NCBI RefSeq assembly: GCF_003096555.1
Contig: NZ_QEKM01000001.1
Coordinates: 2,976,001 to 3,040,000 of the forward strand
Direction of reading: 5' to 3'
Source of the DNA: Simplicispira sp. 125
Lineage (GTDB): Bacteria; Pseudomonadota; Gammaproteobacteria; Burkholderiales; Burkholderiaceae_C
DNA: 64,000 nt
The translations under genes were made by a program, and so were the position numbers. Of this stretch, positions 1 through 64,000 are shown piece after piece; position 1 is the first letter of the stretch; every line of letters begins with the position of its first letter. The notes below the pieces were generated by a model. It did no database searches. It had not been told where the DNA came from and worked only from the letters and a program-made list of their open reading frames with translations.

Positions 1-2
1 GC

Positions 3-416
3 CTGCTGGACCTGGGCCTGCTGGACAAGCGCCAGCATGGCACGGCGCAGGATGTGATCGAGCGCCGCGCCTACTTCCAATTCTATATGCACCGCACCAG
101 CCACTGGCTGGGCATGGACGTGCACGACTGCGGCAGCTACGTGGAGCCGTCAGAGGTGGGCCAGACCAGCGAGCGCCGCGACCCGCTGTCGGGTGAAATC
201 ATCGTGGACCGCCCCAGCCGCATCCTGCGCACAGGCATGGTGCTGACCATCGAACCCGGCTTGTATGTACGCCCGGCGCCCGGCGTGCCCGAGGCCTTCC
301 ACCACCTGGGCATCCGCATCGAAGACGATGCCGTCGTACAGCAGGAGGGCTGTGAGCTGATCACGCGCGGCGTGCCGGTGCAGCCCGACGCGATCGAAGC
401 GCTGATGCGCGACTGA
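3..416 (+). CDS. pepP: Xaa-Pro aminopeptidase, C-terminal part (cut by window edge)
   Basis: This is the end of an aminopeptidase P, a cytosolic M24-family di-metal peptidase that removes N-terminal residues preceding proline. The reading frame is open from base 3, so the gene begins upstream of the window. The visible part carries the C-terminal metal and substrate motifs of the pita-bread fold: HRTSHWLGMDVHD near the left edge, then GMVLTIEPGLY with the metal-binding Glu, and GIRIEDDAVV with the final metal-binding Glu. The order and spacing match PepP. It is followed after 8 bases by a convergent gene on the other strand. The family assignment is firm; the N-terminal half cannot be judged. 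Confidence 0.9.
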   Translation: MLDLGLLDKRQHGTAQDVIERRAYFQFYMHRTSHWLGMDVHDCGSYVEPSEVGQTSERRDPLSGEIIVDRPSRILRTGMVLTIEPGLYVRPAPGVPEAFHHLGIRIEDDAVVQQEGCELITRGVPVQPDAIEALMRD

Positions 417-424
417 TTTCTGGC

Positions 425-1012
425 TTAACCGCTCGCGGGGCCGTAGACGCGCCGCGCATCCTCCAGGCACTGGGGCCGGGCATCGTCGGCCACTGCTTTA
501 CAGCGCTCACGGGCAACCTCGTAGTCCAATGCTCGGCGTTCAACGGCCGCCTTTTTGCGGGCTGCCGCCACGGCGGCGTCTCGAGCGGCAGGCGTGTTGG
601 CCATCTGCGTTTCGAGGCGCGCAATGTTGGCGTCTTCGAGAGCGCGCACATGCAAGGCCTTGGCGTCCTTCTTGCACACCTTGCGGGCCTGGCCTGGGCG
701 TTCGTTGCATTTTTCCTGGTTCACCGCGTAGGCCACGTCAGCGCGCACCACGGTGGCCTGGTAATCGGCGTTGTTGCTGGGCGCCAAACGCGCCTGCAGG
801 TCGGCCAGCGCGATCTTCTTGCGCCCCTGGGCCTCCTTCATGCACACGTTCCGGGCATTTGCGTCCAAGGTCTTGCAGTGTTTGTATTGGGCTTTGTAGT
901 CGGCGCTGGCCTGCACCTTGGCCGCGTTGAACCCGGCCCTGTCCATGGCCATCCCGGTGTTGGCTGCGAAGCCGGCAGCGGCCAGAACCAGCCAGGTGCG
1001 TGCGAAGCTCAT
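425..1012 (-). CDS. Secreted hypothetical protein with three cysteine-pair repeats
   Basis: A 195-residue protein that I do not recognise as a named family. The start at 1012 is chosen because an N-terminal signal peptide (Arg followed by a hydrophobic Ala/Leu-rich stretch ending near GMA) begins there and a GGAGA ribosome site lies just upstream; a longer open frame up to 1093 has neither. The mature part is rich in Ala, Lys and Arg and looks helical. It contains three spaced units in which two cysteines about 12 residues apart flank an Ala-Arg pair and are followed by an acidic-Ala segment (CKTLDANARNVC, CNERPGQARKVC, CKAVADDARPQC). A periplasmic, disulphide-pinned helical repeat protein is an inference. 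It is convergent with pepP and downstream of csbD on the same strand. Confidence 0.7.
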   Translation of the reverse strand: MSFARTWLVLAAAGFAANTGMAMDRAGFNAAKVQASADYKAQYKHCKTLDANARNVCMKEAQGRKKIALADLQARLAPSNNADYQATVVRADVAYAVNQEKCNERPGQARKVCKKDAKALHVRALEDANIARLETQMANTPAARDAAVAAARKKAAVERRALDYEVARERCKAVADDARPQCLEDARRVYGPASG

Positions 1013-1091
1013 GGTGCAACTCTCCAGAAGATCAAAAAAACGGCACGACACACCGTGCCATGCCGTAAGGCCCGCAGGCCCTTGTATCGTC

Positions 1092-1191
1092 ATTCTGTTT
1101 CCAAATCATTCGTGTCTAGGCGCGAAGCCGCAGACAGTGCTGTGCGCGGCAAGGCGAAGCAACAACGACACGGATGGTTTAGAAATGGAAT
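1092..1191 (+). repeat. MITE-like 100-bp element, copy 1
   Basis: Bounded by a 25-base imperfect terminal inverted repeat (1092-1116 against 1167-1191, about 20 of 25 matching). Related copies are at 60883-60985 (inverted) and 61432-61521 (same orientation). The right end touches the stop codon of csbD. The interior has no coding capacity. Copies 1 and 2 share a block including the core TCTAGGCGCGAAGC. Confidence 0.8.
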
Positions 1192-1409
1192 CAGTCGTTG
1201 AAACGGAATTCAGGGTGGCGTGCTTGCCACTCCTTGAGCTGCTTCTCGGCGGCGTCGCGCACCAGTCCATGGCGCTCCTGGAGCTTGCCGATGAACTGCT
1301 CGCGACGGCCTGCAATCACGTCCAGATCGTCGTTGGTTAGCTTGCCCCATTGCTCCTGGACCTTGCCGGTAAATTGCTTCCAGTTGCCTTTGATACGGTC
1401 TTCATTCAT
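1191..1409 (-). CDS. CsbD-family stress-response protein
   Basis: A 72-residue hydrophilic protein of the CsbD family, general-stress proteins of unknown biochemical role. The family hallmarks are visible: an N-terminal MNEDRIKGNWKQFTGKVQE segment, then a second half containing WGKLTNDDLDVIAGRREQ and GKLQERHG. The start at 1409 is preceded by GAGGAAAC, a good ribosome site; the longer open frame to 1526 has no such support. The gene stands alone, with about 200 bases of non-coding DNA upstream that include a GC-rich hairpin near 1440-1461. Its stop codon coincides with the end of the MITE-like repeat, so the element may shape its transcript end. Confidence 0.9.
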   Translation of the reverse strand: MNEDRIKGNWKQFTGKVQEQWGKLTNDDLDVIAGRREQFIGKLQERHGLVRDAAEKQLKEWQARHPEFRFND

Positions 1410-1607
1410 GGTGTGTTTCCTCTGTCGATTCACTTGTGCCGTCCCCGCACCGTGCTGGGGACTATTGCAAGAAGCGATGGGGAAACTGTAGGCCACGGAG
1501 CGCGCGCCAGGCGTAGGCCAGGCCACGCACTGCGCGTCGGTGCGGGACTACGCCGGTAGGAACACACTGGCGACTCGCAAAGGGGAAACACAGCGTCGGC
1601 GCGGTGC

Positions 1608-2276
1608 TCAGCGCCCAGCTTGCTCCAGCCACTCGGCCACTTCGCGCGCCACTTGTTCGGTGGCCTGCGCCAGCGCCTGCGTGCCGCCCTGGGCATCCGG
1701 ACGGGTGGCAGGCTGGCGCACGATGAACAGGCGCTGCGCCAGCAGGTTCTCCCCCAGGGCCGAGGGCTGGGTCAGCGTGGCGCGCAGGCGCACCAGGCCA
1801 TCACTGTGCTGTGCGCTGGCAAACACCTGGCTGAACTCTTCGAGCTCCACCCGTAGCACCGCTGGCGGCTGGCCGTTGGCACGTGCGCCGGCCAGTGCCC
1901 CCGCCATGCCGATGACGGTGCGGCGCTGGCCCAGCCGGGCCTGCAGGCTCTGGCGCACCAGCTGGATGGGCGGCTGACTCCAGCGGGCGGCCTGGTAGGG
2001 GCGCAATTGCTGGGCATCCGCGTAGGCCAGGCGATAGTGCACGGCGGTGCTGCCCTCGGGCAGCCCGGCACTGTCCACCGTGGCCAGCGCCAGGGGCGGC
2101 AGTGCGGCCTGTGGCTGCGCGGGGGCAGGTTCTTGCAAGCCCGGGCCAAAGTCGTACAGCACCGGGCGTTCAGGCGCCGCAGGCAGGGCCGAGCATCCCG
2201 CCAAAACAATCAAAGAAAAAACGGCTGTAACGCCCGTCCACAAAGCGCTGTTAGCTATTAATTTAGGAGCATTCAT
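1608..2276 (-). CDS. ABC-type transport auxiliary lipoprotein (PqiC/DUF330-like)
   Basis: A 222-residue outer-membrane-type lipoprotein. The N-terminus has a hydrophobic stretch ending in the lipobox LAGC at about residues 25-28, followed by a mature domain of the ABC_trans_aux (PqiC-like) type. In related systems this protein works with an MCE protein and an ABC permease/ATPase pair to move phospholipid between the membranes. It is the last gene of the minus-strand operon, starting 2 bases after the MCE gene ends. The first 17 or so codons, before the hydrophobic core, are encoded by a copy of the dispersed AT-containing repeat (see 2225-2264), so the N-terminal leader appears to have been acquired from a repeat. 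Confidence 0.85.
   Translation of the reverse strand: MNAPKLIANSALWTGVTAVFSLIVLAGCSALPAAPERPVLYDFGPGLQEPAPAQPQAALPPLALATVDSAGLPEGSTAVHYRLAYADAQQLRPYQAARWSQPPIQLVRQSLQARLGQRRTVIGMAGALAGARANGQPPAVLRVELEEFSQVFASAQHSDGLVRLRATLTQPSALGENLLAQRLFIVRQPATRPDAQGGTQALAQATEQVAREVAEWLEQAGR
2225..2264 (-). repeat. Dispersed AT-containing repeat, copy inside a lipoprotein gene
   Basis: Read on the minus strand it aligns well with the copy at 52265-52325: both contain TAATAGCTAACAG, then GCTT, then GCGTTA at equal spacing. It encodes part of the N-terminal leader of the lipoprotein in frame. Confidence 0.65.
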
Positions 2277-2278
2277 GC

Positions 2279-3265
2279 TTATTGTCCTGCGGGCTGGGCC
2301 AGGGGTGGGGTAAAGCCGGTCTCGCCCGGCCCAGGCTGTCCCCGGCCCGGACCGTACAAAAAGCCCTGCGGGTTGTCGCTCACGCCCGCGGCGGCCCGCC
2401 CAACCATGCGCGCAGCGCGCGACGTCTCGTCGGCAGCACGCTCCATGCGGGGCAGGGTGGTGGCGCCAAAACGATCCACGGCCTGTGCCAACGATTGGGC
2501 GCTGCGGCTGGCCTGGTCGATGGCCCCTTCGGGGGCATTCAGCCGTTGCGCGGTCCGGTCGATTTCGGTCGCCATGGCAGCCACCTGGTTACCGGCCTTC
2601 TGCAGCGATTGCAGCGCCAGACTGGCGTCGTGCGCCAGCGGGGGCAGCGCAGCCAGGGCCGGATCAAGGCGCTGCACCACGGTGCGGTCGAGCCGCTGGC
2701 TCAGGGTGTTGACGCTGCCAGCCACCTGGCCGATGTTGGCCAGGGCCTCACGCAGCAGGCGCTGGTTGTCTTCGGCCAGCAGCAGGTTGATGCGCTTGGT
2801 GGCCTCCTGCACCTGGCTCAAAATGGCGGGACCTTGTTCGGACAACTGGCTGAAGGGCGAGTTGCGCAGGGGCAGGCGGGGCAGGCCGCTGGGGCCCGGG
2901 GGCAGGGGCGGGTAATTTTCGCCAGCATCGTCCAGCAGCACATACGCCAGACCGGTGACGCCTTGGTAGCCCAACACGGCAAAGGTGGTTGGGGCAATGG
3001 GTGCATCGACGCTCACCGCGATGCGGATCAGCACGTTGCCGCTGGTCTGATCGTCAAAACCAATGTGCGTGACCTTGCCTACGGAAACGCCCTTGTAGCG
3101 CACCGCAGCCTGCGGCTGAAGACCGCTGACACCGTCGCTGCTGGAGAGCTCATAGGTCTGGTAGCGGCCACTGTCCCGGGTCAGCCAGACGGCCAGGCCA
3201 ATGACCATGGCTGTGACAACCAACACAAAAATGCCTGCGGCGAATGCATGTGACTTGTTTTCCAT
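2279..3265 (-). CDS. MCE-domain lipid-binding protein (MlaD/PqiB-like)
   Basis: A 328-residue protein with one N-terminal membrane helix (about residues 7-28) and a single MCE domain (about 38-115) with the typical VRYKGVSVGKV segment. A long helical tail rich in Leu, Gln and Ala follows and ends in a Pro/Gly-rich segment. MCE proteins form hexameric rings in the periplasm that carry phospholipids between membranes. The gene overlaps the ATPase gene by one base upstream and is 2 bases from the lipoprotein gene downstream, so the four genes form one transcription unit. Length and single MCE domain fit the MlaD class better than multi-MCE PqiB/YebT proteins. Role in outer-membrane lipid homeostasis is inferred from family. 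Confidence 0.88.
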   Translation of the reverse strand: MENKSHAFAAGIFVLVVTAMVIGLAVWLTRDSGRYQTYELSSSDGVSGLQPQAAVRYKGVSVGKVTHIGFDDQTSGNVLIRIAVSVDAPIAPTTFAVLGYQGVTGLAYVLLDDAGENYPPLPPGPSGLPRLPLRNSPFSQLSEQGPAILSQVQEATKRINLLLAEDNQRLLREALANIGQVAGSVNTLSQRLDRTVVQRLDPALAALPPLAHDASLALQSLQKAGNQVAAMATEIDRTAQRLNAPEGAIDQASRSAQSLAQAVDRFGATTLPRMERAADETSRAARMVGRAAAGVSDNPQGFLYGPGRGQPGPGETGFTPPLAQPAGQ

Positions 3266-4077
3266 CAGCGCTCCTTGACGGCGTTGGGAGGGGCCATGGC
3301 GCGGCGTCCGCGCTCGCCCTGGAAGAATTGCTGCACAAAGGGGTGATCGAAATTCACCACCTCTTGCGGGGATGCAGAAACAATGACCTTCTTGTCGGCC
3401 AGTACGGCCACGCGCGAGGCCAGGGCAAACAGGGTGTCCAGATCGTGCGTGACCATCACCATGGTCACGCCCAGCGCGGCGTGCAGTTCACGCACCAGCG
3501 CACAGAATTCGTCAGCGCCATTGGGGTCGAGGCCGGCGGTGGGCTCATCGAGCAGCAGCAGCGGCGGGTCCATGATGAGCGCGCGCGCCAGGGCCACGCG
3601 CTTGATCATGCCCCCCGAAAGATCGGCCGGCATGCGCGTGGCATGCTCGGGCTTGAGGCCGACCATCTGCAGCTTGACCATGGCGGCATCGCGCACCAGA
3701 TCGGCGGGCAGCGTGCCCAGCTCCTTGAGGGCAAAAGCAATGTTGTCCAGCACGTTGAAGGCCGAATACAGCGCGCCATGCTGGAACAGCATACCCACGC
3801 GGCTGGCAGCGCCCTCGCCGCCCATTTCATCGGCCGGGCGGCCCAGCACCGTGACGCTACCGCGCGCCGGGTGCAGCAGGCCCAGCATCTGGCGCAGCAA
3901 CACCGTCTTGCCGGTGCCCGAGCCGCCCACCAGCGCAAGCATCTCGCCGCGGTTCACGGTCAGGCTCAGATCCTGGTGCACGGCAAAGGCTTCGCTGCCC
4001 TTGCCAAAGACGGACCACAGCCCCTCAATGCGGACCACGGCTTCGGCGGCGGGGGTGGATGGCAGCACGTCGCTCAT
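3265..4077 (-). CDS. ABC transporter ATP-binding protein, MlaF-like
   Basis: A 270-residue cytoplasmic ATPase of the Mla/Ttg2A class that powers the MCE lipid transporter. Visible motifs are the Walker A GGSGTGKT at about residue 52, a signature loop LSGGMIKRVALARAL, and the Walker B LLLLDEPTAGLDP. The LSGGM form of the signature is characteristic of MlaF-type ATPases. It follows the permease gene by 3 bases and overlaps the MCE gene by one base. A C-terminal basic tail follows the conserved domain. Confidence 0.92.
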   Translation of the reverse strand: MSDVLPSTPAAEAVVRIEGLWSVFGKGSEAFAVHQDLSLTVNRGEMLALVGGSGTGKTVLLRQMLGLLHPARGSVTVLGRPADEMGGEGAASRVGMLFQHGALYSAFNVLDNIAFALKELGTLPADLVRDAAMVKLQMVGLKPEHATRMPADLSGGMIKRVALARALIMDPPLLLLDEPTAGLDPNGADEFCALVRELHAALGVTMVMVTHDLDTLFALASRVAVLADKKVIVSASPQEVVNFDHPFVQQFFQGERGRRAMAPPNAVKER

Positions 4078-4080
4078 GTC

Positions 4081-5205
4081 TCAAAAGCCCACATTTTTGA
4101 AGGCCACGGCAAACAACGCATCCACGATGATGACCATGGTGATCGAGGTAACCACCGAGGCCGTCGTGCCTTCGCCCAGGCTCTGCGTATCGGGCTTGAC
4201 GCGCAGCCCCCAGTGGCAGCCGATGAGGGCAATCAGCGTGCCAAACACGACCGATTTGGACAACGCCAGCGTGAGGTTGCCGAACCCGACGGCCAGCGGT
4301 AGCGCATGAATGAAATAAGCGGGCGAGATCCCCATGGCCACATCGGCGGCCAGCATGCCGCCCGCCAGCGCCGACAAGGTGGTCCACACACTGATCAGCG
4401 GCATGGCCAGCGCCAGCGCCAGCGCACGCGGCAGCACCAGCCGGAAACCCTGGGGAATGCCCATGACGCGCATGGCGTCGAGCTCCTCGGTCACGCGCAT
4501 CACCCCGATCTGCGCCGTAATGGCCGAACCTGAACGGCCCGCCACCAAAATGGCGGCCAGCATGGGCCCCAACTCGCGGATCAGCGAGATGCCCAGAATA
4601 TTGACGATGAACGCCTCGGCACCGTACTGGCGCAACTGCAGGGACATAAGATAGGCCAGCACCACACCAATCAAAAAACCTACCAGCGCCGTAATGGGCA
4701 GCGCCGTGGCCCCCATGCGGAACAGGTGCCCGGACACATCACGCCAGGGCGCGCGGCGCGGTGCACGCAACAGGCGCAGGCTGTCGAGCAGCATCTGCCC
4801 CACCAGCAGCAGCAAGTGGCGGGCATGGTCCACGCCGTGCAGCACCTGCAGACCCAGGCGATCCACCTGGTCGAGCAACCGCCAGGGTTCAGGCTCGGGG
4901 GCCTCCGTGCTGTAGCGCGCGACCCGCTCCAGCATGGTGCGCTGGCCCTCGTCCAGCGCCAGCCGCTGGGGCCAGGCTCGGCCCCAGTGGTTCCAAAGCA
5001 ATTGCGCGCCCACGTGGTCCAGCCACTGCAAACCACGCAGGTCCCATCCCAGTGGCGCCTGTGCGGGCAGGTCCTTCAACTGGGCTTGCAATACCCGCCA
5101 TTGCGTGCGTGCGCCCAGCTCCGCAGCCCCCCAGCGCCCACGCAGCAAAGCGCACGGCCCTTCGGGCGTGTCGGTGCGAACGATGTGCGGAGCGCTGTCG
5201 GACAT
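4081..5205 (-). CDS. MlaE-family ABC permease with N-terminal STAS-like domain
   Basis: A 374-residue inner-membrane permease. About the first 110 residues form a soluble part resembling a STAS (MlaB-like) domain, with LLRGRWGAAELG and LRGLQWLDHVGAQLL segments. The rest is the MlaE/YrbE domain with five or six membrane helices and the conserved ELGPMLAAILVAGRSGSA segment (about residues 220-240). In E. coli the STAS protein MlaB is separate; here it is fused. The start at 5205 gives a natural N-terminus, but no good ribosome site is visible; a GTG at 5244 would add 13 residues. First gene of the four-gene lipid-transport operon. Confidence 0.9.
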   Translation of the reverse strand: MSDSAPHIVRTDTPEGPCALLRGRWGAAELGARTQWRVLQAQLKDLPAQAPLGWDLRGLQWLDHVGAQLLWNHWGRAWPQRLALDEGQRTMLERVARYSTEAPEPEPWRLLDQVDRLGLQVLHGVDHARHLLLLVGQMLLDSLRLLRAPRRAPWRDVSGHLFRMGATALPITALVGFLIGVVLAYLMSLQLRQYGAEAFIVNILGISLIRELGPMLAAILVAGRSGSAITAQIGVMRVTEELDAMRVMGIPQGFRLVLPRALALALAMPLISVWTTLSALAGGMLAADVAMGISPAYFIHALPLAVGFGNLTLALSKSVVFGTLIALIGCHWGLRVKPDTQSLGEGTTASVVTSITMVIIVDALFAVAFKNVGF

Positions 5206-5283
5206 GGAGCAGGAGGTTACGGTATGCAGGCAGGTCACGGCCACCCCGCGGTGGGCGGCGACGTGAAACCACCGCGCTGGAGT

Positions 5284-5345
5284 ATCATTAAAAACAGCTT
5301 CTAGCGCAATACTGGTTTGCGTTAATTGCTACTATTTTAATAGCT
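5284..5345. repeat. Dispersed AT-containing repeat between divergent genes
   Basis: Contains CTTCTAGCGCAATACTGG and GCTACTATTTTAATAGC, matching the common unit also seen near 47883 and 52265. It sits in the 215-base region between the mlaE-like gene and the GMC oxidoreductase gene and may overlap their promoters. Confidence 0.6.
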
Positions 5346-5420
5346 TGATTGCTCTGTGTTGCGCCTACGCCGCACTCCCATGGCACGATAGCCGCAGGAA
5401 CGCCCCACACCAAAGACACC

Positions 5421-7094
5421 ATGAGCGACACGACCTTCGACTACATCATCATCGGCGGCGGCACGGCGGGCGCCTTGCTGTGCAACCGCCTGAGCGCCCG
5501 CGGCAACCGGCGCGTGCTGCTCGTCGAAGCGGGCCGCAAAGACGACTACCACTGGATCCACATCCCCGTGGGCTACCTGTATTGCATCGGCAACCCGCGC
5601 ACCGACTGGATGTACCAGACCGAGCCCGATGCCGGACTCAATGGCCGCAGCCTGCGCTACCCGCGCGGCAAGACGCTGGGCGGCTGCAGCAGCATCAACG
5701 GCATGATCTACATGCGGGGCCAGGCGCGCGACTACGACCAGTGGGCCCGCCTCACGGGCGATGACAGCTGGTGCTGGGACCAGGTGCTGCCGGACTTCCG
5801 TCGCCACGAAGACCATTGGCGCCTGGACAAGGCCGGCGATGCCTCTCCTGCGTTTGCACGCCTGCATGGCAACAAATCCCACGGCAGCACAGGCGAATGG
5901 CGCGTGGAGCGCCAGCGCCTGCGCTGGGACGTGCTGGACGCCTTTGCCCATGCCGCGCAGCAGGCCGGCATACCCGCCACCGACGACTTCAACGGCGGCA
6001 CCAACGAAGGCGTGGGCTATTTCGAGGTCAACCAGAAAAAGGGCTGGCGCTGGAACACCGCCAAGGCTTTCCTGCGCCCCACCTGCTACGGTCGTGCCAA
6101 CTTCGAAATGTGGACCAGCGCGCAGGCCGCGCGCCTCATCGTGGCACCCCAAAGCGATGGCAGCCGCCGCTGCACGGGCGTGCAAGTCTGGACCGGCAAA
6201 GAGATGGTGACCGCACATGCCCGCTGCGAAGTGGTGCTGAGCGCGGGCGCCGTTAACTCGCCACAGTTGCTGCAGCTCTCGGGCATCGGCCCGGCAGCGC
6301 TGCTGCGCGAGCACGGTGTGGACGTGGTGCACGACCTGCCCGGCGTGGGGGCGAATCTGCAAGACCACCTGCAGATCCGCTCGGTCTACAAAGTGCAAAG
6401 CGTCAAGACCCTGAACACCCTGGCAAGCACGCTGACCGGCAAGGCCCTGATCGGCCTGGAATACGCCCTCAAGCGCAGTGGTCCCATGAGCATGGCGCCC
6501 TCGCAACTCGGCGCCTTCACGCGCAGCAGCGCCGGCCAAGCCCACGCAAACATCGAATACCACGTCCAGCCCCTCTCGCTGGATGCGTTTGGCGAACCGC
6601 TGCACAACTTCCCTGCTTTCACCGCCAGCGTGTGCAACCTGAACCCGACCAGCCGGGGCACGGTGCAGATCAAAAGCGGCCGTTTCGAGGACGCCCCGGC
6701 CATCGCGCCCAACTATCTGAGCACCCCCGAAGACCGCCAGGTGGCCGCTGACAGCCTGCGCGTGACGCGCCGTATCGTTGCGCAGCCGGCCCTGGCCCGC
6801 TACCAACCCGAAGAATTCAAGCCGGGCGTGCAATTCCAGACCGATGAAGACCTCACGCGCCTGGCGGGCGACATTGCCACCACCATCTTCCACCCCGTGG
6901 GCACCACGAAGATGGGGCAGGACAGTGACCCGATGGCCGTGCTCGATGCACGCATGCGCGTGCGCGGCATCCAGGGACTGCGCGTGGTGGATGCGGGCGC
7001 CATGCCCACCATCACCAGTGGCAACACCAACTCCCCCACGCTGATGATGGCCGAGAAGGCCGCCACCTGGATTGAGGCCGACCATCCTGGCTAA
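5421..7094 (+). CDS. GMC-family FAD oxidoreductase (choline/alcohol dehydrogenase-like)
   Basis: A 557-residue flavoprotein of the glucose-methanol-choline family. It begins with a Rossmann motif YIIIGGGTAGALLCNRLS (residues 8-25), has GMC signature 1 in GKTLGGCSSINGMIYMRG (about 90-107) and signature 2 in SAGAVNSPQLLQLSGIGP (about 275-292). The C-terminal active site shows FHPVGTTKMG with the catalytic His and SGNTNSPT with the second active-site residue as Asn. Such enzymes oxidise alcohols to aldehydes with an electron acceptor other than NAD. Similarity is to alcohol (AlkJ-like) and choline dehydrogenases; the substrate cannot be read from sequence. The start at 5421 places the FAD motif at the usual distance. 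Monocistronic, with a terminator at 7271-7298. Confidence 0.9.
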   Translation: MSDTTFDYIIIGGGTAGALLCNRLSARGNRRVLLVEAGRKDDYHWIHIPVGYLYCIGNPRTDWMYQTEPDAGLNGRSLRYPRGKTLGGCSSINGMIYMRGQARDYDQWARLTGDDSWCWDQVLPDFRRHEDHWRLDKAGDASPAFARLHGNKSHGSTGEWRVERQRLRWDVLDAFAHAAQQAGIPATDDFNGGTNEGVGYFEVNQKKGWRWNTAKAFLRPTCYGRANFEMWTSAQAARLIVAPQSDGSRRCTGVQVWTGKEMVTAHARCEVVLSAGAVNSPQLLQLSGIGPAALLREHGVDVVHDLPGVGANLQDHLQIRSVYKVQSVKTLNTLASTLTGKALIGLEYALKRSGPMSMAPSQLGAFTRSSAGQAHANIEYHVQPLSLDAFGEPLHNFPAFTASVCNLNPTSRGTVQIKSGRFEDAPAIAPNYLSTPEDRQVAADSLRVTRRIVAQPALARYQPEEFKPGVQFQTDEDLTRLAGDIATTIFHPVGTTKMGQDSDPMAVLDARMRVRGIQGLRVVDAGAMPTITSGNTNSPTLMMAEKAATWIEADHPG

Positions 7095-7136
7095 AGACGG
7101 GGCGACGATTCGTGAAACGAGGGCGGGAAATCCCCA

Positions 7137-7172
7137 ATGCCCCTCAGGGGCATGCACCGTTACAGTGCATGC
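7137..7172. other. Cluster of small palindromes in intergenic region
   Basis: Two adjacent perfect inverted repeats: ATGCCCCT/AGGGGCAT (7137-7153) and GCATGCAC/GTGCATGC (7150-7172, 7-base loop). They lie in the 246 bases between the GMC gene and the TSUP gene. A structured leader or protein-binding site is possible; nothing more can be said. Confidence 0.4.
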
Positions 7173-7270
7173 ACTCGACAGCGCACCCCGGTGTGCCAAG
7201 CGGGGGGCCGGGGAGACAACCTACAGCCACAACCATCTTCAAAGTGCCCGATGAGGCGCAGTTTTTTATA

Positions 7271-7298
7271 AACGCTGGCATGTCCAGCGTTTTTTTTC
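7271..7298 (+). terminator. Rho-independent terminator
   Basis: Perfect 8-bp stem AACGCTGG/CCAGCGTT with a 5-base loop followed by a run of T. It closes the GMC oxidoreductase transcript about 175 bases after its stop codon and precedes the TSUP gene. Confidence 0.85.
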
Positions 7299-7340
7299 GC
7301 TCGCCCATGCCCTTGCAAGGCGGATGCGACAATCCCCCGC

Positions 7341-8099
7341 ATGGAATGGATACTGGTTTCGCTGGCCTCGTTGCTCGCCGGCTTTGTGGATGCGATCGTA
7401 GGCGGCGGCGGCCTGATTCTGCTGCCGGCATTGTTCGCCACCTTTCCGAGCGCGCCCCCTGCGACGTTGCTGGGAACAAACAAAAGCGCCTCGATCTGGG
7501 GAACGGCGATGGCCACCTGGCAATACAGCCGCCGGGTGCAAATCCACTGGCAGGCCATGCTGCCCGCCGCGCTGGCCGGCTTCGTCGGCGCCTTCGCCGG
7601 TGCCTGGGCCGTCACCGTTCTCTCACCCGATTTCCTGCGCAAGCTCCTGCCCCTGGTGCTGCTGGCCGTGCTGGCGTACACGCTGGCCAAGAAAGACCTG
7701 GGACGCCACCATGTCCCGCGTTTCGCAGAAAACGCCGAATGGATAGCCGCCTGCGCGATTGGCCTGAGCGTAGGTTTTTACGACGGCTTCTTCGGCCCGG
7801 GCACCGGTAGCTTCTTCGTATTCCTGTTCGTGCGCTGGCTGGGCTACGACTTTCTGAATGCCTCGGCATCGGCCAAGCTGCTCAATGTGTCCACGAATAT
7901 CGCGGCACTGATCCTCTTCACGTACAAAGGCCATGTCTGGTGGCATTTCGCACTTCCGCTGGCGGTGGCCAATGTGGTGGGCAGCGTGCTCGGGACACAC
8001 ATGGCACTCAAACACGGCACCGGTTTCGTGCGCTGGATTTTCATTTTTGTGGTCAGCATTCTGATCCTCAAAACCGGCTACGACGCCTTTCTGCGTTGA
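7341..8099 (+). CDS. TSUP-family (TauE/SafE) membrane permease
   Basis: A 252-residue inner-membrane protein with about eight hydrophobic segments and the duplicated TauE/SafE architecture. The first half has FVDAIVGGGGLILLPAL (about 15-31) and the GTNKSASIWGT segment; the second half has the repeat-equivalent GFYDGFFGPGTGSF (about 145-158) and SAKLLNVSTNIAAL. TSUP proteins export or import small sulphur- or carbon-containing anions such as sulphite or sulphoacetate; the substrate here is unknown. The ATG at 7341 is followed at once by the first membrane helix. It lies between a terminator and two further terminator-like hairpins, so it is probably transcribed alone. Confidence 0.9.
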   Translation: MEWILVSLASLLAGFVDAIVGGGGLILLPALFATFPSAPPATLLGTNKSASIWGTAMATWQYSRRVQIHWQAMLPAALAGFVGAFAGAWAVTVLSPDFLRKLLPLVLLAVLAYTLAKKDLGRHHVPRFAENAEWIAACAIGLSVGFYDGFFGPGTGSFFVFLFVRWLGYDFLNASASAKLLNVSTNIAALILFTYKGHVWWHFALPLAVANVVGSVLGTHMALKHGTGFVRWIFIFVVSILILKTGYDAFLR

Positions 8100-8145
8100 C
8101 GCCATAAGGGTTGTCCTTAATAGGCATCCCTGCAAAGCCCCCCTC

Positions 8146-8245
8146 TATAATCGCGGCAGCTCAAAGACATGGCGCCGCAACAATCCTTGTGACGCCATGT
8201 GATTTTTTCTGGTTCCGGCCTTGCTACCAGCAGGCCGGATTTTTT
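8146..8245 (+). promoter_or_regulatory. TATAAT box followed by two tandem terminator-like hairpins
   Basis: A consensus -10 box TATAAT (8146-8151) is followed by hairpin A (stem ACATGGCG/CGCCATGT, 8167-8174 with 8193-8200, then six T) and hairpin B (stem TCCGGCC/GGCCGGA plus TGCT/AGCA, 8214-8239, then six T). No convincing -35 box was found at normal spacing. The arrangement could be a double terminator for the TSUP gene, an attenuator leader for the ABC transporter operon starting at 8276, or a small RNA of 50-90 bases. Confidence 0.55.
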
Positions 8246-8275
8246 GTACCTGAACCACCCCCGACAGGACACAAG

Positions 8276-9037
8276 ATGAAGTTGCTCAAGCTCGTTGCCT
8301 CCGCTGTGGCGCTGTGCGCCGTTTTCTCTGCCCAGGCGCGCACCCTCGACGAAATCAAAAAAGACGGCAAGATCCTCATTGCCACCGAAGGGCAATTCGC
8401 ACCCTTCAACTTCTTCAACGGCACCACGCTGACCGGTTTCGAGGTCGATTTGGCCGAGCTCGTCGCCAAGAAAATGGGCGTCACCATCCAATGGAAGACC
8501 CTGGGCTTTGACGCCCTGCTCACCGGCTTGCGGCAGGACCGCTGGGATCTGGTGATTGCCTCGCACGGCATTACCGATGAGCGCGCCAAGGCCGTCACGT
8601 TCACCGAGCCGCACTACTGCTCGGGCGGCATGATCATCGCCATGGACCCGGCCATTCGCACCGCCAAGGACCTGGCAGGCAAGGTGGTGGCGGTACAGAC
8701 CGGCACCAGCTATCTCGAAAATGTGCAGAAAGTTTCTGCCATCAAGGAGATGAAGAACTTCCCGACCGACGTGGATGCGCGCAGCGCACTCAACTCCAAG
8801 CGCGTGGATGCCTGGGTCACCGACCGTTTCGTGGCCAAGGCCGTCGTGGAAAAGAACCCGAATGCCGGCTTCAAGCTGGGTGACATGCTGTTCATCGAGC
8901 GCATTGCCGCCGCCGTGGCCAAGGGCAACCAATCGCTGGCGCAGGGCTGGTCCAAAGCCCTGGCCGAGACCATGGCCGACGGTAGCTACACCCAGCTTTC
9001 CAAAAAGTACTTCAACGAAGACGTGCGCTGCAACTGA
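8276..9037 (+). CDS. Amino-acid ABC transporter substrate-binding protein
   Basis: A 253-residue periplasmic protein of SBP family 3. It starts with a signal peptide (Lys, then Leu/Ala-rich core, cleavage near AQA at residues 22-24) followed by TLDEIKKDGKILIATEG, typical of polar amino-acid binding proteins. The later GFEVDLAELVAKKMG and FDALLTGLRQDRWDLVIA segments carry the usual ligand-binding elements. It delivers its ligand to the permease and ATPase encoded immediately downstream. ATG 8276 is chosen because the signal peptide begins there; the longer open frame from 8111 crosses two terminator-like hairpins. Ligand unknown, probably a polar amino acid. Confidence 0.92.
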   Translation: MKLLKLVASAVALCAVFSAQARTLDEIKKDGKILIATEGQFAPFNFFNGTTLTGFEVDLAELVAKKMGVTIQWKTLGFDALLTGLRQDRWDLVIASHGITDERAKAVTFTEPHYCSGGMIIAMDPAIRTAKDLAGKVVAVQTGTSYLENVQKVSAIKEMKNFPTDVDARSALNSKRVDAWVTDRFVAKAVVEKNPNAGFKLGDMLFIERIAAAVAKGNQSLAQGWSKALAETMADGSYTQLSKKYFNEDVRCN

Positions 9038-9069
9038 GCGCGGGCAATCGCCCTTTCTGACGGTTTCTC

Positions 9070-9852
9070 ATGCTCATCGCCCTTTGGCCGCACCACTGGA
9101 GCCGCCAGCAGCGCAGCAATGCCACGCTGGTCAGTGCTCTGGTGCTGATGGTGTTCGCTCTGGCCCTTCTGGGCCAGCTTCTGTCGTTCCTGCCCGAGCC
9201 CATTGGCCCGAATGCACAAGCCTTTTCTGCAGGGGCCCGCACCACGCTGTGGCTCACGCTGATCAGCGGTAGCGTCGGACTGGTGCTGGGCACATCCGCT
9301 GCGCTGGCACGCACCGCTCGCTGGGCTGCGCTGCGCTGGGTGGCCAGCTTCTACATCTGGGCCATTCGCGGTACGCCGCTGCTGGTGCAGATCCTGTTTG
9401 TCTATTTCGCCCTGCCAGTGCTCGTCCCCGGCCTGAACCTGCCTGATTTTGCAGCGGCCGTGGTGGCATTGGCCCTGAACGTAGGCGCCTACAACGCCGA
9501 AGCCATACGGGCCGGGTTGCTGGCCGTGCCCCGGGGCCAGACCGAGGCCGCACGCGCTCTGGGCCTGGGCCGTACGCATGTGTTCTTTGACGTTGTTTTC
9601 CCCCAGGCCTTCAAGATTGCGTTGCCACCCCTGGTGAGCAATTTCGTGGCCTTGCTCAAGGATTCCTCGCTAGCGTATGCCATTGGCGTAGTGGAGTTGA
9701 CCAATGTGGGCAACCGCATCCAGTCGGCCACCTTCCAGCCCATTGCCACGCTCACCACGGTGGCAGTGACCTACCTGCTGCTGACCACATTGGTGACGCA
9801 AATCTCCAACGCCATTGAATACCGCTTCGACGTGGAAGGGCGCAACCAATGA
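9070..9852 (+). CDS. Amino-acid ABC transporter permease
   Basis: A 260-residue inner-membrane permease of the His/Glu/Gln/Arg/opine (HisM/GlnP) class. About five to six membrane helices are visible, and the ATPase-contacting EAA loop reads [23 protein letters not shown] (about residues 158-180). Another family hallmark is the [17 protein letters not shown] segment near residue 100. It lies 32 bases after the binding-protein gene and its last four bases overlap the ATPase gene (ATGA), so translation is probably coupled. Confidence 0.93.
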
Positions 9853-10592
9853 GCGCGTTCAGCCCTTACATCGTGGCCGACCGGGTCTGCAAATCATTCG
9901 GCGCGCACCAGGTGCTGCGTGATGTGTCCACGCACTTCAACACCGGCGAGGTCACGGTCATCATCGGCGCCTCGGGCTCGGGCAAGAGCACGCTGCTGCG
10001 CGCCATCAACCGGCTCGAACCGCACGACAGCGGCACCATCACCATCGATGGCGTGGCCGTCACGGACGACCCGAACACCTTGCAGCGCCAGCGCAGCGAA
10101 GTCGGCATGGTGTTCCAGCAGTTCAACCTGTTTGGCCACCTGAGCGTGCTCGACAACATCACTCTGGCGCCTCGTCGCATTCGCCACACCAAACGCACCC
10201 AGGCCAACGAAGAAGCCATGGTGCTGCTGCGCCGGGTGGGCCTGCAAGAGCATGCGTACAAGTACCCCTGGCAATTGTCGGGGGGTCAGCAGCAGCGCGT
10301 GGCCATTGCCCGCGCGCTCGCCATGGCACCCAAAGTGATGCTGTTCGACGAACCCACGTCGGCCCTCGACCCCGAAATGGTGCAGGAAGTGCTGGACGTG
10401 ATGCGTGAATTGGCCCGTGGCGGAATGACCATGATCGTGGTCACGCACGAGATGGGTTTTGCCCGCGAAGTGGCTGACCGCGTGCTCTTTTTCGACCAGG
10501 GCTGTATCGCACATGACGCCCCACCCGCCGATTTTTTCAACGACCCGGGCAACGACCGCATCCGGGCCTTCATTGGCCGCATGGGCGCCTGA
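9849..10592 (+). CDS. Amino-acid ABC transporter ATP-binding protein
   Basis: A 247-residue cytoplasmic ATPase of the polar amino-acid uptake class (GlnQ/HisP-like). Walker A is GASGSGKST (about residues 38-46), the Q-loop is in [16 protein letters not shown], the signature is [15 protein letters not shown], and Walker B is [16 protein letters not shown], followed by the switch His in VTHEMGFA. Its start overlaps the permease stop by four bases. It energises the importer encoded by the two preceding genes. Confidence 0.95.
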
Positions 10593-10644
10593 GATCCAGA
10601 GCCCACCGCCTTCGCAACACCCCCAAAAACCCAACGGAGTGACC

Positions 10645-11931
10645 ATGAAACTGACCCCCGCATTCGTGACCCTGCTGGCCGCTGGCCTGTGCAGCCTGCC
10701 CCCGGGCGCCCTGGCCCAGTCCGCCAAGGATTTTGAAGAGCTGCGCAACGAGCTCAAAGCCTTGCGCGCCGAACTCAACCAGATGAAGACCCAGCAGTCC
10801 CAGGCACCCGCCGCTTCGGCATCGGGCTGGAACGACCGCATCGACGCGGTCGAACTCAAGCAGAAAGATGCCGTGGTACTGGGCGACATTCCCGGCAGCT
10901 TCCGTCTGCCGGGCAGCGAAACCTCTATCCGCGTCTACGGCTTTGCCGAAGCCAATCTGATCAAGGACTTCAAGGGCACAGCGCCTGGCGACAACTTCTC
11001 CAACCTGATGGAGCAGCCCCTGGGCAAAAGCGAAAACGGCAAGACCGTGCTGACCGGTCAAACCTCGCGCTTTGGTTTTGAGACATCGACCCCCATGGCC
11101 AACGGCGCCTTCAACACCAAGATCGAGGCCGACTTCTACGGCTACTGTGGAGCAGAGTGCAACCGCAACCGCCTGCGCCTGCGCCACGCCTATGGCGAGT
11201 ACGCGGGCTGGCTGATCGGCCAGACCTGGTCCACCTTCATGGATCTGGACAATCTGCCCGAGACCGTGGACTTCAATGGCCCGCCCGGCGCCACCTCACG
11301 CCGCCCGGTACAGGTGCGCTACACCTACAACAACCCCAGCGTAGCGAAGTTCCAGTTTGCTGTGGAAGACCCCTCCGACGGCGCGCACTCGCCCAATCTC
11401 ATTGCACGCATTGACAAGGCCTACGACTGGGGCAGCATGAGTGTCCGCGCACTCTCGCACGAACAACGCATGGACGGCGTGAGCAAGCGCGGCCTGGGTT
11501 TTGGCCTGTCGGGCTCCTACAAGCTCACCGGAACCACCACGCTGATGGCGCAGTACACCCTGATGGACGGCGACAACGATGGTGCCTACCTGGTCGGCGC
11601 CAACTATCCCGTGGTGGATGGCAACACGCTGCGCCTGGACCGGGCCCAGGGCGTGGTCCTGGGTCTGGGCAATGTATTCAGCGAGCAGTTGCGCGGCACC
11701 CTGTCCATGGGCTGGGTGAAGTCCCGCCGCAAACTGGGTGACGATTACGTAAATGCGTACGGCTCGGAAGGCAACCTCAAGTTGTTCCAGTGGCATGCCG
11801 GGCTGTATTACACGCCCATCAAGAACGTGGAACTGGGCGGTGAATTGCTGGGTGGCCGGCGCACCACCTTTGCCAATGAAACGGGCCGCATGACACGCCT
11901 GAACCTGCAGGCGCGTTACCTCTTCAACTGA
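10645..11931 (+). CDS. DcaP-like outer-membrane porin
   Basis: A 428-residue outer-membrane protein. It has a signal peptide ending near ALAQ (about residue 22), then an N-terminal coiled coil rich in Glu, Leu and Lys (about 25-55), then a long beta-barrel domain with alternating aromatic strands ending in a C-terminal aromatic residue (RYLFN). The coiled coil plus barrel and the RVYGFAEANLIKDFKG segment fit DcaP-type porins, which in characterised cases form trimers passing dicarboxylates or small acidic compounds. It is 52 bases behind the ABC ATPase gene with a GGAG ribosome site and ends at a strong terminator, so it probably belongs to the transporter operon and supplies its substrate across the outer membrane. 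Confidence 0.85.
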   Translation: MKLTPAFVTLLAAGLCSLPPGALAQSAKDFEELRNELKALRAELNQMKTQQSQAPAASASGWNDRIDAVELKQKDAVVLGDIPGSFRLPGSETSIRVYGFAEANLIKDFKGTAPGDNFSNLMEQPLGKSENGKTVLTGQTSRFGFETSTPMANGAFNTKIEADFYGYCGAECNRNRLRLRHAYGEYAGWLIGQTWSTFMDLDNLPETVDFNGPPGATSRRPVQVRYTYNNPSVAKFQFAVEDPSDGAHSPNLIARIDKAYDWGSMSVRALSHEQRMDGVSKRGLGFGLSGSYKLTGTTTLMAQYTLMDGDNDGAYLVGANYPVVDGNTLRLDRAQGVVLGLGNVFSEQLRGTLSMGWVKSRRKLGDDYVNAYGSEGNLKLFQWHAGLYYTPIKNVELGGELLGGRRTTFANETGRMTRLNLQARYLFN

Positions 11932-11951
11932 TCTTCCTGGCACCCCTCACG

Positions 11952-11982
11952 AAGCTGGCCGGGCAACCGGTCAGCTTTTTTT
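11952..11982 (+). terminator. Rho-independent terminator of the ABC-porin operon
   Basis: Stem AAGCTGGCCGG/CCGGTCAGCTT (one G-U pair) with a GCAA tetraloop and a T run. It ends one base before the ATG of the next gene. Confidence 0.9.
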
Positions 11983-11983
11983 A

Positions 11984-12874
11984 ATGCGTCGTGAACGTTA
12001 TGGCCTGTTGGCCCTGCTGCTTGTCACCATGGTGTGGGGAACCACCTTCCCGGCCATGAAACTGCTGTCTGCCCAGCTGGATGCTCTGCAGATCATCTGG
12101 CTGCGTTTTGCCATTGCGCTGGTCGTTCTCGGGCCGCTATGGTGGGGCATGCGCCGTGGCGAACGTCTGTGGGGCTGCGCCCTGGGGTTGCTGCTGTTTC
12201 TGGCGTTCTGGCTGCAGATCGAGGGACTCGCACGCACCAGCAGCAACCGCAATGCTTTCGTCACCGGCCTGAATGTGCTGGTCGTGCCGCTGCTGGCCAT
12301 GCTGGCCCTCAAGCGCCGCTATGGCTGGCAGCTGTGGGTCGCCTGCGCGATGGCCTGTGCCGGGATGTTGCTGATGTTCCATGAGGACGAACCATGGAAC
12401 CTGGGGGATTCACTGACCCTGGTCAGCACCCTGTTCTACGCTATCTACATCCTGGCCCTGGAAGAGTGCGCCCGCCGCCACACGGCTCTACCGCTGCGCG
12501 CCACCCGCATGGCCGCCGCGCAGGCCACGACGATGTGCCTGGCATCCATGGTGCTGCTTCTGGCCCGGGGCGATGGCATGGACTGGCTGGGAACGCTCGC
12601 GCACATCGGCTCTTCTGCCTGGATCGCATTGCTCTACCTGGGCCTGCTGGCCAGCGTGGTGGTGGTCACACTGCAAGCCTGGGGGCAGCAGCGCGTGGAC
12701 GCCATGCGCAGCGCCATCATTTTTGGCCTGGAGCCCGTCTTTGCGGCTCTCACTGCCTGGGCCTTGCTGGGCGAACGCCTGGGCTGGGCGGGTTTGAGTG
12801 GCGCCAGTCTGGTCGTGGCCGCCTTGGTGTTCAGCCAGTTGGGCCCAACCTCGGCCGCCAGCGCTCCCACCTGA
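11984..12874 (+). CDS. DMT-superfamily (EamA) transporter
   Basis: A 296-residue inner-membrane protein with ten predicted helices in two EamA repeats. The first begins with MVWGTTFPAMKLL (about residues 16-28); the second ends with LEPVFAALTAWALLGERLGWAG (about 247-268), the typical EamA hallmark. Such proteins usually export metabolites; the substrate is unknown. The start at 11984 gives a basic N-terminus before helix 1 but lies directly after the T run of a terminator, with no room for a ribosome site, so translation may be leaderless or start at the in-frame ATG near 12029. It converges with mrdA, leaving only 6 bases between the stops. Confidence 0.85.
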   Translation: MRRERYGLLALLLVTMVWGTTFPAMKLLSAQLDALQIIWLRFAIALVVLGPLWWGMRRGERLWGCALGLLLFLAFWLQIEGLARTSSNRNAFVTGLNVLVVPLLAMLALKRRYGWQLWVACAMACAGMLLMFHEDEPWNLGDSLTLVSTLFYAIYILALEECARRHTALPLRATRMAAAQATTMCLASMVLLLARGDGMDWLGTLAHIGSSAWIALLYLGLLASVVVVTLQAWGQQRVDAMRSAIIFGLEPVFAALTAWALLGERLGWAGLSGASLVVAALVFSQLGPTSAASAPT

Positions 12875-12880
12875 CGCCCT

Positions 12881-14827
12881 TCATTCTGCTGCGGGCAGAG
12901 CGATGTCGGCCACCTGCCGGGGCTTGCCGATGGGCGCCGTCGCCATACCTTTGCGCGTGGCGACCATGTCTTCTTCACTGGGATATTCACCCTGGAGCCA
13001 GTAGTCAAAGACACGCCGGGCAATCGGCGCAGCATGGGCGGCGCCAAAACCGGCATTCTCAACAATGACCGCCAACGCGATCTGGGGCGCCTCGACCGGA
13101 GCGAAGGCGATATAAAGCGCATGGTCTCTCTGGCGTTCTTCCAGTTTGGCGGCGTTGTAACGGTCCTTCTGCCCGATGGTCACGGCCTGCGCTGTGCCCG
13201 TCTTGCCGGCAGACAAATAACGTGCCCCCGCAAACACGCGGGTCGATGTACCTCCTTGCGTCACACCCGCCATGGCCCGGCGCACCACATCGACATTGGC
13301 AGGTTTGAATCCCAAGTCCACGGCTGCCGGTTGCTCGATAGGGTGGCTGTTGCGTGTCACGGCGTCCAGTGTGGCAATACCCAGGTGGGGTCGGTGCTGC
13401 ACCCCGCCATTGGCCAATGTGGCAGTGGCCTGCGCCAGTTGCAGCATGGTGAAGGTGTTGTAGCCCTGCCCAATACCCAGCGAAATGGTCTCTCCTGCAT
13501 ACCATTTCTTTTGCTCAGGCCGACGATAGGCGTTGCGCTTCCATTCCTGGCTGGGCAATACTCCGCGCACCTCGCCGTTGAGGTCAATGCCCGTGATCTG
13601 CCCCAGCCCCAGAGGCTTCATGAAGTCGTGCATGGCATCCACACCCATGTCGTTGGCCAACTGGTAGTAGTACACGTTGCTGGACTGCACAATGCTGCGG
13701 TACATATCCACCGCACCCAGGCCGTGATCGCCGTGGCTGCGAAAGGTGTGCCCACCAAACGTCCACGAGCCGTTGTCCATGGTGATGGCGTTGGGCGTGC
13801 GCTTGCCAGTCTCCAGCGCCGCGAGCGCCATGAAAGGCTTGTAGGTGGAGCCTGGAGGGTAGGTACCGCGCAGCGCACGGTTGAGCAAAGGTTTGTCGAG
13901 CGACTGGTTGAGCGCCGTCCAGTTTTCTACATCGATGCCTTCAACAAAGAGGTTCGGATCAAAGGTCGGCTTGCTCACCAGGGCCAGTATTTCCCCCGTG
14001 CGTGGATCGATGGCGACCAAGGCTCCACGGCGGTCTCCATACAAATCCTCGATCATCTTTTGCAGTTTGATGTCCAGCGACAGCTTTACCGTCTGGCCAG
14101 GCGTCGCTGGGAAGCTGTTGAGCCTGCGCACAGCCCGGCCACCCGCCGAGGTTTCCATCTGCTCGACACCGGTGATGCCGTGCAGCGCAGACTCGAAACT
14201 GTGCTCGATCCCCAATTTGCCGATGTATTCGGTGCCCCGGTAATTAGCTTCATCCTCCGAATCCTGGATGTTGGCCTTTTCAGCCTGGTTGATGCGCCCG
14301 ATATAGCCAATGGCATGGCTGGCGACTTCGCCCAGCGGATAGTTGCGAAACAAACGCGCTTTCACGTCCACGCCTGGAAAGCGGTACCGCTGCGCCGTGA
14401 AACGCGCCACTTCCTGGTCGGACAGCCGGGTGCGGATGGGCAGCGACTCGAAACCACGCGACTCCTCCATCAGACGCCGAAAACGCCGCCGGTCGCGCTG
14501 CTGTATGTCTACCACCTGCGCCAGCGCATCGATGGTTTCTTCCAGTTCACTGACCCGGGACGGCGTGATTTCCAGGGTATAGGCCGCGTAATTGGTGGCC
14601 AGCACCACGCCGTTGCGATCCAGTATCAATCCCCGGTTGGGAACCACGGGCACGACGGCCGTGCGGTTGCTCTCGGCTTGCTCCGCCAGATCTTCATGCC
14701 GCACCACCTGCAAAAAGACCAGACGTGCCACGACCAGGCAGAAGGCGATGAAAACCACAGCGCCCACCACCAAAACCCGCCAACGAAACCGCTGGGCGTC
14801 CAGCTCGGCATTGCGCAGCTCAGTCAT
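12881..14827 (-). CDS. mrdA: Penicillin-binding protein 2, peptidoglycan transpeptidase
   Basis: A 648-residue class B penicillin-binding protein that cross-links peptidoglycan in the elongasome. It has one N-terminal membrane helix (about 17-40), a pedestal/dimerisation domain (about 60-240) and the transpeptidase domain. The active-site motifs are visible: Ser327-Thr-Tyr-Lys330 (SxxK), Ser382-Ser-Asn384 (SxN) and Lys542-Thr-Gly (KTG). The length is normal. It follows mreD by 94 bases in the mreB-mreC-mreD-mrdA order; rodA, often next in such operons, is not present, as a convergent DMT gene follows at once. Confidence 0.96.
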   Translation of the reverse strand: MTELRNAELDAQRFRWRVLVVGAVVFIAFCLVVARLVFLQVVRHEDLAEQAESNRTAVVPVVPNRGLILDRNGVVLATNYAAYTLEITPSRVSELEETIDALAQVVDIQQRDRRRFRRLMEESRGFESLPIRTRLSDQEVARFTAQRYRFPGVDVKARLFRNYPLGEVASHAIGYIGRINQAEKANIQDSEDEANYRGTEYIGKLGIEHSFESALHGITGVEQMETSAGGRAVRRLNSFPATPGQTVKLSLDIKLQKMIEDLYGDRRGALVAIDPRTGEILALVSKPTFDPNLFVEGIDVENWTALNQSLDKPLLNRALRGTYPPGSTYKPFMALAALETGKRTPNAITMDNGSWTFGGHTFRSHGDHGLGAVDMYRSIVQSSNVYYYQLANDMGVDAMHDFMKPLGLGQITGIDLNGEVRGVLPSQEWKRNAYRRPEQKKWYAGETISLGIGQGYNTFTMLQLAQATATLANGGVQHRPHLGIATLDAVTRNSHPIEQPAAVDLGFKPANVDVVRRAMAGVTQGGTSTRVFAGARYLSAGKTGTAQAVTIGQKDRYNAAKLEERQRDHALYIAFAPVEAPQIALAVIVENAGFGAAHAAPIARRVFDYWLQGEYPSEEDMVATRKGMATAPIGKPRQVADIALPAAE

Positions 14828-14921
14828 AACGGCAGTGCGCTGCCCACGCAGCAGCGGTGCCGACAGGGCGTGTTGCGCTCAAACGCCCCCACAAATAGGT
14901 TCTCTTGCACCATGGACACCA

Positions 14922-15437
14922 TTACGCCCGCTTCTCATTGCGATCGGGCGACCGGCGCTGCGGCGCGAGCAGCACCCAACTGGCCAGCGGCCAAAGCACG
15001 GCTTCCAAAATCGGCGCAACCAGCATGGACCAGCCAGGGAAAACGCCTCCAGAGAGCAGTCCCACAAGCAGCAGCACTGCGTGGGTTGCCGCAAACAGGC
15101 CCACCATCTGCAGAGTCTGCGCCCCGGGCCTGAACCACAGCACGCGCCGGTGTGTGCGGCCAGTGCCGTACAACAAAATGGCGTAAGCCAGCGCATGCTG
15201 GCCCAATAAAGCAGACTGCTGCACATCCATACACAGCCCGAGCAGGAACGCCGTGCCTATGCCAATGCGCGACGGCTGGTGCACACCCCAAAAGGCCAGC
15301 AGCAGCAGCAGGACATCGGGCATCCAGGGCACGTGGCCCAAGGGCAACATGTTGAACGCCAGCGCCGCCACAAGACTTGCGCCAATAAATACAGGATTGG
15401 CCGGCAACAGAAGCTGCTGGCCGCGGGGCATGATCAT
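14922..15437 (-). CDS. mreD: Rod shape-determining protein MreD
   Basis: A 171-residue inner-membrane protein with about five hydrophobic segments, the MreD component of the elongasome. The start at 15437 is preceded by GGGAGG at ideal spacing; the longer open frame reaches back into mreC. The conserved GMCLGLCMDVQQ-like segment appears as FLLGLCMDVQQSALLGQHA (about 79-97). It lies 34 bases after mreC. MreD links the cytoskeletal MreB to periplasmic MreC and PBP2. Confidence 0.92.
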   Translation of the reverse strand: MIMPRGQQLLLPANPVFIGASLVAALAFNMLPLGHVPWMPDVLLLLLAFWGVHQPSRIGIGTAFLLGLCMDVQQSALLGQHALAYAILLYGTGRTHRRVLWFRPGAQTLQMVGLFAATHAVLLLVGLLSGGVFPGWSMLVAPILEAVLWPLASWVLLAPQRRSPDRNEKRA

Positions 15438-15471
15438 GGCGATCCTCCCGTCATGATCGGCGCCAGCCCAC

Positions 15472-16395
15472 TCATTTACGCCCCCTTTTCTTGCCTGCAT
15501 TGTCTTCGGGCGCAGGCCCAGGGCGCTGTGGCAATTGTCCTGCGACCGGTTCGAGCAAGAGCACATGGTGCGCACCCTGGATGGCCGCGACAGGGGCGCA
15601 ATAGATGCGTGCAAACGCAGAATCGGCACGCCGTTCGACACGCACCACCCGGGCCACCGGCAGCCCGGTCGGATACACGCCGTCCAGCCCGCTGGTGGTC
15701 AGCAGATCGTTTTCCTGGACATCGGCGTTCGCTGACACAAACCGCAACTCCATGCCACCACCATGGCTGGCCACAGGGTCGCCATAGGCCACGCCCCGCG
15801 CGTTGGTGCGCATGTTGACCACCGGAATGGCCTGGTCTCGGTCGATGAGCAACGTCACTTCACTGATAAAAGGATAGACCCGGGTGACCTGCCCCAGCAC
15901 ACCTGCGCCGTCGAGCACCGGAGACCCCGGCTGCACGCCGGCATCCTGGCCACGGTCCACCATGACCCGGCGTGAATAAGCATCAGTGGTCTCATACAGG
16001 ATTTGCGCGGCCTGAGATGCTCCTTGCAGGCGCGCGCGCAAATCCAGCAACCGGCGCAGGCGGTCATTTTCCTGGGCCAGCTGATCGGCTTGGTGGGCTC
16101 TTTGAGATTGCAGCACCAATTGCTTGCGCGCCAGGTCGGATTCAGACTGTGCGGCCTGCAGGGCCTGGAAATACCCGGCCGCTTCTCCCGCCATTTCCAC
16201 CGGCTTGACCATGGCCCATTGGGCAGGATAAAGAAGGGCTGCGATCGTCTTGCGTAAAGGGTCCGTCACATGGAACCGGGCATCCGCCACCATCAAAAAC
16301 AGCGCCAAGGCGCTGTACAGGACAAGCTGAGAAATGGCCGAAGGCCCCTGTCGCATGAAGGAGGGGGCACGACGATCCAGCGTTCCAAGCGGCAT
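15472..16395 (-). CDS. mreC: Rod shape-determining protein MreC
   Basis: A 307-residue protein with a short cytoplasmic N-terminus, one membrane helix (about 22-42), a coiled coil (about 70-112) and a periplasmic beta-domain (about 120-280) with the typical DRGQDAGVQPGSPVLDGAGV and LTTSGLDGVYPTGLPVARV segments. A charged tail rich in Lys and Arg follows. It scaffolds the elongasome and activates PBP2. It is 122 bases downstream of mreB; that gap shows no gene. Confidence 0.95.
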   Translation of the reverse strand: MPLGTLDRRAPSFMRQGPSAISQLVLYSALALFLMVADARFHVTDPLRKTIAALLYPAQWAMVKPVEMAGEAAGYFQALQAAQSESDLARKQLVLQSQRAHQADQLAQENDRLRRLLDLRARLQGASQAAQILYETTDAYSRRVMVDRGQDAGVQPGSPVLDGAGVLGQVTRVYPFISEVTLLIDRDQAIPVVNMRTNARGVAYGDPVASHGGGMELRFVSANADVQENDLLTTSGLDGVYPTGLPVARVVRVERRADSAFARIYCAPVAAIQGAHHVLLLEPVAGQLPQRPGPAPEDNAGKKRGRK

Positions 16396-16517
16396 GCGGG
16401 CCCTCTTTCAGGCAGGCAGCACGGTGGCATGTACCACCATGGCTGACGGGCGAAGTTGAACAGCCTGGTTCATGCAGCGAAAGCGCCGGGCCACGGTGGG
16501 AGTGACGCCTGAGTGGT

Positions 16518-17561
<1,044 letters not shown>

Positions 17562-17765
17562 TCAAAAATCCTCTCGGGCACAGCAAGCGCCTCGGCCTGC
17601 CATCGCCGGTTTTGTGGTGTCTAATCTGGGACTATTGCGCGCATTGACCCGCCAATTGCGGTGTATAGCGGCAAAGGCGGGATAATAACGCATCCCCTGT
17701 GAATAACTTCTGCCGGACCACCCGCTTGCTAAGCTTTACATCCGGTTTCCGACCCTTTTCCCCCT
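17562..17765. promoter_or_regulatory. Divergent promoter region mreB / gatC
   Basis: No gene is visible. It must contain promoters for both operons. A TTGACC element at 17644-17649 and AT-rich stretches TATAG (17664) and GATAAT (17681-17686) are candidates, but no pair has ideal spacing, so individual boxes are not assigned. Confidence 0.5.
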
Positions 17766-18065
17766 ATGGCACTGACTCCCCAGGACATCGTCCGCATTGC
17801 CCATCTGGCACGCCTTGAAATCAGCCCCAGCGAAAGTGAGCAAGCGCTCACGCAGTTGAACGGCTTCTTCAATATTGTGGAAAAGATGCGCGCCGTGGAC
17901 ACCCAGGGCATCGAACCCCTGTCCCACCCCGTAGCCACCATTCAGGACATTGCGCTGCGCCTGCGCGAAGACATCGCCAGCGAGCCCAACGCACGCGATG
18001 CCAACCAGAAAAACGCCCCGGCCGTCGAGCGGGGCTTGTTCCTTGTGCCCAAAGTGATCGAGTAA
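17766..18065 (+). CDS. gatC: Asp-tRNA(Asn)/Glu-tRNA(Gln) amidotransferase subunit C
   Basis: A 99-residue GatC subunit. It begins [19 protein letters not shown], the typical helical N-terminus, and has [11 protein letters not shown] in the middle and a C-terminal [17 protein letters not shown] that wraps around GatA. GatC stabilises the GatA-GatB complex that makes Gln-tRNA(Gln) and Asn-tRNA(Asn) by transamidation. First gene of gatC-gatA-gatB, 7 bases before gatA. Confidence 0.96.
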
Positions 18066-18072
18066 GGCCTGT

Positions 18073-19563
18073 ATGACCACCCGCACCGCACTGCATGACC
18101 TGGGCGTGGCCCAGCTTGCCGCCGAACTGCGCCAACGCCGCGTCTCCGCCGTCGAAGTGGCGCAGCATTTCCTGGCCCGCGCCCGCCAGCACCAGAATCT
18201 GGGCGCTTTCGTGGCCCTGAACGACGATGCCACGCTGGCGCAAGCGCGCAATGCCGACGTACGGCTGGGCAGCGGTACCGCCGGCCCACTCGAAGGCGTT
18301 CCCCTTGCGCACAAAGACATTTTCGTCACCCGCGATTTCCCGACCACTGCCGGATCCCGGATGCTGGCCGGATACCAGTCACCCTTCGACGCCACCGTGG
18401 TCACGCGACTGGCCGGGGCGGGCGCAGTCACCCTGGGCAAACTCAATTGCGACGAGTTCGCCATGGGTTCTGCCAATGAAAACTCGGCCGTGGCCCCCAT
18501 TGGTTTCGACGCCCCTGCACCGGTGCGCAACCCCTGGGCGACGGACCGCATTCCCGGCGGTTCATCGGGCGGCAGCGCGGTCGCTGTGGCAGCGCGCCTG
18601 GCACCGGCCGTCACAGGCACGGACACCGGCGGATCGATCCGCCAACCCGCCAGCTTCTGCGGTATTACGGGGATCAAGCCCACCTATGGCCGCGCATCGC
18701 GCTACGGCATGGTGGCCTTTGCCTCCAGCCTGGACCAGGCCGGCCCCATGGCCCGTTCGGCCGAAGATTGCGCCCTGCTGCTCTCGGCCATGTGCGGCCC
18801 CGACCCGGACCGCGATTCCACCTCTCTCGACTTGCCTGCCGAGGACTTCAGCCGCTCGCTGAATGACTCCATTGAAGGCCTGCGCATCGGCATCCCGGCC
18901 GAGTTCTTTGGCGAGGGCCTGTCTCCCGATGTGCGCGCCGCAGTAGACGGCGCACTCAAGGAATACGAGAAGCTCGGCGCAAAATTAGTGCCCATCAGCC
19001 TGCCGCGCACCGAGTTGTCTATTCCCGTCTACTACATCATTGCCCCGGCCGAGGCCAGCTCGAACCTGAGCCGCTTTGACGGCGTGAAATTCGGCCACCG
19101 CGCCAAGGACTTTTCCGACCTCGAAGACATGTACAAAAAGACCCGCGCCGAAGGCTTTGGCGCCGAGGTCAAACGCCGCATCATGATTGGCGCCTACGTC
19201 CTCTCACACGGCTATTACGACGCCTACTACCTGCAGGCGCAAAAGATCCGGCGCATGATCGCCGACGACTTCCAGAACGCCTTCCAGCAATGCGACCTGA
19301 TCGCCGGCCCCGTGGCGCCCACCGTGGCCTGGAAGCTGGGCGAGCACGGCAGCGACCCGCTGGCCGACTACCTGGCCGACATCTTCACGCTGCCCGCATC
19401 GCTGGCCGGCCTGCCCGGCATGAGCCTGCCCGCAGGCTTTGGCGAAGGCGGCATGCCCGTGGGCCTGCAGCTCATCGGCAACTATTTTCAGGAAGCGCGC
19501 CTGCTCAATGCAGCGCACCGCCTGCAGCAGGCCACGGACTTCCATCTGCGCAGCCCGCTCTGA
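18073..19563 (+). CDS. gatA: Asp-tRNA(Asn)/Glu-tRNA(Gln) amidotransferase subunit A
   Basis: A 496-residue amidase-signature enzyme that releases ammonia from glutamine for the transamidation. The Ser-cisSer-Lys triad is visible as Lys81 (HKDIF), the cis-Ser in GGSSGGS (about 164) and the nucleophile Ser188 in [11 protein letters not shown]. Length and motif spacing are normal. ATG 18073 is 7 bases after gatC. It is followed by a 113-base gap holding a nested hairpin before gatB. Confidence 0.97.
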
Positions 19564-19570
19564 ATACCAT

Positions 19571-19646
19571 AGCTGCTTGCGCTTGATTAATAAGTATTTC
19601 AGCATAAAAACATGCTGAAACCAATATAAATCAAGCGCTGGCAGCT
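19571..19646. repeat. Inverted pair of dispersed repeats forming a nested hairpin (gatA-gatB)
   Basis: Outer arms 19571-19588 and 19629-19646 match as inverted repeats at 16 of 18 positions. Inside is a perfect 9-bp stem TTTCAGCAT/ATGCTGAAA (19597-19605 with 19612-19620, loop AAAAAC). The outer arms are two copies of the AT-containing repeat in opposite orientation. No T run follows directly, so it may process or stabilise the gatCAB transcript rather than end it. Confidence 0.75.
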
Positions 19647-19676
19647 CCTCTTTTTGATAGCCAAGGACAGCTCCCC

Positions 19677-21122
19677 ATGTCTGCGAAACTGATCCACGGG
19701 TACGAAGTCGTCATCGGCTTCGAGACCCACACCCAGCTGGCCACCCACAGCAAGATCTTCAGCCGCGCCAGCACCGCCTTTGGCGCCGAGCCCAACACCC
19801 AGGCCTGCGCCGTGGACATGGCCCTGCCCGGCACCCTGCCCGTGATGAACCGCGAGGCCGTAGCCTGCGCTATCAAATTAGGACTGGCATTGGGCTCCCA
19901 CATTGCGCCAGTGAGCATTTTTGCCCGCAAGAACTACTTTTACCCTGATCTTCCCAAGGGCTACCAGATCAGCCAGTTTGAGATTCCGGTGGTTCAGGGC
20001 GGTGAGGTGTCTTTCTTCCTGGGTGACGAGAAGAAAACCGTGCGCCTGGTGCGGGCCCACCTCGAAGAAGACGCGGGCAAGTCGTTGCACGAAGAATTCC
20101 ACGGCATGAGCGGCATCGACCTGAACCGTGCCGGCACGCCGCTGCTGGAGATCGTGACCGAACCCGACATGCGCTCCTCCGAAGAAGCTGTCGCCTACGC
20201 CAAGGAGCTGCACAAGATCGTGACCTGGATCGGCATCTGTGACGGCAACATGCAGGAAGGGTCGTTTCGCTGCGACGCTAACGTCTCGGTGCGCAAACCA
20301 GGCGCCGAACTGGGCACGCGCCGCGAGATCAAGAACCTCAACAGCTTCAAGAACATGCAGCAGGCGATCGACTACGAGATCCGCTGGCAGATTGAAGAGA
20401 TCGAAGACGGCCGCACCATCGAGCAAGCCACGGTGCTGTTCAACCCCGACACGGGTGAAACACGCGCCATGCGCACCAAGGAAGACGCGGCCGACTACCG
20501 CTATTTCCCCGACCCCGACCTGCCGCCGCTGGTGATTGCCCCCGAGTGGGTGGAGAACACCCGCGCGCAAATGACAGAATTGCCCCGTGCCATGGCGGCG
20601 CGCTTCGTGCAGGACTACGGCCTGCCCGAATACGACGCCACCACGCTGACGCAGAGCAAGGCCATGGCGGCCTATTTTGAGGCAGCAGCCCAGGCCAGCG
20701 GCCAGGCCAAGCTGGCGAGCAACTGGATCATGGGAGAAATGTCGCGGCGCCTGAACGCAGGCGAGATGTCGGCCGCACAAGCGCCCATCGCCACCGCGCA
20801 AATGGCCGCCATGCTGTCGCGCATTGCCGACGGGACCATATCGAACAACGCCGCCCGGCAAGTTTTCGACGAGCTCTGGACCGGTCAAGGCAGTGACGTG
20901 GACGCGATCATTGAAGCCAAGGGCCTCAAGCAGATGAATGACAGCGGCGCACTGGAAAAAATCGTCGACGAGGTGATCGCCGCCAATCCCGACAACGTCG
21001 CGCAGTTCAAGGCTGGCAAAGACAAGGCGTTCAACGCGCTGGTGGGCCAGGTCATGAAAGCCAGCAAGGGCAAGGCCAACCCGCAACAGGCCACCGACCT
21101 GCTGCGCGCCCGCCTGGGTTAG
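19677..21122 (+). CDS. gatB: Asp-tRNA(Asn)/Glu-tRNA(Gln) amidotransferase subunit B
   Basis: A 481-residue GatB kinase/transamidase subunit. It starts with [15 protein letters not shown] and contains [19 protein letters not shown] (about 83-101), [17 protein letters not shown], the CDANVSVR metal-binding region and KNLNSFKNM. The C-terminal YqeY-like tail, which grips the tRNA, ends in TDLLRARLG. It phosphorylates the mischarged Glu/Asp-tRNA and adds ammonia from GatA. Its stop overlaps the stop of the convergent DUF4124 gene by four bases. Confidence 0.97.
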
Positions 21123-21823
21123 CGCGCTGTCGTGGAGGGCGCGGGCAGGGACAGCGCCGGCACGGGACGCTGAGTGGCCCACAGCTTGCGCAGCTGGGCC
21201 AGTTCCTCATCAAAGCGTTGGTGGATACGGCGCTTTTCCTGGTCTTGTCCGGCAATGAAGCGGCGCTGCTCCTGCACTTCTTCATCGTTCTCGGCCAACT
21301 GGCGGCGCAGCATCATGGGGGCTTTGGCCGGGTCCTTGCGGTAAAACTCCATTTCCAGGTCCAGCGTCTTGCGCCTGCCGTGCAGGTCTGCGATACGCTG
21401 GGTGGCTGTGGCAGTCACTGCATCCACCTGGGCAAGGGCCAGGGCGCGCTCCGCATCATGGGAGGCCTTGTCGGGGTAGCGGGCAAGCAGGACGCGCTCA
21501 CGCTTGCGCTCATCGGCAATGCGGTTGCGTTCTTCCTGCTCCTTGCGGCGCTCGACCTCCAGCGCGGCACGTTCATGGTCGGTCAGGGTCGGGCCGATGA
21601 CGCGGCGCACGGTGCCCGTGGGACCCAGCTCGCGCTGCTCACGGTCGATGCATTCCGGAATGGGGCGGTCAGACGTGAGTTTGCGGCCCTGCTTGTCCAC
21701 GCAGGTGTAAACGCTTTGGGTATTGGCCGGCGCATTCTGGGCGGCCACCACCGCACACAGGCCTGCCAGCACGCTACCCACCAACAGCTTCAACACCGAT
21801 CGTTTCAATGGATCACCCTTCAT
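21119..21823 (-). CDS. DUF4124-type exported protein with coiled-coil tail
   Basis: A 234-residue protein of unknown function. The start at 21823 overlaps the end of pyrE by 11 bases and has GGAG upstream. A signal peptide (about 1-28, cleavage near VAAQ) precedes a DUF4124-like segment [21 protein letters not shown] (about 37-57) with two cysteines. From about residue 75 to 215 it is highly charged and helical (Glu, Arg, Lys, Gln), probably coiled coil, and it ends in a Pro/Ser-rich tail. DUF4124 proteins are common in the envelope of betaproteobacteria. Expression coupled to pyrE is suggested by the overlap; no functional link is evident. Confidence 0.8.
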
Positions 21824-22514
21824 CGACTCCGTACTGCTGGCGGTAGGCCAGCACCTTTTCGCGGTGGGCCGCCATGTCGGCACGGCCCTGCGCATCGGAC
21901 AAGTAGAGCAATAAGTCTGCCAGTGTGGCGATGGCGCACACCTGCAGCCCAAGCTGGTGGCGCACATACTGCACCGCACTGTGGGGCACATCGTGCCCAT
22001 TCTCGGTGGCTTTTTCTTGCCGGTCCAGCGCAATGGCCACGGCATGCGGCGTGGCCCCCGCCGCCTGGATCAGGGCGATCGACTCGCGCGCTGCCGTACC
22101 GGCAGACATCACGTCGTCGATGATGAGCACCCTTCCGCGCAGCGGCGCGCCTACCAGGGTACCCCCTTCGCCGTGGTCCTTGGCCTCTTTGCGGTTGTAG
22201 GCAAAGGGCACATTGCGGCCCCGCCGTGCCAATTCCACTGCGACAGTGGCGGCCAGCGGAATGCCCTTGTAGGCCGGGCCAAACACCATGTCGAACTCGA
22301 TCCCGCTGGCCAGCAGGGCTTTTGCATAGAATTCTGCGAGGCGGCCGAGTTTGAGGCCATCGTCGAAAAGTCCTGCATTAAAAAAATAAGGACTGAGGCG
22401 GCCTGCCTTGGTCTTGAACTCGCCAAACCGCAGGACACCGGATTCCACGGCAAACTGCACAAAACCCTGCGCCAGATCGTCTCCTGACTCTGTATGCGCG
22501 CCAACATCCACCAT
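21813..22514 (-). CDS. pyrE: Orotate phosphoribosyltransferase
   Basis: A 233-residue enzyme that makes orotidine monophosphate from orotate and PRPP in pyrimidine synthesis. The PRPP-binding motif appears as [17 protein letters not shown] (about 130-146), and the N-terminal substrate segment as [13 protein letters not shown]; the mobile-loop region [12 protein letters not shown] is also visible. The start at 22514 has an AAGGAA ribosome site and fits the family; the longer frame to 22637 has no support. The start codon lies base-for-base across the start of the divergent exonuclease gene. Confidence 0.95.
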
Positions 22515-23328
22515 GGGGAATTCCTTGTTCAGATTAACCAGCCTCAATCTCAACGGCATCCGTTCCGCCACCAGCAAGGGCGTGGAGCAATGGATCGCCG
22601 ACACCGGGCCGGATTGTATTTGTGTGCAGGAGGTCAAGGCACAGGCCGCCGATGTTCAAGACCGATTTGAACAACTGGCGGGCTTGCAGGGCCATTTCCA
22701 TTTTGCCCAGAAAAAAGGCTACTCAGGCGTCGGGATTTACACCCGGCATGAACCCAGCGAAGTGATCGCCGGATTCGACGGCGGCGAGTTCGACGCCGAG
22801 GGCCGCTATGTTGAACTGCGCTTTGACACCCCGGCGCGCAAGCTCTCGATCATCAGCGCCTATTTTCCCAGCGGCTCCTCGGGCGAGGACCGCCAGCTGG
22901 CCAAATACCGCTTCCTGGCGGCTTTTCATCCGCACTTGATGCGGGCCAAAAGGGAGCGTGAGTTCATTCTGTGCGGCGACATCAACATCGCCCACCAGCA
23001 AATCGACCTGAAAAACTGGCGCAGCAACCAGAAAAACAGCGGCTTCCTGCCGGAAGAACGCGCCTGGATGACAAAGTTGTTGCACACAACTGATCCAGAA
23101 GGCGGCCTGATAGACGTTTACCGTCAGTTACAACCCACCGCCACCGACACCGCCTACACCTGGTGGAGCAACCGCGGACAAGCCTACGCCAACAACGTCG
23201 GATGGCGGCTGGACTACCACCTGGCCACCCCTGCGCTCGCAGCCCTGGCACGCGCTGAATCCATCTACAAGGGCGAAAAATTCTCCGACCACGCGCCCTT
23301 GACCGTGGACTACTCCTTCGATCTCTGA
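22513..23328 (+). CDS. Exodeoxyribonuclease III-type DNA repair enzyme
   Basis: A 271-residue member of the exonuclease III/AP-endonuclease family, which cuts abasic sites and removes 3' blocks in base-excision repair. Motifs: LNLNGIRSA at the N-terminus, CVQEVKAQ with the metal-binding Glu (about residue 39), [15 protein letters not shown] with the catalytic Asp and Asn (about 156-170), and [11 protein letters not shown] with the catalytic His near the C-terminus. The ATG at 22513 overlaps the pyrE start codon and lacks a clear ribosome site; a TTG at 22525 preceded by GGGGAA would begin [10 protein letters not shown] and is a good alternative. It is followed after 13 bases by the ATPase gene. 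Confidence 0.92.
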
Positions 23329-23341
23329 CGCCGCCCAGACC

Positions 23342-25291
23342 ATGCCCACACCGACTGCCAACGGCACGCCTTCGACCTTCTTCGAGCCCCGCGATAACGA
23401 GTCGCTGTGGAAACTGGTCACCACGCCCCACCCGCTGGTCGGCAAGGCCAGGCACCTGGGCGAAGCCTTGGTCAACGCCGAGATGGTGGCTCCAGCCACG
23501 CTGATGGCGGGGCTGCGGGCGCAGCAGGGGGAGCGCGAACAGGGCATTAAGCGCCTGATTGGCCAAATCCTGGTAGAGCAAGGCCACCTTTCGCAGGACC
23601 AGTTGCGCGAGGCTATTGCCTCGTGGCTGGGTGAATACGTGGTGCACCCCGAACACCTGCAGCCCGACGCCACCGCGCTGGCGCTGGTGCCGCGCGGCGT
23701 GGCCGAGCGCGAGTCGGTGCTACCGCTGCTGGCACGCGAGGATGCGCTGGTGGTGCTGATGGCCGATCCCTACGACCGCACGCTGCTCGATGAGCTGCGC
23801 TTTCTCACCCAGCGCCGCCTGATCCCGCTGCAGGCGGCCCCCGGCACCCTGCTGCCAGCCATTGCCAAGGCTTACAGCGTGCACCCGGCCAGCCCAACGG
23901 CCTCCGCTCCGCCTGCAGCCGCAGGTCGTGCAGGCAATGGCCCCCATGCCCCTTCTGCGGCGCGCGCCTCGTCGCAGGAACTGGTTGTCAACCTGAGCAG
24001 CAGCACGCCCGAAAGCGAAGCCGCCCAGGCCGATGTGGTGACCGAGTCCGACAACACCCTGGTGCGCCTGATCAACTCGATCATCGACGAGGCCATTGCC
24101 CACCGGGCGTCTGACATCCACATCGAGACCGAGCCTGCGCCGCAAAACGTGCGCGTGCGGCTGCGCATTGATGGCGACCTGGTGCCCTACCTGGAGCTGC
24201 CCGCGCGCTTTCGCTATGCCATGGTGGCGCGCATCAAGATCATGGCGACGATGGACATCTCCGAGCACCGCAAACCGCAGGACGGCAAGATCGACTTCTC
24301 GCGTTTTGGCGGTCCCCCCGTGGAGTTGCGCGTCGTCACCGTGCCCACCTCGCGCGGCCTCGAAGACGTGGTGCTGCGCCTGCTGGCCGGGGCCAAGCCG
24401 CTGCCGCTGGACAGCATTGGCCTCAATCCCGCCAACCTGATCTCCATGCGCGAAGTGGTGCAAAAGAGCTATGGCCTGGTGCTGGTGGTCGGCCCCACGG
24501 GCTGCGGCAAGACCACCACGCTGCATTCGGTGATCAGCGACATCAACACCGCCGGGCGCAAGATCTGGACGGCCGAGGACCCGATCGAAATCACCCAGAG
24601 CGGCCTGCGCCAGGTACAGGTCAACCCGCGCATAGGCTGGACTTTTGCCGCCGCCATGCGCACCTTTTTGCGCGCCGACCCCGATGTCATCATGATCGGC
24701 GAAATGCGCGATGAGGAAACCGCACGCATCGCCATCGAAGCCTCGCTCACGGGCCACCTGGTGCTCTCCACCCTGCACACCAATTCGGCGCCGGAAAGCG
24801 TCGCGCGGCTGCTGGAGATCGGACTGGATCCGTTCAACTTCTCCGACTCGCTGCTGGCCATCCTCGCCCAGCGCCTGGTGCGCCGCCTGTGCACCGGCTG
24901 CCGCGAGCCCTGGATGGCCGACGAAGACACCCTGCAGGCCATGGCTGCCCAGTACCTTGAAAGCAGCTCCTCCAACACCCACGAAGCCCGCACGGTGCAG
25001 GTGGAGCGCTGGCGCAGCAGCTTTGGCAACGAGACCGGCGATATCACGCTGTGGCGCCACAAAGGCTGCAGCCAGTGCGAACAGCACGGCTACCGTGGGC
25101 GCATGGGCATCCACGAGCTGATGATGAGCAGCGAAGCCATCCGCCAGCACATCCGCCACCGCGCCTCGGCCACCGAGATTCGCCTCACGGCCCTGGCGGC
25201 CGGCATGCTCACGCTGCGCCAGGACGGCATTGAAAAGGTGCTGCAAGGACTGACCGACATGTCCGAAGTGATCGCCGCCACCAATTTGTGA
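23342..25291 (+). CDS. GspE/PilB-family secretion or pilus ATPase
   Basis: A 649-residue cytoplasmic ATPase of the type II secretion/type IV pilus class. Residues 30-175 form the N-terminal GspE_N-type domain, then a low-complexity Ala/Pro/Ser linker. The catalytic domain has NSIIDEAIAHRASDIHIE (Asp box), Walker A VGPTGCGKTTT (about 382-392, Lys about 389), Walker B DPDVIMIGEMRD, and the His box HLVLSTLHTNSA. Two CxxC pairs (LCTGC and CSQC) form the zinc-binding element. No other secretion or pilus gene is near, so it is an orphan here; GspE, PilB and MshE-like roles cannot be separated by sequence alone. A repeat copy follows the stop. Confidence 0.9.
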   Translation: MPTPTANGTPSTFFEPRDNESLWKLVTTPHPLVGKARHLGEALVNAEMVAPATLMAGLRAQQGEREQGIKRLIGQILVEQGHLSQDQLREAIASWLGEYVVHPEHLQPDATALALVPRGVAERESVLPLLAREDALVVLMADPYDRTLLDELRFLTQRRLIPLQAAPGTLLPAIAKAYSVHPASPTASAPPAAAGRAGNGPHAPSAARASSQELVVNLSSSTPESEAAQADVVTESDNTLVRLINSIIDEAIAHRASDIHIETEPAPQNVRVRLRIDGDLVPYLELPARFRYAMVARIKIMATMDISEHRKPQDGKIDFSRFGGPPVELRVVTVPTSRGLEDVVLRLLAGAKPLPLDSIGLNPANLISMREVVQKSYGLVLVVGPTGCGKTTTLHSVISDINTAGRKIWTAEDPIEITQSGLRQVQVNPRIGWTFAAAMRTFLRADPDVIMIGEMRDEETARIAIEASLTGHLVLSTLHTNSAPESVARLLEIGLDPFNFSDSLLAILAQRLVRRLCTGCREPWMADEDTLQAMAAQYLESSSSNTHEARTVQVERWRSSFGNETGDITLWRHKGCSQCEQHGYRGRMGIHELMMSSEAIRQHIRHRASATEIRLTALAAGMLTLRQDGIEKVLQGLTDMSEVIAATNL

Positions 25292-25304
25292 AGACTACAT
25301 AAAA

Positions 25305-25362
25305 AATATGCTTGTAACTCTTACCCAGTAAGCGTTACAAGCTATTAAATCAATAGTGAATT
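25305..25362. repeat. Dispersed AT-containing repeat between convergent genes
   Basis: Contains CTTGTAACTCTTACCCAGTA and AAGCGTTACAAGCTATTAAA. The CTTGTAAC/GTTACAAG arms form an 8-bp stem. It lies between the convergent ATPase and receiver genes and might act as a bidirectional transcription stop. Confidence 0.65.
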
Positions 25363-25402
25363 CAGCCATCCATCGATGGCGAGCGCCCCCGACGCCAGGG
25401 CC

Positions 25403-25816
25403 TCACTCCACCAGCGCACCAGGAGACGGGGCTTGCTGTGCGTGCGTATCCGCAATGGCGCTGAGCAAATCGCTGATGCGCACCGGCTTTTCCAGCACAC
25501 AGGTCACTCCAAGGGCCTGCAGGCGCGCGGCATCGACGGGCTTGCCATCGGTCGCCAGCACAACCACCCGGGCATCCCGGGCGGTGGCGAACCGGCCTTG
25601 CCTGAGCTCGTCCAGCAACGCCATCGCCTGTGCCCCCTCCGCAAGATCGAGCACCAGGCCCGCAAAGGGCCCGCCCGCCAGCAGCGTCCGGGCACGGCCC
25701 ACATTGCTGGCCTCATGGAAGTCCACCATGCCGAGATCACGGGCGACCATGGCAATGGTGCGGCGCAAGACAAACTGCGGCTCGATCAGCAAGATTCGCG
25801 GTAGCGGTGCAGTCAT
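25403..25816 (-). CDS. Stand-alone response-regulator receiver protein
   Basis: A 137-residue receiver domain without an output domain. The phospho-acceptor is Asp57 (LVLDLAEG), the conserved Lys is Lys110 in LEKPV, and the switch Thr/Ser position reads VVLATDG. The acidic pocket is reduced: only Glu12 in LLIEPQ where most receivers have two acidic residues, so phosphorylation may be atypical. The start overlaps the stop of the GAF gene by four bases (ATGA). Last gene of the four-gene chemosensory-type operon; it could be a CheY-like output. Confidence 0.85.
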   Translation of the reverse strand: MTAPLPRILLIEPQFVLRRTIAMVARDLGMVDFHEASNVGRARTLLAGGPFAGLVLDLAEGAQAMALLDELRQGRFATARDARVVVLATDGKPVDAARLQALGVTCVLEKPVRISDLLSAIADTHAQQAPSPGALVE

Positions 25817-26355
25817 TCGTCACCCTCTTTTCCGGCCAGGGTCTCGTTGGCCAGGCAGCGTAGCGCATCCAGAATCGACAGCTCCACCGCACCCAAGGTG
25901 CGCGGCACGGTATCGAGCACGCACAAGGTGCCAATGCGGTGCCCGCTGGGGGAACTGAGCGGGGCACCCGCATAAAACCGGATATGGGGCGCACCCACCA
26001 CCTGCGGATTGTCGGAAAAACGGGCGTCACTGCGGGCGTCCTCGACGACAAACAGCCCATTTTTCATGATGGCGTGCCCGCAAAACGAGATGTCCCGCGC
26101 CGCCTCCGTGATCTCCACGCCCACACGCGACTTGAACCACTGGCGCTGTCCATCCACCAGGGAGAGCAAGGCGATGGGCATGTCCAGCTGCTCGGCGGCA
26201 AAACGGGCCAGCCTGTCGTAGCGCTCCTCGGGCGGTGTATCCAGCAGCAGCAGGTCGCGCAAAGCTTGCAGTCGATCGGCCTCATCGACGGGTATGGGTG
26301 CGGGTGTCATGGCAAATCCTGCGGTGATAGAGGAAAGTGAAGTCGCTGGGCTCAT
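25813..26355 (-). CDS. Soluble GAF-domain protein
   Basis: A 180-residue cytosolic protein made almost wholly of one GAF domain. It opens with RLQALRDLLLLDTPPEERYDRL and has ALLSLVDGQRQWFKS, SFCGHAI and GAPLSSPSGHRIGTLCVLD, the pattern of the short GAF proteins often found alone or before GGDEF and kinase domains. The ATG at 26355 overlaps the stop of the CheW-type gene by four bases, which supports this start; an in-frame ATG at 26310 with AGGA upstream is an alternative. Ligand unknown. Its place between a CheW protein and a receiver suggests a sensory accessory. Confidence 0.82.
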   Translation of the reverse strand: MSPATSLSSITAGFAMTPAPIPVDEADRLQALRDLLLLDTPPEERYDRLARFAAEQLDMPIALLSLVDGQRQWFKSRVGVEITEAARDISFCGHAIMKNGLFVVEDARSDARFSDNPQVVGAPHIRFYAGAPLSSPSGHRIGTLCVLDTVPRTLGAVELSILDALRCLANETLAGKEGDE

Positions 26356-27809
26356 CCCAGCAGATAGGCCATCTGGGCCAGATCGACCACGACCAGGTTG
26401 GCGTGGTCGACCGCGCCTCGGGCATTGATCAGCGCCAACTCACCCATGGCGCCCATGCGCATGCCGCTGCGCCGCGCGCTATGGGCCGGCAACCAGTCGC
26501 TCAGGCTGCGGATGGCGATGCCGACAGGCGCTGCCGCACTCCCCCGCGCCTGGAGGAGTACGGCCAGACGGGGGTCGGTTTGCCCTGCTGCTTTGCCAAT
26601 GGCGGGCAGGTTGGCAACATGCACCGTGCGACCACGCCACGCGAGCACGGCCCGCCGCCCTTGCCGGAGATCCTCCCTGGCTTCGGGGGGTAGCTCCACC
26701 ACACCCACAATGCCCTCCACCGGAGAGGCGTAACGCTGGTCCGCATCAAACACCAGGTAGGGCAAGGGCTCGGTGGCCTCCAGCGGCGCGGCGCCGCTTT
26801 TGGCATTCGCTGGGGCCACGGCCATTCGACTGATGGAAGCTTCGGGGGTCACGCCAAAGAGCTTGGCGACATCCAGAATTTGCAGCCTGCCCCGGTCCGC
26901 CAGCAGGGCCACGCCGGCCAGCAAGGCCTCGTCGGGCGTGCGTGCCACTGCGCCATGCTCCAGTTCTACAAACTGTGTGCACGCCGAGACCGTCAGCCCC
27001 AGCACCAATGGCCCGTGGCTCACCACCACCATCCAAGGCGCAGCCTGGCGATCGCTGGCCTGGCGGCCTTCGCTGATATCGACCAGCGGCAACTTGCGCC
27101 CCTGCCACTGGCCAATGGCCCAACTGCGCTCGGCGGGCCCCAACGCCAGTTCTGCCACGGGCACGGGCACCACCCGCTCCACGGCGTCCACAGGCACAGC
27201 CCACTTCTCGGTACCGATCAGGAACACCGCGTAACGCCTGGTGCCGGCTCCCGGTTTTAGGGCATGGGCCGATGCCTGCGTGTCCAACGGCACGGCAGGG
27301 GCCCTGTCTGCGGCCTCACACCAGGCCTGGCCCAATCGCATCAGGCGCGCAACTTCCAGAATGCACAGCGTCGGCGCGTTCGCTGATGCGGGAACCACCG
27401 ACTCGAACAGTTCGTTGTCATCCGGCACATGGTGCACCCGGCGGATGTCGGCTAAAGCCACCGCCTTCACGCCCAGCACAGCGTCCACCCGTATGCCCAG
27501 CCACCCACCCGCGTGCTGCAGCACCAGCAACCTTTGCCGCGCCACATCGTCGCTGGCTGCCTCTAGAGGCAGCCAGCGCTCCAGCGCCACGATGGGCACC
27601 GCTGCACCAGCCACGTCGGCAACCCCCAGCAATGCACCACTGCGGCGGGGCAGCGCTGTCAGGCCGTGCGGCGGCAGGGGCAACGCCTGAAGGACTTGAT
27701 CAATAGGAATGGCGATGTCACAGGCCCCGACGCGCACATGCACATGTGGCACCACCGCAGCGCGGGTGACCGAGGGGGCTTGCATCACCTCTTCCATCAC
27801 GCCGTTCAA
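26352..27809 (-). CDS. Triple CheW-domain adaptor protein
   Basis: A 485-residue soluble protein made of three CheW-like units: about residues 20-160, 190-330 and 345-480. The first has IPIDQVLQALPLPPHG and ALLGVADVAGAAVPIV; the second has VPVDAVERVVPVPVAEL and GQWQGRKLPLVDIS; the third, more divergent, has SPVEGIVGVVELPPEA and VLAWRGRTVHVANL. CheW proteins couple chemoreceptors to the kinase CheA; multi-CheW proteins are rarer. The start is a TTG at 27809 overlapping the receptor stop (TTGA); an ATG at 27797 is possible. There is no CheA in this operon, so the partner kinase, if any, must be encoded elsewhere. Confidence 0.85.
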   Translation of the reverse strand: MNGVMEEVMQAPSVTRAAVVPHVHVRVGACDIAIPIDQVLQALPLPPHGLTALPRRSGALLGVADVAGAAVPIVALERWLPLEAASDDVARQRLLVLQHAGGWLGIRVDAVLGVKAVALADIRRVHHVPDDNELFESVVPASANAPTLCILEVARLMRLGQAWCEAADRAPAVPLDTQASAHALKPGAGTRRYAVFLIGTEKWAVPVDAVERVVPVPVAELALGPAERSWAIGQWQGRKLPLVDISEGRQASDRQAAPWMVVVSHGPLVLGLTVSACTQFVELEHGAVARTPDEALLAGVALLADRGRLQILDVAKLFGVTPEASISRMAVAPANAKSGAAPLEATEPLPYLVFDADQRYASPVEGIVGVVELPPEAREDLRQGRRAVLAWRGRTVHVANLPAIGKAAGQTDPRLAVLLQARGSAAAPVGIAIRSLSDWLPAHSARRSGMRMGAMGELALINARGAVDHANLVVVDLAQMAYLLG

Positions 27810-29536
27810 TCGGCTTTGCGCGGGCTGCCGCTGCCTTGCAGGTCTTCCAGCAGCTTGGCCACATCCTGGGTCGAATGCTCTTGCTCGTCGGTGGCCGTAC
27901 GAATCTCGCTGATGGAGCGCGTGGTGTTTTCCACGGCGCCCAGAATGCGCGAGAACGCAGCGTCCACTTCCTCGGACAGGCGGCTCCCTTCGGTGACGCG
28001 GCTGACCGTCTGGTGGATCAGCTTGGCAATTTCGCGAGCTGCCAGCGACGACTTCTCCGCCAGCTTGCGCACTTCGTCGGCCACCACCGAAAAGCCTACG
28101 CCTTGCTCCCCCGCACGCGCCGCCTCGATGGCCGCGTTGAAGGCCAGCAGATGGGTCTGGCTGGAGATTTCGCTGATCGTGTCCACGATTTCGTGGATGT
28201 CAGACGACGAGCGTTCAATGGCAATGATGGCGTCACGCGAGCGGCGCACCAGCTCGCTGCCCTCGCCCGCCTCGCGCTGCGTCTGCTCGGCCAGCTCGGT
28301 GGAGCGGCCTGCGCTGCGCGCCAGCCGCTTGATCGATTCCGTCATCGCGCGCAGCACCTCGGTGATGTCATGCACCTTTTGCGCCACCGCACGCTCGCGC
28401 TGCACCTGGGCGGTGATGTCCGTCGAATATTTGACCACCTTGTAGGGCCTGCCATCGACATCGAGGATGGGGTTGTAGGTGGCCTGGATCCAGACCTCTG
28501 CCCCGTGCTTGCCGATGCGGCGATAGCGCGCGCTCTGGAACTTGCCCTCGCCCAGATCGGCCCAGAAGTCGCGGTACGTCTGGCTTTGCACCAGGCCAGG
28601 CTCGCAGAACATGCTGTGATGCTGCCCCCGAATTTCCGCCAGGGTGTAGCCCATGGTGCGCAGAAAGTTCGGGTTGGCGGTTTGCACGTTGCCCTCCATA
28701 TCGAACTCGATGACCGCTTGCGACAAGCCAATGGCATCGATCTTGCCCTTGGTCTCCGCAGCGGTGTTCATGTCGTTCGTGATGTCCACGGCGAACTTGA
28801 CCACCTTGTACGGTTTGCCGGTGACATCCAGAATGGGGTTGTACGAGGCCTGGAGCCATATCTCCTGGCCGTCTTTCGACAGGCGGCGAAAGCGCCCGGC
28901 AATGAATTCGCCCCGGCCCAGTCGCTCCCACAAATTCGCATACTCGCTGGAATTCGCAAACCCGGGCTGGCAGAACATGCGATGGTGCTGACCCAGGACC
29001 TCGTCCAGCCCATAGCCAAACGCCTCTAGAAAATTCGTGTTGGCCTCCAGAACATGGCCCACAAGATCGAACTCGATCACCGCCTGTACACGGTTAATCG
29101 CCGCAATCTTGCCTTCAAAATCTGCTTGCTGAATCCGCTGCGCGGTGATGTCAGTGGCCAGTTTGACCACGCCTACCGTCCGGCCTTCGGCATCACGCAC
29201 CGGGTTGTAAGAAGCCTGCAACCAGACCTGCTTGCCCGCCTTGGTGATCCGCAAAAACACCTCCTCGCGCACCTGTCCGGCGCGCAGCCCTTCCCACAGG
29301 GCCCGGTACGAATCGCTGCTCGTAACTTCAGGGGGGCAGAACATGCGGTGGTGCTGCCCGACCACCTCATCGGCGGTGTAGCCCATCAAATCCAGAAAAA
29401 GGCCATTGGCCCGCTGCACCCGGCCATCCAGGTCAAACTCGATGACGGCTTGCACATGTTCCAGGGCCGCCAGCAAGGCCGCCGTGCGCGCAGCTTCCAG
29501 GGGGGCGGTGGAGAGTGTTTCTGTAGGAGTATTCAT
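27806..29536 (-). CDS. Soluble chemoreceptor with three PAS domains
   Basis: A 576-residue methyl-accepting chemotaxis protein without membrane helices. Three PAS units of about 122 residues repeat in tandem (about 22-145, 146-267, 268-390), each starting VIEFDL/VIEFDM and each carrying the motif GQHH(R/S)MFC about 35 residues later, then WLQASYNPI or its equivalent. The C-terminal signalling domain has the hairpin tip EISSQTHLLAFNAAIEAARA and VVADEVRKLAEKS. No CheR/CheB pentapeptide is seen at the C-terminus. The design resembles cytosolic BdlA-like receptors that sense redox or metabolic state. First gene of the operon; ATG 29536 is chosen over an upstream start at 29575, though no ribosome site is obvious. 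Confidence 0.88.
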   Translation of the reverse strand: MNTPTETLSTAPLEAARTAALLAALEHVQAVIEFDLDGRVQRANGLFLDLMGYTADEVVGQHHRMFCPPEVTSSDSYRALWEGLRAGQVREEVFLRITKAGKQVWLQASYNPVRDAEGRTVGVVKLATDITAQRIQQADFEGKIAAINRVQAVIEFDLVGHVLEANTNFLEAFGYGLDEVLGQHHRMFCQPGFANSSEYANLWERLGRGEFIAGRFRRLSKDGQEIWLQASYNPILDVTGKPYKVVKFAVDITNDMNTAAETKGKIDAIGLSQAVIEFDMEGNVQTANPNFLRTMGYTLAEIRGQHHSMFCEPGLVQSQTYRDFWADLGEGKFQSARYRRIGKHGAEVWIQATYNPILDVDGRPYKVVKYSTDITAQVQRERAVAQKVHDITEVLRAMTESIKRLARSAGRSTELAEQTQREAGEGSELVRRSRDAIIAIERSSSDIHEIVDTISEISSQTHLLAFNAAIEAARAGEQGVGFSVVADEVRKLAEKSSLAAREIAKLIHQTVSRVTEGSRLSEEVDAAFSRILGAVENTTRSISEIRTATDEQEHSTQDVAKLLEDLQGSGSPRKAD

Positions 29537-29798
29537 GGGGGTGTTGTTTTGGCAAAACGCCGCTCGGCAATCCATTTTTTCGGGTCGTTCAGGATCGGCA
29601 ACACCGGGGGAGCACGACCGCCGATCGCATGCACCGGAGCCGAAACTGCAACCAGATGCAACGGCGCAATAAGTATGTCTTAAATTGGCTTTTCTGGCAC
29701 TTGACGTCCCCGATCACCCGCAAAACTACACTTGCACCATTGGTTTGAAACCGTGCTTCGAACCGTGAAGCTTTGCTATCCATTACCTGCCCACCGCC

Positions 29799-30437
29799 AT
29801 GCTCCAGTACCTCACCGTCCCTGTGACCGCCTTTCAACAAAACGCCTCCCTTGTCTGGTGCGACGCCACCCACAAAGCCGCCGTGATCGACCCAGGCGGC
29901 GATCTGGACACACTGCTGGCCCATGCCAAGCGGCTGGGGGTGGCGTTAGAGCAAATCTGGCTCACACACGCCCACATCGACCACGCAGGAGGCACGGGCG
30001 AGCTGGCCCAGCGCCTGCAACTGCCCATCGTTGGGCCGCACCCCGGCGACCAGTTCTGGATTGACGGTTTGCCACAGCAAAGCGCGATGTTCGGTTTTCC
30101 ACCCGCACAGCACTTCACGCCCACCCGCTGGCTCGCCGATGGCGACCAGGTGCAGATCGGCAACGAGACGCTCCATGTGCGCCATTGCCCGGGCCACACG
30201 CCCGGCCATGTGGTGTTCCACGCCCCGCAGATCGACCGGGCCTTTGTGGGCGACGTGCTGTTTGCCGGCAGCATTGGCCGCACGGATTTCCCGCAGGGCA
30301 ACCACGAGCAGCTCATCGACAGCATCGTGCAGCGCCTGTGGCCCATGGGCGACCAGACGGTGTTTATTCCCGGGCATGGCCCGGAAAGCACTTTCGGGCG
30401 CGAACGCAAAAGCAACCCTTACGTCAGCGGAACCTGA
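29799..30437 (+). CDS. Metallo-beta-lactamase-fold hydrolase (glyoxalase II-like, YcbL type)
   Basis: A 212-residue cytosolic hydrolase. The metal motif THAHIDHAGG (His57, His59, Asp61, His62) is complete, with further ligands in CPGHTPGHVVF (about 129-139), FVGDVLF and FIPGHGPEST. It is shorter than true glyoxalase II and lacks its C-terminal domain, matching YcbL-like thioesterases. The 262 bases between it and the chemoreceptor gene include a TTGACG (29701-29706) that could be part of its promoter. A 13-bp perfect hairpin follows the stop. Confidence 0.9.
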   Translation: MLQYLTVPVTAFQQNASLVWCDATHKAAVIDPGGDLDTLLAHAKRLGVALEQIWLTHAHIDHAGGTGELAQRLQLPIVGPHPGDQFWIDGLPQQSAMFGFPPAQHFTPTRWLADGDQVQIGNETLHVRHCPGHTPGHVVFHAPQIDRAFVGDVLFAGSIGRTDFPQGNHEQLIDSIVQRLWPMGDQTVFIPGHGPESTFGRERKSNPYVSGT

Positions 30438-30441
30438 GGGG

Positions 30442-30472
30442 TTTGCGGGCGGCTTGTGCAGCCGCCCGCAAA
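30442..30472 (+). terminator. Strong GC-rich hairpin after the hydrolase gene
   Basis: A perfect 13-bp stem, TTTGCGGGCGGCT paired with AGCCGCCCGCAAA, with a 5-base loop, starting 4 bases after the stop codon. The T run is distant (after CTCCACCTCGC), so it may be a weak terminator or an mRNA end-protecting hairpin. Confidence 0.65.
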
Positions 30473-30499
30473 CTCCACCTCGCTTTTTCAGGTCATTTC

Positions 30500-30546
30500 G
30501 GCTTCTAACGCCCGACAGACAAGCGCAAAAAGCTATTAACTAAATA
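30500..30546. repeat. Dispersed AT-containing repeat between convergent genes
   Basis: Contains GGCTTCTAACGCCCGACAG then CAAGCGCAAAAAGCTATTAA, the common unit in degenerate form. It lies between the hydrolase gene and the convergent M48 peptidase gene. Confidence 0.6.
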
Positions 30547-30552
30547 GCAGAA

Positions 30553-31404
30553 TCACCCATTGCGCCGCGCCGCCTGGTACAGCCCCTGCACCTTGGGCAC
30601 GTTCTGCTCCAGCTCACGGATGCGCGCAGGGCCCGAAGGGTGGGTGGACAGAAACGCCAGCCCGCCCTGTTTGCTGCCCGTGGCGTTGCCCATCTTCTGC
30701 CACAGGGTAACGGCCGCCGAGGGGTCGTAGCCAGCGCGTGCCGCCAGCTCCAGCCCGACCAGGTCCGCCTCGCTTTCGTCCGACCGGCTGAACTGCAGCG
30801 ACAGCAGTTGCCCGCCCAAACTGGCCGCCACATTGCCCAGGTCGCCCAGCCCCAAAAGCTGCGAGCCCAGCCGCAGCGCCAGGTTGGTGCCTTGCGTCTT
30901 GGCAATACGTTCACGCGCATGTTCGCGCAGCGCGTGGGCCATTTCGTGGCCCATGACCATGGCGGTCTCGTCCTCGGTCAGCTTGAGCTGGTCCAGGATG
31001 CCGGTATAGAAAGCGATCTTGCCGCCCGGCATGCAGAAGGCGTTGACCTGTTTGCTGCCAATCAGGTTGACCTCCCAGCGCCAGTTGCGGGCACGGTCGT
31101 TCCAGGGCGCGGTGAAGGGAATCAGGCGGCGTGCGATGGCGTGCAGGCTTTCGAGCTGGGGATGCCCAGGCGGCGCCAGCGCACGCTGGGCGCGGGCCTG
31201 CGCCAGCAACTGGCCGTACTGCTGCACGGCGGATTGCTCCAGGGTTTCGGCCGGTACCAGGCGGCGCACGCCGGAGGCCGAGCCCACATCAACCTGGGCG
31301 AGCACCGGCGCGGCCGCACTGGCGCCGGCCGCCAGCAAAAAGGCCCGGCGGGCAGACCAAGGGGACGAAGGCGCAGCTGTGGGAGTGGGGCAAAACAGGC
31401 ACAT
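30553..31404 (-). CDS. M48-family metallopeptidase, exported
   Basis: A 283-residue zinc peptidase of the Oma1/BepA/LoiP-like M48 group. The zinc motif HEMAH (His153, Glu154, His157) is followed by the downstream zinc Glu in SRSDESEADLVGLEL (about 209-223). The N-terminus has an arginine pair, a hydrophobic Ala-rich stretch and a cleavage-like site near VLAQ (about residue 37), consistent with export, possibly by Tat. The ATG at 31404 is preferred; a GTG at 31428 would lengthen it. Such enzymes degrade or assist folding of envelope proteins. Divergent from the AmpG-like gene with about 30 bases between starts. Confidence 0.85.
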   Translation of the reverse strand: MCLFCPTPTAAPSSPWSARRAFLLAAGASAAAPVLAQVDVGSASGVRRLVPAETLEQSAVQQYGQLLAQARAQRALAPPGHPQLESLHAIARRLIPFTAPWNDRARNWRWEVNLIGSKQVNAFCMPGGKIAFYTGILDQLKLTEDETAMVMGHEMAHALREHARERIAKTQGTNLALRLGSQLLGLGDLGNVAASLGGQLLSLQFSRSDESEADLVGLELAARAGYDPSAAVTLWQKMGNATGSKQGGLAFLSTHPSGPARIRELEQNVPKVQGLYQAARRNG

Positions 31405-31436
31405 GCAGGAATAATAGACAAAAACCACGCTGCCTC

Positions 31437-32831
31437 ATGCCAGACAACCACGCAACCACGCCCCCCGACAGCCCGCCCCGCACCCCTTGGCTGCAGACCC
31501 TGCGCGTGTACCTGGAACCCGCCAGTCTGCGCATGCTGACGCTGGGATTCTCTGCTGGGCTGCCCCTCTTGCTGGTACTGGGCACGCTGAGTTTTCGCCT
31601 GCGCGAGGCGGGCATTGACCGCAGCACCATCGGGTACCTGAGCTGGGTGGGGCTGGCCTATGGCTTCAAGTGGGTGTGGGCGCCGCTGGTGGACCGCCTG
31701 CCCATCCCGCTGCTGACCCGGCTGATGGGGCGGCGGCGCAGCTGGCTTTTGCTGTCACAGGGCATGGTGGTGGCCGGGCTGGTGGGCATGGCGCTGGCCG
31801 ACCCGCGCCTCACCCTGGGCCCCATCGTGTGGTGCGCGCTGGCGGTGGCGTTTGGCTCGGCCACGCAAGATATTGCGCTCGATGCCTTTCGCATCGAATC
31901 GGCGGACACCAACCACCAGGCGGCGCTGGCCGCCTCGTACCAGACGGGTTACCGCCTGGCCATGATCTGGGCCGGTGCGGGGGTGCTGTGGATTGCGGCG
32001 CGCTCCGAGGTGGCTCCCGCCCTCGGGCAGGCCGTGGCCCAGGGGGTGGCGGCGTACCAGAACGGCGCATGGCGGGCCGCTTACCTGGCCATGGCCGCCT
32101 CGATGGCGGTGGGTGTGGTCACGGTGTTGTTCTCGCGCGAGCCCGCACCGATGCAACTGCCGCCGCCCAAAGACGCAGCCGAATGGATCAGGGGCGCCGT
32201 GGTCGAGCCGTTTACCGATTTTTTGGGCCGCTACGGTTGGCACGCTGCGCTCATCCTGGCGCTGATCGCCGTGTACCGCATCAGCGATGTGGTGATGGGC
32301 ATCATGGCCAACCCGTTTTATGTGGACATGGGTTTCACCAAGGACGAGGTCGCCGCCGTGACCAAGGTGTATGGCGTCATCATGACGCTGGTGGGCGCCT
32401 TTGTGGGCGGCGTGCTGTCGATGCGCCTGGGGGTGATGCGCATCCTGATGCTGGGTGCCGTGCTGAGCGCCTGCACCAACCTGCTGTTCGCCTGGCTGGC
32501 GGGGTACGGCCACGACGTGACGGCGCTGATTGCGGTGGTGTCGGCCGACAACCTGGCCAGCGGCATTGCGTCGGCGGCCTTCATTGCCTACCTGTCGAGC
32601 CTGACCAATGTACGCTACTCGGCCACGCAGTACGCGCTGTTCAGCTCCATGATGCTGCTGGCGCCCAAGTTCATTGCCGGGTTCTCCGGGGACTATGTCA
32701 ACGCCTTTGGCTACGCACAGTTCTTTACGGCCACCGCGCTACTGGGGGCACCGGTGCTGGTACTGGTAGGGCTGGCTTCTCGTATCAAAACAAACTCCAA
32801 CGCCCAGTCATCAAGCGCTGACAGCTCCTGA
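31437..32831 (+). CDS. AmpG-like MFS permease
   Basis: A 464-residue inner-membrane transporter with about 12-14 helices. The N-terminal SLRMLTLGFSAGLPLLLVLGTLSFRLREAGID segment and the GSATQDIALDAFRIE motif (about 140-154) match AmpG muropeptide permeases, which bring anhydro-muropeptides from the periplasm for wall recycling. The last dozen residues (rich in Ser, Asn and Gln) are encoded by a copy of the AT-containing repeat, so the native C-terminus was probably replaced or extended. Start at 31437 chosen because it precedes helix 1 by a short Pro-rich tail. Confidence 0.88.
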   Translation: MPDNHATTPPDSPPRTPWLQTLRVYLEPASLRMLTLGFSAGLPLLLVLGTLSFRLREAGIDRSTIGYLSWVGLAYGFKWVWAPLVDRLPIPLLTRLMGRRRSWLLLSQGMVVAGLVGMALADPRLTLGPIVWCALAVAFGSATQDIALDAFRIESADTNHQAALAASYQTGYRLAMIWAGAGVLWIAARSEVAPALGQAVAQGVAAYQNGAWRAAYLAMAASMAVGVVTVLFSREPAPMQLPPPKDAAEWIRGAVVEPFTDFLGRYGWHAALILALIAVYRISDVVMGIMANPFYVDMGFTKDEVAAVTKVYGVIMTLVGAFVGGVLSMRLGVMRILMLGAVLSACTNLLFAWLAGYGHDVTALIAVVSADNLASGIASAAFIAYLSSLTNVRYSATQYALFSSMMLLAPKFIAGFSGDYVNAFGYAQFFTATALLGAPVLVLVGLASRIKTNSNAQSSSADSS

Positions 32832-32846
32832 TTTCATAGCTCCCAA
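32786..32846. repeat. Dispersed AT-containing repeat, overlapping a gene end
   Basis: Contains AACTCCAACGCCCAGTCATC, AAGCGCTGACAGCTCC and then ATAGCTCC. The first two thirds encode the C-terminus and stop codon of the AmpG-like protein. Confidence 0.7.
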
Positions 32847-32954
32847 TTCCTTCATGCACTCCCGCGTTTACCGGGGCTTTACTCCCACGACACCCCCCCC
32901 TGACAGCACGGCGGCACGCTGTACCCACGTTGACAACCCGACTGCACTGAACCC

Positions 32955-33671
32955 ATGGCCACGCAACTGCTGATGATCGAAGACGACGCCCGCCTGGCAC
33001 AGATGGTGGGCGAATACCTGGGCCAGTCGGGCATGCAGGTCACGCACCACGGTGACGCCGCGGGCGGCCTGGCCCAACTCCAGGGGCCGGGCAGCAGCGG
33101 TCTGCCCGACCTGGTCATTCTTGACCTGATGCTGCCCGACATGGACGGCCTGGAGGTGTGCCGCCGCATCCGCGCACTGCAGGGGCCTGCAGCGCAGGTG
33201 CCGGTGCTCATGCTGACCGCCAAGGGCGACCCCATGGACCGCATCATCGGCCTGGAGATCGGCGCCGACGATTACCTGCCTAAACCTTTTGAGCCGCGCG
33301 AACTGCTCGCCCGTATCCGCGCCATCCTGCGCCGCCGCACCGATGGCGCACCGCCCGCCGTGCAAACCCTGCGCTTTGGCTCGCTGGAAATCGACCGCGA
33401 TGCGCGCATCGTCACCGTCGGTGGCCAGCCCTGCGAGCTGACTTCGTACCAGTTTGACCTGCTCGTCGCGATGGCCGAGCGCGCGGGCCGCGTGCTCACG
33501 CGCGACCAGATCATGGAGGCCGTACGCGGGCGCGAACTGGAAGCCTTCGACCGCTCCATCGACGTGCACATGGGCCGCATCCGCGCCGCCATCGAACTGG
33601 ACGCGAAGAACCCGCGCCGCATCCTCACCGTGCGCGGTGTGGGTTATGTGTTTGCCAAGCAGCAGGACTGA
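32955..33671 (+). CDS. OmpR-family response regulator
   Basis: A 238-residue DNA-binding response regulator. The receiver has Asp10 and Asp11 in the acidic pocket, phospho-acceptor Asp57 (VILDLMLPDMDG) and Lys110 (YLPKPFEP). The C-terminal winged helix has LTSYQFDLLVAMAERAGRVLTRDQIM and the recognition-helix region RSIDVHMGRIRAAIE. It is paired with the histidine kinase starting 7 bases downstream. Resembles RstA/OmpR-type regulators; target genes cannot be deduced. Confidence 0.94.
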   Translation: MATQLLMIEDDARLAQMVGEYLGQSGMQVTHHGDAAGGLAQLQGPGSSGLPDLVILDLMLPDMDGLEVCRRIRALQGPAAQVPVLMLTAKGDPMDRIIGLEIGADDYLPKPFEPRELLARIRAILRRRTDGAPPAVQTLRFGSLEIDRDARIVTVGGQPCELTSYQFDLLVAMAERAGRVLTRDQIMEAVRGRELEAFDRSIDVHMGRIRAAIELDAKNPRRILTVRGVGYVFAKQQD

Positions 33672-33678
33672 CCGCGCC

Positions 33679-34911
33679 ATGTTCTCGTTGTTCTCCCGCC
33701 GTCTGTACCTGCGCATCTGGCTGGCCGTGGTCGGGGGGGTCGCGGTGCTCACGCTGCTGGTCGGCTGGGCCTGGCGCGTGGCTGCCGAGCAAAATATTCA
33801 GCCCGAGGTGCCGCAGGGCCGCGAATTGGTGCTGCGCGACAGCGCGGGCAACACCCTGGTGACGGGCGTGGCCACGCGCATCCCCAGGCGGTCGCGGGAA
33901 GAAGGGGTGGAACTGCAGATCGAAGGCGAGGACGGCCGCAGTTACAGCCTGCAGTTTGGCCCCCGCCCACCCCGGGGGGAACGCCCACCGGGAGGGGGGT
34001 ACCGCCAGGATGCCGCCTTCTGGACGCGCCCGCCGTTTGGTTTTTTGTGGATGCTGGGCCTGGTCGGCCTGGCCGTGGCCGTGGGGGTGTTTCCCATCAT
34101 CCGGCGCCTGCTGGGGCGCCTGGACGTGCTGCAGCGCAGCGTGCAACGTTTTGGCGAGGGCGACCTGTCCGCCCGTGTGCCGGTCCATGGCAACGACGAA
34201 GTGGCCGAGCTGTCGCGCCAGTTCAATGCCGCCGCCACGCGCATCGAAGCCCTGATGCGCTCGCACAAGTCTTTGCTGGCCAATGCCTCGCACGAGCTGC
34301 GCTCGCCCCTCACGCGCATCCGCATGGGGCTCGAACTCATGGGCACGGGTCAGCCCGCGCCCGCCTTTCGCGCTGAAATCCTGCGCAACATTGCCGAACT
34401 GGACCAGCTGGTGGACGAAATTTTGCTCGCCAGCCGCCTCGACGCCCACGAGGCCGATGTGGGCACCATCGAGGCGGTGGACCTGGTGGGCCTGGCGGCG
34501 GAGGAATGCGCCCGGGTGGATGCAGACCTGGACGCCAGCACCGACGCACTGGAAGTGGCCGGCGTGTCCAAGCTGCTGCGCCGCGCCGTGCGCAACCTGC
34601 TGGAGAACGCACGGCGCTACAGCCAGGGCGAGATCACCGTCGTGGTGCGCCGCCTGGGCACCATGGCCGAAGTGCGTGTCTGCGACCGGGGCCCCGGCGT
34701 GCCGCCGGACCAGCGCGAACGCATCTTCGAGCCGTTCTACCGCCTGCCCGGCGCCAGCGAACGCGCCGGCAGCGTCGGCCTGGGCCTGGCCCTGGTGCGC
34801 TCGATTGCCGGGCGCCACCACGGCAGCGTGCACTGCGAAGACCACGTCGGCGGCGGTGCCTGTTTTGTGCTGCGCCTGCCGCTGCACCAAGGCAGCGGCG
34901 TGAGCGCGTGA
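33679..34911 (+). CDS. Sensor histidine kinase
   Basis: A 410-residue membrane histidine kinase, partner of the preceding regulator. It has a first membrane helix (about 10-32), a short periplasmic sensor (about 33-117, rich in Arg, Gly and Pro), a second helix (about 118-140), a HAMP domain, and the H-box NASHELRSPLTRIRM with His205. The ATPase part shows N box NLLENARRYS, G1 VCDRGPGVP and G2 GSVGLGLALV. The ATG at 33679 is chosen because membrane helix 1 starts right after; upstream codons overlap the regulator. Confidence 0.92.
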   Translation: MFSLFSRRLYLRIWLAVVGGVAVLTLLVGWAWRVAAEQNIQPEVPQGRELVLRDSAGNTLVTGVATRIPRRSREEGVELQIEGEDGRSYSLQFGPRPPRGERPPGGGYRQDAAFWTRPPFGFLWMLGLVGLAVAVGVFPIIRRLLGRLDVLQRSVQRFGEGDLSARVPVHGNDEVAELSRQFNAAATRIEALMRSHKSLLANASHELRSPLTRIRMGLELMGTGQPAPAFRAEILRNIAELDQLVDEILLASRLDAHEADVGTIEAVDLVGLAAEECARVDADLDASTDALEVAGVSKLLRRAVRNLLENARRYSQGEITVVVRRLGTMAEVRVCDRGPGVPPDQRERIFEPFYRLPGASERAGSVGLGLALVRSIAGRHHGSVHCEDHVGGGACFVLRLPLHQGSGVSA

Positions 34912-34951
34912 GGCGGGTCAATGCAGCGCACACCTTGCGCTACAAAATAGT

Positions 34952-35036
34952 GAGCTGTTACCGCTTTATTCCAGAGGGTCTTAGATACTTTCCACATTGA
35001 ACGTGCATATCAACAAGCGCTGGCAGCTCTTTTTTT
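34952..35036 (+). terminator. Inverted repeat copies followed by T run
   Basis: Two degenerate copies of the AT-containing repeat in opposite orientation (about 34952-34970 and 35012-35029) could pair, and the second is followed by seven T (35030-35036). It follows the histidine-kinase gene and probably ends that transcript. The pairing is imperfect. Confidence 0.5.
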
Positions 35037-35115
35037 AAGAGCATTCTTTCAACTTGCTGCACCGCAACCATGGCTTCGAGCAGCACCACTGCGCTGATGG
35101 CGCGAGAATGGCGCG

Positions 35116-36120
35116 ATGACTGCCCTGCAACACTCCCGTTTCTCCACCCGTTTTGGTCTGACCACCCCCATCGCCCTGGCGCCCATGGCGCTGGCCTCGG
35201 GCGGTGCGCTGGCCAGCGCCTGTGCCCGTGCGGGCGCCCTCGGCCTGGTGGGTGGTGGCTATGGCGATCTGGCCTGGACGCAGCGCGAATACCGGCTGGC
35301 ACTGGAGGCCGCCGACACCGGCCGCATCGGCTGCGGCTTCATCACCTGGAAACTCGACGAGGACGCCTCGGCGCTGGACTGGGTGCTCGACCTGCCCCCC
35401 ACGCAGCGCCCGCGCGCCGTGATGCTGTCGTTTGGCGACGCACGCCGTTATGCACCGCGCATTGCGGCCAGCGGTGCGGCCCTGATCTGCCAGATCCAGT
35501 GCATGCAACAAGCCCCCGAGGCCATCGAAGCAGGCGCTGCCGTCATCGTGGCGCAAGGTGCCGAAGCGGGCGGACACAGCCTGAATGCGCTGAACGGGCG
35601 CGCCACCCTGACCTTGGTGCCGGAATTGGCCGACTGGCTGGCCCGCCACGCGCCAAGCACCTTGCTGCTGGCCGCTGGTGGCATTGCCGATGGCCGTACG
35701 CTAGCGGCAGTACTGGCGCTGGGTGCCGATGGCGCCCTGGTGGGCTCGCGCCTGTGGGCCACGCAGGAAAGCCTGGCCCCGGCGAGCGCCAAAGCCATCG
35801 CCCTGCAAACCGATGGCGACGGCACGGCGCGCACCGCCATCTTTGACATTCTGCGTCGCAAGAATTGGCCCGAGCCCTACGATTTCCGCGCCGTACGCAA
35901 CGCTTTGCACCGCCAGTGGGAAGGCCGCATCGACACACTGCGCGCCCATCCTGAAGAAGCCCGCGCCCTGTACGACGCTGGCTGGCAAGCGAGCGACTAT
36001 GCCGCCGCCCATGTCACCGTGGGCGAAGCTGTAGGATTGGTGCACGACCTGCCCGGAGCCGCCGAGCTGATCGCGCGCATGGGCCAGGAAGCCCAGGCCC
36101 GGCTACAGCAGCTGGTATAA
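35116..36120 (+). CDS. Nitronate monooxygenase-like flavoprotein
   Basis: A 334-residue FMN TIM-barrel enzyme of the nitronate monooxygenase/2-nitropropane dioxygenase family. It begins with a glycine-rich N-terminus, TPIALAPMALASGGALASAC, and carries the FMN-phosphate motifs AQGAEAGGHS (about 151-160) and AAGGIADGRTLAAVLALGADGALVGSR (about 193-219). Such enzymes oxidise alkyl nitronates such as propionate-3-nitronate. Monocistronic; ends 5 bases before the convergent O-antigen ligase gene. Confidence 0.88.
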   Translation: MTALQHSRFSTRFGLTTPIALAPMALASGGALASACARAGALGLVGGGYGDLAWTQREYRLALEAADTGRIGCGFITWKLDEDASALDWVLDLPPTQRPRAVMLSFGDARRYAPRIAASGAALICQIQCMQQAPEAIEAGAAVIVAQGAEAGGHSLNALNGRATLTLVPELADWLARHAPSTLLLAAGGIADGRTLAAVLALGADGALVGSRLWATQESLAPASAKAIALQTDGDGTARTAIFDILRRKNWPEPYDFRAVRNALHRQWEGRIDTLRAHPEEARALYDAGWQASDYAAAHVTVGEAVGLVHDLPGAAELIARMGQEAQARLQQLV

Positions 36121-36125
36121 AGACT

Positions 36126-37445
36126 TTACCGTGAACGCGCCTGCCCGGCCGCAGTCGGCTGGAGCGCCGCCAGCGTAAACGACACCATGAACAGATAGAC
36201 CATGTTGCCGTTGAAATGGGCCAGAAACACCTGCGTCAGCCCAAAGCCCAGGTAACCCAAGGGAAGCAGCACCCCCACCAGGCGCAGGCACAGCGCCTGC
36301 CGGTCGACCAGGCCATCCGCCCCCAGAACGCGCACGCGCGTGGGCCAGAACAAGGCCAGTGGAACGGCATAAAAGAGCAGCAATCCACCCAGGCCCAGCA
36401 CACCGCGCTTGGCAAACATGTCCAGCCACTCGTTGTGTGCATGCCCAAACTGCAGCACGATCGGGTGGGCCAGCCCCGCCGCCACACGGCGCTTTTTCTC
36501 CTGCTGGTAGCCCACCTCGCCCCAGCCGCCCAACGGCCGGTCCAGGCCCATATTCCACGCCAGTTGCCAGTGGTCCAGGCGCTGGCCTACCGAGGTGCGC
36601 GCATTGCCTTCGTCCACATACCCATTCATTTCACTTTGCGCCTGCTCCCAGCGCTGCTCGAGCTGCGGCGCCTGGTACCAGCTCAGCACAAGCACCAAGG
36701 CCAGCAGGCCTGCACCGCCCACCAGCACCCGCCGCCCCCACAGGTGGCGCACCAAAAGCCACGACAAGGGCAGCATGCACAGCGCCAAGGCCAGCCAACC
36801 GCCGCGGGTTTGCGACAGCAGCGAGCCGAGCAGGCCCAGCAGGGCGCACACACCCATCAACAGCCGCGGCTGCCAGCGCCAGCGGTCCATGCAGACCACC
36901 CACTGCATCCAGCACATCAGACCGAAGAGACCGCTCAGGTTGCCATACTGGATGGCGCCACTGGACCGGGTGGCGGAATCAATCCAGGCGCGATCATGCC
37001 CAAGCACCTGGACGTCCCACAGTGCTTTCAGCCCCCCGCCCGCCGCGCCCACGGCAATGCCCAGCAGCAAAAACCGCCCCCGGGGCGGAAAAGCGAAGAC
37101 AAATGGAATACACACTACCGCCAGCAGGTAGCGGGACGGTTTGTTCAAAATGCCCCACCCCTTGGACAGGTCGCCGCCGTAGAGCCAGACCGCCCCCATG
37201 ACGGTAAAAACCAGCATGAGCCACCGAGCCGATGGAGACTCGAATGACTGGCGCAGCCATTGCGGTGCCGTGGACATGGCACACAAGGCAAGCAGTGCAA
37301 TGCCATAGGCGTAGCCAGATGGCACTGCCAAAGTCAGCGCCGGCAGCAGGAACGCTGCCAAGGCACTGCAGCGCCGGCGAAGATCAGGCTCTGACAACAA
37401 AAGGGGCTGGTACGTGGGAATTGAAGGCACGTCTTGCGTGTTCAA
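36126..37445 (-). CDS. O-antigen ligase / Wzy_C-family membrane protein
   Basis: A 439-residue inner-membrane protein with about 12 hydrophobic segments and a large periplasmic loop (about 262-345) typical of the O-antigen ligase/polymerase (Wzy_C) family. The SQTRGGWLAL motif (about 208-217) and GHAHNEWLDMFAKRG in the loop are the conserved substrate elements of WaaL-like ligases, which join polysaccharide to lipid A-core. The start is a TTG at 37445 overlapping the zinc-finger gene stop (TTGA). Co-directional with a glycosyltransferase, which supports a surface-glycan role. Confidence 0.85.
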   Translation of the reverse strand: MNTQDVPSIPTYQPLLLSEPDLRRRCSALAAFLLPALTLAVPSGYAYGIALLALCAMSTAPQWLRQSFESPSARWLMLVFTVMGAVWLYGGDLSKGWGILNKPSRYLLAVVCIPFVFAFPPRGRFLLLGIAVGAAGGGLKALWDVQVLGHDRAWIDSATRSSGAIQYGNLSGLFGLMCWMQWVVCMDRWRWQPRLLMGVCALLGLLGSLLSQTRGGWLALALCMLPLSWLLVRHLWGRRVLVGGAGLLALVLVLSWYQAPQLEQRWEQAQSEMNGYVDEGNARTSVGQRLDHWQLAWNMGLDRPLGGWGEVGYQQEKKRRVAAGLAHPIVLQFGHAHNEWLDMFAKRGVLGLGGLLLFYAVPLALFWPTRVRVLGADGLVDRQALCLRLVGVLLPLGYLGFGLTQVFLAHFNGNMVYLFMVSFTLAALQPTAAGQARSR

Positions 37446-37648
37446 TGCCCAGCAGCCACCTTTTCACCCGCGCGCAAGCGGTATTCGGTGCCGCAATAAG
37501 GGCAAACGGCCTGGCCGGTGCCCGCCACTTCCAGATAGACCTTGGGGTGCCCATTCCAGAGGGCAATGCCCGATTGCGGGTTGGGGCAGGCGATATTGCC
37601 CTGGGGGTCAAGATCTTTGGCCTGTAGTTCGATGCTTTTCTGACTCAT
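37442..37648 (-). CDS. Small zinc-finger protein (zf-CHCC, NDUFS6-like)
   Basis: A 68-residue protein with a C-H-C-C zinc motif: ACPNPQSG, then His in GHPKVYLEV, then CPYCGTEYRL. This matches the zf-CHCC family related to the complex I accessory subunit NDUFS6, commonly found next to ilvE in betaproteobacteria. The start at 37648 is chosen because the conserved domain begins shortly after; the frame is open to 37708. It overlaps the O-antigen ligase start by four bases. Confidence 0.85.
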   Translation of the reverse strand: MSQKSIELQAKDLDPQGNIACPNPQSGIALWNGHPKVYLEVAGTGQAVCPYCGTEYRLRAGEKVAAGH

Positions 37649-37748
37649 TGTGTGCATGGCAGAGGTTGTGGAGAAGGGGTCTTGGCTGCGGACGTCAGGC
37701 CGCGCCACGATCCTGTGCGATTGTCTTTCATTTCGTCACGGGCACAGG

Positions 37749-38798
37749 TTACCGTTGGTGCATCTTTGGCGCGCACGGCTCTACACCGGCCAGCGCTGTC
37801 TCGCGGCGGTAAAACGCTTCCAGCTCCGACAGCTTGGCGTCGATGCTGAAACGCTCCATGGAACGATTGCTGCGGTGCGGGCGCTGCGCATACATGGCAC
37901 GCAGGGCGTCGGCCATCGCGCCAACGTCTTCCAGCGGCACCATGCGCGCGTCCAGCGCGGCGCTCAGATGTTTCGCGCCCAGCGTTTCCGTGGCGATGAT
38001 GGGCAACCCTGCCGCCATGGCCTCCAGAAACACCAGGCCAAAGGATTCTTCGCGTGCCGCACTGATGAAACCGTCGAACGCCGCCATCCAGTCCTGCGGC
38101 TGCTCACAAAACCCGGGCAGGAGGACGCCCGGCACATTGCGCTGACGCAAGGCCTCCAGTTCAGCGCCCTGGCCCACAAGCACCAGGTGCGCGCCCGGCA
38201 GGGCAGCACGTTCAAAGGCGTCCACCAAAAGGTCAAAGCCCTTGGTACGCTCCATACGTCCCATGGAGCCGAACACCCAGGCATCGGATGCAATGCCGTG
38301 CTCGGCCCGTAGGCGCTGGCGAGCATCGGCTGCGGGTCGATAGGGCAGGGTCCAGTTGTCGATCTGGGCGGTGTGTTCGCGCAGCGGCGACGGTATGGCG
38401 TCCAATTGCCACGGCGCGATGGCCACCAGTGCATCCAGGTGCGCATGCTGCTGGGGCTTGTAGCGCATGTGCAGCGTGGCGACACGCAAAACCCGGCTCC
38501 GCAGGTCGGGTGCGCCCCCCAGCGCCTTGCTCCCGTCACTGAGGTGTGCATGGGCCACATCCGGGCGCAGCTGGCGCACCAAGCGACGCGCCTGCCATCG
38601 CCCCAGCCAACGGCCCACCCAAAGCACTTTGACCCGAGGGTCGACCCGGTGGGCATAGCCCCCGGGCATGCCGCTGCGGACCGACCGGCGCAGAACCAGC
38701 GTGACCTCGTGGTGCTGTGACTGCGCATTGGCCAGCTCGATAGCATGCCTCTCACTGCCGGCAAAGCTGCTGGTGAGAAGCAGGTGAACGATGCGCAT
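37749..38798 (-). CDS. Glycosyltransferase family 4 protein
   Basis: A 349-residue GT-B glycosyltransferase. The N-terminal domain begins RIVHLLLTSSFAGSERHAIELA; the C-terminal GT4 domain has FGSMGRMERTKGFDLLVDAFE (about 192-212) and the nucleotide-sugar E-x7-E motif in SAAREESFGLVFLEAMAAGLPIIA (about 265-288). It probably adds a sugar during lipopolysaccharide or capsule synthesis, in line with the nearby ligase. It follows ilvE by 15 bases and precedes the zinc-finger gene by 100 bases. Confidence 0.88.
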   Translation of the reverse strand: MRIVHLLLTSSFAGSERHAIELANAQSQHHEVTLVLRRSVRSGMPGGYAHRVDPRVKVLWVGRWLGRWQARRLVRQLRPDVAHAHLSDGSKALGGAPDLRSRVLRVATLHMRYKPQQHAHLDALVAIAPWQLDAIPSPLREHTAQIDNWTLPYRPAADARQRLRAEHGIASDAWVFGSMGRMERTKGFDLLVDAFERAALPGAHLVLVGQGAELEALRQRNVPGVLLPGFCEQPQDWMAAFDGFISAAREESFGLVFLEAMAAGLPIIATETLGAKHLSAALDARMVPLEDVGAMADALRAMYAQRPHRSNRSMERFSIDAKLSELEAFYRRETALAGVEPCAPKMHQR

Positions 38799-38813
38799 GG
38801 AGGCGGAACCCGC

Positions 38814-39752
38814 CTAAACCCGGGTCAACCAGTGGGCGTATTTTGGATTGCGGCCGTTGACGATGTCAAAAAACGCACTCTGGATTTTTTCGGTGATGGG
38901 CCCTCGCGAGCCTGCGCCAATTTCAATGCGGTCGAGCTCGCGGATGGGCGTCACTTCGGCTGCGGTACCCGTGAAAAAGGCTTCATCAGCGATGTACACC
39001 TCGTCGCGTGTGATGCGCTTTTGCACCACTTCCAGACCCAGGTCCTTGGCGATGTGGAACACGGTGTTGCGCGTGATGCCGTTGAGGGCACCGGCCGACA
39101 GGTCCGGCGTGTAGATGACACCGCCCTTGATGACGAAGATGTTTTCGCCCGCACCTTCAGAGACAAAGCCCGACGCATCCAGCAACAAGGCTTCATCGTA
39201 ACCGTCGTCCAGCGCTTCCATGTTCGCCAGGATGGAATTGGTGTAGTTGCTCACCGCCTTGGCCTGCGTCATCGTGATGTTGACGTGGTGGCGTGTGTAG
39301 CTACTGGTTTTGACGCGGATACCGCGCTGCATGCCCTCTTCGCCCAGATAAGCGCCCCAGGCCCAGGCCGCCACCATCAGGTGGATCTGGTTGCCCTTGG
39401 GCGAAACGCCCAGTTTTTGCGAACCAATCCAGGTCAGCGGGCGCAAATAGCACGATTCGAGCTTGTTCTCGCGCACGACGGCCTTCTGGGCCTCGTTCAC
39501 TTCTTCCTTGGTGAACGGGATCTTCATGCGCAGGATCTTGGCGCTGTTGAACAAACGCTCCGTGTGCTCTTCCAGGCGAAAGATAGCCGCGCCTTGGGCC
39601 GTGTTGTAGGCGCGCACGCCTTCAAAGGCGCCACAGCCATAGTGCAGCGTGTGGCTCAGCACATGGATCTTGGCATCGCGCCAATCGACCATGTGGCCGT
39701 CCATCCAGATCTTGCCGTCACGATCGGCCATCGAGGGTACTACGGGGCTCAT
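38814..39752 (-). CDS. ilvE: Branched-chain amino-acid aminotransferase
   Basis: A 312-residue class IV PLP aminotransferase for Leu, Ile and Val. Typical segments are HTLHYGCGAFEGVRAY (about 35-50), the PLP lysine region TMTQAKAVSNYTNS (about 158-171), EGAGENIFVIKGG and TGTAAEVTPI near the C-terminus. The start at 39752 has AAAGGA upstream. Normal length. It is the first gene of a minus-strand group with the glycosyltransferase, zinc-finger and ligase genes. Confidence 0.95.
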   Translation of the reverse strand: MSPVVPSMADRDGKIWMDGHMVDWRDAKIHVLSHTLHYGCGAFEGVRAYNTAQGAAIFRLEEHTERLFNSAKILRMKIPFTKEEVNEAQKAVVRENKLESCYLRPLTWIGSQKLGVSPKGNQIHLMVAAWAWGAYLGEEGMQRGIRVKTSSYTRHHVNITMTQAKAVSNYTNSILANMEALDDGYDEALLLDASGFVSEGAGENIFVIKGGVIYTPDLSAGALNGITRNTVFHIAKDLGLEVVQKRITRDEVYIADEAFFTGTAAEVTPIRELDRIEIGAGSRGPITEKIQSAFFDIVNGRNPKYAHWLTRV

Positions 39753-39840
39753 AGGTGTCCTTTGGATTGCTGGGTTCGCAAAACCACTGATTTTAAGGGG
39801 CCTGCGGGGCTATCTACCCTACCAGGAACCCCACTGGAAA

Positions 39841-41220
39841 TCAGGTCAGGCCGCGCACCACCTCCATGGCTTCCTCGATGCGCTCGACCGGATGGATGGC
39901 CAGCCCTTCCACCGGTTGCCGGGGGGCATTCGCACGCGGCACCACGGCCACGCTGAAGCCCAGTTTGGCGGCCTCCTTGAGCCGCTCCTGGCCACGGGGC
40001 GCGGGGCGCACCTCACCAGCCAGCCCGACTTCGCCAAAGGCGAAGAAGCCCTTGGGCAGCGCCTTGCCCCGCAAGCTGGAGGTGATGGCCAGCATCACGG
40101 CCAGGTCGGCCGCCGGTTCGCTGATGCGTACGCCCCCCACTGCATTCACAAACACATCCTGGTCAGCGCACGCCACACCCGCATGGCGGTGCAGCACGGC
40201 CAGCAGCATGGCCAGGCGATCACGCTCCAGCCCCACCGACAGGCGCCGGGGATTGGGGCCACCGCCATCGACCAGGGCCTGGATCTCGACCAGCATGGGG
40301 CGGGTTCCCTCGAGCGTCACGAGCACGCAACTGCCCGGCACCGGCTCGCTGTGCTGGCTGAGAAAAATGGCGCTGGGGTTGGTCACGCCCTTGAGTCCGC
40401 GCTCGGTCATGGCGAAAACACCAATCTCGTTCACCGCACCAAAACGGTTCTTGATGGCGCGCACCAGCCGAAAACTTGAATGGGTATCGCCCTCGAAATA
40501 CAGCACCGTGTCGACCATGTGCTCCAGCACGCGCGGCCCGGCCAGCGCCCCTTCCTTGGTGACATGGCCCACCAGAATGATGGTCACCCCCGAGGATTTT
40601 GCCGCCCGCGTGAGGTGCGCCGCACATTCACGCACCTGGGCGACCGAGCCCGGGGCCGACGTCAGTTGATCGGAATACACGGTCTGGATGGAATCGATCA
40701 CCGCCACGGCAGGCTGCGTTGCCTCCAGGGTGGCCAGGATTTTTTCCAGCTGGATTTCAGCCAGCACGTTGACCTGGCTCTCGTGCAAGCCCAGGCGGCG
40801 CGAGCGCAGCGCCACCTGGGCGCCACTCTCTTCCCCGGTGACGTACAAAGTAGGCAGCCCCGCGCGATGCAACGCATCGAGCGCCTGCAGCAGCAGGGTA
40901 GATTTACCAATGCCTGGGTCGCCCCCGATCAGCACCACGGCACCTTCGACAATGCCGCCGCCCAGCACCCGGTCCAGCTCCTCAATACCGCTCGGGGTAC
41001 GCGCCACCTCGTTGGCTTCGATGGCGTACAGGGGCGTCACAGGCTGGGCTGCGTTCAGCCCGGTGTGTTGAGCGCTGCCGTAACGATTTTTCCCTGCTGC
41101 GGCCGCTGCAACCGTTTCCGTGAGCGTGTTCCACGCATTGCAGTGCGGGCATTTTCCCAGCCACTTGGGCGTGGAGCCGCCGCATTCAGAGCAGGTGTAG
41201 AGGGTTTTTTCTTTGGACAT
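39841..41220 (-). CDS. radA: DNA repair protein RadA
   Basis: A 459-residue RecA-like protein that promotes branch migration in homologous recombination. It has an N-terminal C4 zinc finger (CSECGG, CPHC, residues 10-27), Walker A GGDPGIGKST (about 99-108, Lys106), the RadA-specific KNRFG motif (257-261) and a C-terminal Lon-protease-like domain with GEVGLAGEVRPAPRG. The start at 41220 is set by the zinc finger; the frame extends a few codons further upstream. Confidence 0.96.
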   Translation of the reverse strand: MSKEKTLYTCSECGGSTPKWLGKCPHCNAWNTLTETVAAAAAGKNRYGSAQHTGLNAAQPVTPLYAIEANEVARTPSGIEELDRVLGGGIVEGAVVLIGGDPGIGKSTLLLQALDALHRAGLPTLYVTGEESGAQVALRSRRLGLHESQVNVLAEIQLEKILATLEATQPAVAVIDSIQTVYSDQLTSAPGSVAQVRECAAHLTRAAKSSGVTIILVGHVTKEGALAGPRVLEHMVDTVLYFEGDTHSSFRLVRAIKNRFGAVNEIGVFAMTERGLKGVTNPSAIFLSQHSEPVPGSCVLVTLEGTRPMLVEIQALVDGGGPNPRRLSVGLERDRLAMLLAVLHRHAGVACADQDVFVNAVGGVRISEPAADLAVMLAITSSLRGKALPKGFFAFGEVGLAGEVRPAPRGQERLKEAAKLGFSVAVVPRANAPRQPVEGLAIHPVERIEEAMEVVRGLT

Positions 41221-41293
41221 GGCGTGCAACAAACCAAGGGCAGACGACTATAGCGGCCCGTTGCCATCGCATCGGCGCACAAGACACAAATAA

Positions 41294-41318
41294 CAAACCC
41301 GCCACAAGGGCGGGTTTG
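41294..41318 (-). terminator. Rho-independent terminator of the barstar transcript
   Basis: Perfect 10-bp stem CAAACCCGCC/GGCGGGTTTG with a 5-base loop; on the minus strand it is followed by TTATTTGTG. It lies after the barstar gene and before radA on that strand. Confidence 0.75.
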
Positions 41319-41345
41319 GCGAGGCGCAAAATAGCCTTCAGAGGA

Positions 41346-41540
41346 TCAAGCCGCCGTAAGCCAATACCCCGAATTGAAGGGGCTGCTCATGCGCAGCGCC
41401 ATCGGAGAAATGTCCACCAACTTGTCGGTCGGCATTTTCTCGATCATTTCAGCACCCATGTCGATGCCTTGCACCGCGGCTGGTGCTTCGGTAGCCTCTT
41501 TCGCCCGTTCTGCTTGGCTGGGGTTTGCAGAACGGGCTAC
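41346..41540 (-). pseudogene. Orphan open frame downstream of barstar, likely gene remnant
   Basis: The stretch between radA and barstar (about 316 bases) holds an open frame ending at 41346 with protein-like composition: SQAERAKEATEAPAAV, GIDMGAEMIEKMPTDKLVD, then ISPMALRMSSPFNSGYW. It enters from within the barstar C-terminus in another frame and has no convincing start upstream; GTG at 41474 or ATG at 41459 would give about 40 residues. I do not recognise the family. The most likely reading is the 3' end of a gene whose 5' part was lost when the barnase-barstar segment arrived, with the original terminator kept. A short real protein cannot be excluded. Confidence 0.35.
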
Positions 41541-41962
41541 AGAAAAGAATAGAAACAGCGGAACGGTATTTTCCGGTCATTCCAGTAGTCCGCCACGTCC
41601 CGGAAGACATCGAGCAGTTGCTCGCGGGCTTCCTTGTCGAATTTGGCGGTGGCAGGAATTTGTTCCAGCACCACGATAAAGCCTGGTTGCGGGCCAGACT
41701 TGTGCAGCGGGTCCGTCAGGCAGTCCGACAAGGCGTCGAAATTCTTGCCGAAGTGCGACGGAAAGGTGAACTGCTGGGCGATCAAATCCAGCACATCCTG
41801 TTTGGTCTGTGCGTGGGCGAGGTTGGCGTAAAGAAAATGGTGCCCCAGCGTGGCCGCTGCATCCTGCAGATCCTGCACGCGAAACGCGCGAATGGATTGC
41901 ACAATGTTGGCGCGTACACCGCGCAGTGGGGATTCCTGGTCTTTACGAAGTGGCGTATCCAT
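41537..41962 (-). CDS. Barstar-family RNase inhibitor
   Basis: A 141-residue cytosolic inhibitor of barnase-type RNases. After a 40-residue N-terminal extension comes the barstar fold: AATLGHHFLYANLAHAQTK, then DLIAQQFTFPSHFGKNFDALSDCL, the loop and helix that plug the RNase active site with Asp residues, and finally GFIVVLEQIPA and the C-terminal strand. It lies 122 bases after the RNase gene on the same strand, the usual toxin-then-inhibitor order. The gene reads through to a TAG at 41537 and is followed by a terminator at 41294-41318. Confidence 0.9.
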   Translation of the reverse strand: MDTPLRKDQESPLRGVRANIVQSIRAFRVQDLQDAAATLGHHFLYANLAHAQTKQDVLDLIAQQFTFPSHFGKNFDALSDCLTDPLHKSGPQPGFIVVLEQIPATAKFDKEAREQLLDVFRDVADYWNDRKIPFRCFYSFL

Positions 41963-42084
41963 CTCCGCGTCTCTTTCTTTAAAAGTCCAAAATCGGGCTC
42001 ATTGCGGCGAACCGCAAAAGGGCGTCATACGGGAAGTGGCTCCCCTCCGCGATGCAGGCTACAAAGCACGTGGCATGGCGGGAG

Positions 42085-42489
42085 TCATTTGATAATTTCG
42101 CGGTAACTGGCGTAGTGGTCGCTGGTGTAATAGCAGGCGTCCGGCGTCCGGGGCTTGCCGCCACACACAATGCGCCGGGCGCCGCGGTGGCGAACGCCTG
42201 GTGTTCTGACGGTGTATTCCCGGTAGTACCCGCGCTTGTGCGCAGGCAACAGCCTCTCCCGATTGCCAAAAACCACCCCATCCTTGTCATAAGGAAAAGG
42301 GCCGCCCTGGTGAATCAAGGCATAGGTCTCGCGCCCCTGGAGAGGCAGTTGTGCCACGGAAATCGTGGCAGCACCATCGGTCAATGGCTGGTTGCGCGCC
42401 TGTCCTACCAGAGGAGTCAACGCCCATGCAGCACCCAGAACACACGCAAGCCCTGCATTGCATACACGGGCGGCTACAGCCTTCAGCAT
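42085..42489 (-). CDS. Secreted barnase-type guanyl-preferring ribonuclease
   Basis: A 134-residue microbial RNase of the N1/T1-barnase class. The N-terminal 30 or so residues form a signal peptide. The catalytic domain has LPLQGRETYALIHQGGPFPY, then VFGNRERLLP, the catalytic Glu91 in YYREYTV, the arginines of RGARRIV (Arg102 and Arg106) and the catalytic His125 in SDHYASY. All active-site positions of barnase are present. Two extra cysteines (VCGG and ACYY) may form a disulphide after export. It probably degrades RNA outside the cell or in competitors, with barstar protecting the producer. Confidence 0.9.
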   Translation of the reverse strand: MLKAVAARVCNAGLACVLGAAWALTPLVGQARNQPLTDGAATISVAQLPLQGRETYALIHQGGPFPYDKDGVVFGNRERLLPAHKRGYYREYTVRTPGVRHRGARRIVCGGKPRTPDACYYTSDHYASYREIIK

Positions 42490-42558
42490 CTCACTACACC
42501 TTTCAGAAACTACGGGTTAACCCGAAATTTCAAGCCGCTAGTGTGACGGAAACACCCC

Positions 42559-42595
42559 AAAAAAGCAAGCCTCTGCCCATTCTTTAGGCAGAGGC
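42559..42595 (-). terminator. Rho-independent terminator of maeB
   Basis: On the minus strand, stem GCCTCTGCC/GGCAGAGGC (42569-42577 with 42587-42595) is followed by TTGCTTTTTT. It lies about 50 bases after the maeB stop and ahead of the RNase gene. Confidence 0.85.
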
Positions 42596-42646
42596 CTCGA
42601 TCGCGCCCAACTTGGGTAAGTTAGCGCACGCTATCCAGCTAAATGA

Positions 42647-44962
42647 CTACCGCTGTGCGTTGGCATCGGCCACAGTGAGCGCGGTCATGTTGACGATACG
42701 GCGCACCGTGGCGCTGGCCGTCAGAATATGCACCGGCTGGGCAGCTCCCAGCAGCACCGGGCCGATGGCGATATTGCCGCCGGCAGCGGTCTTGAGCAGG
42801 TTGTAGGAGATGTTGGCGGCATCAATATTGGGCAGGACCAGCAGGTTGGCATCGCCGATCAGGCTGCTGTGGGGCATGAGCGTCGCGCGCGCTTTGCCAC
42901 TGAGTGCCACGTCGCCGTGCATTTCACCGTCCACTTCGAGCCAGGGCGCCTGAACGCGCAGCAGTTCCAGCGTCTGGCGCATTTTCACGGCGCTGGGCTT
43001 GTCGCTGCTGCCAAAGTTGGAGTGCGATAGCAGCGCCGCCTTGGGCTTGATGCCAAAGCGCAGCATTTCTTCGGCCGCCATCATGGTGATCTCCGCGAGC
43101 TGTTCGGCCGTGGGATCGTAGTTGACATGGGTATCCACCAGGAACACCTGGCGGTCGGGTAACAGCAAACCGTTCATGCAGGCGTAGGTGGCCACGCCGG
43201 CGCGGCGGCCAATGACCTGGTCGATGTAGTTGAGGTGGTGCGAGGTATGGCCCCAGGTGCCCACGATCAGGCCGTCGACTTCGCCCTTGAGCAGCATCAT
43301 GCTGCCGATCAGCGTGAGCCTGCGGCGCATCTCGATCTTGGCGATCGGTTCGGTGATGCCCTTGCGCTCGGCGATACGATGGTAGGTCTGCCAGAAGTCA
43401 CGGTAGCGGTGATCCTGCTCGACGTTGACCACGTCGTAATCAACTCCTTCCGACAGGCGCAGGCCGAACTTCGCAATGCGCTGCGCAATGACCGCAGGGC
43501 GGCCGATCAGCGTAGGCCGTGCAACGCGCTCGTCCACCACGATCTGGGCTGCACGCAGCACGCGCTCTTCCTCGCCTTCGGCATAGGCCACGCGCTTCTT
43601 GATCGCGGTCTTCGCGGCCAAAAAGAGGGGCTTCATCAGCGTGCCCGAGGCATAGACAAAGGTCTGCAACTGGTCGCGGTAAGCGTCCATATCCGTAATC
43701 GGGCGCAGTGCCACGCCGCTGTCGAATGCCGCCTGGGCCACGGCCGGTGCAATTTTCATCATCAGCCGTGGATCGAAGGGCTTGGGAATCAGGTATTCCG
43801 GGCCGAAGGCCAGTTTCTCCCCCACATAAGCCGCCGCCACCACTTCGCTTTGCTCGGCCTGTGCCAGATCGGCAATGGCGTGCACTGCGGCAATTTCCAT
43901 TTCCTGCGTGATGGTGGTGGCACCACTGTCGAGCGCACCCCTAAAGATGTATGGAAAGCACAGGACGTTGTTGACCTGGTTGGGGAAATCCGAGCGGCCC
44001 GTGGCGATGATGGCGTCGTCGCGCACGGCCTTGACGTCTTCGGGCTGGATTTCGGGGTTAGGGTTGGCCAGGGCAAAAATCAGCGGACGCGGTGCCATCT
44101 TGGCCACCATGTCTTTCTTCATCACGCCACCGGCCGACAGGCCCAGGAAAACATCGGCCCCGGCAATGACTTCGCTGAGCGAGCGCGCGTCGGTCTGCTG
44201 AGCAAAAGACGCCTTGTCCTCGTCCATCAACTCGGTGCGGCCCTGGTACACCACGCCAGCCAGGTCGGTCACCCAGATGTTCTCGCGCGGAATGCCCAGC
44301 TTGACCAGCAGCCCCAGGCAGGCCAGCGCGGCGGCACCGGCACCCGAGGTGACGAGCTTGACCTTTTGAAGGTCCTTGCCCGCCACCTTCAGACCGTTGA
44401 GGATGGCAGCGCCCACCACGATCGCCGTGCCATGCTGGTCGTCGTGGAAGACCGGAATCTTCATGCGCTCACGCAGCTTGCGCTCGACATAGAAGCAATC
44501 CGGTGCCTTGATGTCTTCGAGGTTGATGCCGCCAAAAGTGGGCTCCAGCGAGGCAATGATCTCGACCAGCTTCTCGGGGTCTTGTTCGTTGATCTCGATA
44601 TCGAACACATCGATGCCCGAGAACTTCTTGAACAGAACCGCCTTGCCTTCCATCACGGGCTTGCTCGCCAGCGGCCCAATGTCGCCCAGTCCCAGCACCG
44701 CAGTGCCGTTGGTCACCACGCCGACCAGGTTGCCCCGGCTGGTGTACTTGAAGGCGGCCTTCGGGTCTTTGACGATTTCTTCGCACGGCGCGGCCACGCC
44801 CGGCGAATAGGCCAGCGCCAGGTCGTGCTGGTTCACCATCTGCTTGGTTGCGGCAATGGTGATCTTGCCGGGCTTTGGGAACTCGTGGTATTCGAGTGCG
44901 GCCTTGCGCAACAGGGCGCGTTTGTCGAGGGTGGGATGGTGTTCCGGGGCTTGCTCAGGCAT
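42647..44962 (-). CDS. maeB: NADP-dependent malic enzyme with phosphotransacetylase-like domain
   Basis: A 771-residue MaeB-type enzyme that decarboxylates malate to pyruvate. The N-terminal malic domain (about 20-420) has [31 protein letters not shown], the catalytic [12 protein letters not shown] and the nucleotide-binding [16 protein letters not shown]. The C-terminal 330 residues resemble phosphate acetyltransferase and serve in acetyl-CoA regulation in characterised MaeB. Start 44962 has GGAGAC upstream; the frame is open to 45022. The IS110 element lies upstream, so its promoter must lie in the 180 bases 44963-45143, an AT-rich stretch with TTGATTTTCACATTACAAAA. Confidence 0.95.
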
Positions 44963-45143
44963 GCGATGTCTCCAGTGTGCAAAGCCACGCTCAGAGGGGT
45001 GGCTGATGGGGGATTCTTTCACCTTTTCCCTCGCAAGCTTTCATGCCTGTGTGGGCTGCCTCCATTGTGACGGATATTCGTGAAATTGATTTTCACATTA
45101 CAAAATTAAAAGCCCTGCGGCACGCCAGGTTCTATGTTTTTCG

Positions 45144-46097
45144 TCAAGCGGTTTTTGGCATCAACCGTGTCGGATCAAAGATCTCGCTCCCCTTCCAGAC
45201 AGCAAATGCCACTCGCAACAACTTGCGGCCTAAGATCACAAACGCCTCGGTTGTCGCAAAGCCCTTGGCCCGGATCGACTGGTACAGCGGCTTGAGGGCT
45301 TTGCTGTGACTGGCGGACATACCCGTCAGGTACATCTGCCTGCGCAAGAGCGCTGGCCCCTTCTTGCTCAGACGGCGCCTGCCGCGCTTGGTGCCGGAAT
45401 CGTTGGGACGCGGGTCCAGACCGCTGTAAGCTACCAGGGCATCAGAATTGGCAAACTCGAAGCGGCTGAGCAGCGCTGCCAGCACCGCTGTGGTCTGCGG
45501 TCCGATACCGGTGATGGTGCGCAGCCGCTCGCATCGCTCGGCCATCTGCGCATCGCTGGCGATCAAGGCGCGCACCTGGTCGTCTATGGAATGGAGCAAG
45601 GCGTCGAAGGCCTTTTGCAGCTTGTCCGTCTCAATCCCCTGTTGGTCGACATCGGCGAAGACTTGGCGCAAGGCCGATCGGTGTGTGGCCACTTGCGCCC
45701 TGCGTGTGAGCAGGTCTTGGAGGCGCTGCTGCAAGGGGTTTGCCGGTTGCCAGGGATGCAGCTGATCGTGGTGCTCAGCCAAGTAGCGGGCAATCACGCC
45801 GGCGTCTACGCCGTCGGTCTTGGCCCGTGTGCCCAAGGCACGTGCGTAGAAGAAGACGTCTCGCGCATTGAGCACGAACACTTGAAAGCCCGCTTGGCTA
45901 GCCAGGTGTGCCAGCAAGCCGTGATACCGGCCGGTGGATTCCATGGCGATGAGTGCATGCGCGGGGACTTCCCGCAGCCAGCGACTGATGCTCGGCGCAT
46001 CGTTGGCGACGCTGCACGGTCGTCGCTGTGGACCCATGGCGATGACGAGTTCGGCTTTGGATACGTCCACGCCGATGTACAAATTGGACTCTTGCAT
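45144..46097 (-). CDS. IS110-family transposase
   Basis: A 317-residue recombinase. The N-terminal RuvC-like DEDD domain has Asp11 (YIGVDVSKAELV), Glu53 (IAMESTGRYHG), Asp95 and Asp98 (KTDGVDAGVIARY). A coiled-coil linker follows, then the Transposase_20 domain with LRTITGIGPQTTAVLAALL, VAYSGLDPRPNDSG (catalytic Ser about 234) and KRGRRRLSKKGPALLRRQMY. All catalytic residues are intact, so it is probably functional. In IS110 elements this enzyme works with an RNA made from the element's non-coding end. Confidence 0.95.
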   Translation of the reverse strand: MQESNLYIGVDVSKAELVIAMGPQRRPCSVANDAPSISRWLREVPAHALIAMESTGRYHGLLAHLASQAGFQVFVLNARDVFFYARALGTRAKTDGVDAGVIARYLAEHHDQLHPWQPANPLQQRLQDLLTRRAQVATHRSALRQVFADVDQQGIETDKLQKAFDALLHSIDDQVRALIASDAQMAERCERLRTITGIGPQTTAVLAALLSRFEFANSDALVAYSGLDPRPNDSGTKRGRRRLSKKGPALLRRQMYLTGMSASHSKALKPLYQSIRAKGFATTEAFVILGRKLLRVAFAVWKGSEIFDPTRLMPKTA

Positions 46098-46340
46098 GAT
46101 GACACCTCCGATTGGACAATGAGCCGTGTCGGGGTACAGCCCACCAACTACGTTGGCTTGCCTTCAGATCGGTGGTCGCAGCGCCCAAGGGCGCAGCGCC
46201 GCGCAGTTCCTGATCGACGTTGGAAGGTGGAGCGGGAGAAAACTCGCGTGGTCGGTCAACGATCGTTGCCGATGCACCGCAGGGTCCCTCCACCCCGACA
46301 ACCAGAACATACAAGCGCCGCAGGGCTTTCAGGGTTCATC
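46098..46340 (-). ncRNA. Candidate IS110 bridge-RNA region
   Basis: The 248 bases upstream of the transposase, up to the mmsA stop, contain no gene. In IS110-subgroup elements such as IS621 the non-coding end upstream of the recombinase encodes a bridge RNA with two internal loops that pair with target and donor DNA. Several short stems are visible here: CCAAC/GTTGG (46144-46156), GCGCCC/GGGCGC (46181-46194) and CAACGATCGTTG (46257-46268). The RNA limits and loops are not resolved by eye. Confidence 0.5.
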
Positions 46341-46345
46341 GCCGT

Positions 46346-47866
46346 TCAGCGGCTGCTGGGAAAGCTGAACACCGCCCCTTCGCGCACACCCGCCGACGGC
46401 CAGCGCTGCGTGATGGTTTTGCGCTTGGTGTAGAAACGCACGGCATCGGGCCCATAGGCATGCAGGTCGCCAAACAGGCTGCGCTTCCAGCCGCCAAACG
46501 AGTGGTAGGCCACGGGCACGGGCAGGGGCACGTTCACGCCCACCATGCCGACCTGGATATGGTCGGTGAAGTAGCGCGCGGCCTCGCCGTCGCGCGTGAA
46601 GATGCAGGTGCCGTTGCCGTACTCGTGGGCGTCGATCAGGTTCATCGCCTCTTGCAGCGTCTTCACGCGCACCACGCCGAGCACGGGGCCGAAGATTTCT
46701 TCTTCGTAGATCTTCATGCCGGGTTGGACGTTGTCAAACAGGCAGGCGCCCAGGAAGTAGCCGTTTTCATGGCCGTCTGCCACCTGCACGCCACGGCCGT
46801 CCACCACCAGCGTGGCGCCTTCGGCCACGCCGCTGTCCACATAGGCCCTGACCTTGGCCGCATGCTCGCGGGTGATCAGCGGCCCCATGTCGTTGCCGTT
46901 GTCGGTGCCGGGGCCGACCTGCATCTTGGCGATTTCGGTCTTCAGCCCCGCCACGACGGCGTCGCCCACCGCGTCACCCACCGCAACCAGCAGCGGGATG
47001 GCCATGCAGCGCTCGCCGCACGAGCCGTAGGCCGCGCCCATCAGCGCACTGACGGCGTTGCCCACGTCGGCATCGGGCATCAACACCGCATGGTTTTTTG
47101 CACCGCCGAGGGCCTGCACACGCTTAGCCTGGCGGCAGCCTTCGGCGTAGATATATTCGGCGATAGGGGTTGAACCCACAAAGCTCACCGCCTTGACCCG
47201 GGGGTCTTGCAGCAGCGTATCGACAGCCAACTTATCGCCATTGACCACGTTGAGCACGCCGGGCGGCAGGCCCGCTTCGAGCGCCAGCTGAGCGATGAAC
47301 AGCACACTGCTCGGGTCGCGTTCGGACGGCTTCAGGACAAAGGTGTTGCCGCAGGCCACGGCCATGGGCCACATCCACAGCGGCACCATGGCCGGAAAGT
47401 TGAACGGCGTGATGCCTGCCGTCACGCCCAGCGCCTGGAACTCGCTCCACGAGTCAATGTTGGGGCCCACGTTGCGGCTGTGCTCGCCCTTGAGCAGTTC
47501 GGGCGCATAGCTGGCGTATTCGACGTTTTCAATGCCGCGCTGCAGCTCGCCGTGCGCATCGCTCAGCACCTTGCCGTGCTCGGCAGTGATGAGCGCGGCG
47601 ATTTTGTCGGCGTTTTCTTCCAGCAGCACCTTGAGCTTGGCCATCACCCGCGCGCGCTTGAGCGGCGGCGTATTGCGCCAGGCGGGAAAAGCGGCTTCGG
47701 CCGAAGCAATGGCGGCTTCGACGGTGGCTTTGCTGGCCAACGCCACGCTGGTGGTGGACTGGCCCGTGGCGGGGTTGAACACCGGCTGTGTGCGCTCGGT
47801 GTCAACAACCAATTGGCCATCAATCAGGTGGCCGATGGTGGTGGTGACGTTGTGATCTTTGTGCAT
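46346..47866 (-). CDS. mmsA: CoA-acylating (methyl)malonate-semialdehyde dehydrogenase
   Basis: A 506-residue aldehyde dehydrogenase of the MmsA type, which turns methylmalonate semialdehyde to propionyl-CoA or malonate semialdehyde to acetyl-CoA with NAD and CoA. It has PFNFPAMVPLWMWPMAV (about 148-164), SFVGSTPIAEYIY (NAD region) and the catalytic Cys in GAAYGSCGERCMAIP (about 285-299). The C-terminus ends naturally in GVREGAVFSFPSSR. It lies downstream of the omega-aminotransferase gene on the same strand with a repeat copy between them, which suggests a shared route for beta-alanine or valine-type semialdehydes. Confidence 0.93.
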   Translation of the reverse strand: MHKDHNVTTTIGHLIDGQLVVDTERTQPVFNPATGQSTTSVALASKATVEAAIASAEAAFPAWRNTPPLKRARVMAKLKVLLEENADKIAALITAEHGKVLSDAHGELQRGIENVEYASYAPELLKGEHSRNVGPNIDSWSEFQALGVTAGITPFNFPAMVPLWMWPMAVACGNTFVLKPSERDPSSVLFIAQLALEAGLPPGVLNVVNGDKLAVDTLLQDPRVKAVSFVGSTPIAEYIYAEGCRQAKRVQALGGAKNHAVLMPDADVGNAVSALMGAAYGSCGERCMAIPLLVAVGDAVGDAVVAGLKTEIAKMQVGPGTDNGNDMGPLITREHAAKVRAYVDSGVAEGATLVVDGRGVQVADGHENGYFLGACLFDNVQPGMKIYEEEIFGPVLGVVRVKTLQEAMNLIDAHEYGNGTCIFTRDGEAARYFTDHIQVGMVGVNVPLPVPVAYHSFGGWKRSLFGDLHAYGPDAVRFYTKRKTITQRWPSAGVREGAVFSFPSSR

Positions 47867-47882
47867 GTCAAAAATTTGAGTG

Positions 47883-47935
47883 AAAAATGCCTCTAGCGCT
47901 TATCTATCAAGCGCCAGCAGCTATCAATACAGAAG
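47883..47935. repeat. Dispersed AT-containing repeat (near-consensus copy)
   Basis: Contains AAAATGCCTCTAGCGCTTAT, then CTATCAAGCGCCAGCAGCTA. This is one of the cleanest copies. It sits between the aminotransferase and mmsA genes. Confidence 0.8.
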
Positions 47936-47956
47936 TATTCAGTGGGTACTGAGCGA

Positions 47957-49312
47957 TCAGGCTGTTTCGGTCAGCGCGTCGCCCAAGGCGTTGATCAGGC
48001 GATCGATCTCGACCTTTTCGCTGATGAACGGGGGCGCCAGCTGGATGGTGTCGCCGCCGTAGCGCACGTAAAAGCCCTTCTTCCAGCACGCCATGGCGAT
48101 CTCATAAGGGCGGCGGGCGGGCTCGCCGGGCAGCGCGGCGATGGTGAAACCAGCGGCCAGGCCGTAATTGCGGATGTCGGCCACATGCTTGGCGCCCTTG
48201 AGGCTGTGCACCGCCTGCTCAAAGTGCGGCACCAGCGCCTGCACACGGCCCACCATGTCTTCCTTTTGCAGGATGTCGAGTGCCGCAATACCGGCTGCGC
48301 AGGCCACCGGGTGGGCCGAGTAGGTGTAGCCGTGGGCAAACTCCAGCATGTAGTCCGGCCCGCCTGCGGCCATGAAGGTGTCGTAAATCTCCTTGCTGGC
48401 CACCACGCCGCCCAGGGGCTGCACGCCATTGGTGACCTGCTTGGCAAAGTTGAAGAGGTCGGGCGTCACGCCGAAAGCCTCGGCGCCACTCATCGCCCCC
48501 GCGCGGCCAAAGCCCGTGATGACTTCGTCAAAAATCAGCAGGATGTTGTTCTGCGTGCAGATTTCGCGCAGGCGCTGCAGGTAGCCCACGGGCGGAATCA
48601 CAACACCGGCCGAACCCGAAAACGGCTCGACGATGACAGCCGCAATGTTGGATGCATCGTGCAGGGCGATCAGGTCGAGCAGACGGTCCGCCAGTTCCTT
48701 GCCGGTGGGCGGCATGCCTTTGTGGAACGAGCCCGCCGGGGGCTGCGTGTGCGGCAGGTGGTCGGCCTCTAGCCCAGAGCCAAACATCTTGCGGTTGGCA
48801 GCGATGCCACCCACCGAGATGCCGCCAAAGTTCACGCCGTGGTAGCCCTTCTCGCGGCCAATCAGGCGCGTCTTGCTTGCCTGGCCCTTGGCGCGCCAGT
48901 AGGCACGGGCCATCTTCAACGAGGTGTCGGCAGCCTCGGAGCCCGAGCCGGTGAAGAACACGTAGTCCAGCCCGGCAGGCGTCAGCTCCTTGATGCGATT
49001 GGCCAGCTCAAACGCGAGCGGGTGGCCAAACTGGAAGGCGGGCGAATAGTCCAGCTTGGCCGCCTGTTTGCCCACCGCCTCGGCAATCTCGCGGCGGCCA
49101 TGGCCCAGGCCGGCGCACCACAGGCCCGACAGGCCGTCAAAAATCTTGCGCCCTTCGCTGTCGGTGTAATAGGCGCCCTGCGCCTCGACCACCATGCGGG
49201 GGTTGGCCTTGAACTGGCGGTTGGCCGTGTAGGGCATCCAGTAGGCATCGAGCCAGGCGGCATCCATGCGCGGTGCGGCGTCAAGCGAGGGTTCGGTGTG
49301 GACAAAGCTCAT
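47957..49312 (-). CDS. Omega-amino acid:pyruvate aminotransferase
   Basis: A 451-residue class III PLP aminotransferase. The N-terminus WMPYTANRQFKANPRM is typical of beta-alanine/omega-amino acid:pyruvate transaminases. Other hallmarks are FFTGSGSEAADTSLKMARAYWRAKG, LIFDEVITGFGR with the PLP-binding Asp, and the PLP lysine in FAKQVTNGVQPLGG (about 282-295). Start 49312 has AGGAGA upstream. Together with mmsA it can take beta-alanine to malonate semialdehyde and then acetyl-CoA. Controlled probably by the divergent LysR gene. Confidence 0.92.
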   Translation of the reverse strand: MSFVHTEPSLDAAPRMDAAWLDAYWMPYTANRQFKANPRMVVEAQGAYYTDSEGRKIFDGLSGLWCAGLGHGRREIAEAVGKQAAKLDYSPAFQFGHPLAFELANRIKELTPAGLDYVFFTGSGSEAADTSLKMARAYWRAKGQASKTRLIGREKGYHGVNFGGISVGGIAANRKMFGSGLEADHLPHTQPPAGSFHKGMPPTGKELADRLLDLIALHDASNIAAVIVEPFSGSAGVVIPPVGYLQRLREICTQNNILLIFDEVITGFGRAGAMSGAEAFGVTPDLFNFAKQVTNGVQPLGGVVASKEIYDTFMAAGGPDYMLEFAHGYTYSAHPVACAAGIAALDILQKEDMVGRVQALVPHFEQAVHSLKGAKHVADIRNYGLAAGFTIAALPGEPARRPYEIAMACWKKGFYVRYGGDTIQLAPPFISEKVEIDRLINALGDALTETA

Positions 49313-49376
49313 GGGGTGTCTCCTGTGGATTGGCGGCAAGGCAGCTCGACATTGTTGGCGCAACTGTTAATCTCTC

Positions 49377-49393
49377 ATATCAACAAATATCAA
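49377..49393. promoter_or_regulatory. Putative LysR operator: direct repeats ATATCAA
   Basis: Two ATATCAA heptamers (49377-49383 and 49387-49393) are spaced 10 bases apart, one helical turn, in the 98-base gap between the divergent aminotransferase and LysR genes. They are a natural binding site candidate for the regulator. Confidence 0.5.
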
Positions 49394-49410
49394 TGTTTAC
49401 TTGACGATTT

Positions 49411-50349
49411 ATGCAAGTAAAACCTGCACCCACCAAACACCGCGCCGTGCTCGGCCAGCTCAGCGACATGGACCTGCGCCTGCTGCAGGTGTTCAAAAGC
49501 GTGGCCGAGTGCGGCGGGCTATCGGCCGCCGAGCTGGAACTCAACATCGGCACCAGCACCGTCAGCCGCCACATGAAAGACCTGGAAACGCGCCTGGGCC
49601 TGACGCTGTGCCGCCGGGGCCGGGCCGGTTTTGCGCTGACGGCCGAGGGCCAGCGCGTGTACGACGAAACCCTGCGCCTGCTATCGGCCGTGGATGCGTT
49701 TCGCAGCAGCATTGACGACATCCACCGCCGCATGGGCGGGCGCCTGGACGTGGCGGTGTTCGACAAGACCGCCAGCAACCCGGCCGCGCACATTGGCGAG
49801 GCGATTGCGCGTTTTGCCGCGCAGGCGCCCGAGGTCAGCCTGCAGATGCACGTGGCCAGCATCCCCGCGATCGAGCGCGGCCTGATGGACGGGAGCTTTC
49901 ACGTCGGCATCATCCCCGCGCACCGCGCCTCGCAAAGCCTGGTGTACGCCAACCTGTTCACCGAGACCATGCTGCTCTACTGCGGTGCGCGCCACCCGCT
50001 GTTTGGCGCAGACCATGCCGCGCTGACCTGGGATGCCCTGCGCGCCTGGCAGTTTGCCGGCCTGGGCTACCACTCGCCCAATATGGAACTGAGCCACGGC
50101 GCCCGCCTGCCCCGCAAGGCCACGGGCTTTGACCAGGAGTCGATTGCCACGCTCATTCTCTCGGGCCGCTACCTGGGTTTTTTGCCCGACCATTACGCCG
50201 AGAGCTTCGAGCGCCAGGGTCTGATGCAGGCCGTGCAACCGGCGCAGTTCTTCTACCCCTGCCAGTTTGTCAGTGTGCTGCGCAAGTCACCCCAGCCGCC
50301 GCGCGCGGCGCAGGCTTTTGCACAGTGCTTGCTGGCAGCGCACGCCTGA
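49411..50349 (+). CDS. LysR-family transcriptional regulator
   Basis: A 312-residue LysR regulator. The N-terminal helix-turn-helix spans about residues 18-60 (LRLLQVFKSVAECGGLSAAELELNIGTSTVSRHMKDLETRLG read in two parts), followed by a linker helix and an effector-binding domain (about 100-305). Divergent from the aminotransferase gene with about 100 bases between, the classic arrangement for control of the neighbouring catabolic operon. The inducer is likely an amino acid or semialdehyde pathway intermediate, by inference only. Confidence 0.9.
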   Translation: MQVKPAPTKHRAVLGQLSDMDLRLLQVFKSVAECGGLSAAELELNIGTSTVSRHMKDLETRLGLTLCRRGRAGFALTAEGQRVYDETLRLLSAVDAFRSSIDDIHRRMGGRLDVAVFDKTASNPAAHIGEAIARFAAQAPEVSLQMHVASIPAIERGLMDGSFHVGIIPAHRASQSLVYANLFTETMLLYCGARHPLFGADHAALTWDALRAWQFAGLGYHSPNMELSHGARLPRKATGFDQESIATLILSGRYLGFLPDHYAESFERQGLMQAVQPAQFFYPCQFVSVLRKSPQPPRAAQAFAQCLLAAHA

Positions 50350-50415
50350 CGACTTGCACCCCTTTCCCACTCGGCCCACAATGGGCGTTTTACGGCCCAC
50401 CCTGCAAGGCACCTC

Positions 50416-50718
50416 ATGTCCAGCATCTCCTCCATTGCATCTTCCGGCCTGCAGGCCGCGCAACTGCGGCTGGACGCCTCGGCGCACAACGTGGCCAACA
50501 TGAACACGCCCGCGTTTCGTCGCCAGTCGGTGGCCCTGCAGGCCCAGCCCGAGCAAGGTGGTGTACGCGCCAGCGTGCAGCGCGAATCCCAGGAAGGCGC
50601 GGCACTGGAGCAGGAAGCGGTGGAACAGATGTCGGCCACCTACGCCTTCAAGGCCAACCTGCAAACCCTCCAAACCGAAGACCGCATGCTGGGCGCGCTG
50701 CTCAACACGCAGGCATAA
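50416..50718 (+). CDS. Miniature flagellar rod/hook-like protein
   Basis: A 100-residue protein joining the two ends of flagellar rod proteins. Residues 1-40 carry the rod N-terminal signature SGLQAAQLRLDASAHNVANM with TPAFRRQ; residues 70-100 carry the C-terminal helix motif VEQMSATYAFKANLQTLQTE that packs with it in FlgB/FlgC/FlgG. The middle domain is missing. No other flagellar gene is nearby. It may be a minimal axial-protein-like filament subunit or a degenerate rod gene; the intact ends argue for function. Its 3' end overlaps the convergent DUF2061 gene by 17 bases. Confidence 0.75.
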   Translation: MSSISSIASSGLQAAQLRLDASAHNVANMNTPAFRRQSVALQAQPEQGGVRASVQRESQEGAALEQEAVEQMSATYAFKANLQTLQTEDRMLGALLNTQA

Positions 50719-50977
50719 GCGGGGCGCCCTGCGGTGCGGCGGCGTTGGCCGCAGCGGCACGGGCCTTGCGCGCGGAGCGCTCCCAGGCTTTTTCATGGAA
50801 GAAGAAGGCGAAAGCCTGCACCGTAGGCTCCAGCAGGCTGAGCGTGAGCGATGCGATCAGGTTGCCGGTGACCGCATAGGCCACCAAGGCGGCGACGGTG
50901 ATATGGATCAGGTAGTAGCTGCCTGTCTTGAGCAGCATGGTCTTGTTCTGGCGGGCGGCGCGGCGAATGCGGGACAT
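50702..50977 (-). CDS. DUF2061 membrane protein
   Basis: A 91-residue protein matching the DUF2061 pattern: LLKTGSYYLIHITVAALVAYAVTGN, then a second helix, then EPTVQAFAFFFHEKAWER. It has two membrane helices with basic N- and C-terminal tails. Function unknown. Its start lies about 45 bases from a near-perfect Fur box, so it is probably iron-regulated. It overlaps the end of the convergent rod-like gene. Confidence 0.82.
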   Translation of the reverse strand: MSRIRRAARQNKTMLLKTGSYYLIHITVAALVAYAVTGNLIASLTLSLLEPTVQAFAFFFHEKAWERSARKARAAAANAAAPQGAPLMPAC

Positions 50978-51019
50978 GGCGTTCTCCTGGAGAGCAGCCC
51001 TGCACGATAGCGGGCTTTA

Positions 51020-51040
51020 ACAAATGATAATCATTATCAA
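51020..51040. promoter_or_regulatory. Fur box
   Basis: The palindrome ATGATAATCATTATC (51024-51038) matches 15 consecutive positions of the 19-base Fur consensus and is flanked by A/T. It lies between DUF2061 (start 54 bases away) and the SPFH gene (start about 170 bases away), so one or both are likely repressed by iron-loaded Fur. Confidence 0.8.
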
Positions 51041-51203
51041 TTGATTCCACCATTGAATCTGACTACCGCCGCCATGGTCAAAACCTGGGCACACCGGAAC
51101 TTGTTCACAAAAACGCCCGCCGCCCCGCTGCCCTGCGCCCACCACCGTTGCTATGATGCTCGGCCACCTTCTTTCATTCTTTCCACAGCAACCGGGAACA
51201 CAC

Positions 51204-52259
51204 ATGGCCCTCATGGACTTCATCAAGAAACAGTTCATCGACATCCTCGAGTGGACCGAGGACGGCGACGGCACGCTGGCCTGGCGCTACCCGATGGCGG
51301 GCATGGAAATCCAGAACGGCGGCACGCTGGTGGTGCGCGAGTCGCAGATGGCCGTCTTCGTCAACGAAGGCCAGGTGGCCGACGTGTTCGGCCCCGGCAC
51401 CTACAAGCTGACCACGCAGACGCTGCCGGTGCTCACCTACCTGAAGAACTGGGACAAGCTGTTCCAGTCGCCCTTCAAGAGCGACGTGTACTTCTTCAGC
51501 ACGCGCCAGCAGATCGACCAGAAGTGGGGCACGCCCCAGCCCATCACCATCCGCGACAAGGACTTCGGCGCGGTGCGCCTGCGGGCCTTCGGCAACTACG
51601 CCTACCGCATCGCCGACCCCAAGCTGTTCCACACCGAGATCTCGGGCACGCGCGACAGCTACCCCGTGGCCGACCTCGAAGGCCAGCTGCGCGGCATGGT
51701 GCTGCAGAACATCAGCAACGCGATTGCGGGCAGCGGCCTGCCGTTTCTGGACCTGGCCGCCAACCAGGTGATGTTTGCCGAGGCGCTGGCCAAGGAGCTG
51801 GCCCCCCACTTTGCCAAGATCGGCCTGACGGTTGAGAGCCTGACGGTACAGAACGTCTCCCTGCCCGAAGAACTGCAGAAAATTCTGGACCAGAAAATCG
51901 GCATGGGCATGGTCGGCAACGACATGGGCAAGTTCATGCAGTACCAGACGGCGCAGGCCATTCCTAAATTTGCCGAAGGCGGCGGTGGTAGCGGCATTGC
52001 CGGTGACGCCATGGGCCTGGGCGCCGGTGTGGCGCTGGGCCAGGTGCTGGCGCAAAACCTGCAGCAAGGCCTGCAAGGCGGTGGCGGCGCGGCGGCACAG
52101 GCTGCGGGTGCGGCCACTGCGGCGGCAGCACCGGCAGGCGTGCGGCCCGACGAAGTCATGGCCACGCTGGAAAAGCTGGGCGAGCTCAAGTCCAAGGGCA
52201 TCCTCACGCAGGAGGAGTTCGACGCCAAGAAGGCTGAACTGCTCAAGAAATTGGCGTAA
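51204..52259 (+). CDS. SPFH/band-7 protein with C-terminal SHOCT motif
   Basis: A 351-residue protein of the virion-core-like band-7 family (YdjI/Band_7_1). It begins DFIKKQFIDILEW, then has WRYPMAGMEIQNGGTLVVRESQMAVFVNEG, a band-7 domain to about residue 250 ending in LPEELQKILDQKIGMGMV, a Gly/Ala-rich linker, and a SHOCT tail LGELKSKGILTQEEFDAKKAELL. These proteins form ring-like membrane-associated scaffolds. Start 51204 has GGGAA upstream; an upstream ATG at 51153 has none. First gene of a plus-strand unit with DUF4178 and DUF350 proteins, downstream of the Fur box. Confidence 0.88.
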   Translation: MALMDFIKKQFIDILEWTEDGDGTLAWRYPMAGMEIQNGGTLVVRESQMAVFVNEGQVADVFGPGTYKLTTQTLPVLTYLKNWDKLFQSPFKSDVYFFSTRQQIDQKWGTPQPITIRDKDFGAVRLRAFGNYAYRIADPKLFHTEISGTRDSYPVADLEGQLRGMVLQNISNAIAGSGLPFLDLAANQVMFAEALAKELAPHFAKIGLTVESLTVQNVSLPEELQKILDQKIGMGMVGNDMGKFMQYQTAQAIPKFAEGGGGSGIAGDAMGLGAGVALGQVLAQNLQQGLQGGGGAAAQAAGAATAAAAPAGVRPDEVMATLEKLGELKSKGILTQEEFDAKKAELLKKLA

Positions 52260-52264
52260 GTCTT

Positions 52265-52325
52265 TAGCTATTAAAATAATAGCTAACAGTGCTTGATGGA
52301 TAAGCGTTAGAGGCCAAAAAAGCTT
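52265..52325. repeat. Dispersed AT-containing repeat (near-consensus copy)
   Basis: Contains TAGCTATTAAAATAATAGCT (an inverted repeat by itself) then AACAGTGCTTGATGGATAAG and CGTTAGAGGCC. It lies in the 104 bases between the SPFH and DUF4178 genes. Confidence 0.8.
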
Positions 52326-52363
52326 CAAATACCAGACCCATCAACGCTGTCGGCCCGCCCCTG

Positions 52364-53854
52364 ATGGCCACCGACCCCACACAGCGTTACTACCGTGCAC
52401 CCTGCCCCGGCTGTGGTGCGCCGGTCGAGTTCAAAAGTGCGCAATCCACGCACGCCGTCTGCGGCTTCTGCCAAAGCACCGTGGTGCGCAGCGGCGACGT
52501 GCTGCAGCGCCTGGGCAAGATGGCCGAGCTGTTCGACGACCACAGCCCGCTGCAGCTCATGGCCAGCGGGCGCATCACGCTGGACGGCAAAGAGCAGCCG
52601 TTCACGCTGATCGGCCGCCTGCAGTACAAAAACGCGGCCGGTGTCTGGACCGAATGGGTGGCCTTCCTGCAGGACGGCAGCATGGCCAGCCTGGGCGAAG
52701 ACAACGGCGCCTACGTCTTCACCCGCCCCATGGACCCGGGGCGCGAGCTGCCCGAGGCCAGCCGCTTTCGCGTGGGCAGCACCACCGCCATCAACGGCAA
52801 GCCCTACAGCGTGGCCTTCAGCGGCCAGGCCAGCCTGATCTCGGCCCAGGGCGAACTGCCCAAGCTGCCACCGCTGGGCCAGCCGTTCGATATGGTCGAG
52901 CTGCGCAGCGAAGACGGCGAAGTGCTCAGCATCGACTACGGCCACCAGCCCCCCAACGTCGAACGCGGCAAGTCCGTGCTGCTCGAAGACCTGCAGCTGC
53001 AAGGCCTCAAGGACGAATCGGCCAAAGACGAAAAAGGCCGCCAGTTCAACTGCCCGCACTGCGGTGCGCCCGTGCAGGTGCAACTGGCCAGCACCAAAAG
53101 CATCACCTGCGGGTCGTGCGCCAGCATCATTGACCTCGGCAGCGGCGTGGGCGGCGAGTTGCGCTCGGCCGAGCAGGACGAACCCGTGCGCCCCATCATC
53201 CCGCTGGGCAGCAAAGGCCAGCTCCAGGGTGTGCAATGGCAGGTGGTGGGCTTTCAGCACCGCATGGGGCAAGAACCCGGCGACGACGAACAGTTTGGCT
53301 GGAGCGAGTACCTGCTCTACAACCAGAAGCGCGGCTTTGCCTTTCTGGTCGATGCCGAAGACGGCTGGAGCATGGTGCGCCCCACCACGGGCGCCCCGCA
53401 AGTGGGGTCGACGGGCCGCACCGCCACGTACATGGGCACCACCTACCAGCTCAAGTACAGCTACGAGGCCGAAACCACCTATGTGCTGGGCGAGTTCTAC
53501 TGGCAGGTCGAGCGCGGGCAAAAAACCTCCAACCGCGACTACGCCAGCGCCAAGGGCCTGCTGTCGATGGAGCAGAGCAAGAACGAGCTCACCTGGTCGG
53601 CCGGCGACAAGCTGGCCAGCGACACGGTGGTCAAGGCCTTCAAGCTTGACGACAAGAAAGACCTGCTCCAGCGCGACGACCCCGGCCCCTTCGTGGCGGC
53701 CAAGGGCCTGGGCTGCGGCACACTCATCCTCATCGCCGTGGTGCTCATCATCCTGCTGGTGCTGCTGTCGAACTGCTCGGGCTCGCCCGGGGGCGGCTAC
53801 CGCAGTTCCAGCGGTTCGTTCGGTGGTTTTTCCACCGGCGGTGGGCATAAATAA
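52364..53854 (+). CDS. Zinc-ribbon protein with DUF4178 domain and C-terminal membrane anchor
   Basis: A 496-residue protein. Zinc ribbon 1 has CPGCG (Cys14, Cys17) and CGFC (Cys33, Cys36); zinc ribbon 2 is CPHCG with CGSC (about 227-248). A first DUF4178-like unit (about 60-200) and a second (about 285-440), with GEFYWQVERGQKTSNRDY, follow each ribbon, so the protein looks duplicated. A membrane helix (about 450-468) and a Gly/Ser-rich tail ending in STGGGHK close it. DUF4178 proteins are commonly encoded beside DUF350 and aminopropyltransferase genes. Biochemical role unknown. Confidence 0.82.
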   Translation: MATDPTQRYYRAPCPGCGAPVEFKSAQSTHAVCGFCQSTVVRSGDVLQRLGKMAELFDDHSPLQLMASGRITLDGKEQPFTLIGRLQYKNAAGVWTEWVAFLQDGSMASLGEDNGAYVFTRPMDPGRELPEASRFRVGSTTAINGKPYSVAFSGQASLISAQGELPKLPPLGQPFDMVELRSEDGEVLSIDYGHQPPNVERGKSVLLEDLQLQGLKDESAKDEKGRQFNCPHCGAPVQVQLASTKSITCGSCASIIDLGSGVGGELRSAEQDEPVRPIIPLGSKGQLQGVQWQVVGFQHRMGQEPGDDEQFGWSEYLLYNQKRGFAFLVDAEDGWSMVRPTTGAPQVGSTGRTATYMGTTYQLKYSYEAETTYVLGEFYWQVERGQKTSNRDYASAKGLLSMEQSKNELTWSAGDKLASDTVVKAFKLDDKKDLLQRDDPGPFVAAKGLGCGTLILIAVVLIILLVLLSNCSGSPGGGYRSSSGSFGGFSTGGGHK

Positions 53855-53874
53855 ACTTCAAGGAGAAACGCATC

Positions 53875-54096
53875 ATGATGGGAATTGAATGGCTCCGGCC
53901 CGCGGCATTCCTCGGCTCCATCCTCTACGCCATCATTGGCGTTTTCATCTTCTGGCTGTGCTTTGTCATCGTCGACAAGATCACCCCTTACGACCTGTGG
54001 CGTGAAATCGTCGAAAAACAGAACCAGGCCCTGGGCCTGGTCGTGGCCGCGATGTGCCTTGGGATCAGCATCATCGTGGCGGCCGCCATCCACTAA
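53875..54096 (+). CDS. DUF350 membrane protein
   Basis: A 73-residue protein with two membrane helices (about 10-32 and 50-70) separated by VDKITPYDLWREIVEKQNQA, the conserved loop of DUF350 (YjfL-like). It carries a single DUF350 unit where many relatives have two or more. AAGGAG precedes the start. Its place after DUF4178 and near an aminopropyltransferase gene matches the known co-occurrence of these families. An ion-conducting or membrane-stress role has been proposed for such proteins; nothing in the sequence proves it. Confidence 0.85.
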   Translation: MMGIEWLRPAAFLGSILYAIIGVFIFWLCFVIVDKITPYDLWREIVEKQNQALGLVVAAMCLGISIIVAAAIH

Positions 54097-54099
54097 AAC

Positions 54100-54150
54100 C
54101 ATAGCTACTGGCGCCCGGTGGACGGGCGCTGGCAGCGTTTTTTATGCCTA
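54100..54150. terminator. Repeat-derived hairpin between convergent genes
   Basis: Stem GCGCCCG/CGGGCGC around 54111-54130, flanked by TAGCTACTG and TGGCAGCG of the dispersed repeat, then six T. It lies between the DUF350 gene and the convergent ddh gene and could stop transcription from the left. Confidence 0.6.
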
Positions 54151-54168
54151 TTTAAGGCCGGTACCTGC

Positions 54169-55155
54169 CTACAGCAGCTCCTCGCGCAGCTGCGCCGGCG
54201 ACTTGATCGACAGCAGCCCCGGTGCCACGTCAAAGGCCGTCTTGGCGCCGCACTGGCCCTGCGCATGGAGGCGGTGCGCCGCGCGCGCGTAGGCCACCAG
54301 CACGCTGGCGGTGAACTCGGGATTGCTGTCGAGCTGCAGCGCGTACTCGATGACCTGGCGCTGCGCATCGCTCGTGTTGCCGCTGCGGATCACGAAGCCG
54401 CCATGCGGCATGCGGTTGTGCTCGCACTGCAGCGTGGCCTCATCGATGAAGTGCACGGTGGTGTCGTAATCGGCAAAGTAGTCGGGCATGGTGACGATGG
54501 CCTGGCGCACCGCATCGGCGCTGGCGCCGTCCTCCAGCACCACATGGCATTCGCGCGTGTGCTTCTGGCGCGTGCTGAGCGCGGGGCGCGCACCGCTGCG
54601 CACCTGGGCCACCGCCTCGGGCGAGGGAATGGTGTACTGCACGCCCGCCTTCACGCCCGGCACGCGGCGGATGGCGTCGGAATGCCCCTGGCTCAACCCC
54701 TTGCCCCAGAAGGTGTAGGTGGCGCCATCGGGCAGCAGCGCCTCGCCGTACAGGCGGTTGATGGAGAACATGCCCGGGTCCCAGCCGATGGAGATCAGCG
54801 CCGTCTTGCCGTTGGCGCGCGCGCTCGCGTCCACCGCCTCGAAATACGCCGGAATGCGCGCATGGGTGTCAAAGCTGTCCACGGTGTTGAACAGCGCCGC
54901 CAGCTCGGGGCCCTGGCGCGGCAGGTCGTCCTTGGAGCCGCCGCACAGGATCAGCACGTCGATGGTGTCCTTGAATTCGGCCAGCCGCCCGTAGGCATGC
55001 ACCGGCGTGCGGGCAAACAGCGGCTGCAGGTCCTGCGGCGCGCGCCGCGTAAAGATGCCGGCCAGCACCATGTCGGGGTTCTTTGCCACGGCGGCCTCCA
55101 CGCCGCGCCCCAGGTTGCCGTAACCGGCGATACCAATGCGAATCTGATTGCCCAT
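54169..55155 (-). CDS. ddh: meso-Diaminopimelate D-dehydrogenase
   Basis: A 328-residue NADP-dependent oxidoreductase of the Ddh type, which makes meso-diaminopimelate from tetrahydrodipicolinate in one step. It has a Rossmann start IRIGIAGYGNLGRGVEAA, then LCGGSKDDLP, FDTHARIPAYFEAVD, ISIGWDPGMFSINR and FWGKGLSQGHSDAIRR (about 149-164), all characteristic. Start 55155 with GGACAG upstream is chosen over a much longer open frame. The gene is oriented against the surrounding SPFH-aminopropyltransferase genes and splits that set in two. Confidence 0.92.
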   Translation of the reverse strand: MGNQIRIGIAGYGNLGRGVEAAVAKNPDMVLAGIFTRRAPQDLQPLFARTPVHAYGRLAEFKDTIDVLILCGGSKDDLPRQGPELAALFNTVDSFDTHARIPAYFEAVDASARANGKTALISIGWDPGMFSINRLYGEALLPDGATYTFWGKGLSQGHSDAIRRVPGVKAGVQYTIPSPEAVAQVRSGARPALSTRQKHTRECHVVLEDGASADAVRQAIVTMPDYFADYDTTVHFIDEATLQCEHNRMPHGGFVIRSGNTSDAQRQVIEYALQLDSNPEFTASVLVAYARAAHRLHAQGQCGAKTAFDVAPGLLSIKSPAQLREELL

Positions 55156-55263
55156 GAATTGCTGTCCAAGGTGGTAAAAAAGGATGACCGAGTCTACCCA
55201 CCGTCTGCACCACAATAGCGCGATCGCCCGGCACCCGCGCCGCAGGCCACAGAACGCCCCACC

Positions 55264-55527
55264 ATGCCCACCCTTGACTGGCTCAACCGCTCCACCGCCT
55301 TCACCACCGCCGCCCAGGTGCCCTTCCGCCTGTTCGAACCCGTCAGCACCCACGGCAACGCGCGGAGCACCGCTGACAACCTGGACCACAGCCTGTGGCT
55401 GTCGATGATGCTGCCGCGCCTGCAACGGCTGCGCAAACTGACGCCAAGCCAGCATCGAGATGCATATGGCCGACTTGCGCGACGCGGCAAAAATCTGGCC
55501 CAGCAACTCGATGAAGTACTGGCATGA
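55264..55527 (+). CDS. Small protein of unknown function, possible chimeric remnant
   Basis: An 87-residue open frame. The first 30 residues (MPTLDWLNR, then QVPFRLFEPVSTHG) recall the N-terminus of site-specific DNA methyltransferases of type III-like systems, from memory and without a database check. The second half (SLWLSMMLPRLQRLRKLTPS, then RLARRGKNLAQQLDEVL) is helical and basic and does not continue a methyltransferase. Its stop overlaps the start of the aminopropyltransferase gene by four bases (ATGA), which argues that it is translated. No ribosome site is obvious. Either a fusion of fragments or a real small protein. Confidence 0.45.
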   Translation: MPTLDWLNRSTAFTTAAQVPFRLFEPVSTHGNARSTADNLDHSLWLSMMLPRLQRLRKLTPSQHRDAYGRLARRGKNLAQQLDEVLA

Positions 55528-57164
55528 GTAACGCTCCCGGCACGGCCGTACCTGCCGCCCCCCACGGCCCCCGCCCCATCGACATCGCCCTGCTCGCCAG
55601 CGTCTTCGTGGTGGCCGCCTGCGGGCTGCTGTACGAGCTGGCGGCCGGTGCGCTGGCGTCGTACCTGCTGGGCGACTCGGTGCTGCAGTTTTCCACCATC
55701 ATCGGCACCTATTTGTTCGCCATGGGCGTGGGTTCGTGGCTCTCGCGCTATTTCGAGCGGCAGCTGCCGGCGCATTTTTTGCGTATCGAACTGCTGGTGG
55801 CGCTGATCGGCGGCACGCTGCCTGCGGTGCTGTTCCTGGCCAATGCCTATGCGCCGGGGGCGTTCCGCTTTTTGCTCTATGGCATGGTGCTGGTGGTGGG
55901 CACGCTCGTCGGCCTGGAGATTCCGCTGGTGATGCGTATCTTAAAGCGCAATGTGGCGCTCAAGGACCTGGTCTCGCAGGTCCTCACCTTCGACTACCTG
56001 GGCGCGCTGGCGGTGTCGCTGGCGTTCCCGCTGCTGCTGGTGCCGCACCTGGGGCTGATCCGCACGGGGCTGTTGTTTGGGCTGCTCAACGCGCTGGTGG
56101 CCGTATGGGCGTTGTGGCTTTTTCGCTGGGAGCTGCGGCGCTGGGGCGCGCATGTGGCGGCCTGCGCCATGGTGATTGGGCTGCTGCTGGCGGCGCTGGC
56201 GGGCGCTGAGCACATCACCACTTTTGCCGAAGACAAGTTTTACCAGGACCGCATCGTCTTCACCGCAGCTTCGCCCTACCAGCGCATCGTGGTGACGGAT
56301 GGCAAGCTGGGCCACCGCCTGTTCCTCAACGGCAACCTGCAGTTTGCCGAGCGCGACGAGTACCGCTACCACGAGGCGCTGGTGCACCCGGCCATGGCGG
56401 CCCACGGTGCACCGAAGCGCGTGGCGGTGCTGGGCGGGGGCGACGGTATGGCGGTGCGCGAGATTCTCAAATACCCCTCGGTGGAATCGGTCACGCTGGT
56501 GGAGCTGGACCCGGCCATGACGCGGCTGTTTACCGACAACGCCACGCTGGCGCGGCTGAACGGCCACGCGCTGCGCAGCCCCAAGGTGCAGGTCGTCAAC
56601 ACCGACGCCTTCCAGTGGCTGCAGGATGGGCAATCGAGGGCCGCCAGGCCGCCCCAAGGCGCGAGCGCCCCCCAGGGGGGCAGCGAACCACGCGCAGCGG
56701 GAAGCGTGGGGGCTCACGATACCTTTGATGTGATCGTGGTGGACTTCCCCGACCCCACCAACTTCGCCATTGGCAAGCTCTACACCAACAGTTTCTACGC
56801 CTTGCTCGACCGGCGCCTGGCCGCCAGCGGCTATGCGGTGGTGCAGACTACGTCGCCCCTGGTGGCGCGCCAGAGTTTCTGGACCGTGGTGCAGACCATC
56901 GAGTCGGTCGGCCTGCAGACGGCGCCCTACCACGCCCATGTGCCCAGCTTTGGCGAATGGGGCTTTGTGCTGGCCAGCCACCGGCCCTGGCGCCTGCCCG
57001 AGGCGCTGCCCGGCGGGCTGCAGTTTTTGAGCGCCAGCACGCTGCCGCTGCTGTTTGACTTTCCCCTGGACATGGCGCGGGTGCCGGCCGAGGTGAACCG
57101 CCTGTCCAACCAGCTGCTGGTGCACACTTATGAGCGCGAGTGGGGCAAGGTCATGGCCCACTGA
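55524..57164 (+). CDS. Membrane-bound polyamine aminopropyltransferase (spermidine synthase-like)
   Basis: A 546-residue protein: about seven membrane helices (residues 20-230) followed by a spermidine-synthase-type domain. The catalytic part has YQRIVVTDGKLGHRLFLNG, DEYRYHEALVHPAM, the SAM-motif GGGDGMAVREILKY (about 305-318) and VIVVDFPDPTNFAIGKLY. A 29-residue Arg/Pro/Gln/Gly-rich insert (about 371-399) encoded by a GC-rich dispersed repeat interrupts the domain just before VIVVDFPDP. Enzymes of this class move aminopropyl groups from decarboxylated SAM to amine acceptors. Its membrane anchoring and neighbours suggest an acceptor at the membrane. No SAM decarboxylase gene is in the window. 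Confidence 0.88.
   Translation: MSNAPGTAVPAAPHGPRPIDIALLASVFVVAACGLLYELAAGALASYLLGDSVLQFSTIIGTYLFAMGVGSWLSRYFERQLPAHFLRIELLVALIGGTLPAVLFLANAYAPGAFRFLLYGMVLVVGTLVGLEIPLVMRILKRNVALKDLVSQVLTFDYLGALAVSLAFPLLLVPHLGLIRTGLLFGLLNALVAVWALWLFRWELRRWGAHVAACAMVIGLLLAALAGAEHITTFAEDKFYQDRIVFTAASPYQRIVVTDGKLGHRLFLNGNLQFAERDEYRYHEALVHPAMAAHGAPKRVAVLGGGDGMAVREILKYPSVESVTLVELDPAMTRLFTDNATLARLNGHALRSPKVQVVNTDAFQWLQDGQSRAARPPQGASAPQGGSEPRAAGSVGAHDTFDVIVVDFPDPTNFAIGKLYTNSFYALLDRRLAASGYAVVQTTSPLVARQSFWTVVQTIESVGLQTAPYHAHVPSFGEWGFVLASHRPWRLPEALPGGLQFLSASTLPLLFDFPLDMARVPAEVNRLSNQLLVHTYEREWGKVMAH
56634..56720. repeat. GC-rich dispersed repeat inside the aminopropyltransferase gene
   Basis: In-frame segment including CAAGGCGCGAGCGCCCCCCA and GGGGGGCAGCG, containing the palindrome CCCCCC-A-GGGGGG, then AGCGGGAAGCGTGGGGGC. 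I recognise this pattern as a common intergenic repeat in Comamonadaceae. It encodes the low-complexity insert of the protein. Confidence 0.75.
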
Positions 57165-57187
57165 ACATCGGGTCAAAGGCATACACC

Positions 57188-58867
57188 ATGCAACGCCGCC
57201 AGTTTCTTGCCACCGCTGCCGCCACGGCCCTGGCCGGTTGCCACGATGCACCGCGCACGCTGCAGGGCGGCTTTGCCGGTATCGACCTGGCGCGCGGCCA
57301 TGCGCTGCGCGACCTGCTGCAGTCGGGCAAGCTGCCCGCGCCCAGCGTGGTGCGGCGCGCGCAGGTCATCATCGCCGGCGGTGGCGTGGCCGGGCTGGCG
57401 GCGGCGCGGTCGCTGCGGCTGGCGGGCATCGACGATTTTGTGCTGCTCGAGCTCGAAGACCAACCCGGTGGCAACAGCCGCGGGGGCAGCGTGAGCAGCA
57501 TCGCCTGCCCGCTGGGCGCGCACTACCTGCCGGTGCCGGGGGACGATTCCCGCGAAGTGCAAGACCTGCTCGAAGAACTGGGCCTGCGCCGGCGCATCGC
57601 CGGGCGTTGGCAGTACGACGAGCGCCACCTGTGCCACAGCCCGCAGGAGCGTCTTTTCCGCGACGGCGAATGGCAAGAAGGTTTGCTGCCCATGCAAGGC
57701 GTGGGCGCCAGCACACTGGCCCAGTACCGGCAGTTTTCTGCGCTGGTGCAAGCGCTGGGCAAAGCAGCGCGCTTTACCATGCCCGTGCTCAAGTCTTTAG
57801 AGGTAAAACGGCCTCTGTCGCCCACCCATCAAGCGCTGGATGCTCTTGTTTTTGATGATTGGCTGGCACAACAAGGGCTGGATGATGCCCACCTGCGCTG
57901 GTACCTGGACTACTGCTGCCGCGACGACTACGGTGCGGGCACGGCGCGCGTGTCGGCCTGGGCGGGTATCCACTACTTCGCCAGCCGCCATGGTTTTTCT
58001 GCGCCAGGCGACGACGCCCCGCCCGAGCAAGACGGCGTGCTCACCTGGCCCGAGGGCAACGGCTGGCTGACCCAGCGCCTGGCGGAGCCCCTGCGCGCTG
58101 GCGGCCAGCTGCGCACGGGCTGCAGCGTGCTGCGCATCAGCGAAGGGCGCCACGGCGTGGAGGTGGATGCCCTGCACCACGCGACGGGCACCGTGGAGCG
58201 CTGGCAAGCCCCGCGCGCCATCGTGGCGCTACCGATATTTGTGGCGGCGCGGGTGGTGCAGCAGGCCCCGGCCTTTTTGCGCGAAGCTGCACGGCGGCTG
58301 CACTGGGCGCCCTGGCTGGTGGCCAACATCCACATCGACGCGCCTTTGCTCGACCACCCCGGCGCCGCGCCCGCCTGGGACAACGTGCTCTACCAGGATG
58401 CCAACCCCGGCGGCCTGGGTTATGTGGACGCCGGTCACCAGCGCCTGGACCCGCGCTCGGCCATCACCGCCCCCACGGTGCTGAGCTACTACCAGGCGCT
58501 GGGCGATGTACCCCAAGGCCGCGAGCAGTTGGCAACCCAGCCGTGGACGCACTGGGCACAGGCTGCGCTGGCCACCCTGGGGGTGCCCCACCCCGACCTG
58601 GCCCGGCGTGCCACGCGCGTGGAGGTCACGCGCTACGGGCACGCCATGTCCATTCCCACACCGGGTACGCTGGGGTTTTTAAGCAAAATCGGCCTCCAGC
58701 GCCCGCCAGTCAAGCGCAAGCAGCTATCGAATGGTGAGCAAACCCGCTGGCTGCCCACACCCACCACCGCACGGCTGGCGTTTGCGCACGCCGACTGGTC
58801 GGGCTATTCGGTGTTTGAGGAAGCCTTTACGCGCGGTCACGGGGCGGGGCTGGCGGTGTTGGCCTGA
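57188..58867 (+). CDS. Exported FAD-dependent oxidoreductase (amine oxidase-like)
   Basis: A 559-residue flavoprotein. The N-terminus MQRRQFLATAAATALAGC combines an RR-type (Tat-like) signal with a lipobox, so it is probably an exported lipoprotein. The FAD motif is VIIAGGGVAGLAAARSLRLAG (about 76-96), with ELEDQPGGNSRGG after it; the C-terminal FAD contact is AHADWSGYSVFEEAFTRG. The fold fits the flavin amine oxidase/NAD(P)-binding group. It lies 23 bases after the aminopropyltransferase gene, suggesting that it oxidises the polyamine-type product. Two stretches (codons for about residues 203-225 and 498-515) are encoded by copies of the AT-containing repeat, in frame. Confidence 0.83.
   Translation: MQRRQFLATAAATALAGCHDAPRTLQGGFAGIDLARGHALRDLLQSGKLPAPSVVRRAQVIIAGGGVAGLAAARSLRLAGIDDFVLLELEDQPGGNSRGGSVSSIACPLGAHYLPVPGDDSREVQDLLEELGLRRRIAGRWQYDERHLCHSPQERLFRDGEWQEGLLPMQGVGASTLAQYRQFSALVQALGKAARFTMPVLKSLEVKRPLSPTHQALDALVFDDWLAQQGLDDAHLRWYLDYCCRDDYGAGTARVSAWAGIHYFASRHGFSAPGDDAPPEQDGVLTWPEGNGWLTQRLAEPLRAGGQLRTGCSVLRISEGRHGVEVDALHHATGTVERWQAPRAIVALPIFVAARVVQQAPAFLREAARRLHWAPWLVANIHIDAPLLDHPGAAPAWDNVLYQDANPGGLGYVDAGHQRLDPRSAITAPTVLSYYQALGDVPQGREQLATQPWTHWAQAALATLGVPHPDLARRATRVEVTRYGHAMSIPTPGTLGFLSKIGLQRPPVKRKQLSNGEQTRWLPTPTTARLAFAHADWSGYSVFEEAFTRGHGAGLAVLA
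57795..57865. repeat. Dispersed AT-containing repeat inside the FAD oxidoreductase gene (1)
   Basis: Contains GGCCTCTGTCGCCCACCCAT and CAAGCGCTGGATGCTCTTG followed by TTTTTGAT. Translated in frame as part of the oxidoreductase. Confidence 0.65.
58680..58735. repeat. Dispersed AT-containing repeat inside the FAD oxidoreductase gene (2)
   Basis: Contains AAAATCGGCCTCCAGCGCCC then GCCAGTCAAGCGCAAGCAGC and TATCG. Translated in frame as a Lys/Arg/Pro-rich loop of the protein. Confidence 0.7.
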
Positions 58868-58897
58868 ACCGCGGTGCACCGCGGCGTTATCCCGCCG

Positions 58898-59149
58898 TCA
58901 CCCGCGCTGCACATCCCACCACAAGCCCAGGCACAGGGCCGCGCCCACGGCATACAGCAGCCAGGTGGACGAGATGGCGTAAGGGTAGAACATCAATGCC
59001 ACACCCCACCAGCGCGTGCTGCGGCGCTGCACTTTTTTGCCGTGCCAGTACGCGGCCATGCCGACCAGTCCAAACAGGATGGCACCCACGATATAGGCCG
59101 GGCTGGGCAATTCCAGTCCGAGGGATTGCAGGGCAGAGAGGGTTTCCAT
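58898..59149 (-). CDS. Small membrane protein of unknown function
   Basis: An 83-residue protein with two or three membrane helices: PSPAYIVGAILFGLVGMAAY (about 16-35), WWGVALMFYPYAISSTWLLY (about 47-66), and VGAALCLGLWW near the end, with a basic loop HGKKVQRRSTR between. Relatives are sometimes labelled amino-acid transport proteins, without evidence. The frame is open far upstream (to 59740) but only this part looks like protein. It converges with the FAD oxidoreductase gene; the palindrome CCGCGGTGCACCGCGG (58869-58884) lies between them. Confidence 0.7.
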   Translation of the reverse strand: METLSALQSLGLELPSPAYIVGAILFGLVGMAAYWHGKKVQRRSTRWWGVALMFYPYAISSTWLLYAVGAALCLGLWWDVQRG

Positions 59150-59296
59150 GGAAGAGGGCAGGCGGCGGTTGTGCACTATCCCACACAACACCCACCCGGC
59201 GCGCGCTGGAGCAGCGACCCATTGCTGCAAGCGCTGGGCAGGGTGCAGGGCACCCTGAGAAAATGCCGTACCGCCCCCTCTCTGCGCCATCACACC

Positions 59297-59794
59297 ATGC
59301 CCACCACCCTCACCCCCGGTCATTTCGAACGCCAGCACGCACGGCTGGATGCCTTGTTGCACGCCCATTTGCTCGACGTGGCGGGTGCGGACTTCGCCAG
59401 CGCACTGCAGCACCTGCAATACTGGCACCAAGGCTTGCAGCAACACATCGCCATCGAGAACACGCGCCTGTTGCCCCATGTGCCCGAAGGCGCGCGCTGG
59501 GCCGCGCGGGTGTACCGGCTGGAGCACGATCGCATCGCACTGCTGGCCGAGGAATACCTGGAGCGCGTGCAGAAGGTGGCCAGCCTCCCTCTGCCCGACG
59601 AAACGGCTCGCCGCAGCGCAGTGCTGATGCTGCTGGACGCCGCCCATGCACTGCGCCACGTGCTGGAGCACCACCACGAACGCGAACACATGGCTCTGGC
59701 CCATGAGCTGCCCCTGGACTTGCAGGAGGCCGCGTGGCACGGCGTGGACAGCACGAACGCACCGCCTGCACCGCAGCCGACCGGGGTGTCCTGA
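59297..59794 (+). CDS. Hemerythrin-like (HHE) domain protein
   Basis: A 165-residue cytosolic four-helix protein with the iron-ligand pattern of hemerythrin cation-binding domains: His near residue 9 and 14 (FERQHARLD), YWHQGLQQHIAIENTRLLP (about 47-65), LEHDRIALL (about 76-84) and HVLEHHHEREHM near residue 120. Such proteins bind a di-iron centre and sense or buffer oxygen, NO or iron. Start 59297 is chosen because the domain begins there; the frame extends upstream. It is followed by acuI after 79 bases. Confidence 0.82.
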   Translation: MPTTLTPGHFERQHARLDALLHAHLLDVAGADFASALQHLQYWHQGLQQHIAIENTRLLPHVPEGARWAARVYRLEHDRIALLAEEYLERVQKVASLPLPDETARRSAVLMLLDAAHALRHVLEHHHEREHMALAHELPLDLQEAAWHGVDSTNAPPAPQPTGVS

Positions 59795-59873
59795 AGGGGA
59801 CGGGCCTGCGGGCCGGGCGGCGTACCATCATGGCCACGATTCCCGCTGTCCCCCCATGCAAGGAGCCCACGCC

Positions 59874-60872
59874 ATGGCAGATACTTTTACCGCACTGGTC
59901 ATCGAAGAACACGAAGGCAAGGCGCGCAGCGTTTTCAAGCAACTGCAACTCTCCGACCTGCCCGACGACGATGTGCTCGTCGAGGTGCAGTACTCGGCCC
60001 TGAACTACAAGGATGGCCTGGCCCTCTCGGGCAACCGCAACAAGGTGGCGCGCAGCCTGCCCATGGTGGGTGGCATCGACTTGGCGGGCACGGTGGTCGA
60101 GTCGCGTTCGCCGCTGTGGAAGGCCGGCGATGTGGTGGTATTGAATGGCTTTGGTTTGTCTGAGACGCACTGGGGTGGTTTCACCCGGTTCCAGCGCGTC
60201 AAGGCCGAATGGTTGGTGGCACTGCCCGACGCCTTTACGCCGCAGCAGGCCATGGCCATTGGCACGGCCGGCTACACCGCCGCGCTGTGTGTCGATGTGC
60301 TCGAGCGCTGGGGCCACGCGCAGCCGGGCACAGGCCAGGTGCTGGTCACCGGCGCTGCGGGTGGCGTGGGTTCCGTGGCGGTCAGCTTGCTGGCCAGGCG
60401 CGGCTACAACGTCACTGCCTCTACCGGTCGGCCCGACACACACGACTACCTGCGCGGCCTGGGTGCCAGCGCCTTCATCGACCGCGCCAGCCTGCAAGGC
60501 CCGGTGCGTCCGCTGCAACGCGAGACCTGGACGGGCGCCGTGGACTCGGTGGGCAGTACCACCCTGGCCAACGTGCTGGCGCAAATGGAATACGGCGCGG
60601 GGGCTGCCGCATGCGGCCTGGCCGGCGGCATGGACCTGCCAGCCACGGTGCTGCCGCACATCCTGCGCAGCGTGGCGCTGCTGGGGGTGGATTCGGTGAT
60701 GGCGCCGATGCCTGCACGCCACGCCGCGTGGCAGCGCCTGGCGCGCGATCTGGACCCGGCGCACCTGCAAGCCATCACCACCGTGGAGCCCATGAGCCGC
60801 CTGCCGGAACTGGCAGGCGCTATTTTGGCGGGGCAGGTGCGCGGGCGCGTGGTGGTCGATGTGACGCGCTGA
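59874..60872 (+). CDS. acuI: Acrylyl-CoA reductase-type quinone oxidoreductase
   Basis: A 332-residue zinc-free medium-chain dehydrogenase of the YhdH/AcuI family, which reduces acrylyl-CoA to propionyl-CoA with NADPH. Typical segments: VEVQYSALNYKDGLALSGN, GIDLAGTVVESRSPLWKAGD, the nucleotide loop VTGAAGGVGSVAVSLLARRGY (about 158-178) and GVDSVMAPMPARHAAWQRL. AAGGAG stands 9 bases before the start. It removes toxic acrylyl-CoA; this could fit the beta-alanine/3-carbon metabolism elsewhere in the window, though it is not linked in an operon. Confidence 0.9.
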   Translation: MADTFTALVIEEHEGKARSVFKQLQLSDLPDDDVLVEVQYSALNYKDGLALSGNRNKVARSLPMVGGIDLAGTVVESRSPLWKAGDVVVLNGFGLSETHWGGFTRFQRVKAEWLVALPDAFTPQQAMAIGTAGYTAALCVDVLERWGHAQPGTGQVLVTGAAGGVGSVAVSLLARRGYNVTASTGRPDTHDYLRGLGASAFIDRASLQGPVRPLQRETWTGAVDSVGSTTLANVLAQMEYGAGAAACGLAGGMDLPATVLPHILRSVALLGVDSVMAPMPARHAAWQRLARDLDPAHLQAITTVEPMSRLPELAGAILAGQVRGRVVVDVTR

Positions 60873-60882
60873 GCGCGGTCTG

Positions 60883-60985
60883 ATTCCATTTCTCCATCCA
60901 ACGATGGCTTTGTCGGCTTCGCTTGCCGTGCAACGGCACTGTCTGCGCTGGGCCTTCGCGTACTCGATGGATGGAGAAACGGAAT
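60883..60985 (-). repeat. MITE-like element, copy 3 (inverted orientation)
   Basis: Terminal inverted repeats ATTCCATTTCTCCATCCA (60883-60900) and its partner ending at 60985 match at 17 of 18 positions. The interior is the reverse complement of the copy 1 interior with changes. It starts 10 bases after the acuI stop. Confidence 0.8.
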
Positions 60986-61000
60986 GATTCGACGACCCTG

Positions 61001-61318
61001 TCAAACACCCGTCTGTTCTGCAGCGATCCAGCGCAGGCCTTTGCCTCGGTTGCTGAAGTAATAGTCTCCTTGCGGGCTGATGACAACGGCGCGGCGCGCT
61101 GCTGGATCGGCGAAATAGCGCCAGCCATGGCCGGGCGTTGCGGGCGCGGCGTCGTGGGCGACAACCTGCATGCCGTGGTCGTACCCGTTTGCGGGGCGCG
61201 CGTCCGTCGTGTGCTGACGGTCGCGTTCATGGTCATGTGTGCGATTTTCAGCCCGCAGGGGCATGCTGATCAAGGCTGCCAGCATGGCGACTGTGGTGAG
61301 AAGTGCGGTCGATTGCAT
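61001..61318 (-). CDS. Small secreted hypothetical protein
   Basis: A 105-residue protein with a signal peptide (about 1-23, cleavage near LRA) and a hydrophilic, His/Asp/Arg-rich first half (ENRTHDHERDRQHTTDAR). The second half has the compact GHGWRYFADPAARRAVVISP and GDYYFSNRGKGLRWIA, which looks like a small folded domain. AAGGAGA precedes the start. I do not recognise the family. It sits between two copies of the MITE-like element. Confidence 0.7.
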   Translation of the reverse strand: MQSTALLTTVAMLAALISMPLRAENRTHDHERDRQHTTDARPANGYDHGMQVVAHDAAPATPGHGWRYFADPAARRAVVISPQGDYYFSNRGKGLRWIAAEQTGV

Positions 61319-61431
61319 GGGGGTCTCCTTTGCATGGGTGCCCAGTCATTGGCGACTGTGTGCACAGTGTGCGCCTGAGGGTATGAATCGCTGCTGAACG
61401 GTTTGTTGAACTGGCGTTCATCCAGGGTCTT

Positions 61432-61521
61432 ATTCTGTTTCCCAATCATTCGTGTCTAGGCGCGAAGCCTACGATCAGTGCTGTAGCACGGCAATGCGAA
61501 GCAACAACGTAGAAATGGAAT
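61432..61521 (+). repeat. MITE-like element, copy 2
   Basis: Left arm 61432-61456 is nearly identical to copy 1; the right arm has lost about 12 bases, leaving GTAGAAATGGAAT. Shares the core TCTAGGCGCGAAGC with copy 1. Its right end coincides with the apbE stop codon. Confidence 0.8.
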
Positions 61522-62498
61522 TACGGCGCAGTCGAAACACCGAACCGCCCCAGCCCCATCTCCACCAGCCCTTCGGGGCGGCGCAGCAGAAACAGCGCTT
61601 CCAGCCCTCTGCGCTGCGCCAGGGCAAGGCCCTCGCCGGGGCCTGCCACCAGCAGGGCGGTGGCCCAGGCGTCCGCCTCCATGCAGGTGTGCGCCAGCAC
61701 GGTGACCGAGGCGACGGCGTTGTTCACCGGCGCAGCGCGGCGCGCGTCCATGGTGTGCGCAAGGCGCGCATCGCCCACCTCCATGTAGTGCCGGTAGTCG
61801 CCCGAGGTGGCCACGGCCAGGTCCTGCAGCTCGATCACACCCCGTACCGCGCGGCGCCCGGCCTCGGGCGATTCGAGCGCCACCGCCCAGGGCGCACCGC
61901 TGGCCTGGTGGCCCACGGCGCGCAATTCCCCATCGAGCGCCGCCAGCGCATGGCGCACTCCGTGCTGTTGCAGCACGGCAGCCATGCGGTCCACCGCATA
62001 GCCCTTGGCAATGCCGCACAGATCGAGCTGCACGGGAGCACGCTTGCGGACGCGGCCTGCTGCAGGGTCGATCTCCAGGCCCTCGCGCATCGGGCACGGC
62101 GCAGCCTGGCGCACGGTGTGGATCGCTGCGGCGTCGGGTGCATCGCGCACCGCGCCAAAACCCCAGGCATCGACCAGCGCGCCGACGCAGGGGTCAAACG
62201 CGCCTGCGCTTTGGCGGTGAATGTCCATGGCGCAGGTCAGCACTTCCAGAATTTCAGGCGGCAGGTCCACCCAGGCGTCCACGGGTGCGCGGTTCAGGCG
62301 CACCAGGTCGCTCTCCGGCTTCCAGGGGGACATCTGCGCGTCCACCTGCTGCACCGCCGCAGCAAGGTTCTGGCGCAGGGCGTCCAGGTCCAGAGCGGCG
62401 TCACAGTCCACGCTGGCAGACCAGCGCGTGCCCATGGTCGGGCCGTGCAGGGTGGCGCGCTGGCAGGGCGCGGCAGCGTCAGAAGACATCTTCGGCAT
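61521..62498 (-). CDS. apbE: FAD:protein FMN transferase
   Basis: A 325-residue ApbE flavin transferase, which attaches FMN covalently to Thr/Ser of target proteins. Typical segments: THLHGPTMGTRW-like start (LHGPTMGTRWSASVD), SDLVRLNRAP, LDLCGIAKGYAVDRM (about 160-174) and the magnesium-site region TSGDYRHYMEVGD (about 232-244). No clear signal peptide is seen, although many relatives are lipoproteins. Its start overlaps the reductase gene by 20 bases, so the reductase or an associated FMN-binding protein is the probable target. Confidence 0.92.
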   Translation of the reverse strand: MPKMSSDAAAPCQRATLHGPTMGTRWSASVDCDAALDLDALRQNLAAAVQQVDAQMSPWKPESDLVRLNRAPVDAWVDLPPEILEVLTCAMDIHRQSAGAFDPCVGALVDAWGFGAVRDAPDAAAIHTVRQAAPCPMREGLEIDPAAGRVRKRAPVQLDLCGIAKGYAVDRMAAVLQQHGVRHALAALDGELRAVGHQASGAPWAVALESPEAGRRAVRGVIELQDLAVATSGDYRHYMEVGDARLAHTMDARRAAPVNNAVASVTVLAHTCMEADAWATALLVAGPGEGLALAQRRGLEALFLLRRPEGLVEMGLGRFGVSTAP

Positions 62499-64000
62499 AG
62501 CGCTCTTTTGCTTTGAGCTGCGCCACGCTCAAGTGCAGCGGCGCAAGGATGGCGTCCAACGCCTCGGCCACGCCCTTGGCCATGGCGCGGCTGCCGCAGA
62601 CGCGCACCAGGGCACCCTGGGCCAGCAGTGCGCGTACGCGCTCGGCGTCGCGGCGCAGGGCATCCTGCACATAACCACCGCCTTCGGGGATGCGCGAGAA
62701 CACCGTCTGTACACTTGCCAGCCGCCCTTCGCCCAACCAGCGCTGGATTTCGGGGCCAAAGTAAAAGTCCTGCGCCGGATCGCGCCCCCCAAAATACAGG
62801 TGCATGGGTGTGTGCCGATCGTTGCGACGGATGAAACCGGCCAGCGGCGCCACGCCCGTGCCCGCCCCGATCAGCAGCACCGGGCGGCGTGTACGCGGCA
62901 GTGCAAAACCGGGATTAGAGCGGATGAAAGCGGCAATGCTGTCCCCCGGTTGCAGGCCCAGCAAATGCGTAGAGCACAGGCCACCCGGCAACAGGCGCAC
63001 GCAGATTTCCAGAAACCCATCCTGCGAGCCCGACGCCAGCGAGTAATAACGCGGCACGGCCGAGCCAGGCGCCAGGATGCCCACCAAATCGCCCGCCGCA
63101 AAGTGCCCCAGGCGGGCGCCGCCGCCCTGCGCGGGCCAGGCAAAGCGCAGGATGGCCGTGGGCTCGTCGCTGTGCTCTCGGTAGCCCTGGCGCGCTACAA
63201 GCGTGAGCGCGGTGGTGGGCGGAACGCGCGGCACATAGTCGAGCACCAGGGGTTCGCCCAGTGCCTGCGCCAGTGCCTGGCCCCAGCGGGTGAACTGCTG
63301 GCTCGATTGCTGGTGGATGCATTCGAGCGGCAGCAGCGCAGGCCAGCCGCGCGCGCGCAGGGTCTGCTCCAGTGCCTCGGCAAAGGCGCAGAAGGCCGGG
63401 TACTGCCGGTCGCCAAAGCCCAGCACCGTCACCGGCACGGCGCTGGCGGTCAATTTTGCGATGCGCTCGAGTGCGTCTTTGGCGTGCGCCGGGGCCTGGC
63501 CTTCGCCATAGGTGGCGGCGAGCACGAACACCTGCTGCGTGGCGAGCGCGGTCTGGAAATGCTCCAGGGCGCCGGTATGCACGCGGTGCCCGCTGTGGAT
63601 CAGCGCATCCTGCAGCGCCTGGGCAAAACCCCAGGTGCTGCCGCCTTCACTGGCGACAAAGATAAGCACGTCAGCCTGTGCCAGCGGGCTGTTGCCGGTG
63701 ATCTGCAGTGTCTGGCTGCGTACTTGCCACCAGATGACCACGCCCGACAGCCAGAACAGCAGCACGCTGGCCCCCACGAGCCCGAGCACCACGGCCCAGG
63801 GCCAAGCCGACTCACCGGTGTGCAGCACCAAAGCCCAGTCGTAGATGCGCTGTGCAAAGGTGGCGTCTTGCCAGGCCAGCATGTTCCCGGAGTAGCGATC
63901 CACCCAGCCTTCACCCTGAAGAGTGGCGACGCTCCAGATGTCTTCGGGGTCGGAAGCGTCGGGGAAATTCAGCTTGCGCAAGTCCCGGACGGCGAGGTTT
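62479..64000 (-). CDS. PepSY-type membrane flavodoxin/NADPH reductase (cut by window edge)
   Basis: At least 506 residues; the frame is open past base 64000. The visible N-terminal part resembles the end of a PepSY membrane region with two hydrophobic segments, the second LGLVGASVLLFWLSGVVIWW. Next come a flavodoxin-like domain (VLIFVASEGGSTWGFAQAL, then VLAATYGEGQAP), an FAD domain (RYYSLAS, GGLCSTHLLGL) and an NADPH domain (VLLIGAGTGVAPLAGFIRR, VRVCGSRAMAKGV). Architecture matches sulphite-reductase-like reductases encoded with iron-uptake genes, moving electrons from NADPH to the membrane or periplasm. apbE is overlapped downstream. Confidence 0.88.
   Translation of the reverse strand, partial: NLAVRDLRKLNFPDASDPEDIWSVATLQGEGWVDRYSGNMLAWQDATFAQRIYDWALVLHTGESAWPWAVVLGLVGASVLLFWLSGVVIWWQVRSQTLQITGNSPLAQADVLIFVASEGGSTWGFAQALQDALIHSGHRVHTGALEHFQTALATQQVFVLAATYGEGQAPAHAKDALERIAKLTASAVPVTVLGFGDRQYPAFCAFAEALEQTLRARGWPALLPLECIHQQSSQQFTRWGQALAQALGEPLVLDYVPRVPPTTALTLVARQGYREHSDEPTAILRFAWPAQGGGARLGHFAAGDLVGILAPGSAVPRYYSLASGSQDGFLEICVRLLPGGLCSTHLLGLQPGDSIAAFIRSNPGFALPRTRRPVLLIGAGTGVAPLAGFIRRNDRHTPMHLYFGGRDPAQDFYFGPEIQRWLGEGRLASVQTVFSRIPEGGGYVQDALRRDAERVRALLAQGALVRVCGSRAMAKGVAEALDAILAPLHLSVAQLKAKERYAEDVF

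Follow-up and report, generated by a model that had tools for sequence, protein, structure and literature searches.

The window, a 64,000-nt stretch of Simplicispira sp. 125 (NZ_QEKM01000001.1, positions 2,976,001 to 3,040,000), contains one conserved operon encoding an SPFH-SHOCT protein, a DUF4178 protein, a DUF350 protein, a membrane aminopropyltransferase (SpeEm) and a Tat-type FAD amine-oxidase lipoprotein. Related operons are already in print, as described in passages of Ravi 2024 (PMC11237479); what is new here is the prediction that the catalytic part of SpeEm lies outside the inner membrane, on the same side as the oxidase. We tentatively read the operon as an envelope-amine modification system, in which aminopropylation would take place at the inner membrane and the product would be oxidized outside, and we hold this reading at slightly less than an even chance. 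The features are as follows:

50702..50977, minus strand: divergent DUF2061 small membrane protein (PF09834, 63.9 bits)
51025..51039, no strand: Fur-type palindrome, perfect 7-1-7; most likely the DUF2061 operator, less so that of the operon
51204..52259, plus strand: SPFH (band 7) protein with C-terminal SHOCT (Band_7_1 257.6 bits, SHOCT 35.3)
52364..53854, plus strand: duplicated zinc-ribbon and DUF4178 protein (DUF4178 113.9 bits, two stretches)
53875..54096, plus strand: DUF350 membrane protein of 73 aa, single-unit (55.5 bits, half of the profile covered)
54169..55155, minus strand: ddh, meso-diaminopimelate dehydrogenase (TIGR01921, NCBIfam, 437 bits)
55262..55521, plus strand: deletion scar, a type III mod start remnant beside the last res codons
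55524..57164, plus strand: SpeEm, seven-helix membrane aminopropyltransferase (NF002956, PRK03612, 670.9 bits, cut-off 472)
57188..58867, plus strand: FAD amine-oxidase-like protein with twin-arginine signal and lipobox-like Cys, QRRQFLATAAATALAGC (PF01593 66 bits, cut-off 19.8)

Conservation of the five genes

The features lie where an earlier note on this DNA had placed them, and their domains, including the SPFH-SHOCT, duplicated zinc-ribbon/DUF4178 and single-unit DUF350 matches, score above curated cut-offs. The gene neighborhood was surveyed at 76 loci, representing the 87 other SpeEm genomes minus 11 with fragmented contigs. All five genes were present at 67 of the 76 loci, and their order was colinear at each of the 67. 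Presence of the five genes across 150 family genomes was near all-or-none, and an amine oxidase was found in 87 of the 88 SpeEm genomes. The SpeEm set was reduced from 89 to 88 by dropping G129 (E 1e-23), whose sole Spermine_synth match at E ≤ 1e-24 adjoins its AdoMet decarboxylase (AdoMetDC), and the DUF350 set from 87 to 86 by dropping G006, which fell below the cut-off. Because the set is conserved, colinear and nearly all-or-none within the family, we conclude that the five genes constitute one system, as the earlier note had proposed; the outcome that it had named as refuting, five genes without conserved co-occurrence, was not seen.

A fixed five-gene set everywhere is contradicted by several observations. 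In a class-level survey of 274 genomes, SpeEm was found in seven and the oxidase in three, two of each belonging to the family of the window. A GNAT acetyltransferase lies near SpeEm at three loci (L226, L227 and L229), SPFH and DUF4178 are on the strand opposite SpeEm at L033, and 3 of 86 DUF350 matches are full-length rather than single-unit.

No clear transmembrane helix was found in SPFH-SHOCT (top 19-residue hydropathy 1.38), nor were two such helices found in the stretch between band 7 and SHOCT, where hydropathy peaks at 1.38 and 0.99. The DUF4178 protein, for which a structure was predicted as it was for the oxidase, contains two zinc ribbons, and none of their eight cysteines varies across an alignment of 31 rows; its C-terminal part has one hydrophobic helix together with a tail that is rich in Gly and Ser and ends in GGGHK. 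The DUF350 protein contains two hydrophobic stretches.

The Fur box and the DUF350-SpeEm gap

The Fur box reported in the earlier note is real: the palindrome is perfect, and a search of the window with the 19-mer Fur consensus at up to 3 mismatches gave this single match (shuffles, mean 0.00). Its position needed correction: 47 bp separate it from the divergent DUF2061 gene, against about 165 bp to SPFH. DUF2061, which is probably a neighbor outside the system, is present at 16 of 75 SPFH-bearing loci (window included), and only 1 of the 59 loci without DUF2061 has a Fur box at up to 4 mismatches. The box therefore most likely serves as operator for DUF2061 and not for the operon, though a single divergent operator could serve both. 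Since the box tracks DUF2061 and not the operon, the proposal that the operon is iron-responsive is unsupported.

The ddh gene sits in the DUF350-SpeEm gap and splits the set, as had been noted, but it also adjoins the scar left by a type III restriction system at a junction that carries insertions in relatives too. No ddh match of at least 45 bits was found in the other 76 survey loci and 80 named loci, some of which stop short of the junction. ddh is an insertion unrelated to the system.

Predicted location of the SpeEm catalytic domain

SpeEm consists of a seven-helix membrane domain (residues ∼20–229), which carries invariant acidic residues, and a fused aminopropyltransferase domain (∼235–546). 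Its score and kept residues place it in the NF002956 membrane polyamine aminopropyltransferases, in agreement with the seven-helix spermidine-synthase-like enzyme first noticed at this position. Against the canonical SpeE profile TIGR00417 it scores 137.9 bits, under the 249.55 cut-off, and a separate soluble SpeE is encoded at C1:2278873. The catalytic residues (GGGDG, Asp329, Asp407, Asp410 and Tyr282) are kept in 141–142 of 142 sequences, rows shorter than 490 residues being omitted, and in alignments the active-site residues line up with those of solved aminopropyltransferases. Among solved enzymes, the closest in sequence are 6bq2, thermospermine synthase, and 1uir, a polyamine aminopropyltransferase from Thermus.

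A charge bias seen in 161 of 161 sequences predicts that the catalytic domain lies outside the inner membrane. The count of distant sequences leaves out 4 of 30 phylum loci without an exact GGG[DE]G motif and 7 belonging to the family of the window. Cysteine is absent from 140 of 142 SpeEm sequences and from none of 120 soluble SpeE sequences, but this adds little to the case for an outside location, since SPFH also lacks cysteine (71 of 74) and three of five class-level relatives have one.

The exported oxidase

The oxidase contains the FAD-binding Rossmann motif GGGVAGL and, near the C-terminus, a W-x-G-Y motif invariant in 29 rows, which we take to be comparable to WSGY of MAO. The family score and fold matches, which include SpdH at 14% identity, predict amine oxidation. 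An RR motif followed by a lipobox-like Cys predicts a Tat-exported lipoprotein, as the earlier note had it; among oxidases with the FAD motif, 52 of the 69 from the survey show the strict pattern, as do 71 of the 76 named ones, three oxidases in each group being omitted for want of the FAD pattern.

Proposed mechanism and alternatives

Decarboxylated AdoMet and AdoMetDC are cytosolic. The donor-making enzyme does lie outside the window, as had been remarked, but it is not missing: AdoMetDC is encoded 753 kb from the operon in a speDE pair, and of the 83 genomes having both AdoMetDC and SpeEm, 36 encode the two within 12 kb of each other. We suggest that this enzyme would supply decarboxylated AdoMet to SpeEm, whose catalytic domain most probably faces the periplasm, and that SpeEm would pass the aminopropyl group on to an amine located in or on the inner membrane. 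The donor or acceptor, which is cationic, may enter through the seven-helix domain with its invariant acidic residues. On the periplasmic face, too, the product or its excess would be oxidized by the Tat-exported flavoenzyme, and SPFH, DUF4178 and DUF350 may form a membrane scaffold or channel. Membrane-linked aminopropyl transfer followed by an exported oxidase, as first proposed, thus stays the best reading, although the reaction itself is inferred. A more specific version, possible but rather doubtful, makes SpeEm a vectorial aminopropyltransferase: the donor would pass through its own acidic membrane domain, transfer would occur at the outer face to an envelope amine (e.g., the phosphatidylethanolamine or ornithine-lipid head group), and the oxidase would trim the product.

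The catalytic domain could instead be cytosolic, so that a membrane-associated amine is aminopropylated from inside and the product exported before the oxidase acts. The cytosolic donor and AdoMetDC fit this arrangement by established chemistry, and the DUF4178 zinc ribbons and signal-less SPFH would presumably be cytosolic partners. We nevertheless consider it unlikely, as it would violate the positive-inside rule in all 161 sequences or need an eighth membrane segment, of which there is no sign within the first 250 residues of SpeEm. The arrangement resembles the earlier note's model and the aminopropylation idea put forward in passages of Ravi 2024 (PMC11237479).

It is less probable still that SpeEm produces a free polyamine, long or branched, for use in the envelope, and that the oxidase recycles this polyamine or draws nitrogen from it. 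The solved relatives 6bq2 and 1uir favor such a product, but a related domain reportedly (Li 2019) failed to replace SpdSyn, with spermidine absent, and it would be odd for a catabolic pair to be inherited nearly one-to-one with genes for a membrane scaffold. SpdH is among the oxidase fold matches, and the Tat-signal SpdH of Pseudomonas, for which such a role has been proposed, offers a precedent (PMC11107197). That SpeEm is a sensor, binding decarboxylated AdoMet or polyamines and relaying a signal to SPFH/DUF4178 as part of a membrane-stress response resembling phage shock, is very improbable given the catalytic residues kept across 142 sequences and the accompanying oxidase in 87 of 88 genomes, even with the PspA tie and suggested polyamine-concentration monitoring in passages of Ravi 2024 (PMC11237479).

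For the preferred reading, an active site across the membrane might explain why the membrane transferase fails as a spermidine synthase. To our knowledge, no use has so far been known for AdoMet decarboxylases in bacteria reported (Li 2019) to lack spermidine; here, within one family, the occurrence of AdoMetDC matches that of a membrane aminopropyltransferase and of an exported amine oxidase almost one to one. We know of no earlier case of AdoMet-derived aminopropylation outside the cytosol, and the vectorial version, if true, would be the first.

Comparison with known systems

Li 2019 (Biochem J 476:2579) reportedly describes clusters of AdoMetDC, an MFS-SpdSyn fusion and DUF350, with AdoMetDC present without spermidine and a spermidine-synthase-like domain that could not replace SpdSyn. 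The present system is like those reported clusters in its membrane SpdSyn-like fusion, DUF350 and AdoMetDC without spermidine; topology, the SPFH-DUF4178 set and a donor switch to speDE reportedly do not figure in that description.

Passages of Ravi 2024 (PMC11237479) describe phage-shock-protein-linked operons with a 7TM-spermidine synthase, DUF350, DUF4178 and CesT/Tir-PspA, tie them to PspA systems, and suggest monitoring of polyamine concentration. The operon shares with these the 7TM-SpeE fusion, DUF350, DUF4178 and a lipoprotein, but it has SPFH-SHOCT, its lipoprotein is a Tat-type amine oxidase, and neither PspA nor CesT/Tir was found among ten window proteins scanned. A variant in the same passages combines band 7, two TM helices, SHOCT, AdoMet decarboxylase and polyamine oxidase. 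Band 7 with SHOCT, the amine oxidase and the nearby AdoMetDC of those 36 genomes match this variant, whereas in the window the two TM helices are not clear and AdoMetDC is elsewhere in the genome.

The passages on Pseudomonas aeruginosa SpdH (PMC11107197) describe an FAD amine-oxidizing spermidine dehydrogenase with a Tat signal and a predicted periplasmic location, and they draw no link to a membrane aminopropyltransferase, whereas SpeEm lies beside the oxidase here. The oxidase is of the same FAD amine-oxidizing type with a Tat signal, although the fold match has only the low identity given above.

Five genes around a membrane aminopropyltransferase form one system

The earlier note described the genes in this segment accurately:

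51204-58867, plus strand: SPFH-SHOCT protein, duplicated zinc-ribbon/DUF4178 protein, DUF350 protein (73 residues), membrane aminopropyltransferase (SpeEm, 55524-57164) and FAD amine-oxidase-like protein (oxidase; twin-arginine, lipobox-type N-terminus), in that order
54169-55155, minus strand: ddh, between DUF350 and SpeEm

Its proposal that the five plus-strand genes constitute one system was borne out by linkage and distribution. Linkage was surveyed in 76 loci no longer than 20 kb, each from a different genome, annotated with the window's proteins and nearly all picked around DUF350 matches; of the 87 SpeEm genomes besides the window's own, 11 on fragmented contigs were left out. All five genes were present in 67/76 loci and colinear on a single strand in 67/67, the loci sharing common ancestry and so not counting as independent events. 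Gaps below 500 bp separated SPFH from DUF4178 in 74/74 loci, DUF4178 from DUF350 in 74/74, SpeEm from the oxidase in 61/71, and DUF350 from SpeEm in 44/73. The nine incomplete loci lacked DUF350 (2), the oxidase (4), SPFH (2), or SpeEm and the oxidase together (1); the five genomes with the oxidase absent from the locus each had a match elsewhere. Genome searches covered samples of 150 family, 274 class and 398 phylum genomes. Presence of SpeEm, oxidase and DUF350 in the family sample, counted regardless of linkage, is nearly all-or-none: SpeEm occurs in 88/150 genomes, the oxidase in 87 of these 88 versus 0/62 others, and DUF350 in 86/88 versus 0/62.

A separate set of 80 named loci, selected out of 505 matches, spans Acidovorax, Paracidovorax, Giesbergeria, Simplicispira, Diaphorobacter, Comamonas, Variovorax, Ramlibacter and further members of the group; the closest is a Giesbergeria assembly, with a 95% identical oxidase. 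Related large signalling proteins lie between SpeEm and the oxidase in three relatives' loci (L038, L044 and L099), and the one scanned, from L044, contains MHYT, PAS, histidine kinase and HD domains. Many of the named Acidovorax loci likewise show SpeEm-oxidase gaps of ~5 kb.

Li et al. 2019 reportedly found functional AdoMet decarboxylases (AdoMetDCs) beside MFS-SpdSyn fusions and DUF350, with spermidine absent. Ravi et al. 2024 (PMC11237479) describe operons in which a 7TM-spermidine synthase fusion accompanies DUF350, DUF4178 and PspA-CesT/Tir, together with a band-7/SHOCT variant containing AdoMetDC and polyamine oxidase, and propose polyamine monitoring or aminopropylation of other substrates. 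Because both studies describe related operons, the window's system is a variant of one already known.

The AdoMet decarboxylase lies outside the window

AdoMetDC makes decarboxylated AdoMet. The enzyme, noted earlier as missing, is indeed outside the window and is present in the genome: the single match lies at C1:2278199 (genome coordinate), 753 kb from SpeEm, and is directly followed by a soluble spermidine synthase (SpeE) at C1:2278873. AdoMetDC was found in 83/88 SpeEm genomes versus 9/62 others (p 4e-25, on related genomes whose counts are not independent), its start lying within 12 kb of the SpeEm start in 36 of the 83 and within 40 kb in 43. Soluble SpeE (E<=1e-24) occurred in 11/88 SpeEm genomes, by coordinates alongside AdoMetDC in all 11; in the other 72 AdoMetDC-bearing genomes no SpeE-type enzyme apart from SpeEm reached this threshold. 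A tree of 46 AdoMetDCs contained a clade of 41 (support 99/100) composed of 40 of the 41 cluster-locus copies, L033 being the one exception, and an unlinked copy from survey genome G121. The window genome's enzyme fell outside this clade; its lineage therefore seems to have swapped a dedicated donor enzyme for the spermidine-pathway AdoMetDC, and AdoMetDC would for that reason not be in the window.

SpeEm is predicted to act on the periplasmic face

SpeEm retains the aminopropyltransferase hallmarks, with thermospermine synthase as its best solved relative, and has seven hydrophobic segments within residues 1-250. Glu38, Glu89, Glu132, Arg138, Asp157 and Arg180 are identical in 142/142 sequences. 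With loop boundaries placed at the window coordinates, Lys+Arg averaged 10.2 in loops 2-3, 4-5 and 6-7 together versus 2.0 in loops 1-2, 3-4 and 5-6; the bias had the same sign in 161/161 SpeEm sequences, among them 19/19 from families other than the window's (28-56% identity in the best segment). By the positive-inside rule, Lys/Arg-rich loops lie inside. Since the loop charges read in this way, the N-terminus is predicted to be inside and helix 7 to bring the catalytic domain outside; the second helix is weak, but it is loop 6-7 together with helix 7 that decides the prediction. A periplasmic-side SpeEm catalytic domain was not found in the literature searched, in which few subscription papers were within reach.

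Cysteine is absent from the catalytic domain in 140/142 sequences and 16/19 distant ones, which may weakly favour an outside location; soluble SpeE relatives contain at least two in 120/120, among the 120 listed of 4,909, all close kin. Against this argument, three of five class-level relatives do contain cysteine, the signal-less SPFH protein lacks it in 71/74, and 11.5% of 418 unrelated ORFs are cysteine-free over their last 275 residues. The near-absence of cysteine from SPFH, in the window (51204-52259) and the survey, is surprising for a protein lacking an export signal.

An aminopropylation and exported-oxidase scheme is most likely, judging from the proteins' sequences. AdoMetDC would supply decarboxylated AdoMet as donor, and SpeEm would transfer aminopropyl, as its retained residues suggest, on the periplasmic face, as its charges suggest. 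The oxidase, a Tat-type lipoprotein by its signal, would act on a putative substrate on the same face, and SPFH, DUF4178 and DUF350 would organise or gate the membrane.

The Fur box most likely belongs to DUF2061

50416-50718: short ORF beginning MSSISSIASSGLQAAQLRLDASAHNVANMNT, similar to the N-terminus of flagellar rod/hook proteins
50702-50977, minus strand: DUF2061 gene, divergent from SPFH
51025-51039: perfect 7-1-7 Fur box

The operon had been called possibly iron-responsive. Among 75 loci with SPFH, window included, a box with at most 4 mismatches upstream of SPFH was found in 15/16 having the DUF2061 gene versus 1/59 without it; about 2.5% of random 360-bp pieces (n=1,500) reach this level. 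The best site (at most 5 mismatches) in 29 DUF2061-SPFH intergenic regions lay closer to DUF2061 (26-67 bp) than to SPFH (95-217 bp). Among the best 30 of 55 DUF2061 places, 26 were away from SPFH, and 11 of these 26 had a box with at most 4 mismatches upstream (gene starts approximate). Because the box tracks the DUF2061 gene, sits nearer it and occurs beyond SPFH loci, it most likely belongs to DUF2061, and the iron-responsive label is not supported for the operon. In the window's lineage, where the box stands between the two genes, a shared divergent operator is possible. Fur-type boxes also precede DUF2061 genes distant from the operon (L200, L205 and L222), which suggests an iron-regulated small membrane protein.

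Insertions between DUF350 and SpeEm

The observation that ddh splits the gene set stands, and its surroundings can now be added. The start of a mod gene is left in two pieces at about 55262-55440 (protein 38-43% identical, DNA 81-90%), and at 55484-55530 the last res bases, 91% identical to L116, run into SpeEm. These remnants place ddh beside the scar (55262-55521) that a restriction island left when it was lost. The same junction holds mod and res genes in relatives L116, L118, L119 and L123, and res in L115. In five survey loci (L036, L061, L082, L091 and L095) it contains a DNA methylase of the mod type together with an AlbA_2/helicase-like protein, and in L061, L082 and L091 a long res-type ORF as well; L090 has a short piece of such an ORF (one member per group scanned), and L098 has a type I restriction gene. 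Restriction-modification genes or what is left of them, type III except for one type I case, recur at this junction, which may be a hotspot within the operon for the insertion of defence genes.

The set is looser outside the family

Outside the window's family the five-gene set is looser. At class level, among five loci, the oxidase and DUF4178 accompany SpeEm in one, and SPFH, DUF4178 and DUF350 in another; in the 1.5-kb flanks of 19 distant loci from the phylum, the oxidase was found in five cases, SPFH in four, DUF4178 in two and DUF350 in two. At L226, L227 and L229, SpeEm relatives adjoin a GNAT acetyltransferase and a protein of ~200 residues without a Pfam match, a setting unlike the one this enzyme has in the operon; L226 and L229 also have a Sel1-repeat protein nearby.
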